Positions 1-35,199 of a stretch of 35,199 nucleotides of DNA are shown here, piece by piece. The position numbers were made by a program, and so were the translations under genes. The notes beneath the pieces are model-generated. The model did no database searches. It had not been told where the DNA came from and worked only from the letters and a program-made list of their open reading frames with translations. Position 1 is the stretch's first letter, and the number at the start of each line of letters is the position of its first letter. Origin of the DNA: a virus; the IMG/VR virus record IMGVR_UViG_3300028025_002206, positions 1-35,199 of that record. One strand, given 5' to 3'.

Positions 1-3000
1 GATTAGGAACACTAAATAAACTATTATTAGTTTTAGATAGTTCAGATAATGTACTATAAGTCATTTGTTGCATTATCTCATGCTGTTGTACAGCAGGGAT
101 ATTATCCAACCTAAACTCAGAACTTGCATCACCTTCAGCTTGATCTATATCAATTATACCATTTTGGGCAAATGATAAAGGAGACTCATAAGGAACAAGA
201 TCTTTATAATACCCATTACCTATTTTAGCAAATAAGTTTGCTGTATTAGTTTGGGCAGAACTTCCATAGAACATAGCTCTAATGAAGTTAACTAGCTCAG
301 CAAACATTTTTTGAATAAAAGATTTACCATATGTAGGGTTGGCAACATTCCTATTCTTAAGAACAAAGTCTCTAAACTCTTCAGCTAGTTGTTCTTTAAT
401 TTGTTGATCTGTAGCATCTTTATAGTTAACTGTTTCTTGAGTTTCTCTATCTACAAAAGATCCCTTTCTACCTTTAAATTCAGATAGAATAGATTTACGT
501 TCTTTTGCATCAGAGAACATTTTCCATACAGCTTCAAACACTTCATGGTAAGCAGTGCCCACCTCAGCATTCTCGTATACATAGATTGCTCCTTTATGAA
601 GCATACCCCAAGCTTGTCTACCGTTAGTAGCTTTGATAACATTCTTCACTCTATATACAGGAATGTTAGGGAAGTTAGCTTTAAGAAACTCTTCAACCTT
701 CTTCCAACTCTCACCTTCAAACTTATCAATTTGTTCCACAAGCTTTAGACGATAGGCTTTATCATCAGGAGCAACAACTGGATTATCGTTCCAATCATCT
801 TGTTCCTCTGGTGTAATATCTGCTAAAGGAGCTTCAACAGGAATAGTAGATGCCTCAAGTTGTGGCTTTATTTTAGATAGTATGGTTCCAGCAAGTACCT
901 CTTTAACCTTATCTTCTGTACCAAGTTTGCTAAGCAATTTTTCAGCAGTAGCTTCATCAGCAGATTCAAAATTTATACTAACAGTGCCAGTGGCTGGATT
1001 GTATGTTTTTAAATCAGCAGTGAAATACACTGTACCTAAATTATTGTTTAGAACAAGAGTGTTTCTATGTTCTCCATCTAGAATAAATACTCCTGGGTCT
1101 GTAGCTTTTTGTTGAGGTTTAGTTCCTTCTAAAGCAGCTAGTTTAGGTTTAGAACTAGTAATCTTTTTACCAAGTTGTTGCTCTACATGTTTTCCTACTA
1201 TATCAACAAACTCGTTTGCTAACTGATTAGTAAGTGCAGCATATCTCTTTTCTACAGCTACAGTTCTTGTATCTCTACTAGTAATTTTTAATGTATTAAT
1301 AGTGTCAAGTTCTTCAGCTAAAGGTTTTAAAGCATTTAACTTTTCAATATCTTCTTTACTAAGAAAGAAATCAAAATCATTCCAGTTTACATCTGCTAAA
1401 ACAACTATATTTTCTCTTAGTTTTGAAAGCAGTGATTTAAATCCATTTAGTTTTCCTTTAGGTCTTTCACCTTCAAAAAAATCAGATGAAAAAACTAATG
1501 TAGCATTACCATAACTATCTAATCTTTCATTAAGTCCTTCTATAGAAGTTTTGGTATCATCAGAAACTATAGGAGCTGTTGGTAGAGGTGTTTGTGTTAC
1601 AACAGGTTCATTTGATGGAAGAACATAATCATCAACTGTATCTGTAAGTGTAAAGTAGATATCCTTTCTATTTACAGCACCTGGTTCAACTTGTGGTTTT
1701 AACACTGTTGTAAAAGGCACCTCATCTTTAGATCTTCCTTCAGAAGAAAGAAGGAATGTTTGATAGTTGTCCCATCTTTTATATTCAGGAGTACCATCTG
1801 CTTTAAGACCAACTATCTCTTGATATGGTTTGTTATATGAATTAGCATTTGTTAATGTAGCATTTGCATTGAAATACATATTCTTTAACAAATCAACTAT
1901 AGCAGTTCTGTTTGTTTCAAGAGAACTTGGTGTAAATGCAAAACCTTCTCCCTTTCCAGAGATGAATAATTTTGTATAAGTTACACCATTTTCAGTTATA
2001 TCTTCAAACCATATATTATTATATCCAGCAGGCTTTCTTTCTCCTGTCTGTGTATTCTTTGCAATACCCCAATAGGCTACAGATTTTAACCAGTTAAATA
2101 GAGTTTGTGTTCTTTCTGTTTTAATTGATTTATCATCAACAGCATTCTTAGCAGCTTGATGAATTACATCAAATATTGTATCAGCTTCCTTTTGGTTGAA
2201 CTTTCTGTTAAACAATTTAACAAGTCCACCAGGAACTTTTAAGAACACCCTGCCAAGAGGAGTGTTAAATGTCACAGAGCCATTACTAACAGCAGTATTT
2301 GTTGTAGCAATCATTATAACTTGATCTTCTGAAAGATCAGACTTAGATATAAGGCCAGCATCTGTAGCAGAAGTTCTTGCAGCATAATCTATAGGACCTT
2401 CTGTACCATCAGGTTTAAGTTGTTTAACATAACTAGGAACACCAAAAGAAGCATTGATTCCTTTGGGTTTACCAAGAGTTGTTTCAGCAAGTCTAGCATC
2501 TCTCCATGCAGCAAACTGTTCTGTAAGAGCAGTTTTTATATTATCAGGAGTGCCATCCCTAAACATACTTTGAACTTCGCCATTATATGTAGCAGTGAGT
2601 TTCTTTTTAGGAAACACTTGATAAATGGCATTATTAACTGTATCAGTTCCTGCAGGAATAGGATTACCAAATTCATCTACAAGAGAAAATGTGCCATCTT
2701 CATTCTTCTGAACCATTACAAGAGCAATCACACTACCAGGATCTGTTGGATATAGATGCTCCATCAATCCTTTAACTCCAGCTTCTTCTTCTGTTTTAGA
2801 AGTTACAACTAGTCCAAATATATCATCTCTATTAGGAAGACTTGGTAATCTGAATCCAAAATTGTTTGCTCTTATTTGATGAGCTTTACCAACATTTATA
2901 GGACTTGTTCCACCCACAACAGCAAGGTATCCTTTCTTGGCAGCTGCTTCATAACCTTTGTTATCTTCAGCTGTAAGTGTTTGAACATCGTTCGTATTAG

Positions 3001-6000
3001 TTCCTAAGAACTCTTCTCTTAATTTTTTGTTGTTTAAAAGAGCTTTTTCTTCTGCCTGTTGTTTCTTATATGTTTCTGCAATATCACTAAATCTATCTAA
3101 TACAAGATTCTTTGCTCTTAATTGTTGTTCTGCTTCATTGATTTGATCATAAAGCTTTTGTATAGACTCTTTAAGTTCTGCAACAGAACGTTCATTAGGA
3201 ACTACATCTAGTTCATCTATATCAGCAATATCTCTTTCAAACTCTGTTAGATCTGCTAACAGGTTAGGATTGGCTTGCAGATAAGATTGATAATCTGGAT
3301 AGACACCTTTAAACTCAAGGTCTTTATTCAAGAAATCACGAAGCCCAAGTGGAGTGTATGGTAGATTAGGATATTTAGATTCAAACTTTCTAATAAGGTC
3401 AAGTGCAAAATCAACAGCTGTCTTTAATGCACCTTCTACATTATCAAGTAGTTTAGAAAGAGAGTTGATAGTTTTACCAGATTCAAGAACAAGATCTTCA
3501 ACAGCATCTCTTTGTTCTTTAAGCTCTTCCAAGAATTCTTTACTATCTGTAGGAAGTTCATCTAGGCCTTCTGATAAATCAAATATGTAAGCTTGATTTA
3601 GTTCAAGCTCATCTCTTTCTGCTTCAAGATCTGCAATCTCAAGACGCAATTGTTCTTGCATTCTTGAAAGTCTATTAGCAGCTTTGATTGCATTATTAGT
3701 AGTCTTCTTAAATGTATTAGTCTTAGTAAGTTCACCAACCTTGATTTGTTGCTCAAGTTTAGTAAGATCATTTACAATCTTTTCAAACTGAGAATACTTC
3801 TGTTGAAGAAGACTCTTTGTAGAATCAAGCTTATTAGAAACCTCATCAAATAGGTCACTTAGTATTTTTAATCTACTTCCTCTTCTTGATTCTTGGTCTA
3901 ATTTTGTTTTTCCAGAGTCCTTTCTTTTTTGAATATCAGAATTATCTTCAGCTGTAAGAGGTTTTCCAAATGTAAAAATTCCTTCAGCAAATCCTTCTTT
4001 GGCAGTGAATGAATCAATACCTATTTGCTTTTCTTTTAGTTTTCCTTTTTGTTTGTATACAAAATAGAGTTTATCATCATCACTATCATACACAAGTCTT
4101 CCAGGTAGTCTTCCAGCTTTTTCTCTTCCTGTATTCCAATATACAGGCTTATTCATGTTCCTCATGTAGAAGCTAGCATTTTCATTACTAGCAACTGCGC
4201 TCACCTTACCAAGTTTATAATCAGCTAATACATCTTTAGAAACATCTCTTACAAGACCATTAGCATCTTTTATCTTTATTGTGCCATCTTCATTCTCTCC
4301 AAGAACAGTAAGTCTAGGAAAACGATAAACTTCTTTACCATCTTTATCATATTCAACCACTCTTCCTAAGAAATATTCTGTGCCTATTTCAATTTCTTTT
4401 TCTCCAGCTTTAGTCTTAATCTTAACTGTTTTCTTTTCTTCTTCTGAAGATGGTGTAGTGCTTTCTGGAGCAGTTGATATTGTAGTGTATTTTGCAGGAC
4501 TATTCTTTATATCAGAATACTCCTTAAGGAAATCTTGTCTACGCTGTGTAAGATCTTTTACATCTTGAAGAGCAATCTTAAGATCTATCTTCTCATCATC
4601 AATAATCTTTAATGCATCAATGTCAGCAAGAGCTTTATTGAAAGCTTCATCACTTCCTTGAGCAACATCATTTATTACATCCTCAACAGCAATGTTTGCA
4701 GTTGCAAGGTCACCGCTTAATTGAGGAATCCTAACATCATAGTCTGCCACCTTAGTAGCAGCATATATCATCTTGCTCATAACCTCTTGATTATAAAGAG
4801 GTTTACCTTCATCATTTAAAATATTACTATAACGAAGAGTGAGAGATTGATACAAAGAATTCATACTATCTGCAGTGGTCTCAAGATTAGTAAGACGTTG
4901 TAGATATGCTGGTTGTGTATCTCCAGTAAGAGCTTTACCTTCTTGGACAAGTTGGTTAAAACCATCTTCTGAAAATGCTAATAATTTAAGATCTGCAATA
5001 TCGCTCTTTACAAGATCAAGTCTGCCATATTTAATACGAGGGGTGAGATAGTTAATCATGTAATCTCTCTCAGCCTCTTTACTCATTAGAGTGTCACCTT
5101 GTCTTAAGTATCCTTCTCTTTCTTCTTGAATAACAGTTCCCCTATTTATAGAGTCAACTGTTTCTTGTGTGAAGCCAGAAAGTTTCCACTTGTTAGCTTC
5201 TGTAACAAATTTAGCAGTGTTTGCAGCTATTTCTCTTTCTTCAGTGTACTTACCTCTTCCCATCATAAGGGCACCTGAAAGACCACCAATAAGAATGTTT
5301 TCCATTCCTTCATTTGTGGTGAGTGTTTTACTCACTCCTTCAGTTAAACTATCAATAAAACTTGCAGAATCACCTTTGTATTTCTTATTATAATAATCTT
5401 GTGTAGCTCCTTGTATAGCAAACTGAGCACCTTCTTCAAATGCTTCTGATGGAGAAAATGCATATGAAGCAGCTTTGCCAGCAAACCCAAGAATTTTACC
5501 ATATCTAGATGGAGCAACAATAAGATTACCAGCAGCATCTTTTGCTACTTCTCCTATTTCTTTTGTAGCAGCGCTAACCATTCCTTTTTCTAATCTTGCA
5601 GAAGAGCCTAATATTTTAGGGAATTGAATATAGTTTGTAGCACTAAGTAGTCCTGTATTTAATAAGAAAGAAGAATTACCAACGCTATCTGCAAGCTGAT
5701 TAATCTCTGCCATCTCTGCATCTGTTGGCATTAAACCAGAATGTGTTGCTTTATATTCCTCAATCTTTTTATTTCTAAATTCATTCAAGTTATTATATGC
5801 TTCAAACCCTGCTTCACCAGTTGTAGCAAGTCCTGCAACTACAGCTCTACCTCCACTAGTTAAAGAACTATATCCTGTAACAAATTTATCAGAAAGGGAT
5901 TTAACTTTTCCTAAAGCACCTGCTGTTTTTTCAGCTGCAAGAAGTCCCTGCTCTGTAGCAGCTAATGCTTCTGCTGCTTTTCCTACTGAAAAAAGTTTAG

Positions 6001-6619
6001 CTGTAAGTGGTATTGCTTTTAATGCAGCTGAGAAAACTCCTCCAGATAAAGCAGCTCCTGCTGCAAATCCTAAGTTTTTTACAATACCATCCCAGAAAAA
6101 GTTAGCACTAAATAGTTTACTTGGAGAATACCAATCAGCATCTTTTTCAGCATGTGTATAATAATTAGGCATCCATTCCTCTTCAGCCTTTTTATTAATA
6201 GCATCAACATTTCTGTTGAAATCATTATCATAAAATGAAGCAGCTCTTCCATCAGCTGCCCAACTAACCAAACCATTAACTAATCCCACTGTACTTTGTA
6301 AGAAAGTTGTACCAGTAAGAAGAAGTCCTTTACCTACACCATTAACCATTTTATCAGTCCATCCTTGCCCTTGAGCATACACCTCTTCATTATCTACACC
6401 TTTGTATGTAACAGCATATTTTTTTGATACGTCTTTTGTATCATAACTATATTTAGAAGTGTCTTCCACTTTATTAGAGTCCAAAAATAACTTTTGAAGG
6501 TCAGTAATCATACCACCTTGACCATTCGCACCTCCTTGTGGAGGAATAGGTGCTACATCTGGAGTGCCTTCATTTCTTATTTGACTAGCCCAATCTAAAA
6601 ATTTTGGATCCAATTCCAT
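1..6619 (-). CDS. Giant internal virion protein, N-terminal 2,206 residues (runs off the left edge)
   Basis: The frame is open from the ATG at 6617-6619 to base 2 with no stop, so the C-terminus lies outside the window. The N-terminus (MELDPKFLDWASQ) is polar. Two glycine/alanine-rich hydrophobic stretches follow, at about residues 90-115 and 182-210, and could touch or cross a membrane. Residues about 920-1210 are rich in Glu, Lys, Leu and Gln and look like coiled coil. Near residue 2025 the motif HEVFE sits in a context (GTAYHEVFEAVW) resembling zinc metallopeptidase helices, but the second His of HExxH is Glu. An acidic stretch, EQLAEEF, follows about 45 residues later. Crassvirales carry very large proteins here, including a virion RNA polymerase. 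I did not see the polymerase DxDxD motif in the parts I read, so polymerase identity is not claimed. The start lies two bases after the stop of the upstream gene. Role inferred: ejected internal protein. Confidence 0.75.
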   Translation of the reverse strand, partial: MELDPKFLDWASQIRNEGTPDVAPIPPQGGANGQGGMITDLQKLFLDSNKVEDTSKYSYDTKDVSKKYAVTYKGVDNEEVYAQGQGWTDKMVNGVGKGLLLTGTTFLQSTVGLVNGLVSWAADGRAASFYDNDFNRNVDAINKKAEEEWMPNYYTHAEKDADWYSPSKLFSANFFWDGIVKNLGFAAGAALSGGVFSAALKAIPLTAKLFSVGKAAEALAATEQGLLAAEKTAGALGKVKSLSDKFVTGYSSLTSGGRAVVAGLATTGEAGFEAYNNLNEFRNKKIEEYKATHSGLMPTDAEMAEINQLADSVGNSSFLLNTGLLSATNYIQFPKILGSSARLEKGMVSAATKEIGEVAKDAAGNLIVAPSRYGKILGFAGKAASYAFSPSEAFEEGAQFAIQGATQDYYNKKYKGDSASFIDSLTEGVSKTLTTNEGMENILIGGLSGALMMGRGKYTEEREIAANTAKFVTEANKWKLSGFTQETVDSINRGTVIQEEREGYLRQGDTLMSKEAERDYMINYLTPRIKYGRLDLVKSDIADLKLLAFSEDGFNQLVQEGKALTGDTQPAYLQRLTNLETTADSMNSLYQSLTLRYSNILNDEGKPLYNQEVMSKMIYAATKVADYDVRIPQLSGDLATANIAVEDVINDVAQGSDEAFNKALADIDALKIIDDEKIDLKIALQDVKDLTQRRQDFLKEYSDIKNSPAKYTTISTAPESTTPSSEEEKKTVKIKTKAGEKEIEIGTEYFLGRVVEYDKDGKEVYRFPRLTVLGENEDGTIKIKDANGLVRDVSKDVLADYKLGKVSAVASNENASFYMRNMNKPVYWNTGREKAGRLPGRLVYDSDDDKLYFVYKQKGKLKEKQIGIDSFTAKEGFAEGIFTFGKPLTAEDNSDIQKRKDSGKTKLDQESRRGSRLKILSDLFDEVSNKLDSTKSLLQQKYSQFEKIVNDLTKLEQQIKVGELTKTNTFKKTTNNAIKAANRLSRMQEQLRLEIADLEAERDELELNQAYIFDLSEGLDELPTDSKEFLEELKEQRDAVEDLVLESGKTINSLSKLLDNVEGALKTAVDFALDLIRKFESKYPNLPYTPLGLRDFLNKDLEFKGVYPDYQSYLQANPNLLADLTEFERDIADIDELDVVPNERSVAELKESIQKLYDQINEAEQQLRAKNLVLDRFSDIAETYKKQQAEEKALLNNKKLREEFLGTNTNDVQTLTAEDNKGYEAAAKKGYLAVVGGTSPINVGKAHQIRANNFGFRLPSLPNRDDIFGLVVTSKTEEEAGVKGLMEHLYPTDPGSVIALVMVQKNEDGTFSLVDEFGNPIPAGTDTVNNAIYQVFPKKKLTATYNGEVQSMFRDGTPDNIKTALTEQFAAWRDARLAETTLGKPKGINASFGVPSYVKQLKPDGTEGPIDYAARTSATDAGLISKSDLSEDQVIMIATTNTAVSNGSVTFNTPLGRVFLKVPGGLVKLFNRKFNQKEADTIFDVIHQAAKNAVDDKSIKTERTQTLFNWLKSVAYWGIAKNTQTGERKPAGYNNIWFEDITENGVTYTKLFISGKGEGFAFTPSSLETNRTAIVDLLKNMYFNANATLTNANSYNKPYQEIVGLKADGTPEYKRWDNYQTFLLSSEGRSKDEVPFTTVLKPQVEPGAVNRKDIYFTLTDTVDDYVLPSNEPVVTQTPLPTAPIVSDDTKTSIEGLNERLDSYGNATLVFSSDFFEGERPKGKLNGFKSLLSKLRENIVVLADVNWNDFDFFLSKEDIEKLNALKPLAEELDTINTLKITSRDTRTVAVEKRYAALTNQLANEFVDIVGKHVEQQLGKKITSSKPKLAALEGTKPQQKATDPGVFILDGEHRNTLVLNNNLGTVYFTADLKTYNPATGTVSINFESADEATAEKLLSKLGTEDKVKEVLAGTILSKIKPQLEASTIPVEAPLADITPEEQDDWNDNPVVAPDDKAYRLKLVEQIDKFEGESWKKVEEFLKANFPNIPVYRVKNVIKATNGRQAWGMLHKGAIYVYENAEVGTAYHEVFEAVWKMFSDAKERKSILSEFKGRKGSFVDRETQETVNYKDATDQQIKEQLAEEFRDFVLKNRNVANPTYGKSFIQKMFAELVNFIRAMFYGSSAQTNTANLFAKIGNGYYKDLVPYESPLSFAQNGIIDIDQAEGDASSEFRLDNIPAVQQHEIMQQMTYSTLSELSKTNNSLFSVPN

Positions 6620-6621
6620 AA

Positions 6622-9393
6622 TTATTTTGTATTTGCGTTCTTCAAGATGTTATCAATTTGAGCAGGATTTGAGATTCCTTTTATGAATGCTTCAGCAGCA
6701 TCTATACTAGCAAACGAACTTGGTAAAATCTCTGAAGGGTTTGTTTTAAAGGGCACAGCTTTTGAATTACCATTCTTATCTTTTACATAAAAGAATACGT
6801 TTGGTTGACCAAGACTATTCACTTTTACATCAGCACCTAATAAGTTAGGTCTATTTAAGTAATAGAAGTCATTGCTTTGATAAAATGCTCCTTTATAAGC
6901 ATTTGGATTATTTGGATCTGTTGTTATAGAGTTTGTTGAGTTTGTCTTAGCATTCCATGTAACTCTTTTGACTACATCAGACACAGGAGAAGGAACCCTA
7001 AGAACTGTTCCTTTTATATAATCAGCATCTTGTTTACTTATAATAATTGACTTCTCTAAACCACTTTTGTTATAAAGATCAAGACTGAAAGTGTTTGCCC
7101 CACCTGCAGAACCTCCTCTATTAACTCCAATGTTTACACTGTATGCATCTTTGTCTGCACCTGTTCCTGCATAAAATCCTGAGAATTTAGATACATCCTC
7201 ATCAGCTATTCCTTTATCAGCAAGTACAGTTTTAAGTCTTTCTACAGTTGATTCTTTTTCAGGAGTTTTAGCACTAGGAGAAAATAACTCATATGCTAAA
7301 GGAGAGTTACCTTTCATTTTTCCTTGTAAAACTTTTTCTTTAGCAGCAGTGACATCTGCTCCTAAAGTATTCATATATTTGTATATATTAGATTTGGCAG
7401 TATACTGTTCAGGAGTGAGAGTTTTATTAGGACTAAATGCAAAATTTACCAAAGAACCACCTTTGGTTACACTTCCATATCCAGAATTATCTGTTGCCCC
7501 TACTTCCCCAAGTCCATATTTTTGCATAATTTCAAATGCTCCTTTTCCTGTAGAAGCTCGAATTTGAGCGTCTGCTCTTTTTCTAACTATATCATTGTCT
7601 GATCCAAAAGCAAGAGCAAGATTTAATTGATCTCTAGCAGTTAAAGTTAAATCACCAAACTTTGCAGGTCTAAATGCTCTTTCTAGGTCTTCAATTTTTT
7701 TACCACCTGCAGCAGCAATTACATCTGGATCATTGTTAAGCTCATCAATTTCTCTAGAGAAGTTCTCAACTTGTTTCTCAAGACCATTTACTCCAGGAAG
7801 AGATGTTAGAAGATTTACAAATGCTGGATTTGTAGGGTTCTTTTGTACTGCATCTTTGGCTAATACAAATTGTCTATCAAAAAAACCAGGACGTTCTTTT
7901 TCATATTTATATGCAGCTCTTGCTATTTCATCATCTGATGTAGTTTTACCATTGCCATAGTTAAGGGCTTTCATGTAATCTATAACAAACTGCTGTTTTG
8001 AATTAGTTAAATTATCACTAGCCTCTGATCCTTTATTTATCCAATTACCATATGACTCTTCAGGAGTGGCTCCTTTTTCATAAGGATTAGCTTGATTAAT
8101 AGGAGCGTCTGGATTGTTAGGATCATAATCCCACTCTTTTTTCTTTAGATCTAATGTTTGTTGAGCAATTCCTACATTTGCCCAACCTCTTCTACTTGCA
8201 TCTTGTTTATCCCACCAAGATCTTGCATCTTCGATTTTTTGCCTATGAGCTTGCCAAGGAGCACTTTCTACATAGTCTATTGTATTTGATTCAGTGACAT
8301 AAGAAGTCATCCAATTATTCTTCTGACGCTGTGCATAAACCATTGATTTATAAGCATCTAAATCCTTTGTTTCAAGAGCTTGTTTAATTTTAGAATCTTC
8401 GTAATTCTTTAAATTGGATATATCGTTTTCAGTGTTATTTAGTAATTGCTGAATTTGCTCTTTTCTATCTGGATCTGTTTCTATAACAGATTTATTCATC
8501 AATTCAAGCTTCTTGCTTTCTAAAAGAGAAAGTCCTTTTTCTTTTTCTTTTTCATATTCACCAACAAAATCATTAACATCATCATATCCTCTATAAGTGT
8601 ATACACCTCTCATCATAAGCTCTTGTTGAGCTTCTGGTCTAGAGAGTACGCCATCTATAGCAGCAGATATGTTCTCGCTAAATTTACCCTCTTTTATTTG
8701 CAATGTTGCATATTCAGAAAGAATTGGTGTACCCTGAACTTTTTCAATCTTTCCTGTCTTAGGATTCTTTATTGATTCTGTATTATACAAGATTTGTCCT
8801 GTAACTGGATCTGTTTTAAAGATTTGTTTAGCACTATTCTTTCTATCACCTACAGCATCTACAGCATCAATTATATTTTTATCAAGATCCCAAGAACGTT
8901 GATATTTACCACTGAATGTAACAGGTCTGCCATCAGCACTTTTTAACTCTGTATTGTTTAAATATTCATTACGTTTACGCTCATAGAAATACCTAGCATG
9001 TGGAGTGAGTTTTCCAGACTTTTCATCAGCATCCATCTCAGACTGATTCTTTGAATCATTCTGTGTAGAATATACAGCTGCCATAACTATAGGATCTTTC
9101 ACAACTTGTCCAACCATTCCTCCTACAGAGTTAACTAGTTGGCTATTTGAGAAGTCTCCAGCAGCTACAGTTTTTAATTTACTGCCTAGTTGATTAATCT
9201 TAGACTGTAAATGCTCTTTGTCCACAGGACGAAGTACACTCATCCCAGCTACATTATCTACATAGCTTTGGATTTTTTGCACACCTTGGTCATACTGACC
9301 TTGTTTGTAAGTACCTACCTTCAGCATAGCATCCACAGGAAGCTGCTGTACGTAGGGGTTAAATTGTGATATTGCGTCTGTAAATGAAGCCAT
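6622..9393 (-). CDS. Conserved crAss-like internal (cargo/ejection) protein, 923 aa
   Basis: The ATG at 9391-9393 gives 923 residues. The N-terminus (FNPYVQQLPVDAMLKVG, then KQGQYDQGVQKIQSYVDNVA and LQSKINQLGSKLKTVAAGDF) follows a pattern I recognise as well conserved in crAss-like phages, at the start of a large protein encoded between the tail genes and the RNA polymerase region. The protein is soluble-looking, charged and mostly helical, with a Lys/Glu-rich probable coiled coil at about residues 280-345. No enzyme motif or signal peptide is visible. It is the first gene behind candidate promoter P3 and is followed after two bases by the giant protein, so the two are probably co-expressed and co-packaged. 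Family identity is from memory of the N-terminal pattern. A cargo role is inferred from position, size and family. Confidence 0.8.
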   Translation of the reverse strand: MASFTDAISQFNPYVQQLPVDAMLKVGTYKQGQYDQGVQKIQSYVDNVAGMSVLRPVDKEHLQSKINQLGSKLKTVAAGDFSNSQLVNSVGGMVGQVVKDPIVMAAVYSTQNDSKNQSEMDADEKSGKLTPHARYFYERKRNEYLNNTELKSADGRPVTFSGKYQRSWDLDKNIIDAVDAVGDRKNSAKQIFKTDPVTGQILYNTESIKNPKTGKIEKVQGTPILSEYATLQIKEGKFSENISAAIDGVLSRPEAQQELMMRGVYTYRGYDDVNDFVGEYEKEKEKGLSLLESKKLELMNKSVIETDPDRKEQIQQLLNNTENDISNLKNYEDSKIKQALETKDLDAYKSMVYAQRQKNNWMTSYVTESNTIDYVESAPWQAHRQKIEDARSWWDKQDASRRGWANVGIAQQTLDLKKKEWDYDPNNPDAPINQANPYEKGATPEESYGNWINKGSEASDNLTNSKQQFVIDYMKALNYGNGKTTSDDEIARAAYKYEKERPGFFDRQFVLAKDAVQKNPTNPAFVNLLTSLPGVNGLEKQVENFSREIDELNNDPDVIAAAGGKKIEDLERAFRPAKFGDLTLTARDQLNLALAFGSDNDIVRKRADAQIRASTGKGAFEIMQKYGLGEVGATDNSGYGSVTKGGSLVNFAFSPNKTLTPEQYTAKSNIYKYMNTLGADVTAAKEKVLQGKMKGNSPLAYELFSPSAKTPEKESTVERLKTVLADKGIADEDVSKFSGFYAGTGADKDAYSVNIGVNRGGSAGGANTFSLDLYNKSGLEKSIIISKQDADYIKGTVLRVPSPVSDVVKRVTWNAKTNSTNSITTDPNNPNAYKGAFYQSNDFYYLNRPNLLGADVKVNSLGQPNVFFYVKDKNGNSKAVPFKTNPSEILPSSFASIDAAEAFIKGISNPAQIDNILKNANTK

Positions 9394-9408
9394 GTCTGAT
9401 TAAGTTAG

Positions 9409-9440
9409 CAAATGTAATTTAAAATATTATACTTACCAAG
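9409..9440 (-). promoter_or_regulatory. Candidate promoter P3, Bacteroidota type
   Basis: On the minus strand TACATTTG (9409-9416) matches the Bacteroidota -7 consensus TAnnTTTG exactly. CTTG (9437-9440) stands in for the -33 TTTG. Counting from its TTG (9437-9439), the spacer is 20 bases. The element lies in the 88-base gap before the 923-residue gene and would put transcription start about 10-15 bases before the ATG. No experimental support. Confidence 0.45.
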
Positions 9441-9469
9441 AGAACCTAACTAAATTTGGTAACTTGGTA
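9434..9469. repeat. Inverted repeat TACCAAG/CTTGGTA with an extra TTGGTA copy, over the P3 -33 box
   Basis: On the plus strand TACCAAG (9434-9440) pairs with CTTGGTA (9463-9469). A further direct copy of TTGGTA lies at 9456-9461. The left arm overlaps the -33 box of P3, which suits an operator. As RNA it would be a 7-bp stem with a 22-base loop after the upstream gene's stop, so a weak terminator is the alternative. Confidence 0.4.
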
Positions 9470-9481
9470 TAATTGAATGAG

Positions 9482-12400
9482 TTAGAGATTTTTGATTGCT
9501 TTTACAATTCCTCCATTTCTATCACTTTCAGTATCACCTTTTGGTATTTTTCTTGTACCAACAATGTTACCAGTGGCATCATATGTAAATTCTGTTCCTG
9601 GAGCCAATTGTCCTTTTCCACCAGAAGTTTTAGCAAAAGGATTACCACTCATGTTCCAATCCACAGGAGCATTAACATTAACCGCTCTTCCTTTAGGACC
9701 AAACCTATAATTGTACATATTCTCATAAACTCCTAATGTCTTGTTCTCAAGCTTATGTTTAGCTATCTTGTCAGCTATAGAGCTAAGAGCTGCCTGAGCC
9801 TGAGCTTTTGTATTTGATTTAGCTTGAGACTGTCTTACATATTGTTGATCGAAAGCAGCAAGATTCTTAAGAGCAGCATCATTGAGCACTCCTCTATTTC
9901 TATTAATTGCTCCCATTATGTTTTCTTGGTTAAGCCTAGCTTGTTGTCCTAGAATAGCAGAATTAGCAGCATACTTCTGAGCAGCTAATTGTGAAAGAGC
10001 TGCTGGGTTATATCCAACTTGCCTCTGTAAAGCATTGAAATCAGCCTGGTTAGCGTTTAGTTGATCTTGTAGAGAAATGCTATATGGCTGCTCCAATAAA
10101 GGTTCAAATGTTTGAGCTTGTACAGGCTCTATTTGATTTTGAGATAGGGCATACATCTCGGGTGTAAACTGATTAGGATCAATAGGTTCTTGATTACTAG
10201 GAATCAAATATGGTTGAAGTTGTCTTAATGCATCATCTAGACCAAACTTATCTTTTCGTTTAGCATCCATAGCTGCCAATTCATCAGCAGTAGGTATGCC
10301 TGTAAGCTTTTGCGAATCCATAGGATCTACTTTAGGCCCAACACCAGCTAATCTTTTCTGCCAATTTAATGAATCTTGTTTAGCTTGCGTTAGCGTTGAA
10401 ACTGGTTCAGGATTATCTTTACGAAACTGTGCTTCTTCAGCTGCCAATTCTGCTAATGTAGGTTTATAAGATTTAAATGATATTTTTGGTTCAGCTTTAG
10501 AAGAAGTGACTTTAGATTTACTTGAGGTATTTTTTCCAGATGTCTTTTTAGGAGGAGGAGGAGCCTGTTGTGGTTGTAGTGGTAGTTGTTGGTTAAATTG
10601 ATCATTAGCAAATAAACCCAATCCGAATTGAGCTGTTTCTAACTTAGCACCAAATTTAGCCATGTCTGAATTCTTATCTTGTTTAATCTTACCCTTAGCA
10701 AGAGCATCACTTTCTAAACCACGTTCTTTAGCTGTATCTAGAATAGCATTCTGTATACCAGCAAGACGTTGCTTTTGAATAGCTAATCCTTTTAATTTCA
10801 TGTTAGCTCCTTCTACCATAGCTTGTCCAGATTGTAATTTAAGCTGATCAAAAGGATTATCACTATCTACAGAGTCTATAAGTTTAAGTCCTTTCTCTAC
10901 AGTTTTGTTTTGTTTTGCTTCCATTTTGCTAAGATCATTAGCGTAGGATTTAAACTTCTTACCTTTAATCTTTGGATCACCAAGTTCAGATGCACCATAC
11001 GAAGGAATTTGCATATTACCATATACAACCATACTCATATCTCCTGTTTCTGCATCAGGAAGTTCTGTAGCTGGTTCACCTCTTTCTACCTCAACATCAG
11101 CATCAGCTTGTTCTGTTCCATACTCAGCATAGTCTGTATAACTATCTTGAGCACCTTGACCGTATTTAACACCTATTCCTGTATTTCCATTTCTATCAGC
11201 TTCATCATGAGATTGTCCTTTGAACATAACAGTTTCTCCTGTTCCTGGAAGATATGGATTTTGTGAAATTGTTTCAGCATCACCACCCCATGTGGTTTTT
11301 AGTTGACCGCCCATAGCATATGTTTGCATAGCTCTTGCGCTAGGAGCAGTGTAAGATTTAAGATGACCACCAGCTCTTAATGTATTCATTGTTTCATCAT
11401 CTTTAAGAAGATCTTTCATGTCATATCCACCAAACTGTGTAATCACTTGTGGTTGCCAGTCATGACTAACCCATCCACCATCTTCCATAAATGAAGCATT
11501 CTGAGCTTGTAGATTTTTAGCTCCTGATGTAAATGCTGCATCTTTTATATTTTGTTCTGAACCAGTTTGCCATTTTTCTGTTTTGGCTGCTGATTTACCA
11601 CCAAAAATACTACCTACTGTACTTCCTACAAACTCTAGTGCTTGAGATGCTCCAGGTACAGGAATAAATTTACCAACTGTACTTCCTATTGTTCCACCTA
11701 TTTTTCCACCAGCTGTAGGTCTTCCTTTGCCTCCACCAATCCAACTACCAAGAGCATTGCCTGCATCTCCAAACTGAGCTTTTGGAATAAGTCCACCTCT
11801 TCTATATTGTTTAACTATCTCACTATCACTAAGAGGCTCATATCCCATGTCAGAATATATATCACCAGGATTATACATATTTTGTATCTCTGTTGGATTA
11901 CCACCAACAGCTCCACCATATTGCATTTGTAAAAAAGGATTATTGGGAGCTGAACCAGTTGCTTGACCCATTTGCGGTGTTTGAAAAGCCTCATCTTCAG
12001 GACGTACATACTTACGTTTTTGTATATCTGGTGTAAGACCTGCTACTTGTTTTGTTAATCCACTTAATTCAAAAGATTGATGAGCTTGTCTTTGTTGTTG
12101 TTTTTCTTGTTTTAACTGTTGAAAACCTTCCATAAGATCTTTACCTACTCCAATACCTCCTTGTACACCACCAATCTTTCCAAGACCTTTATCAAGTTTG
12201 TCATATCCTTGACCAATGCTTTTACCAGTCTTGTTGCTAAAGTCAGTAGCTTTTTTACTAAAGTTTGTAAGACCTTGCATAAACCCACCCTGTGCTCTTG
12301 GAATGCGTTTACCATTTTTACCAAACTCAGCAGCAAAATTAGCACCCATGTCTGTATCTGCTGCTGCAGTTTGAGCAGCACCAGGAGTTGAAATATCAGA

Positions 12401-12805
12401 ACTTAATGAATCAAGCTGTGGAGCAATTTCTCCAAGTATGTCAAATATTCCTTTCTTTTTAGAATTAGCAGCTGTTTCTTTTTGAGCAGCAAGAGCTTCA
12501 TCTTCCATTCTCATTTTACGATTTGAACCTGTAGCAGCATAGTCTGCTTGATCATATAAGTCTGTATAGTTTGCAGCTTTAAAAGCTGGTGCTTGTTCAC
12601 CACCAATAAATGCCCCAACTTCAGCCTGTGGAGGGTTAGAGAAATCTGTAAGCTGTGTTAATTGCTTGTTTACCATAGAGGCACCCATAGCAGCTTTCTT
12701 AAACTCTTTACCATGAGCTTTCATAAATGCTGCTTCTGTAGGATATTTCTTATAGAATTCCTTTTCAGATTTAACACCAGCGATTTTTAAAATGTCTTTT
12801 TTCAT
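9482..12805 (-). CDS. Glycine-rich internal virion protein, 1,107 aa
   Basis: ATG at 12803-12805. The N-terminus contains VKSEKEFYKKYPTEAAFMKA (residues 11-30), a pattern I recall from crAss-like internal proteins. Short motifs with Pro-x-Ala-Gln-x-Gly occur at RIPRAQGGF (167-175) and LIPKAQFG (339-346), resembling motifs in the upstream 998-residue protein. Residues about 350-403 are dense in Gly, Ala, Ser and Val with GxxxG spacing, like a glycine zipper that could insert in a membrane. Residues about 525-575 hold FKGQSHDEADRNGNTGIGV followed by VEVERGEP, a pattern I recall from other Bacteroidota phages without a known function. A Pro/Gln/Lys linker lies near the middle of the C-terminal half, and the C-terminal part is Gln/Ala-rich and helical. 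No catalytic motif is seen. Last gene of the unit starting at 26347. Probably packaged and ejected; this is inference. Confidence 0.75.
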   Translation of the reverse strand: MKKDILKIAGVKSEKEFYKKYPTEAAFMKAHGKEFKKAAMGASMVNKQLTQLTDFSNPPQAEVGAFIGGEQAPAFKAANYTDLYDQADYAATGSNRKMRMEDEALAAQKETAANSKKKGIFDILGEIAPQLDSLSSDISTPGAAQTAAADTDMGANFAAEFGKNGKRIPRAQGGFMQGLTNFSKKATDFSNKTGKSIGQGYDKLDKGLGKIGGVQGGIGVGKDLMEGFQQLKQEKQQQRQAHQSFELSGLTKQVAGLTPDIQKRKYVRPEDEAFQTPQMGQATGSAPNNPFLQMQYGGAVGGNPTEIQNMYNPGDIYSDMGYEPLSDSEIVKQYRRGGLIPKAQFGDAGNALGSWIGGGKGRPTAGGKIGGTIGSTVGKFIPVPGASQALEFVGSTVGSIFGGKSAAKTEKWQTGSEQNIKDAAFTSGAKNLQAQNASFMEDGGWVSHDWQPQVITQFGGYDMKDLLKDDETMNTLRAGGHLKSYTAPSARAMQTYAMGGQLKTTWGGDAETISQNPYLPGTGETVMFKGQSHDEADRNGNTGIGVKYGQGAQDSYTDYAEYGTEQADADVEVERGEPATELPDAETGDMSMVVYGNMQIPSYGASELGDPKIKGKKFKSYANDLSKMEAKQNKTVEKGLKLIDSVDSDNPFDQLKLQSGQAMVEGANMKLKGLAIQKQRLAGIQNAILDTAKERGLESDALAKGKIKQDKNSDMAKFGAKLETAQFGLGLFANDQFNQQLPLQPQQAPPPPKKTSGKNTSSKSKVTSSKAEPKISFKSYKPTLAELAAEEAQFRKDNPEPVSTLTQAKQDSLNWQKRLAGVGPKVDPMDSQKLTGIPTADELAAMDAKRKDKFGLDDALRQLQPYLIPSNQEPIDPNQFTPEMYALSQNQIEPVQAQTFEPLLEQPYSISLQDQLNANQADFNALQRQVGYNPAALSQLAAQKYAANSAILGQQARLNQENIMGAINRNRGVLNDAALKNLAAFDQQYVRQSQAKSNTKAQAQAALSSIADKIAKHKLENKTLGVYENMYNYRFGPKGRAVNVNAPVDWNMSGNPFAKTSGGKGQLAPGTEFTYDATGNIVGTRKIPKGDTESDRNGGIVKAIKNL

Positions 12806-12813
12806 AATATATT

Positions 12814-12825
12814 ATTATACAGGTT
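12814..12825. repeat. Copy of the P2 palindrome half-site, ATTATACAGGTT
   Basis: These 12 bases, in the 21-base gap between the 998- and 1,107-residue genes, match exactly twelve bases of one arm of the near-palindrome at 26421-26450. It is a single half-site here. It may be a second binding site for the same factor or simply chance in AT-rich DNA. Confidence 0.35.
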
Positions 12826-12826
12826 T

Positions 12827-15823
12827 TTATTTATATTTATCTAACCAACCACCGTTCTTCTTTTTCTTGGCAGTTACTGTGATGGGTTGCATTTCTTGAG
12901 GAATTTCAAAATACTCTCCAGGAAGAGTTCTTTCTAGATTTTTGTTTATATTTTCAAATACATTTGATGCATATGACCCTTTATCAAACAAGCTTGCTTT
13001 TTCTCTAATGATACGATTTCTTTCATTTGTTAACTCTTGTCCATAGAGATCTGTTCCAGCAAGCTCAGCATTTGCAGAATTTACGGGATTGGTTAAACTA
13101 CCACGGTACATATATGGAGTCCATCTACCAACACCACCATCTAGTTCACTAGCATCAACCCCTGGTTTACCTATAAGTTTTTCAGAAAGAGCCTCACCTT
13201 TATTTTCCATCCATTTACGATTCTTAACATTAATTGCTGTCATCAATGGAATAATCTTATCAAAATTATATAGGTCTTTTGGCTTCTTAATATCAAACTT
13301 TTCCTTAAGCTCTGGATCAATTGTGTTAAATTTGATTTGACCAGGACCTATTGACCAGGATTTAGGTTTGAATATTGTCTCAATAGTATTTTCTATACCA
13401 CCTGTTCCTCCAAAAAGTCTATCTTCCCATTTGTTTTCCTGTCCAAGTTCACCAAACGTATTCAATAATTCATCATGTATAATACCTTTATCAACTCCTA
13501 ATTTCTCAACAAGCTTGTTGATTTTTTTGTCATCATTAGCAAACTCAACAAATTTCTGCATTCCCTCAGGCTGGTCTCCATAATAAGGACTATCTTCTCT
13601 AATGGAATATTTATATCCTGGATTACGTGAAGTTTCCCAATCAACTTTCTCTTTACGACTAGCTAATGCTTTTCTTGTTTCTGGAGATGTTGAAGCTTCT
13701 CTTTCTTTTGCAATTAATTCTTTGTCTACATTATATCCTGGTCTGTAAATATTAACTTTATTATACCCTCCACCACCTTCTAGTTGCATTTTTTTCAACT
13801 CTGCTTCTGTATAAGTATCAGTCTTCATGGTTTTACCACCACTATTATCAATAATCTTATACATCTTTTCCCCAGCATCATTTACAAAACTATCATATAT
13901 CATCTTGTTATGACTAGCAGATCCTCTTTTTTTTCTGTATTGTAACATGTCACCAACTTGAAAATTACCATCTACCTGATAATAATCTTCATCACCTTTT
14001 GCTACAGCTTGTGCAAATTTCTCACCACTTAAAAACCTATCATTATCTGTAGGTTTATTGTATTTTAAACCAGCCTCAAGATTAAGTCCACATATACCAT
14101 TTATACAATTATTTCCAGTATTTATATCATGGTAGCTTGTATTTAATAAAAGATTTTCATCAGATCCTTGATTAGACAATACTCTTTCAGAAACTTCTTT
14201 TAATCTATTTCTATATGCATCTCTCTCATCAGTAGATTTAAAATAAGGAGTTGGTAAACTTTTACCATTTTGGGCTACAGGATATTCTGTAACCTTCTTA
14301 CCTTTGAATTTATAATCTTCTCCAGGATACATCATCTTTGTATCTCCTGTATCAGATATGCCAATCAGGGGTTGATTGACTCCTTGCATTGTTATATTGT
14401 TGCTTCCTATTTCTACAGGCTTTCCCCAGTTGTCAGAATTCCAATAACCCATGTCATCTTTCTTTATTTTGGATCCTTGCTTACTAATGTTCCTTGGTTT
14501 CCAATCTAGTCCTTCTTGGTAGAATTTCATCTCCTGACCATTCTGTGCACTAGGCATTGTCTTCTTAGCATATGGTCCTTCTGAAGGAATCCCTTTCGTA
14601 CGTGCGTATGTGAATCCTACAGCACCAGGCATTGATCCACCCATAGCAAACGCTCCTCCATATTCAGCCATGTTATCAGAAGAACTTCCCTTCAAATTAT
14701 TCATTGCTATGCGATTATTAAGATCTACTATATTCTTCTTATTGAAGTTTTTTAGCATTCTTTTAAAGTGAGGCTCATTAGAGATGTTTTTGTTTTTTAA
14801 TGCTTTTTCTATTGTTGACTCATCTATATCCTCTCCAAACTTTTTTGTCAATTTCTCTCTTTGAAAGAGAAGTCTTATTGCATCTAAATCTGATTTAAGC
14901 TCACTAGAATCAAAAGCGTGTGGGTCACCTGCTAATCCTGAACCATCTGCAGGATTACTATAGGTACCCCATTTTTTATTACTTTCAGCTTTTGCTAATA
15001 TAGCGTTTTTGTATTTTGGTGACATGTTTGCTCTATCTGTTATATAAAGCATTTCATTTACACTCATTCCTTTTCCACTAGCAGTATTAACATCACCAAA
15101 ATTAGATTTTGCATATTTATTTATTTTGGGATCAAAGAAAGTATCACCATAATTTGTTACATGAGATAGCTCATGCATCATAGTGTAATCAGAATCTTTT
15201 TGTTTAACTGTTAAAGCAGGAACTTGTTCCTTCTGATTTGGTTTTGTATATGCATAAATCAAAGAAGGACTTGGACCCACTGATACATCTACTTGATTAA
15301 GTTTGTTTAATCTTTCTTTAATAACTTTATCTGGATTAGCTACATTCATTCCTTCAAGTCTCTTTTTATAAATAGGAGAGTTGATATATGAAGCAAATGT
15401 TGATTTAATACTAGGAAGTCTTGAAGGAGCACCTTCTTTTTCATATGCTGAAGATTCTACATCTTCATTTTTTTCTAGTCCATTCTGTGCTTGTGGAATG
15501 TATCCACCATCTTCAAACTGTCCACCCCATGCAGGAGAATAGTTTCTACCCTTTGTGTTATTACCCATTCCTACAAATCCTGGACCCATAGATACAGAAC
15601 TATCATTGTAGTTCTCTTGGTGTTCTTGCATAGATCCACCATCTTCATATTTAGACAACCATCCTTCTTCAGCCTGAGGAACATAGCTTGCAGAATAGAC
15701 ATTACCCCCAAGCTGCATGTTCTTAATATCCTTACCACATATGTGACATACGTATGCATCCTTCTTACTGGAATCTGATTTATTCCAGGAATGTCCACAT
15801 GTGCATATAATCTTATTAGCCAT
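12827..15823 (-). CDS. Multidomain virion lysin: zinc ribbon, HExxH peptidase-like, Cys-peptidase-like and transglycosylase-like segments, 998 aa
   Basis: The ATG overlaps the upstream stop by one base (TAATG). Residues 7-29 have C7, C9, C26 and C29 spaced like a small zinc ribbon. MMHELSHVTNYG contains HExxH at 217-221 (H217, E218, H221), as in zinc metallopeptidases; acidic residues near 308-314 could supply a third ligand. Residues about 560-700 contain NNCINGICG (C573, C578), a GDML stretch and ASHNKMIYD (H638), resembling NlpC/P60 or CHAP cysteine peptidases. Residues about 785-905 contain GELGQEN (E792 or E796) and SIGPGQIKFNT, then a helical part, resembling lytic transglycosylases. 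Pro-x-Ala-Gln-x-Gly-like motifs recur at about 48, 108, 423 and 514, and the C-terminal GGWLDKYK echoes GWLSKYEDGG near residue 54. Likely role: local cell-wall opening during genome entry. Domain calls rest on motifs only. Confidence 0.7.
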   Translation of the reverse strand: MANKIICTCGHSWNKSDSSKKDAYVCHICGKDIKNMQLGGNVYSASYVPQAEEGWLSKYEDGGSMQEHQENYNDSSVSMGPGFVGMGNNTKGRNYSPAWGGQFEDGGYIPQAQNGLEKNEDVESSAYEKEGAPSRLPSIKSTFASYINSPIYKKRLEGMNVANPDKVIKERLNKLNQVDVSVGPSPSLIYAYTKPNQKEQVPALTVKQKDSDYTMMHELSHVTNYGDTFFDPKINKYAKSNFGDVNTASGKGMSVNEMLYITDRANMSPKYKNAILAKAESNKKWGTYSNPADGSGLAGDPHAFDSSELKSDLDAIRLLFQREKLTKKFGEDIDESTIEKALKNKNISNEPHFKRMLKNFNKKNIVDLNNRIAMNNLKGSSSDNMAEYGGAFAMGGSMPGAVGFTYARTKGIPSEGPYAKKTMPSAQNGQEMKFYQEGLDWKPRNISKQGSKIKKDDMGYWNSDNWGKPVEIGSNNITMQGVNQPLIGISDTGDTKMMYPGEDYKFKGKKVTEYPVAQNGKSLPTPYFKSTDERDAYRNRLKEVSERVLSNQGSDENLLLNTSYHDINTGNNCINGICGLNLEAGLKYNKPTDNDRFLSGEKFAQAVAKGDEDYYQVDGNFQVGDMLQYRKKRGSASHNKMIYDSFVNDAGEKMYKIIDNSGGKTMKTDTYTEAELKKMQLEGGGGYNKVNIYRPGYNVDKELIAKEREASTSPETRKALASRKEKVDWETSRNPGYKYSIREDSPYYGDQPEGMQKFVEFANDDKKINKLVEKLGVDKGIIHDELLNTFGELGQENKWEDRLFGGTGGIENTIETIFKPKSWSIGPGQIKFNTIDPELKEKFDIKKPKDLYNFDKIIPLMTAINVKNRKWMENKGEALSEKLIGKPGVDASELDGGVGRWTPYMYRGSLTNPVNSANAELAGTDLYGQELTNERNRIIREKASLFDKGSYASNVFENINKNLERTLPGEYFEIPQEMQPITVTAKKKKNGGWLDKYK

Positions 15824-16689
15824 TATTTGTAAGAGATTTGAGCAGGTGTGTAAATGAATTGGCTTACCAAATGTGCATCAGATCTGTCATCTAGAATATG
15901 TCTCACCTTTAATTCCTTAGCTCTAAGAGGTTCTTTCTTGAAAGACCTCTTTCCATAGTCCATATTTAACTGGTTGACTATTTTGTCAATAGACATTGAT
16001 TCACAACTCTTTGTAAACAAAGGTATGGATTTATCTTTAACTAATGACCAAAATGTATTATATTGATAGAAATTATCTGATTTAGTAAATGTAATTGTCT
16101 TACTATCAGCATCATATATAGGATACTTCAAGTATTCCTTTAGGTTGTTCATAGGTTTTGGAACCAGCTTAAGGATACCAGAACACTGTTGACCATTATA
16201 AAGAATAGCCTTATTGAAATATCTATCATCTGTTTCCACCTTTCTGTTATCATTAAACACCCCATCATCAGAAAGATATCTATAAGCCTTAGTGTAATCT
16301 TTTACATTCTGTAAGATTTCATCATAATACTGATAGGCAAATGGATATTCTATTATGTATTCTTTGATACATCCATAATAGGTGTTATATATAACAGGGT
16401 TTGTAAGATGTCTCCAAAGAGAAGCAGTGTTATAGTCTTTAAACTGTATAGTTGCTAGTTCTTCTACTGTAGCTGTTCCAATTGGGATTCTAATCTCTGT
16501 ATCACAACATGTGTATAATGACTTAATAATAATGACATTAACAGCATCATCCACACTCACTGTATATCCATCTATAAGATTTTTCTTAGTGATGTCAATA
16601 CCAAGTGTGGTCCCTCTATCATCATAGATGTTAAAGGGACCAGTTCGCCTGCCTGCACTTGTCAACTTTATAATAATTATTTTACTCAT
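15823..16689 (-). CDS. Tail-associated protein with conserved N-terminal domain, 288 aa
   Basis: ATG at 16687-16689. Residues 1-75 form a small beta-rich domain (LTSAGRRTGPFNIYDD, then LIDGYT and a Cys pair near residue 60). It is clearly related to the N-terminus of the neighbouring 218-residue protein: both have LTxAG, GPF, Tyr-Asp, LIxGYT and a Cys before a Gly-Thr. I recall this domain from many Bacteroidota phage structural proteins. The rest is different: an aromatic helical part (YEIIEYP-like, DYTKAYRYLSDDGVF), then FWSLVKDKSIPLF, NMDYGKRSFKKEPL and LKVRHILDDRSD, ending in FIYTPAQISYK. This C-terminal pattern also seems conserved in crAss-like phages just after the muzzle gene. No enzyme motif. 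Likely part of, or attached to, the tail; the N-terminal domain may be the docking part. Its stop overlaps the next ATG. Confidence 0.75.
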   Translation of the reverse strand: MSKIIIIKLTSAGRRTGPFNIYDDRGTTLGIDITKKNLIDGYTVSVDDAVNVIIIKSLYTCCDTEIRIPIGTATVEELATIQFKDYNTASLWRHLTNPVIYNTYYGCIKEYIIEYPFAYQYYDEILQNVKDYTKAYRYLSDDGVFNDNRKVETDDRYFNKAILYNGQQCSGILKLVPKPMNNLKEYLKYPIYDADSKTITFTKSDNFYQYNTFWSLVKDKSIPLFTKSCESMSIDKIVNQLNMDYGKRSFKKEPLRAKELKVRHILDDRSDAHLVSQFIYTPAQISYK

Positions 16690-16712
16690 GTAAATGTAAT
16701 GATAGTTTACTT

Positions 16713-17369
16713 TTATGGATAAGTAACTGTTAATGTTCCACTCAAGCTTATAGTTGATGGATAAGTGTCAGGAGTTATTAAAATTTTCAAAACTGAACCT
16801 GAAACAATTGATGATACAGTACACCCTACACCTCCAATACCATTAGCAACTATTACAGCAAGATCACCAACAGGAACTGAAGGAACAGATATTACTAATG
16901 GTCCTTGTGCTGAAGTTAGTGTGCCTGAAACAGTTATTGTTCCTGCACAATTATTAGGAGTAATAGTAGCAGTTGTTGTAAAATGACCTGGTGTAGCACT
17001 ACCATCCTGTGCTCTAAAATCTGAAGTTGATGATGCATCATTACAGAATTCAAAAAATCCCTCAAATGTTGCAATAGGAGCAGCAGTGGTAGTACTAGTA
17101 GTAGTACTAGTAGATGTACTTGTAGTTGTTGTGGTGGTTGTACCATTTTCTATAACTAGATAGAGATAGTTATCACATGTTCCATAAGACTGCGCTTTAA
17201 TTGTTGTAGCAAGATCTGGAACTAAAGAAGATGTATATCCTGCTATTAACGCAGCTCTAGACACACCTGTTTCAAAAGCTGATGTATAACCATCTGCATC
17301 AGAATATAGATCAAAAGGACCTACATCCACTCCTGCTAATGTTAATGTTATTAATACTGTCTGTGCCAT
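16713..17369 (-). CDS. Chimeric tail adhesin: N-terminal docking domain, Thr/Ser linker, beta-sandwich-like module, 218 aa
   Basis: ATG at 17367-17369. Three parts are visible. Residues 1-76 (ITLTLAGVDVGPFDLYSD, LIAGYT) are a paralogue of the N-terminus of the downstream 288-residue protein. Residues 77-95 are almost only Thr and Ser. Residues 96-218 (starting APIATFEGFF) contain GHFTTTATI, SGTLTSAQGPL and TPDTYPSTISLSGTLTVTY, and align over their whole length with a module near the C-terminus of the upstream muzzle protein. That module has the same landmarks: ATFAGSF, GHFPTT, SGTLTAAQGAL and YPSTVTLSGTITI. The predicted fold is beta-rich, and the protein is probably exposed on the tail as a host- or surface-binding adhesin. 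The ligand is unknown. The gene sits exactly between the two genes it resembles. Confidence 0.75.
   Translation of the reverse strand: MAQTVLITLTLAGVDVGPFDLYSDADGYTSAFETGVSRAALIAGYTSSLVPDLATTIKAQSYGTCDNYLYLVIENGTTTTTTTSTSTSTTTSTTTAAPIATFEGFFEFCNDASSTSDFRAQDGSATPGHFTTTATITPNNCAGTITVSGTLTSAQGPLVISVPSVPVGDLAVIVANGIGGVGCTVSSIVSGSVLKILITPDTYPSTISLSGTLTVTYP
17084..17150. repeat. Low-complexity repeat encoding the Thr/Ser linker of the 218-aa protein
   Basis: On the plus strand this is an imperfect run of gtagta/ctagta triplets, encoding mainly Thr and Ser on the minus strand. It shares runs such as agcagtggtagta with the 3' end of the gene at 29096-30229. Confidence 0.8.
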
Positions 17370-17393
17370 TTTATTTATTTATTATATTGTGCA

Positions 17394-20300
17394 TTATGAA
17401 TTATTTGTTGTAGTGGTGGTGGTAGTTGGAGAAGCACCACATGATGTACAAGTTCCAGCACCTAATGCTACATATGTAAGACCTTGTCTAATAAATCTTC
17501 TTACATTAGTTCCATCAGAAATCCAGAAATATCCATTGCTAACAACGTTAGCATCAAAGCATGTACGATTGATTCCTCCAGCAGTGATGTTTATACCAGT
17601 ACAACCACATAATGTAGCTGTTCCATTGTATGTTATTTGAAAATTATCACATCCAGGAATACCATCACAAGCTTCACTAGAACTAACTGCTGATAGTGAA
17701 TATATTGTAGCAGCAGTTGTTGTAGATGTAGTAGTGGTAGGAGCAATGGTTGTTGTACTAGTTGTTGTACTAGTAGAAGTAGATGTACTGGTACTTGTTG
17801 TTGTACTTGTACTAGTAGAGCTACTTGTTGTTGTAGTGGTTGTTGGAGCTATATACTTGATAGTTATTGTTCCAGATAATGTAACAGTTGATGGATAGCT
17901 ATTAGGAGTTACAATCAATTGCAAATAACCAAGAGCTGTGCTCGTTGTTATTGTAGCATTAGTAGCAGCACCTGTACTACTAACTATTGTTGCTACAACA
18001 TTAGGACTTGGATTAGGAGGAAGTCCTATCTTTAAAGCTCCTTGTGCAGCAGTTAATGTACCACTAGCATTTATAGCTGCACTAGTTGCACCTATAGCAA
18101 CATTAGTTGTTGGAAAGTGACCAGTTACAGAACTTGTATCAATCACTGTAAATGCCTTTTGTGATGTAGCATCAACTGCAATTCTAAACGATCCTGCAAA
18201 TGTTGCTCTTGGTACAGCAGTGGTTGTGCTAGTTGTTGTTGTGCTAGTGCTAGTGCTAGTGCTTGTTGTTGTACTAGTAGATGATGTGCTAGTGGTGGTT
18301 GTTGTAGTAGTCTCTCCAAAAGCTGTACCAGCCATATCACAATTAGGAGAAATATAAAGTGCTGTTCCTTCTAGATCACAATCAGGAGTGATGTTAATTG
18401 CATTACCCTCCATATTACAATCAGGAATATAAGTGGTAGTTGTTGTTGTGGTTGCTGGAACTTCTTGTACAGCAATAGCATGTAAATCACAACCAATGTT
18501 AAGTCCAGAATAGAAGAAGTTGTTCTCACCTATATACCAATTAGGTATATAGCTGTGGAAACTTGTCCAGCTCTTTGTATTCATATTAAATGAAAGAGTC
18601 CAAGACTTATTACAGAAATACTCTATATCTGTTAAATAGACTATCTCACGAATTACAACAGGACTAATGTTTTCATCATTCTGTGGTATTATTCTTTCTA
18701 CATAAAAATCATTTGCAACACTATCGTATTTAACGTTAGAGTTCTGAGGGATGTAATCCAACTTGGATATAATCACCCTATCATACTTACTGTCATACAC
18801 ACCATGTAGTCCTACACCATTAAAATGGTTATCTACAGGTACATTAGGGAAATATCTAAGAATTTCAAATGCTAGGTGATCTGTAAAAAATCTGTTTAGC
18901 CCTGAACCAAATCCTGACAAATCTTGTGCTTGGTTTCCTGCTATTAAGAACACCTGTCCTCTCTTAGCATCTACAGTGATTTGTCCTTGAGGTATCTTAA
19001 GAAGCATTTTGTTCTGAGCTCCTACATAACCAAGATCTGTTTCTGCAAAATCTATTGGAGGGGCACTTCTAAATAATGTATCATTACCTAAGTAGGCAGC
19101 TTGAGGATTGCTTGTTTCAACAGTGAGCATTGTATTATATAACAAGCTCTTGTTCTCAAACCTAGCCAAAACAGCTCTGTTCTGAATACCATCAAGTGAT
19201 ACTAATTTACCATAGTTCTGAGGGAAATCAAAGAAACTAATAGGACGATAGATTAACCAGCTATTGATTCTATTATCTGTAAAGCTTTGTTGTCTATCAG
19301 AATATATTGCCCTGAATGGGAAGTTAGTGTAACATTGATTACCATCCCAGTCTATAGGTAGATGAGAGAAGAAGTTTTCTTTATTCTGCTTAGAGAACGT
19401 TGTATTATAATAGTAGGTGTTATCCTGATTGATAGGAACAAAGCTTTGTTGTAACCAATTATCAGGAATACCTGTGCTCACGTGTGGGAAGAAGTCTCCT
19501 TCTCTATTATTGAATGCTTGACGAAGATCTACATTCACTGCTGTTTCACAATAGAATGTAGGAATACCATAAGCAAATAAATAAAAACTACCACCATAAT
19601 ATGTTCTTCCAGGACTACCTACAGCTTGACTATTAGGACAATCAAAGTTGTGAGCTTTAATTGATATAATATTTTTCATTTCTGCAGTTCCAGACGTTGC
19701 TGCATTTGTAGCTGTATAGTTAGATAGAATAGATCTAGCTGAGTGCCAGTATTTAGGATAGGCAACATTACCTATCTCATCATAGAATATATCTGAATCA
19801 TCAGGAGCTCCCACTCTATTATCAATAAAGAAAGGAAGCTTAGTTTTAAATGCAAAGCCGTTAATGAATGTATCTCCACCAAACACTATTCCAGTGGTTG
19901 CTGAAGTGGCTTCTAAACTTTGGAATCCTGTATCAATTGTTTCATAAGAATAAATTTGACCCCACTGGTTATTAGCTATATTCTTTAGAGATCCATAATA
20001 TGTTACAGTGGATATGTCAAACTGATTTTCTGGCTGAAGACAGTTATTCTTTTCAGAAATAGTATATCTTGATTTATCCTCAATAGCAGAGTTTGTTCCA
20101 CTACCTATTAATAAACTTGGTGTATCACTTGGATAAGGAAGGCTAGTTACAGAGTTTCCATCTCTAGCTTCAATTGTCTTTATATAAACAGATGATTCTC
20201 TGTCATAGTTATTGATATTGAGATCGTCTCCTACATTTTGTACACCAGGGATAAGGTATTGATATAAGCTAAGTTCTCTTTGTTTAACTCCTAAATTGTT

Positions 20301-22910
20301 ATCAATAGGTGCCCAATAGTTATATTTAGCTATTGAGTTATATGATTTAGCATAATTCTTTCTAGTGATACCATTTATGTAAATCTGCAAGTATGCCTGA
20401 TAGGCAGTGAACATTGCTGTCGAATTAAATGGATTAGTTATATTAGCAATAGCCTCACTAGATTTTAACGCATCTTCCTGTGCTTCTTTACTTATAAGCT
20501 TGTACATTGCGTTCTTAGTCACTTGTACAAAGTGAGCAGATCCAGCACCATATATTGCACTTTCAAGTTTTATAATGTTTCCCAAGAAAGGTTTTCCAAA
20601 AGATGTCTCTGGAGAATTAAATACAAATCTATAAGGAGATTTAGTATTATCAAACGCCTGCAACTGATCAATACTTACAGTACAGTTAGCAAGCCCTACA
20701 TGTTCAGTTTGAAGTGTCACTGTATATCTACCACTTCCTTCAATTTGTATAGGTTTTGTAATAGAATCAACTACACTGCAGTTTGGAGAAAGAAACCCAC
20801 CAGCAACCCAAATTGTAGTGGGTTCTTTAGCTGTTGGAGGAAAATATGAAAATCTATTACCAGCAGCAAATGCGTTTGAACATATTTGATATGTTCCATA
20901 ATTTGTTGCTGTTATACTACCATCACCTGGTAATGTCAGAGTGGGAAAACTAGTAGAGCATATATTAACTGTAGTTCCAGAAGTAGCAGCTAATGTTGTT
21001 TCTTCTGCTGTATCACAATTATAATAAGTGATTGTAGTGTTATTAGTTACAGTTATTTGATACTCTCTACATACAGCATCAAATGCATTATTTTCTGCAA
21101 GAAGAAATGGATCTGTTCTAAGATCATTATATGGATAGTTAGGGAAGTAATAAGATGTTCCTTCTCTTTCATACTCACCAAGGTTTCTAAGAATACCTTT
21201 TGCTATAATTGATGTATTTGTACTTCTGTTTCCTCTAACTATTTTAAATCCAACAACACTATCTTTTTGATCTCGTGTGAGATTAGATGTTTCTATAAAC
21301 TGATAAACTTGTTGCACATCTATCTTTACACCAATTGGGTAGATAGCAGCATTTTCCATCTTTAAATTTGTGTATGTACCATCATAAGCAATGGTTGGAA
21401 CACCACTTTCAAATATAGGACTTACAAGAACATCTGGAAACTTATGGTGTCTAATTGGTGTATTTGCAAGGTCTCCCCACACAGCATCATTACATGGATA
21501 GACATCTGTAGATTCCCAATAAGCAAATTCTCCATATTGATATGGAGTGGCATTACCAATAGAATTACCTACAGCAGACCCTATTACGGAACCTGTATTA
21601 TATATCTTCCAATAAGGAGCACTTGTTCCATCTCCTATGAAATCAGGATTAGTATCCTGTACATCTGGATAAAACTCATTAAAGTTTTTAGCTCTTCCAG
21701 GAATGTGAAACCCATCTGTTTGTTTACCATTATCTAAAAGAAACACTATCTCAAAAGCATACACCTCATCACGAAGATATCCTCTTAGATTTGTAGCGTT
21801 TATTGGATCAGCATAGTTTTCATCAGCAGGAAGAGTATATGTCTGCCAATTAAGTTTAATTTGATTTGCTATCTGTTGATAGTTAATCCTATCTATAGAT
21901 GTAATGTTATCCCAAACAAGTACATCTTGTACAGCTGTTAAGTCTTGAGCTATTTCATAATATGGAAACTTCTCAAATATATCATTAATAGTAAGTCTTA
22001 TTTGTGTTTGATTCTGACCACTATATGTTATCTGGTTAAAATTATCATCTATAAAGTATGTCCCTACAAGTTCTACAGATGTAATATCATTTACTGTTTT
22101 AATTACAGCGATGTTATAATAAGTAAAATATCCTGTAACATCTATATTATTGATATCCAATACAATAGATCTTCCTACAGGATAGTTAAAATCTGCTGTT
22201 GTATTAGTAGTGATGGCAATTGGTGTAGGATTAGTTACAGAATAATAAGATGTGTAAGCATCTCCTGCAGCATCACAATATTGTATAGAAAACTGATATG
22301 TACCAGCAGTAAGACTTCCACCATTAACAACATCTACAACTGTTAATTCAGGAATTGTAAAGTTAGGCTGAACCTTTAGTTTATTACAATCTAATTCTGG
22401 AATTGTCTCATTATCACAAACATTTGTTCCAGGTTTTATTTTATATGGAAGATTGTTAAGATCCATGAATCTACGTGGATTCAAACCATCTGTCCAATAA
22501 ATCTCTGTAGAACAGTTTGTAATCTTATGTACAGCTTTATGAATTGGGTAGTCTATATTAAAATTAAGACAAAGACCACTTATGTATGTATGATAGATAC
22601 AATCATTATTATCCATATATCCAATCTCACTAGCCCCTGTATCAGGATTAGTTAAAAAGAATATATGTTTGTTCTGTTCAACAATTGCATGAGTTCCTAT
22701 TAGATGATAGTTTGCAGGAAAATTCAAGCAAAGTTCATTCCCTGGCTCATTCTGATAGTTAACAGAGTTTGAGTCAAAGTTTTCTACAGCAGCATTAAGG
22801 GCATACGTAAGCTGACCTTTTTGAATTTGGTTCAGAGTTTGATCCATGTTCAAGCCAGTCCTAGCTACATTATTTTCTTGCTTTATATTTGATTCTTGTT
22901 GATCAGCCAT
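17394..22910 (-). CDS. Muzzle (stem) protein, with C-terminal adhesion modules on Thr/Ser linkers, 1,838 aa
   Basis: I start at the ATG at 22908-22910, two bases after the upstream stop; an in-frame TTG at 22931 would add seven residues inside the previous gene. The N-terminal body (about 1-1480) is a large beta-rich structural part containing YALNAAVENFDSNS, IGTHAIVEQNKHIFF and TEIYWTDGLNPRRFMDLNN. I recognise these as typical of the crAss-like stem/muzzle protein, which forms the distal short tail and was compared with P22 gp10. A modular C-terminus follows: Thr run (about 1487-1494), three 13-residue Cys repeats (PDCNMEGNAINIT type, about 1495-1533), Thr/Ser linker, beta module (about 1565-1687), a long Thr/Ser linker (to about 1736), a Cys-rich domain (about 1737-1826) and a terminal Thr tail. 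The body is longer than needed for host attachment alone; the modules probably face outward. Module ligands are unknown. Confidence 0.85.
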   Translation of the reverse strand: MADQQESNIKQENNVARTGLNMDQTLNQIQKGQLTYALNAAVENFDSNSVNYQNEPGNELCLNFPANYHLIGTHAIVEQNKHIFFLTNPDTGASEIGYMDNNDCIYHTYISGLCLNFNIDYPIHKAVHKITNCSTEIYWTDGLNPRRFMDLNNLPYKIKPGTNVCDNETIPELDCNKLKVQPNFTIPELTVVDVVNGGSLTAGTYQFSIQYCDAAGDAYTSYYSVTNPTPIAITTNTTADFNYPVGRSIVLDINNIDVTGYFTYYNIAVIKTVNDITSVELVGTYFIDDNFNQITYSGQNQTQIRLTINDIFEKFPYYEIAQDLTAVQDVLVWDNITSIDRINYQQIANQIKLNWQTYTLPADENYADPINATNLRGYLRDEVYAFEIVFLLDNGKQTDGFHIPGRAKNFNEFYPDVQDTNPDFIGDGTSAPYWKIYNTGSVIGSAVGNSIGNATPYQYGEFAYWESTDVYPCNDAVWGDLANTPIRHHKFPDVLVSPIFESGVPTIAYDGTYTNLKMENAAIYPIGVKIDVQQVYQFIETSNLTRDQKDSVVGFKIVRGNRSTNTSIIAKGILRNLGEYEREGTSYYFPNYPYNDLRTDPFLLAENNAFDAVCREYQITVTNNTTITYYNCDTAEETTLAATSGTTVNICSTSFPTLTLPGDGSITATNYGTYQICSNAFAAGNRFSYFPPTAKEPTTIWVAGGFLSPNCSVVDSITKPIQIEGSGRYTVTLQTEHVGLANCTVSIDQLQAFDNTKSPYRFVFNSPETSFGKPFLGNIIKLESAIYGAGSAHFVQVTKNAMYKLISKEAQEDALKSSEAIANITNPFNSTAMFTAYQAYLQIYINGITRKNYAKSYNSIAKYNYWAPIDNNLGVKQRELSLYQYLIPGVQNVGDDLNINNYDRESSVYIKTIEARDGNSVTSLPYPSDTPSLLIGSGTNSAIEDKSRYTISEKNNCLQPENQFDISTVTYYGSLKNIANNQWGQIYSYETIDTGFQSLEATSATTGIVFGGDTFINGFAFKTKLPFFIDNRVGAPDDSDIFYDEIGNVAYPKYWHSARSILSNYTATNAATSGTAEMKNIISIKAHNFDCPNSQAVGSPGRTYYGGSFYLFAYGIPTFYCETAVNVDLRQAFNNREGDFFPHVSTGIPDNWLQQSFVPINQDNTYYYNTTFSKQNKENFFSHLPIDWDGNQCYTNFPFRAIYSDRQQSFTDNRINSWLIYRPISFFDFPQNYGKLVSLDGIQNRAVLARFENKSLLYNTMLTVETSNPQAAYLGNDTLFRSAPPIDFAETDLGYVGAQNKMLLKIPQGQITVDAKRGQVFLIAGNQAQDLSGFGSGLNRFFTDHLAFEILRYFPNVPVDNHFNGVGLHGVYDSKYDRVIISKLDYIPQNSNVKYDSVANDFYVERIIPQNDENISPVVIREIVYLTDIEYFCNKSWTLSFNMNTKSWTSFHSYIPNWYIGENNFFYSGLNIGCDLHAIAVQEVPATTTTTTTYIPDCNMEGNAINITPDCDLEGTALYISPNCDMAGTAFGETTTTTTTSTSSTSTTTSTSTSTSTTTTSTTTAVPRATFAGSFRIAVDATSQKAFTVIDTSSVTGHFPTTNVAIGATSAAINASGTLTAAQGALKIGLPPNPSPNVVATIVSSTGAATNATITTSTALGYLQLIVTPNSYPSTVTLSGTITIKYIAPTTTTTTSSSTSTSTTTSTSTSTSTSTTTSTTTIAPTTTTSTTTAATIYSLSAVSSSEACDGIPGCDNFQITYNGTATLCGCTGINITAGGINRTCFDANVVSNGYFWISDGTNVRRFIRQGLTYVALGAGTCTSCGASPTTTTTTTNNS
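17712..17843. repeat. Low-complexity repeat encoding the last Thr/Ser linker of the muzzle protein
   Basis: Imperfect repeats of gttgta, ctagta and gatgta on the plus strand encode about 44 residues, nearly all Thr or Ser, broken by one Ile-Ala-Pro. It separates the beta module from the C-terminal Cys-rich domain. Confidence 0.8.
18218..18308. repeat. Low-complexity repeat encoding the middle Thr/Ser linker of the muzzle protein
   Basis: Imperfect repeats of gttgtt, gctagt and gtagta on the plus strand encode about 30 Thr/Ser residues between the Cys repeats and the beta module. The hexamer gctagt is repeated head to tail near 18241-18260. Confidence 0.8.
18309..18425 (-). repeat. Three tandem 39-bp repeats encoding 13-residue Cys motifs in the muzzle protein
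   Basis: The units are 18387-18425, 18348-18386 and 18309-18347, encoding PDCNMEGNAINIT, PDCDLEGTALYIS and PNCDMAGTAFGET. Pro1, Cys3, Gly7 and Ala9 are invariant. The DNA of the units has diverged while the protein pattern is kept, which suggests selection on the motif. Confidence 0.85.
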
Positions 22911-22912
22911 AG

Positions 22913-23890
22913 TTATCCATTTCTTCTCCAACCATACCTACTCACCCTGTTAGGGAGTTCGTACATATTGAATCTATTAAGGTCTTGTACAATTCTTCTT
23001 TGTTTAGTCCAAGCATCTTGCTTCTTGATTTCAATATCAGCCATGATAAATGCTTCTTCAGACAGTTGTTTATAATACATCAACTTCTGTTGAATCTGAT
23101 TAAATGTTTCATCATTGATTTGGTTAGATAGAGTTTCAAACACTTTGTATTTGATAAATGCTTCTACGTATTCTCTAATACGATAGTTATCAGGAAGCAT
23201 TTGATTTCCACCATTATCATATTCTGTAGAATAGAACACTAGGTGAACGATAGAATTTCTAAAGTTAGTAACAAACTTATTATCCCTTACATCAAATGAA
23301 TCAAAGGAGGCTGCTCCAGGAGTGAACTCATTGATAGAAGGAGCACGTTGTGCAAATTCACAGTTGTCTGTATATTCTAAACCACAGTTATTTCTTGCAG
23401 AAATATTACCTGGTTTAAGTAGATAGCTCTTTCTATAAGATCTAGACATCTGACCATTGGTCTTGTATACAGCTTGGATTAGTTCTGGTAGACAAGAATG
23501 TCCATCACAACCTGGTGTAACACAATCTAAGTTTGTACAAGGTTGTCCTCCTGATATAACAGGACTAACTTGTATTGTTGTAATGTCTGCAGCCTGAGAG
23601 TAGAATGAATTAGCTGTTTGATATGGTGTCTGTGGTATTTCTGCACACATCCACGCTTCTCTTACAGCAAAGAAATTGTCTGGAAGTCTTGCTTCAAAAT
23701 CACAAATGTCCAATGCAGTTTCTTGTATCTGATAAGAAGATCTACCTAGCTTATTCAAACATTTGTTTAAATAGGTAGGAAACATAAGATCGTCTACAGC
23801 TCCTGTATCAAAATAGCTTTTAAGCTCTTCCTTTACAGTGGAGTAGACAGGTTCAGGGCTTACGAAATTATATCTGTAATAGTAACTCAT
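22913..23890 (-). CDS. Tail ring / stabilisation protein (P22 gp4-like), 325 aa
   Basis: ATG at 23888-23890, five bases after the previous stop. The N-terminus (MSYYYRYNFVSPEPVYSTVK, ELKSYFDTGAVDDLMFPTYL, CLNKLGRSSYQI) and the later DNFFAVREAWMC and FEARLP are patterns I associate with the crAss-like tail stabilisation protein compared with P22 gp4, a head-to-tail ring protein. The middle part has several Cys (NLDCVTPGCDGHSCLPE), and the C-terminal half is helical (EAFIKYKVFETLSNQINDET, KKQDAWTKQRRIVQDL). It ends just before the muzzle gene, the expected partner of a ring protein. It should sit between the portal and the muzzle. Family call from memory of conserved stretches; its exact place in the stack of rings cannot be told from sequence. 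Confidence 0.75.
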   Translation of the reverse strand: MSYYYRYNFVSPEPVYSTVKEELKSYFDTGAVDDLMFPTYLNKCLNKLGRSSYQIQETALDICDFEARLPDNFFAVREAWMCAEIPQTPYQTANSFYSQAADITTIQVSPVISGGQPCTNLDCVTPGCDGHSCLPELIQAVYKTNGQMSRSYRKSYLLKPGNISARNNCGLEYTDNCEFAQRAPSINEFTPGAASFDSFDVRDNKFVTNFRNSIVHLVFYSTEYDNGGNQMLPDNYRIREYVEAFIKYKVFETLSNQINDETFNQIQQKLMYYKQLSEEAFIMADIEIKKQDAWTKQRRIVQDLNRFNMYELPNRVSRYGWRRNG

Positions 23891-23895
23891 TTATA

Positions 23896-24372
23896 TTATT
23901 TTTTCCATTCTTTATAGATATGTTGATATTTCTCATCAGTTTTTATGTAATGAGCTAGCATTCTTGATGTCACTCTTGATGGTTTGAAATACCAGAATTT
24001 GGTTCCTTTTATTCTTGCAGAGTCTTTAAACCAAACCCATCCAAAAAAATATCCTTCTGTGTGGTAGTTGAAATTGTATATTATCTTTCCTTTCTCTTTG
24101 GTTCTAGCCCAGTCTACAGGAAGATTGACAAACTCTTTGTCATCAATTCCTTTCATTTTCTTTCTCTTCTTCTTATTGATTGAGAACTCACCAAAACCAT
24201 ATGGGAGCTTTTCTTTATCGCCTGTCTCAAGAATGTAGTTTCTGAATGCCTCATTAAAACTATAAATAACATTCTTCCATTCGTCAAAGGTTAATTTGAT
24301 TTCAGAATGTTTCTTACAGAAGTTTTTGTAGTTGTCTTTGCTTGCAGATCTCCATTCTATCTTTGTCCTCAT
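23896..24372 (-). CDS. Conserved crAss-like neck/ring protein, 158 aa
   Basis: The ATG at 24370-24372 overlaps the upstream stop by one base (TAATG), implying coupled translation. The protein is basic and aromatic. Visible conserved stretches are LPYGFGEFSINKKKRKK, NLPVDWARTK, NFNYHTEGYFFGWVWFKD and KFWYFKPSRVTSRMLAHYI. I recall this arrangement (a Leu-Pro-x-Gly-x-Gly strand, an aromatic HTxGY strand and a basic C-terminal helix) from a small protein of crAss-like and other Bacteroidota phages encoded among the tail-ring genes. There is no catalytic motif or membrane segment. The position between two probable ring proteins supports a head-tail connector role. The structural role is inferred. 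Confidence 0.65.
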   Translation of the reverse strand: MRTKIEWRSASKDNYKNFCKKHSEIKLTFDEWKNVIYSFNEAFRNYILETGDKEKLPYGFGEFSINKKKRKKMKGIDDKEFVNLPVDWARTKEKGKIIYNFNYHTEGYFFGWVWFKDSARIKGTKFWYFKPSRVTSRMLAHYIKTDEKYQHIYKEWKK

Positions 24373-25097
24373 TATCTATTATTTGGTACATTTGGTGCTT
24401 GACCATCAAGACCATCTGCTGTAAGATCAGTTTTTGTAGCAAAATAAGTTGACATTAATTTTTTAGTTGTGAGTTCAAGTACTTGAGTTTGTAAATATCC
24501 AGGAAGACCATAAGGCTTATCCAAAGGATTCATACAAAAGTCCTCAGTTACAATGTTCTCACCACAACAGCACTCAGGATAGAGAAGATCATTCGGAACA
24601 TCCTCTTCAAACAAAGCAGATATTCTTATTGCTTTAAGAAGAGGATTACTTATATATAGATAACCTTCCATTATCCAATAATAAGACTCATTCTTTATAA
24701 TAGGAAGTTTGAGAAGATTTACATATCTATTGATTGTAATCTCCTTAAGTTTCTTTCCTTGACCACTCATTGCGTTTATAGAATAAACACCCTGGATAAT
24801 ATACTGATAGTTTCCTTCAGCTATGCGTGGAAGTTTAAATCTACTTCTAGCTATAGTACAAGGATCTACGTAATCACAACATTCTGAAATGGGCACCTCA
24901 ATCATTTCAAGGCATGGGAGTGTAGTAAAAAGAGTGTCTGTTGCCCAGAGCTTTCTGAGGTTAGTTTCTCTTTTTATAAGAAGTAAAGCATCGTTTCTAA
25001 TTTCAGAAGCAATCACCCTGTCAGTAATGAGAGAGTCAGTGGATAGCAATTTCTGCATACCACGCACGTCTGAAACTAATTTTCTTAATGTTGACAT
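24372..25097 (-). CDS. Conserved crAss-like neck/ring protein, 241 aa
   Basis: Start and stop both share a base with the neighbouring genes (TAATG at 25097 and at 24372). The helical N-terminus (LVSDVRGMQKLLSTDSLITD) precedes a beta-rich part with CCDYVDPCTIARSRFKLP and YINRYVNLLKLP-like strands. Next come YYWIMEGYLYISNPLLKAI, ALFEEDVPNDLLYPECCCGE and a C-terminal helix (LQTQVLELTTKKLMSTYF). Eight or so Cys residues are present, including CCC near residue 176. This pattern is familiar from crAss-like phages and from related Cellulophaga phages, where the gene lies just before the tail stabilisation gene. It probably forms one of the rings between portal and muzzle. Exact ring assignment is not possible from sequence alone. 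Confidence 0.65.
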   Translation of the reverse strand: MSTLRKLVSDVRGMQKLLSTDSLITDRVIASEIRNDALLLIKRETNLRKLWATDTLFTTLPCLEMIEVPISECCDYVDPCTIARSRFKLPRIAEGNYQYIIQGVYSINAMSGQGKKLKEITINRYVNLLKLPIIKNESYYWIMEGYLYISNPLLKAIRISALFEEDVPNDLLYPECCCGENIVTEDFCMNPLDKPYGLPGYLQTQVLELTTKKLMSTYFATKTDLTADGLDGQAPNVPNNR

Positions 25098-26347
25098 TAT
25101 AAATACTGTTTGAATATGTTTGTCATTCCTTTTTCAAAATCTATAAGGAATCCTGTAACTTCAGCTTTAGAACATGTATAACCATTCTTTTCATCCCAAG
25201 AACTCTTAGCATTAGAGAATGCTGGTATTTGATAGAATTTAATACCACCAAAGTCAAGACTCACTTCATGATGTTTATCACCTGTAAATATATAGAAGTT
25301 CTCATGTTCTGACCAATTCTCTCTATATTCAATTGGAAATATGCCAGCAAGTTTAGCTGGCTTCATAGCATCCCCATGATTGAACATCATTGCTGTCTCA
25401 CCAAAACTTATATACTTTCTATATTTAGGAGAGCAATCAAATCTCACCCTTTCGTTGTTCTTAAAATATGCATCTAACCAAGTGATCATATGCCATCCTA
25501 CAAACTCATCGTGATTACCTGCTACATAAATAACATTCACATTGTTTGTTTTCTCTAGCAATAGGGATATCATTTCGATCTCATGCTCACATATTCTTCT
25601 AAAAGATTCATGATATGTAAGGATGTTCTGCTGTGGAGTTCCTTTAGTTGTAGTTCCTGTGAACTCACTATTAAACTCATCAGATCCAATGATATAAAAA
25701 ACTTGGTCTATATAGTTAGATAGGTTTGCTTGATCAACAATAATCTCTACCTTCTCTACAATATTATCAAATCTATCATTAATATTATTGTCTCCATCTA
25801 TATCAAGCTTGTTTAAATGGGAATCTTGTTTATTTATAACTAGACAACCAATAGCTTTACCAGAATATCTAGGACCATTAACATAAGTTGATGTTGGTAA
25901 GTATTCTTTTAGAAACTCAACAAATGATTCTTGAAACACTTGTTCAGTAGTTTTCTTAGCCATCCAAGCCTTAACTTGCCAATGAGGAGTTTTACTGTTT
26001 CCCCAATAGTTCTGGACATATTTAGTTATTTCCCACTTCTCTGTATCAATCTTACATTTAGCTATTAATTCATCTAGAGATCTAATCTCTTCTGCAGAAT
26101 TGAAGATGATTTCTCCTGTACCCTTAGCAAGGTCTTCTTCATATTTAACCACTGCATCTTCAAGAGCATCAATGTAACTTGATGCCTCAGCTTCACTTCT
26201 AATTGATTCTTGACTGCCTTTAATCTCTTTTAGCAACTCACTCACTTCAGCTTCTGTAATTCCTAGTTTGTCTGCGTAAAACTTTTTACTTTTCTTCCAA
26301 CTAAGCAGCTGCTGGAGCTGATTTAGTAAGTGTTGATTTTCAGCCAT
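25097..26347 (-). CDS. Calcineurin-like metallophosphoesterase with N-terminal helix-turn-helix, 416 aa
   Basis: ATG at 26345-26347. Residues about 18-42 (KKFYADKLGITEAEVSELL) look like a helix-turn-helix. Residues about 165-416 carry the metallophosphoesterase motifs in order: D175-x-H177 (NKQDSHLNK), GSDEFN (D223, N226), GNHD (277-280), FNHGD (H324) and GDKHH (356-360). The last is usually GHxH; here the first metal-binding His is Asp. The family hydrolyses phosphodiesters or phosphomonoesters with two metal ions; the substrate is unknown, and DNA or a nucleotide are options given the N-terminal domain. It is the first gene of the second late unit, behind promoter P2, and its stop overlaps the first ring gene. 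Such a gene near tail genes is known in crAss-like phages. It may act in the cell and not in the virion. Confidence 0.85.
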   Translation of the reverse strand: MAENQHLLNQLQQLLSWKKSKKFYADKLGITEAEVSELLKEIKGSQESIRSEAEASSYIDALEDAVVKYEEDLAKGTGEIIFNSAEEIRSLDELIAKCKIDTEKWEITKYVQNYWGNSKTPHWQVKAWMAKKTTEQVFQESFVEFLKEYLPTSTYVNGPRYSGKAIGCLVINKQDSHLNKLDIDGDNNINDRFDNIVEKVEIIVDQANLSNYIDQVFYIIGSDEFNSEFTGTTTKGTPQQNILTYHESFRRICEHEIEMISLLLEKTNNVNVIYVAGNHDEFVGWHMITWLDAYFKNNERVRFDCSPKYRKYISFGETAMMFNHGDAMKPAKLAGIFPIEYRENWSEHENFYIFTGDKHHEVSLDFGGIKFYQIPAFSNAKSSWDEKNGYTCSKAEVTGFLIDFEKGMTNIFKQYL

Positions 26348-26374
26348 TTATGAAATAATTTAGTTAAATTGACG

Positions 26375-26406
26375 TAAAGGTATGAATTAATTTGATAACT
26401 CCCAAA
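26375..26406 (-). promoter_or_regulatory. Candidate promoter P2, Bacteroidota type
   Basis: On the minus strand TACCTTTA (26375-26382) matches seven of eight positions of TAnnTTTG, and TTTG (26403-26406) is an exact -33 box. The spacer is 20 bases. It lies 28 bases before the metallophosphoesterase ATG and just after a strong terminator, where a new transcript must start. Confidence 0.5.
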
Positions 26407-26420
26407 TTATTTTAATCTAT

Positions 26421-26450
26421 TTAATTATATAGGTTAACCTGTATAATTAA
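26421..26450. repeat. 30-bp near-perfect palindrome between terminator and P2
   Basis: The left half TTAATTATATAGGTT and the reverse complement of the right half differ at only one of 15 positions. The centre AGGTTAACCT is a perfect palindrome with no loop, which suits binding of a dimeric protein better than an RNA hairpin. It ends 14 bases upstream of the P2 -33 box. Part of one arm recurs at 12814-12825. Candidate operator. Confidence 0.6.
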
Positions 26451-26506
26451 AAAACCCCCACCCTAAAAAGGGCAGGGGATACCCTGTAAAACCAACAAAA
26501 CAGGGT
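26449..26506 (-). terminator. Double-hairpin rho-independent terminator ending the capsid unit
   Basis: Read on the minus strand, the first stem is ACCCTGT/ACAGGGT (26500-26506 with 26481-26487, 12-base loop). The second is GC-rich: CCCC plus CCCT pairs with AGGG plus GGGG (26478-26455), then TTTTTT at 26454-26449. This is the most GC-rich spot in an AT-rich region and lies 11 bases after the stop of the 117-residue gene. Confidence 0.9.
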
Positions 26507-26516
26507 TTTTAATAAT

Positions 26517-26870
26517 TTACAAGAGAATGGTGGTTGTAGAAGTTGTTGTACTTGTTGATGTACTAGTAGATGTAGTGGTTGTTAGACATGCTTGTACTAA
26601 TTCACAGAACTGTGTATTGTATTGTGCATTTGTTTGAATGATTGCTAATACAACACTAGTCAAAGCTTCTGGGCAGAGTAGATCATTAATTTTATCAATA
26701 ACGCAAGTGAGAGTGTCTTGAAAGTTAATACCTGTACATGGAAGGTTAGGTCCATTGTACAAAATAAGATCAGTATTTAACCCAAGACCATCAAGCCAAC
26801 CATTATTACATTTCTTTGGAAACACAACATTGGTTATAGAATAACAGGGCATACCAGGAACACAAGCCAT
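26517..26870 (-). CDS. Short head-fibre-like protein ending in a bare Thr/Ser tail, 117 aa
   Basis: ATG at 26868-26870. The N-terminus has a string of Cys residues and the stretch ILYNGPNLPCTGINFQDTL followed by a short helix (VIDKINDLL). I recall this Tyr-x-Gly-Pro-Asn-Leu-Pro-Cys-x-Gly-Ile pattern as the start of head-fibre or capsid-bound proteins in Bacteroidota phages. The upstream 383-residue fibre has a looser version (RYTGLPSEALGIETNDSL). Another helix follows (VVLAIIQTNAQYNTQFCELV), then 18 Thr/Ser residues and ILL before the stop. In other genes of this window such a linker leads to a further domain; here nothing follows and the terminator comes next. It could be a complete short fibre, or a fibre that has lost its outer module. 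Last gene of the capsid unit. Confidence 0.65.
   Translation of the reverse strand: MACVPGMPCYSITNVVFPKKCNNGWLDGLGLNTDLILYNGPNLPCTGINFQDTLTCVIDKINDLLCPEALTSVVLAIIQTNAQYNTQFCELVQACLTTTTSTSTSTSTTTSTTTILL
26529..26583. repeat. Low-complexity repeat encoding the Thr/Ser tail of the 117-aa protein
   Basis: Imperfect gttgta, gatgta and ctagta repeats on the plus strand, closely resembling those at 17084-17150 and 17712-17843. It lies directly before the end of the gene. Confidence 0.75.
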
Positions 26871-26889
26871 TATATGTTAATTTAATTTA

Positions 26890-28041
26890 TTAAGGAATAT
26901 ACATGATGTAATAACAAGCAAGGACTGGTTGAATGTTGCTGTGCGCACTTCCACCACCTGTATTATTATTGACAGTAATTGCTACATTACTACTGTTTAG
27001 TCCTGTTGTAGCATCTTGGCAGGCTTGAGTGTTTGTAAAATAAAATCCTGTTTCTCCTTGATTTTTATCACCACCTGCAAATCTTACAATGTTATTATTA
27101 TCATTAGTATCACCTCCTGTAATTCCCCATATATCATGGGCATGTCCAGGATCAGTGATTGATGCTGTAGCTGGATGTGTATGTGCAGGAATTTGTGCAG
27201 ATGTAAGAGTTACAGTGTTATTTCCAGTTGTGCTATTTATTGTATAAGTTGGATTACCAGGAGTAGCAGGATCCACTTCAGGATCAAATACTCCACCACC
27301 TACACCATTTGTAACACCTACAGGCACTCTACCTCTTTTATCAGGAGTACCATTTTGACCATTACATAAATAAACTTTTTCCCATGCTCCAAATCCTATT
27401 CCTGTACCACCAAATCCATCAGCAACTGTAGGATAGTTATTTAAATCACCATAATATTCCAAAACTGTGTATGGAACCATCTTAGTATAGAAACTTGTTG
27501 AGCCTGATGTACTATCTAAATAAGCTTGAATTAATGTGTTTATATCAGCAAGCTTAACGTAGTTTGTATCTACATCAAGAGCAAGTGCTGCTAAATCTAC
27601 ACCTAGTTCACAAAGTTTTGTAATAGTAGCTTGGAGAACATCGTGTGTATTTGATGAGCTTGTAACACCATCCAAACAGTCAATGTTGTAATCAGCATTT
27701 AGTTCAATAAGTTCAGCATTAATTCCATCAACTTGTCCTTGAAGACTACAAGCAGCTTTAACAAGAGCTTCAAAAAGTTCTACAGCTGTTGGGGGACTAC
27801 ATATAGGTTTACATGTAGGAAGATACTGTGTAACAAGTTCACAATATGCTGTTGGATCAATAGTGATATCTATTCCTGTTCCATCAAGAAAAGACACTAC
27901 AGCATTAATTAATGCTTCCTCAACAACATAAAGACTGTCGTTAGTTTCTATTCCTAGTGCTTCACTAGGTAGTCCTGTATATCTTACACACTTATCAGAA
28001 GTGGTATCTACACAACCATTATAACAATTATTACAAGCCAT
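26890..28041 (-). CDS. Head- or tail-fibre protein with phage tail-collar domain, 383 aa
   Basis: ATG at 28039-28041. The N-terminus is Cys-rich (MACNNCYNGCVDTTSDKCV) and contains RYTGLPSEALGIETNDSL, a probable capsid-anchoring motif also seen in the next gene. A helical shaft-like part follows (about 40-185). Residues about 195-383 fit the phage tail-collar family: FGAWEKVYLCNGQNGTPDKR, GRVPVG, LTSAQIPAHTHPATA, and the C-terminal SAHSNIQPVLACYYIMY. Asn-Gly-Thr-Pro-Asp-x-Arg-Gly and the terminal Asn-x-Gln-Pro are hallmarks of this domain, which sits at fibre tips and helps host binding. Gene position among capsid genes favours a head fibre, as described in a structurally known crassvirus; a tail fibre is the alternative. 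No chaperone gene is visible. Confidence 0.8.
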   Translation of the reverse strand: MACNNCYNGCVDTTSDKCVRYTGLPSEALGIETNDSLYVVEEALINAVVSFLDGTGIDITIDPTAYCELVTQYLPTCKPICSPPTAVELFEALVKAACSLQGQVDGINAELIELNADYNIDCLDGVTSSSNTHDVLQATITKLCELGVDLAALALDVDTNYVKLADINTLIQAYLDSTSGSTSFYTKMVPYTVLEYYGDLNNYPTVADGFGGTGIGFGAWEKVYLCNGQNGTPDKRGRVPVGVTNGVGGGVFDPEVDPATPGNPTYTINSTTGNNTVTLTSAQIPAHTHPATASITDPGHAHDIWGITGGDTNDNNNIVRFAGGDKNQGETGFYFTNTQACQDATTGLNSSNVAITVNNNTGGGSAHSNIQPVLACYYIMYIP

Positions 28042-28049
28042 TTTATAAT

Positions 28050-28316
28050 TTATTTATGAATTAAAAGTTTTACTCTACTAGCTATTTGCTGCACTGAAAA
28101 GCAAGCAGCATAATCTGGGTTACATAGCTTATTTACCAAGATTCTTTTATAATTTAAAAGATCCCCAATCACTAGGTTGGGGAAGGGTAGATTAAGCATA
28201 TATACAATATTGTTATATTGATTGTTTGACAAGTCTGTTAATTTACAATCAATATCAGCAATCAATGCTTTTGGTGTTGTGCAATCTAAACAATTAACGA
28301 GCCTTGGGGATAGCAT
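28050..28316 (-). CDS. Conserved small protein of crAss-like phages, 88 aa
   Basis: ATG at 28314-28316, overlapping the end of the upstream 53-residue gene by 23 bases in another frame. The sequence has a Cys motif (NCLDC) near the N-terminus, then ADIDCKLTDLSNNQYNNIVY, a hydrophobic stretch (MLNLPFPNLVIGDLLNYKRI) and CNPDYAACFSVQQIASRVK. I recall similar proteins following the Cys-rich mini-gene in other crAss-like phages. No function is known to me. Mostly helical, no signal peptide. It may be a virion component given the location. Confidence 0.6.
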   Translation of the reverse strand: MLSPRLVNCLDCTTPKALIADIDCKLTDLSNNQYNNIVYMLNLPFPNLVIGDLLNYKRILVNKLCNPDYAACFSVQQIASRVKLLIHK

Positions 28317-28455
28317 CTTTATTATTTTTAATATTATCTTCTATAGTTACCTTCTTTGCTTCTTTCTTTTTTTGACCATCACAAGAATAACAAAGTCCAT
28401 TTGTCAACTGACAACCACATCCTACGTTAGCTTTACAGTTTGAGCAAGCTGCCAT
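28294..28455 (-). CDS. Cys-rich zinc-binding-like mini-protein, 53 aa
   Basis: I start at ATG 28453-28455, one base after the upstream stop; a GTG at 28503 would add 16 residues inside the upstream gene and is less likely. Cys residues at 4, 7, 13, 15, 22 and 25 (CSNCKANVGCGC, LCYSC) suggest a compact zinc-binding knuckle, followed by a Lys-rich, probably disordered tail. Very short proteins of this look are common beside structural genes in Bacteroidota phages. Function unknown; RNA, DNA or protein binding are all possible. Confidence 0.7.
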   Translation of the reverse strand: MAACSNCKANVGCGCQLTNGLCYSCDGQKKKEAKKVTIEDNIKNNKDAIPKAR

Positions 28456-28456
28456 A

Positions 28457-29011
28457 TTATATAAAATTGTTAATGTAATTATTACCAGAGCAACCACAGC
28501 CACTCCTTATAAAGTTATTAAGCATTCTATCTGCCTGTATGTAAAGTTTGTTTGCTGTGTCTATAGCACAGTTGTTAGCAGCAGCTATGGATCCTTGAAT
28601 AAAATAATAGATGCTATTTAGTTCTACCTTCTGTTGTTGTCTGATAGAAAGATCGCATTGCATCATATCAAGTTTCATAAATGCTTCATCAAATTTCTCT
28701 TGTATCAAATCCACTCTCATTATTGTCTTGTTGACATAATAAGTTTCAGGAGGATCTATTGTATATGTTAAATAATACACACCATCTGGAAGAGGTTGTA
28801 AAGGAAAACCTATAGGACTAATTCCTAAGCTAATTGAATTATATACATTAAAATCATCTGGTGTGAAAGGAACAAGAACTGGATCAAATCCAGGAACAGT
28901 CACTGATAGTGTAGCACCTGATGCAGGCGCATCATATGTAGAATTATCAGCTACACCAAACGTTTGAACATTGTGCGTATCAATAACTATTATGTCTAAT
29001 ACAGTTGCCAT
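28457..29011 (-). CDS. Conserved virion-associated protein, 184 aa
   Basis: ATG at 29009-29011. Residues about 1-100 look like a beta-sandwich (IIVIDTHNVQTFGVADNSTY, SVTVPGFDP, PDGVYYLTYTIDPPE). Residues about 100-184 are helical (FDEAFMKLDMMQCDLSIRQQ, FIQGSIAAANNCAIDTANKL) and end in RSGCGCSGNNY. The helix plus terminal Cys-Gly-Cys tail is a pattern I recall in crAss-like and other Bacteroidota phages. It lies 84 bases after the candidate auxiliary capsid gene, behind a strong hairpin. A head-decoration or fibre-base role is plausible but only inferred. Confidence 0.65.
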   Translation of the reverse strand: MATVLDIIVIDTHNVQTFGVADNSTYDAPASGATLSVTVPGFDPVLVPFTPDDFNVYNSISLGISPIGFPLQPLPDGVYYLTYTIDPPETYYVNKTIMRVDLIQEKFDEAFMKLDMMQCDLSIRQQQKVELNSIYYFIQGSIAAANNCAIDTANKLYIQADRMLNNFIRSGCGCSGNNYINNFI

Positions 29012-29026
29012 GTTGTTAAAATAATT

Positions 29027-29070
29027 GTGCCTGAGGACTTGAGAATTTATCCTCTCTCACCCTCAGGCAC
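29027..29070 (-). terminator. Strong intergenic hairpin after the auxiliary capsid candidate
   Basis: GTGCCTGAGG (29027-29036) pairs perfectly with CCTCAGGCAC (29061-29070). Inside it a second stem, TGAGA/TCTCA, can form. On the minus strand it is followed by AATTATTTT, a poor U-tract, so partial termination or mRNA 3'-end protection is more likely than full termination. Confidence 0.6.
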
Positions 29071-29095
29071 AGGTTATATGATTTGCTTTCTTTTA

Positions 29096-30229
29096 TTAAG
29101 CAGCAGTGGTAGTAGAAGTTGTAGATGTAGTACAAACACTCTGATTATCTGCAGCACCTAATGCGTTAGCAAGAGCACTGTCTACAGCAACAGATAGAGC
29201 ACCTTGAGGAGCAGCAATAATTACTGTTGCATCTTCATATATGTAGTCACCCCACTGATAAGCTGATTTGTCATACTCGTTAAACTTGATGTAATAAGTA
29301 TCGTAGGTAGTACCTGCAGAAACCCAAGACTCAAAGTTTTCGTTATAACCAGCCATTCTGTAAAGATGCTTCAAGTAACCAGCTTGGTAGCTGTAGAAGT
29401 TTTTCTCAAGTTGTTGAATCTCAGCAGAAGTTCCAGAAGGATAAGATGAAGTTTGAACAACAGCAGCTAAAGCTACAATGTTACAAGCATCAGCAACAAT
29501 AAAGTCAGCTGTAGTTGCAGGTCCACTGTAAACGAAAGTTCTGAAGTACATTCTGTCATATTCCCAAGGGAATGCAGCAACGTCACATGGTTGTCCATAA
29601 GCAGTCAAAGCTTTTCCTGTGATTTCAAGAACACCAGGAACAGGTTGATCGAATGTGTAGAAAGTGTTAAAGCTAATGTTGTCAGGGTTGATACCAGGAG
29701 CTTGAGCTTCAAACTTAGCAATGATTTGGTTAACCAAAGCTTCGTAATCAACTTGAGTACATGGATCACCACCACAATCACAACATGGTGCGTTAACAGT
29801 AATGCTACGAGTGAAACCATTGAAATACAATGTGTCAATGTAGCTAGAATGTGCACGAAGAGTGATAGTAATAACATCACCACAAGTTACATTCCAATCA
29901 GAAACTTCAGTAATCTGATTTAGTGGAGCAGGACAACCATAAACTTTATACCACTCAGTGATATTAGATTTACAATTTGTACCAGATGCACAACCTGCGA
30001 TCTTGTCAGAACGCTTAGATCCTTGAAGATAGGTGTTAACCCTACCTTGAGCAACATAGAAATAAGGAGAGGCACCACCAGCTACTTTTGTAGAAGGGGT
30101 TAAGGTAGCTTCGTAGTTAGAATCAAAGAAACCAACTTCACCAGCTGCCAAGTCTTGCGTAGAACCACTATTGGCTATTGTTGAGCCAACAGGAACCACG
30201 AAGAGCGTAGTTAGAGAAAAATCTGCCAT
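29096..30229 (-). CDS. Major virion protein, candidate auxiliary capsid protein, with Thr/Ser C-terminal tail, 377 aa
   Basis: ATG at 30227-30229. A beta-rich protein without enzyme motifs. It has many Cys (CASGTNCKSN, APCCDCGGDPCTQ), a middle domain starting QVDYEALVNQIIAKFEA, and a C-terminal part with FYSYQAGYLKHLYRMAGYNE and YDTYYIKFNEYDKSAYQWGD. It ends in CTTSTTSTTTAA. Codons are less AT-biased than in most neighbours, as in the major capsid gene, suggesting high expression; this is a visual judgement. In the structurally described crassvirus the auxiliary capsid protein is encoded a few genes after the capsid protein, as here. That assignment is inference; another abundant surface protein remains possible. 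The Thr tail stops exactly where other genes in this window begin an outward module. Confidence 0.65.
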   Translation of the reverse strand: MADFSLTTLFVVPVGSTIANSGSTQDLAAGEVGFFDSNYEATLTPSTKVAGGASPYFYVAQGRVNTYLQGSKRSDKIAGCASGTNCKSNITEWYKVYGCPAPLNQITEVSDWNVTCGDVITITLRAHSSYIDTLYFNGFTRSITVNAPCCDCGGDPCTQVDYEALVNQIIAKFEAQAPGINPDNISFNTFYTFDQPVPGVLEITGKALTAYGQPCDVAAFPWEYDRMYFRTFVYSGPATTADFIVADACNIVALAAVVQTSSYPSGTSAEIQQLEKNFYSYQAGYLKHLYRMAGYNENFESWVSAGTTYDTYYIKFNEYDKSAYQWGDYIYEDATVIIAAPQGALSVAVDSALANALGAADNQSVCTTSTTSTTTAA

Positions 30230-30257
30230 TTTGTTTTATTTTAAATTATAAAAAAAT

Positions 30258-30989
30258 TTATTCATTTGTCTGTATCCTATACTGGGCAGTTTGGACTGCA
30301 GACATATTTTCTGTGTACATTGCGAGGTTTTGAACTGTCAGATCTAGAAGTTCATCTTCGAGATAGGTTTCAAGTTCGCAATTCTGATCATATGATGGTA
30401 AACCATCTAGCATTATATATCCCTCTTTATTTATATAAACAGGGTATCTAAAATACATTATGTTAATTGTCTTAGGCGTAAATGTACCATCTGTGAATAT
30501 TGATATTTCATCAGACGATATAAAGTTGAATGTTTCTTGGTATTCAAAAGATGGTCTATAGTGAGTGTTGTTTAACAAGAGTGATAAATCACCATGTTTT
30601 GCAAGATCTCTATTTATCCAAATCTTTCTATCCTTACATCTTCCTTTATCAGCTATTACGTAGCTATCTACGTAAAACATGTATTTAGGTTCTAATGTAT
30701 GAAGATTAGCTTTCCATTGATTTAATTCTACGTTCATTAGTGAAAGGGCAAGAGGTTGATTGTTATAAGAAACAACCAAACTTTGTAGGTCTTCATAACG
30801 CTTTTTAAAAGCATCTTGACCATATCCATTCGCTACACTAAATCCATCAATCTTTTGTTTTATCAGCTTTATTTGAGCTTCATTTAAAGCTAAAATCTTA
30901 TCTTCAAGTGCAATCTGCTGATGTTCATTAGTTGATAGTTTATTTAGTTTCTGATCTATTTTATATAATAAACTATCTACTGGTATCAT
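30258..30989 (-). CDS. Conserved structural-region protein, 243 aa
   Basis: ATG at 30987-30989, overlapping the upstream TGA by four bases (ATGA), so translation is probably coupled. The N-terminal third is helical (LLYKIDQKLNKLSTNEHQQI, LALNEAQIKLIKQKI); the rest is mixed, with KYMFYVDSYVIADKGRCKDR, IMYFRYPVYINKEGYIMLDG and a C-terminal helix (LETYLEDELLDLTVQNLAMY). I recognise no family with certainty. The ending resembles connector proteins that place a beta barrel before a final acidic helix. The position two genes after the capsid protein suggests a head-completion or connector role, which is only a suggestion. Confidence 0.6.
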   Translation of the reverse strand: MIPVDSLLYKIDQKLNKLSTNEHQQIALEDKILALNEAQIKLIKQKIDGFSVANGYGQDAFKKRYEDLQSLVVSYNNQPLALSLMNVELNQWKANLHTLEPKYMFYVDSYVIADKGRCKDRKIWINRDLAKHGDLSLLLNNTHYRPSFEYQETFNFISSDEISIFTDGTFTPKTINIMYFRYPVYINKEGYIMLDGLPSYDQNCELETYLEDELLDLTVQNLAMYTENMSAVQTAQYRIQTNE

Positions 30990-32029
30990 ACAGACGCTAA
31001 TTTTTTACTTTTCAATTTTTGTTCTAGCGTGAGTAGTTCATCTTGGTTATCTTCGTCAGCTAGGAATTTAACCAAAGCTTCGTCATCCACTGCAATTTCA
31101 TACTCACCTTCAAACACTCTTCCATTAGGTTTTACTCTATATATAGAATGTGCAATTGCTTGTTTAACAAGATCTTTAATATGGAGTAAGTTTTCTTTCA
31201 TATCAGCAAAGCGATTAAACACTTCCACTGTAGAAAGTCCTTGGAATTTACCTGTTTTGAATTCTGTCTCTTTAATGACATTATCAACAAGGTTGTACAC
31301 CACTTCTTCTTTAGTGTTATCTGTAACAGGCAATCCTAAAAGTCTTGCCACTTTTCTCTTCTTATCAGGAGTCATACCATCAAACTTGCTAATAGCTTTG
31401 TTGATAATTTGCTTCTTCTTGAAGAGAATAGCACTTTCAATTTCATCATCTACAACATAAAACTGTATGTCAGCAGGATATTCACCACGTTCCCAAGCTT
31501 GATAAGAGCTTGCAATTGTTGGATGAACACGTAACCATGAGAAAGCTATTTCTTGCATGGAGTTATCAAGATCAAAGTAGTTATCACCATCAACCAATTT
31601 TACAGGTTGTACATGCATTGTGTCATACTGTGATGTTGTCAATCCACTATTCCAAAATGAAGAACGAGGACCAAGGTCAACACTCAAAGCAGATTCAAGC
31701 TTAGCTCTAAGGTTTGTTACACGTTCTGTTTCTAGTTCTCTTTCTGTAGGATCTGCAATTCTACGAATGTAAGAAGCGTTAGCATCAAGACCTGTTCTAT
31801 ATTGACCATCAAGTTCCTTGTAAGGATACTTAAATACGCCTGTACCAGGAATTCTTGTTAGTCCTTTTTGTGAAAGACCACCTTGCATCGTTTGAAGTTG
31901 TGCGTTATTATACTCTTTCTTTAATGTAGAGATTTTTCCAATCTTACCCATATGTAGTTGTTTTAACTTGGTTTTAAGTTGCAGAGTGTTTCCATCGAAG
32001 GATATGCAATTGGGAATTTCCCAATTCAT
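30986..32029 (-). CDS. Conserved structural-region protein of unknown function, 347 aa
   Basis: I use the ATG at 32027-32029. The frame stays open upstream to a TTG at 32188 inside the capsid gene, but that 53-residue extension is encoded by two RNA hairpins and has unlike composition, so I reject it. The protein starts MNWEIPNCISFDGNTLQLK and is mostly helical and charged. It contains LFKKKQIINKAISKFDGMTP, KKRKVARLLGLPVTD and VFNRFADMKENLLHIKDLV, with an acidic C-terminal part. No enzyme motif or membrane segment is visible. It follows the capsid gene and overlaps the next gene by four bases. Function unknown; a head-assembly or internal role is possible. Confidence 0.6.
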   Translation of the reverse strand: MNWEIPNCISFDGNTLQLKTKLKQLHMGKIGKISTLKKEYNNAQLQTMQGGLSQKGLTRIPGTGVFKYPYKELDGQYRTGLDANASYIRRIADPTERELETERVTNLRAKLESALSVDLGPRSSFWNSGLTTSQYDTMHVQPVKLVDGDNYFDLDNSMQEIAFSWLRVHPTIASSYQAWERGEYPADIQFYVVDDEIESAILFKKKQIINKAISKFDGMTPDKKRKVARLLGLPVTDNTKEEVVYNLVDNVIKETEFKTGKFQGLSTVEVFNRFADMKENLLHIKDLVKQAIAHSIYRVKPNGRVFEGEYEIAVDDEALVKFLADEDNQDELLTLEQKLKSKKLASV

Positions 32030-32046
32030 CACTCTGTGGTTTGAGT

Positions 32047-32084
32047 AGAGCCCTCCAAAGGTGGGATAGGGGTAGGAGGGCTCT
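32047..32084 (-). other. Hairpin in the leader after the capsid gene (second)
   Basis: AGAGCCCTCC (32047-32056) pairs with GGAGGGCTCT (32075-32084), a perfect 10-bp GC-rich stem with an 18-base loop. It lies 18 bases before the next ATG. There is no U-tract, so it is not a classic terminator; RNA processing, stability or translation control fit better. Confidence 0.6.
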
Positions 32085-32099
32085 TCTCGATAGGCTTGT

Positions 32100-32118
32100 C
32101 TAGGAATATTATTCCTAG
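32100..32118 (-). other. Hairpin directly after the capsid stop codon (first)
   Basis: CTAGGAAT (32100-32107) pairs with ATTCCTAG (32111-32118) around a three-base loop, six bases after the capsid stop. Such tight stems at the 3' end of a highly expressed gene can protect mRNA. Confidence 0.55.
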
Positions 32119-32124
32119 GAGGTA

Positions 32125-33678
32125 TTAGAACTGAGGTATTTCCTCGATCAGAACTGTACGAGACAAATCCTCGATGAAAACATCGCAACGATCTTTCATC
32201 CAGATCTCATAACCAGGGAATTTGTTGGCAGAGCTCATACCTTGAGACTTAGCAAAGCCCAAGTGGTGACGAGTTCCATCGATATATCCCCAAGTCATTG
32301 AAGGAGCACCCTTCATTCTCACTTCTCTGATGTTGTTAACCATTGAACCATCGCTCATTGGAGATACATCAAATACCATGAAAACAGGAGTAGATTTTTT
32401 ATTCTGACCAAATTCAAGATTAGATTGTGGAAGATCTAGTTCTTTCAAGTGAATAAGTTCAACACGACCAGTCTCACGTGTAACCATGCTATCAAAAGCA
32501 AAGTTGTAAGTGATGTGTTGTCCTTCGCCTTGCATGTAACGGTTTCCAGAATCAGCCATGAAAGTAAGACCACTGTTTAGAGCGTCTGTTTTCAAAGCTT
32601 GTTGGAATACGTCAAATCCAGCTTCGTTAGTGTACATTTTAACCTTACGATCTTTAACGTCAACCCTTCTATAGAATAGGTCACCAAATACAGAACGTAT
32701 TAAGTTAGCAGTGAATTCACCACGATTATATTGAACCAAGTTACCATTGTTACGCATTCTGTAGTAAACACCAGCAGATGTACGCTTCAATTCTTGCTTA
32801 GAACCATTTGTTTTAACAGTTCCTGGCTTGCTCCAAATCATACGCTTAACTTTCAATTCAAGCATAGACTTACGCATCCAGAACTCAATGAATGGTTCCC
32901 ATTTAACATCATTCCTAGTCAAAGGAAGTTGGTTACGTCTTTGTGGAGCATAAACCAAGATGTCCAAAGGTTTGCCAGAAGCATCAACCATCATTTTGTC
33001 ATCAGCCCATTCAGTGATCTTGTGCTCATAACCATATGCAGAACCAAGAGATTCAAACATTGTGATTTGCTCACCAAGACGAGGAAGACCTAAAAGATCT
33101 TGATCAAACTCACCAATTGCAGCATCAACAAGCTCAAGTTCAACACCTACAGATAGGAATTGAGAACTTACGTAGTCTACAGTTGGGTTGTCACTAACGA
33201 GTGTAAAAGAGTAAAGATATCCCATGTTCCAAGGAACTGGATCTTTGATTACATAAAACCTAGGACCATACTGACGAGAACCTACAGAAACAATAGCATT
33301 CTTAGAAAACTCATTAGTATCAAGGATAAGAGAAAACTCTTGTCCATCAATACCAGGCTTAAGAAGCTCAGCTGTTGCTGCTGGAACATCAATAATCTTA
33401 GGGAATTTGTAAGGGACTTGAACTTGCCACTTCCATGCATCGCTATTATTGTCGATGTAATAAGGAGTTGACTTGTTAATCATGTCCAAGAAATCATTGC
33501 TATACAATGAACTTTGAGTGTAGAGACTGATGATCTTTTTGTCATAATCAGCAGGCTCTGTGCTGTGGAAGCTTTCAAGGTGGTTGGCATCTGTAAGCTT
33601 ACCTACAGCACGCTTATCCATTGAAGCAACACGAGCATACGTGAATCCAGTTAAACCTGGGATTGTTTGAATTGCCAT
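32125..33678 (-). CDS. Major capsid protein, crAss-like, 517 aa
   Basis: ATG at 33676-33678. The length (517) is close to crAss-like major capsid proteins, about 490-500 residues. I recognise the N-terminal stretches YDKKIISLYTQSSLYSNDFL, MINKSTPYYIDNNSDAWKW and VPYKFPKI. Later ones are EFSKNAIVSVGSRQYGPRFY, DNPTVDYVSSQFL, QRRNQLPLTRNDVKWEPFIE and MTWGYIDGTRHHLGFA. The fold in this order is the HK97 type. The gene is preceded by a scaffold-like gene, the usual order, and followed by two hairpins. Codons appear less AT-biased than in neighbours, consistent with strong expression. No prohead-cleavage site can be placed with confidence. Confidence 0.85.
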   Translation of the reverse strand: MAIQTIPGLTGFTYARVASMDKRAVGKLTDANHLESFHSTEPADYDKKIISLYTQSSLYSNDFLDMINKSTPYYIDNNSDAWKWQVQVPYKFPKIIDVPAATAELLKPGIDGQEFSLILDTNEFSKNAIVSVGSRQYGPRFYVIKDPVPWNMGYLYSFTLVSDNPTVDYVSSQFLSVGVELELVDAAIGEFDQDLLGLPRLGEQITMFESLGSAYGYEHKITEWADDKMMVDASGKPLDILVYAPQRRNQLPLTRNDVKWEPFIEFWMRKSMLELKVKRMIWSKPGTVKTNGSKQELKRTSAGVYYRMRNNGNLVQYNRGEFTANLIRSVFGDLFYRRVDVKDRKVKMYTNEAGFDVFQQALKTDALNSGLTFMADSGNRYMQGEGQHITYNFAFDSMVTRETGRVELIHLKELDLPQSNLEFGQNKKSTPVFMVFDVSPMSDGSMVNNIREVRMKGAPSMTWGYIDGTRHHLGFAKSQGMSSANKFPGYEIWMKDRCDVFIEDLSRTVLIEEIPQF

Positions 33679-33704
33679 TTTGTGTTATCTTTTGTTATTA
33701 AAAA

Positions 33705-34958
33705 TTATTGAAACCAGGAAGTAGATTTAGATGAAGCTTGTTTAGATTTAATGGCAGACTTTGAAGTTTGTCTAGCCACCTCACTAAATAGATCATCTGA
33801 TTTTTTACTGATTCCCCTTTTTTGGATGGTTGATAATGTTGGGTCTGTTTCAAGAATTTTCATTAGAAGCCCCACCTTAACTTTAAGTTCGTGGTTCTCT
33901 GGTCTCTTCAATTCTAAAATTTGCCTATCAAACTCTGTAAGCTTTTCGCCTGAAGAGGTTTGATATCTATCAACCAAAAGGAAATCTTGTAGTTCATTAG
34001 CCAATTTTGGATTGAGTGGAATACCATCAAACTCTTTAGCTTTCAATTTATCTTGTAGAACAGCTTGTACATTTTGTTGATACTGCTGTTTATACGCTTG
34101 TTGTTTTTGGAGTTCTACTTGTTTAGTTTCTTCTAACCTAGCAAGTTTAGCTGATTCTTTCTTAATTAACACCTTATGATGTTTTCCAGAAACAGACTCT
34201 AGGTCTCCATAATTCTTCAGTCTTTCCACCTCTGTATCAATGTCTTCAGGCTCAAATCCTTGATCAGCTAAAGCCTGTTTGATTACAGCCACTTGATTAT
34301 TCTCTATAGAAAGATCAAGGTCAGAGAAACTTTGAATTGTATTATATGCACTGAAATAATCTTTTGGATCTACACCTTTAACAAATATTGCATCAAATGC
34401 TTGTTTGTAGTCTTCACCAAATTGACCTATGAAATTCTCAACGATGTCTATAGCACCTTTTTTCTTTTCTAGGTTGAACCTCTCTAGGAACTCTTCAGGA
34501 GTTGAGATTGGAGAATCCTCATCATCTTCTTCTTTATTAAATACACCTAATTTAAATAGGTCATTTGATAAAGCAGCAAATTGACTAGGGAGTTCTTCTT
34601 CTTCTTCTTCACCATCAACAGTCTCAGTAGCTTTTGTAGATTTAGCCACTGGAGCAGAATCTTCTTCATCTTCCTCTTCATCATCACCTCCTAACAGGAA
34701 GTCTTGAATAGATTTAGACGTGTCTTCTTTCTCAGACTTTTCTTCTGCATCAGTTTCTGCTGCAGGAGCTGCTGTCTTGTTTGATGATTTCTTTGGGGTA
34801 ACAGGTTCTTCTTTTATCTCTGTTATGTCTTCAGGAGAAGATGCTGCTGTTTCAGGAGCCATTAAATCATTAAGTAGCTCTGAATTACCCATTCCCATTT
34901 CCATAGTATTCTCAATACTAAAGTTCCCAAATGAGGAAAGTTCTTGATTATCAGCCAT
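33705..34958 (-). CDS. Probable capsid scaffolding protein, 417 aa
   Basis: ATG at 34956-34958, first gene behind promoter P1. The N-terminal 150 residues are low complexity and strongly acidic (GDDEEEDEED at 91-100, GEEEEEE at 116-122, another acidic patch at 142-149), so probably disordered. The middle is folded and helical (PEEFLERFNLEKKK, IVENFIGQFGEDYKQAFDAI). A long Lys/Gln/Glu coiled coil covers about residues 255-310 (ARLEETKQVELQKQQAYKQQ). The C-terminus is basic and Ser/Lys-rich and ends SSKSTSWFQ. An acidic start, central coiled coil and basic C-terminus directly upstream of the capsid gene are the standard look of phage scaffolds, whose basic end binds the capsid protein. The assignment is by composition and position, not by homology. 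Confidence 0.65.
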   Translation of the reverse strand: MADNQELSSFGNFSIENTMEMGMGNSELLNDLMAPETAASSPEDITEIKEEPVTPKKSSNKTAAPAAETDAEEKSEKEDTSKSIQDFLLGGDDEEEDEEDSAPVAKSTKATETVDGEEEEEELPSQFAALSNDLFKLGVFNKEEDDEDSPISTPEEFLERFNLEKKKGAIDIVENFIGQFGEDYKQAFDAIFVKGVDPKDYFSAYNTIQSFSDLDLSIENNQVAVIKQALADQGFEPEDIDTEVERLKNYGDLESVSGKHHKVLIKKESAKLARLEETKQVELQKQQAYKQQYQQNVQAVLQDKLKAKEFDGIPLNPKLANELQDFLLVDRYQTSSGEKLTEFDRQILELKRPENHELKVKVGLLMKILETDPTLSTIQKRGISKKSDDLFSEVARQTSKSAIKSKQASSKSTSWFQ

Positions 34959-34989
34959 ATGTAGTTTATTTAAATCTTGGTTTATGTTG

Positions 34990-35020
34990 TAAAAGTATAT
35001 AAGTTAATCTTAATAGCAAA
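34990..35020 (-). promoter_or_regulatory. Candidate promoter P1, Bacteroidota type
   Basis: On the minus strand TACTTTTA (34990-34997) matches seven of eight positions of TAnnTTTG and TTTG (35017-35020) is an exact -33 box, with a 19-base spacer. Transcription would begin about 25 bases before the scaffold ATG. The final A in place of G is shared with P2. Confidence 0.5.
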
Positions 35021-35021
35021 G

Positions 35022-35042
35022 AGATAGAACACCTAACTATCT
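35022..35042. repeat. Short inverted repeat AGATAG/CTATCT upstream of P1
   Basis: AGATAG (35022-35027) pairs with CTATCT (35037-35042) over a nine-base spacer, ending one base from the P1 -33 box. The spacer and right arm include ACCTAACTA, also present at 9444-9452 upstream of P3. It may be an operator or a weak terminator of the preceding gene. Confidence 0.35.
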
Positions 35043-35078
35043 AATTTTCACGATAATATAGCATTAATGTTTTTTACT

Positions 35079-35198
35079 CTAATCTAATTTGTTTAAAAAT
35101 GAGTCATTTATTATTCTAAAACTTCTGATTGGGGCTATATCTGTCAGTGTGACCTGTTGAATATCCACTCCCCACTTCTTAGCTTCCACCCTAACTAC
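35079..35198 (-). CDS. SPFH (stomatin/prohibitin)-like protein, C-terminal 39 residues (runs off the right edge)
   Basis: An open frame enters from the right edge and stops at TAG (35079-35081). The visible residues contain VRVEAKKWGVDIQQVTLTDI and then APIRSFRIINDSF. An acidic/basic helix followed by Trp-Gly-Val-x-Ile and a strand ending in Asp-Ile is the typical end of an SPFH domain (HflK, HflC, stomatin, prohibitin), which builds ring-shaped scaffolds at membranes. Phages are known to carry such genes. With only 39 residues the call is tentative. It is followed by a 120-base gap holding candidate promoter P1, so it belongs to an earlier transcription unit. Confidence 0.5.
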   Translation of the reverse strand, partial: VVRVEAKKWGVDIQQVTLTDIAPIRSFRIINDSFLNKLD

Positions 35199-35199
35199 T

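What the first reader, a model, noticed from the sequence alone, without database searches (positions are those of the whole stretch)
12827..15823. One virion protein with three different candidate lytic activities
The 998-residue protein carries an HExxH motif (217-221), a Cys/His pair arranged as in NlpC/P60 or CHAP peptidases (C573 or C578, H638) and a transglycosylase-like Glu plus SIGPGQI (about 792-830), behind an N-terminal zinc ribbon. The motifs are read directly; the activities are inferred. Cutting both peptide and glycan bonds, plus a metallopeptidase that might process capsid cargo or attack periplasmic or outer-membrane proteins, would be an unusually complete entry enzyme in a single chain.
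Basis: partly seen in the sequence, partly recalled or inferred. Interest (0 to 1): 0.8.

Follow-up and report, generated by a model that had tools for sequence, protein, structure and literature searches.

The report
Crass-type phage cargo protein, swappable enzymes
The 998-residue protein belongs to a family of virus-particle proteins in crAss-like phages that keep a constant carrier part and exchange the enzymes plugged into it; here the enzymes are a metallopeptidase and a probable cell-wall-cutting pair, and elsewhere they include toxin-type enzymes.

Summary
Window 15823-12827 (- strand) encodes 998 aa with HELSH 217-221, C573/C578/H638, E792/E796 and SIGPGQI 824-830, behind a zinc ribbon. 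All these residues are conserved in homologues. The zincin (126-382) is well supported: HExxH...E308 is invariant and an AlphaFold model has the expected core. Residues 528-918 are probably a papain-like peptidase plus a lysozyme-like domain; this is weaker, since no Pfam cut-off is met and the model is poor.

The 'three-in-one lytic enzyme' is only partly right. The chain is one member of a modular family at a fixed place in crAss-like phages (muzzle - g288 - this gene - cargo 1 - cargo 2; 95/95 testable loci). A ~300-aa constant skeleton carries exchangeable payloads: zincins (39/102), SLT, glucosaminidase, ART-PolyVal, GNAT and histidine phosphatase. Phages 99% identical around the gene differ only in payload. 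The zincin and the Cys-Lys pair also occur without each other. Syntenic zincin proteins of Cellulophaga phages phi4:1 and phi14:2 are virion proteins by MS/MS, and the phi14:2 one carries the Crassvirus cargo-protein-1 domain.

Best reading: a portal/capsid cargo carrier that delivers interchangeable entry enzymes and effectors. Novelty: a new variant of the polyvalent-protein theme.

The parts
12827..15823 (-). the modular cargo gene ('MOD'), 998 aa
   Evidence: syntenic between g288/muzzle and C1 in relatives
15704..15823 (-). N-terminal zinc ribbon, residues 1-40 (C7, C9, C26, C29)
   Evidence: such a ribbon in the first 70 aa of 41 of 102 family members
15662..15679 (-). linker motif PQAEEG, residues 49-54
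   Evidence: motif P-x-A-[QEK]-x-G 81 vs 2.4 expected in the family
15479..15496 (-). linker motif PQAQNG, residues 110-115, just before the zincin
14678..15448 (-). payload 1: zincin metallopeptidase, residues 126-382
   Evidence: alignment A4, AlphaFold pLDDT 75 / pTM 0.79, homologous to phi4:1 gp041
15161..15175 (-). HELSH, residues 217-221, predicted zinc ligands and general base
   Evidence: invariant in 13 homologues; lies in helix 94-104 of the model
14900..14902 (-). E308, predicted third zinc ligand
   Evidence: invariant; lies in helix 188-204 of the model
14537..14662 (-). constant linker, residues 388-429 (GGSMPGAVGFTYART...PSAQNG)
   Evidence: matched in up to 44 of the 45 sister proteins
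14261..14470 (-). constant D module, residues 452-521 (GYWNSDNWGKPVEIGSNNITMQGV...VTEYPVAQNG)
   Evidence: also in the cargo-1-like protein of phi4:1 and in the Lbo-JY46 protein
13721..14242 (-). payload 2a: probable papain-like cysteine peptidase/amidase, residues 528-701
   Evidence: distant relative L052 hits Amidase_6 at E 0.0011, below cut-off
14105..14107 (-). C573, candidate nucleophile (C578 at 14090-14092 also invariant)
13910..13912 (-). H638, candidate catalytic His
   Evidence: invariant
13070..13654 (-). payload 2b: probable lysozyme-superfamily domain, residues 724-918
   Evidence: not statistically established
13436..13438 (-). E796 in GQENKW, preferred catalytic Glu (E792 at 13448-13450)
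   Evidence: aligned with GQETKF of L092/L102
13334..13354 (-). SIGPGQI, residues 824-830
   Evidence: SVGPGQI in L065, SVGEFQQ in L092
12833..12853 (-). C-terminal GGWLDKY tag, residues 991-997
   Evidence: WLxKY-type C-terminus in 91 of 102 members
9482..12805 (-). neighbour C1, in the cargo-protein-1 position; shares the P-x-A-[QE]-x-G motif
17394..22931 (-). neighbour muzzle-like tail protein
   Evidence: tblastn to structural proteins of Cellulophaga phages phi4:1/phi17:2 and of phage csAssE-Sib

Best explanation
The protein is a modular virion cargo protein of a crAss-like phage. A constant skeleton (zinc ribbon, WLxKY/GG linkers, a ~70-residue D module, a C-terminal GGWLxKY tag) packs and docks it with cargo protein 1 near the portal and tail. 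Exchangeable enzymes are inserted between the skeleton segments and are ejected at infection. In this phage the payload is a zincin metallopeptidase plus a probable endopeptidase-lysozyme pair that would open the peptidoglycan for the tail and cargo; the zincin either trims the cargo chain or attacks a host protein. Shown: domain anatomy, conservation of catalytic residues, fixed locus, payload swapping, and (by record annotation) virion presence of two homologues. Inferred: docking role of the D module, ejection, enzymatic activities, zincin target.
For: Fixed locus muzzle - g288 - MOD - C1 - C2 (95 of 95 testable loci). Only the skeleton is shared: typically 34-44 of 46 proteins match the skeleton segments and 0-8 match the payload regions; median skeleton 303 aa, payload 538 aa, 0-4 payload segments per chain. 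Payload swaps in otherwise near-identical phages: L020/L021 with 99% identical flanks and a GNAT-like domain (recognised by eye) versus a zincin; L026/L027 99.86% identical upstream, slot 1 filled versus empty; L002/L003, L019/L022; junctions fall on GG linkers. Pfam-certified payloads: SLT, Glucosaminidase, ART-PolyVal, His_Phos. Syntenic homologues of this zincin, phi4:1 gp041 (Phage_lysozyme2 E 5e-32 plus two HExxH) and phi14:2 gp081, are annotated as structural from experimental MS/MS; gp081 carries Pfam crAss_CARG1, the portal-bound part of cargo protein 1 in crAss001. Four D-containing ORFs look like MOD-C1 fusions by length and C1 score (L008, L095, L135, L139), and L019 has a D module at the start of its C1.
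Against: No activity, processing or ejection was tested. The D module was not found in phi14:2 gp081 or crAss001 gp45, so the docking role is by association. The lysozyme-like and papain-like assignments of 528-918 are below family cut-offs and their model has pLDDT 46. No PDB fold match is significant for the zincin. The window itself is a 35 kb fragment without terminase or portal.
Confidence: 0.7

Rival explanations
1. One reading: a dedicated three-activity lytic entry enzyme whose parts act together on the cell envelope.
For: Virion association of homologues; a Cys-plus-Lys pair that travels as a unit even at distant level (L092, L102); phi4:1 gp041 joins a certified tail lysozyme with zincins; L092 also combines a related zincin with the pair.
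Against: The zincin and the pair are found apart (L004, L065, L038, L005); the same slots hold ART, GNAT or phosphatase domains; most family members lack a recognisable lytic domain.
Confidence: 0.15
2. Polyprotein precursor: P-x-A-[QEK]-x-G linkers are protease sites, and the payloads are released from one another in the capsid or after ejection, possibly by the zincin itself. (Compatible with the best explanation; it concerns processing.)
For: The motif is strongly enriched in MOD (81 vs 2.4 expected) and C1 (49 vs 5.0) and absent from the muzzle, g288 and C2; 187 sites in 102 proteins, 19 inside payloads against 109 expected. Autoprocessing by MPTase domains has been proposed for polyvalent proteins (PMC5512222).
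Against: Motif number does not depend on an HExxH in the same chain (2.0 vs 1.7 per protein); no S78 or ClpP-type prohead protease in 13 relatives of 108-117 kb; phi14:2 gp081 has no such motif.
Confidence: 0.3
3. The payloads are mainly injected effectors against host physiology or defence (polymorphic-toxin-like), and the wall-cutting pair is incidental.
For: ART-PolyVal, GNAT, His_Phos and divergent zincins among the payloads; rapid swapping.
Against: Certified peptidoglycan hydrolases (SLT, Glucosaminidase, tail lysozyme) are also payloads; no target known.
Confidence: 0.3

Closest known systems
Polyvalent proteins of phages and conjugative elements (Iyer, Burroughs, Aravind 2017, PMC5512222)
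   Same: Large multidomain chains packaged in virions; zincin-like MPTase is the commonest domain, with ART, GNAT and lysozyme domains alongside.
   Different: Here a constant crassvirus skeleton at one fixed locus carries the payloads; no DNA-metabolism domains were seen; the word crAss does not occur in that paper.
Cellulophaga phage phi4:1 gp041 and phi14:2 gp081
   Same: Same locus, same zincin family (hhalign 99.5% for gp041), annotated as detected in virions by MS/MS.
   Different: gp041 has a tail lysozyme and two HExxH sites; gp081 has two HExxH sites and a CARG1 domain; neither has the zinc ribbon or D module.
Crassvirus cargo protein 1 (crAss001 gp45, PF25725)
   Same: Neighbouring gene; D module and P-x-A-Q-x-G motif shared with some C1 proteins; natural fusions.
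   Different: gp45 is a putative channel protein with no enzymatic payload described; the window's C1 does not reach PF25725.
Tail-associated two-domain peptidoglycan hydrolases (phi29 gp13, CwlT type; recalled, not tested)
   Same: Endopeptidase plus lysozyme in one chain, as proposed for residues 528-918.
   Different: The domain families here are too diverged to match Pfam models.

Membership tests
MPTase (zincin) domains of polyvalent proteins | HExxH helix followed by a second helix with a conserved Glu | tested here: met
   H217, E218, H221, E308 invariant; helices 94-104 and 188-204 of the model, i.e. residues 212-222 and 306-322
MPTase (zincin) domains of polyvalent proteins | three-stranded sheet with a preceding helix | tested here: met
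   helix 46-59 then strands 61-64, 70-75, 82-88 in the model; definition
MPTase (zincin) domains of polyvalent proteins | placement in one of the 12 published clades | not tested
   published alignment not held
NlpC/P60 or CHAP peptidases | match to PF00877 / PF05257 / PF12671 above cut-off | tested here: not met
   PF00877 none; Amidase_6 0.038 for the window and 0.0011 for L052, both below cut-off
NlpC/P60 or CHAP peptidases | conserved Cys, then GD-x3-Y/F, then His | tested here: met
   C573, C578, G-D and H638 invariant
NlpC/P60 or CHAP peptidases | papain-like fold | tested here: inconclusive
   model pLDDT 46; fold search uninformative
SLT / lysozyme superfamily | match to PF01464 above cut-off | tested here: not met
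SLT / lysozyme superfamily | catalytic Glu followed by S-x-G-x-x-Q | tested here: inconclusive
   E796 and S-[IV]-GPGQI conserved; profile comparison P 0.048, about the value of a true lysozyme pair (0.031), negative control 0.36
Crassvirales | crassvirus muzzle and capsid proteins in crass gene order | tested here: met
   muzzle tblastn 1e-54 to csAssE-Sib, 9e-52 to phi4:1; MCP phrog_11589; gene order as in crAss001 and phi14:2
Crassvirales | terminase/portal phylogeny | not tested
   genes lie outside the fragment
Polyvalent proteins | several unrelated enzymatic domains in one chain | tested here: met
   zincin plus the Cys-Lys pair here; Pfam-certified domains in sisters
Polyvalent proteins | packaged and delivered into the host | tested here: inconclusive
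   packaging supported for homologues by record notes on MS/MS; delivery not testable

The most novel reading that the evidence does not exclude
Many crAss-like phages carry a 'cartridge' locus: a constant cargo carrier whose enzymatic payloads are exchanged wholesale between near-identical phages, giving a polymorphic, virion-delivered effector system (zincins, ART, GNAT, wall hydrolases) that adapts entry and early takeover to the host.
Probability: 0.45. Interest if true: 0.8.

Novelty: new variant of a known kind. Interest (0 to 1): 0.66.

Why it matters
How crassviruses breach the Bacteroidota envelope, and what they inject besides DNA and RNA polymerase, is open. A fixed locus whose payload changes while its frame and neighbours stay the same points directly to virion-delivered enzymes under strong diversifying selection, and cultured Cellulophaga phages with virion-detected homologues make it testable.

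Tried and rejected
Whole-protein Pfam, PHROG, NCBIfam and PDB sequence searches of the window protein gave nothing usable; sub-threshold or PDB sequence hits such as alginate lyase, rotavirus NSP2 and a clostridial neurotoxin fragment are weak or chance. Foldseek of the zincin against PDB gave no significant match; the slot-3 model was too poor to use. Profile comparison with E. coli NlpC/P60 and SLT enzymes was not significant. A genome-contig scan for the Cys-Lys pair found no relative. Known prohead protease families were sought and not found, which weakens the cleavage-site idea. Transmembrane insertion: only 2 of 102 chains reach a mean hydropathy of 1.6 over 19 residues, and the window protein does not. 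Papers searched do not describe this locus; most subscription papers could not be read.

Full report
Observation. The window is a 35,199-base IMG/VR virus fragment. Its other genes run the same way: major head protein (phrog_11589), a muzzle-like protein similar to those of Cellulophaga phages phi4:1/phi17:2 and of the human-gut phage csAssE-Sib, then g288, the 998-aa gene (here MOD), C1, C2 and a very large protein, which is the crassvirus order muzzle - cargo 1 - cargo 2 - RNA polymerase, with MOD inserted after the muzzle and g288.

The catalytic residues are conserved. In 13 zincin homologues down to about 17% identity, H217, E218, H221, E308 and R317 are invariant. AlphaFold gives pLDDT 75 and pTM 0.79, with a helix, three strands, the HExxH helix and a later helix holding E308, the core described for MPTase domains of polyvalent proteins (PMC5512222). 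No PDB fold match is significant, but the viral library returns structural proteins of Cellulophaga phages phi4:1 and phi14:2 (E 1.8e-7 and 4.8e-7). For residues 528-701, C573, C578, GD and H638 are invariant including a 24%-identical relative; that relative hits Amidase_6 at E 0.0011, below the cut-off, and L092/L102 are certain relatives of the domain (97.8%). For residues 724-918, E792, E796, S824 and Q829 are invariant in five sequences; L092/L102 carry GQETKF and SVGEFQQ/SIGEFQQ in the matching places. I therefore take a papain-like plus a lysozyme-like domain as probable, not established.

The family. A first scan gave 58 loci. In all-against-all comparison only the linkers and the D module are shared by most members, while the regions between them are private to a few. 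The shortest apparently intact member, L024, is 229 aa of skeleton with no payload. A second scan with the D module gave 339 places, 80 of them kept. In total 107 distinct D-containing ORFs were found: 102 MOD-type and 5 that also match C1; 95 of 95 testable loci have g288 or muzzle upstream and C1 downstream. This set was gathered through the skeleton, so the skeleton's universality is partly by construction; the diversity of payloads is not. HExxH is in 39 of 102 and in 20 of the first 46 against 0.4 expected. Pfam finds SLT in three (best 6.8e-13), Glucosaminidase in one, ART-PolyVal in two, His_Phos in two, GNAT in one, DUF6973 in three. Those scans tally families without naming members, so which locus carries the GNAT or ART was in part judged by eye.

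Swapping. L020 and L021 are 99% identical on both sides of a payload that differs (GNAT-like versus zincin); L026 and L027 are 99.86% identical over 6.3 kb and then differ by a slot-1 payload present or absent; L019/L022 and L002/L003 show the same. The junctions fall on short Q-x-GG or EGG-VIKDD linkers, so the constant linkers look like the joints at which cassettes are exchanged. In the window itself slot 1 holds the zincin, slot 2 is empty and slot 3 holds the Cys-Lys pair.

Virion association. phi4:1 gp041, directly after the muzzle and before the C1-like gp040, has Pfam Phage_lysozyme2 (5e-32) and two HExxH sites; its C-terminal zincin is homologous to the window's (hhalign 99.5%, E 5e-23; HMM 9e-33). 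phi14:2 gp081 (Steigviridae) is in the same place with two HExxH sites and the Pfam domain crAss_CARG1 (2.8e-10). Both are annotated as structural from experimental MS/MS. crAss_CARG1 in crAss001 gp45 covers residues 424-555, the portion (425-552) seen bound to the portal (PMC10172136). The D module is also at the start of phi4:1 gp040 (1.6e-10) and of the Lbo-JY46 protein (1.5e-22). The protein is therefore most likely packaged with cargo protein 1; ejection follows from the published model of crassvirus infection and is inferred.

The P-x-A-[QEK]-x-G motif is the clearest unexplained element: 81 against 2.4 expected in MOD, 49 against 5.0 in C1, none in muzzle, g288 or C2, and it avoids payloads (19 of 187 inside, 109 expected). 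A cleavage site would fit, but no S78 or ClpP-type prohead protease was found in 13 relatives of 108-117 kb, and its number does not follow the presence of a zincin. A docking or hinge motif is equally possible.

Verdict. The theme of polyvalent proteins is known; the constant crassvirus carrier with swappable payloads was not found described in the papers I could search.

Noticed in passing
window 17394-22931, 16713-17369, 26517-26870, 29096-30229 (- strand): Several virion-region proteins share Thr/Ser-rich runs (TTTTTSTSTSTTTS) as tails or linkers, unusual to see repeated in four genes.
   Followed up: no
L008:5875-9609, L095:5191-8997, L135:5590-9156, L139:5269-9099: ORFs of 1189-1277 aa in which the MOD skeleton/D module appears joined to cargo protein C1, suggesting the two work together.
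   Followed up: partly
L167:10361-12142 (phi14:2 gp081): Two HExxH sites and the Pfam crAss_CARG1 domain in one virion protein detected by MS/MS; the record calls it only 'structural protein'.
   Followed up: yes
L073 (Leptolyngbya phage Lbo-JY46, PP438436.1): A crAss-like phage assigned to a cyanobacterial host, with a D-module protein ending in a transglycosylase-like domain; a Bacteroidota contaminant in the culture may be the real host.
   Followed up: no
L003, L021, L045, L046, L092, L105 MOD proteins: Slot-2 payloads often end in a Pro/Ala-rich mildly hydrophobic stretch (such as LPAVVPAIGVGAAA-type) just before the D module, and some begin with a shared 'DA..DP.N..G' stretch.
   Followed up: partly
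window 15823-16689: g288 matches the C-terminal ~190 positions of a 1783-position virion structural family (phrog_15100), as if a piece of a larger tail protein had become a separate gene.
   Followed up: no
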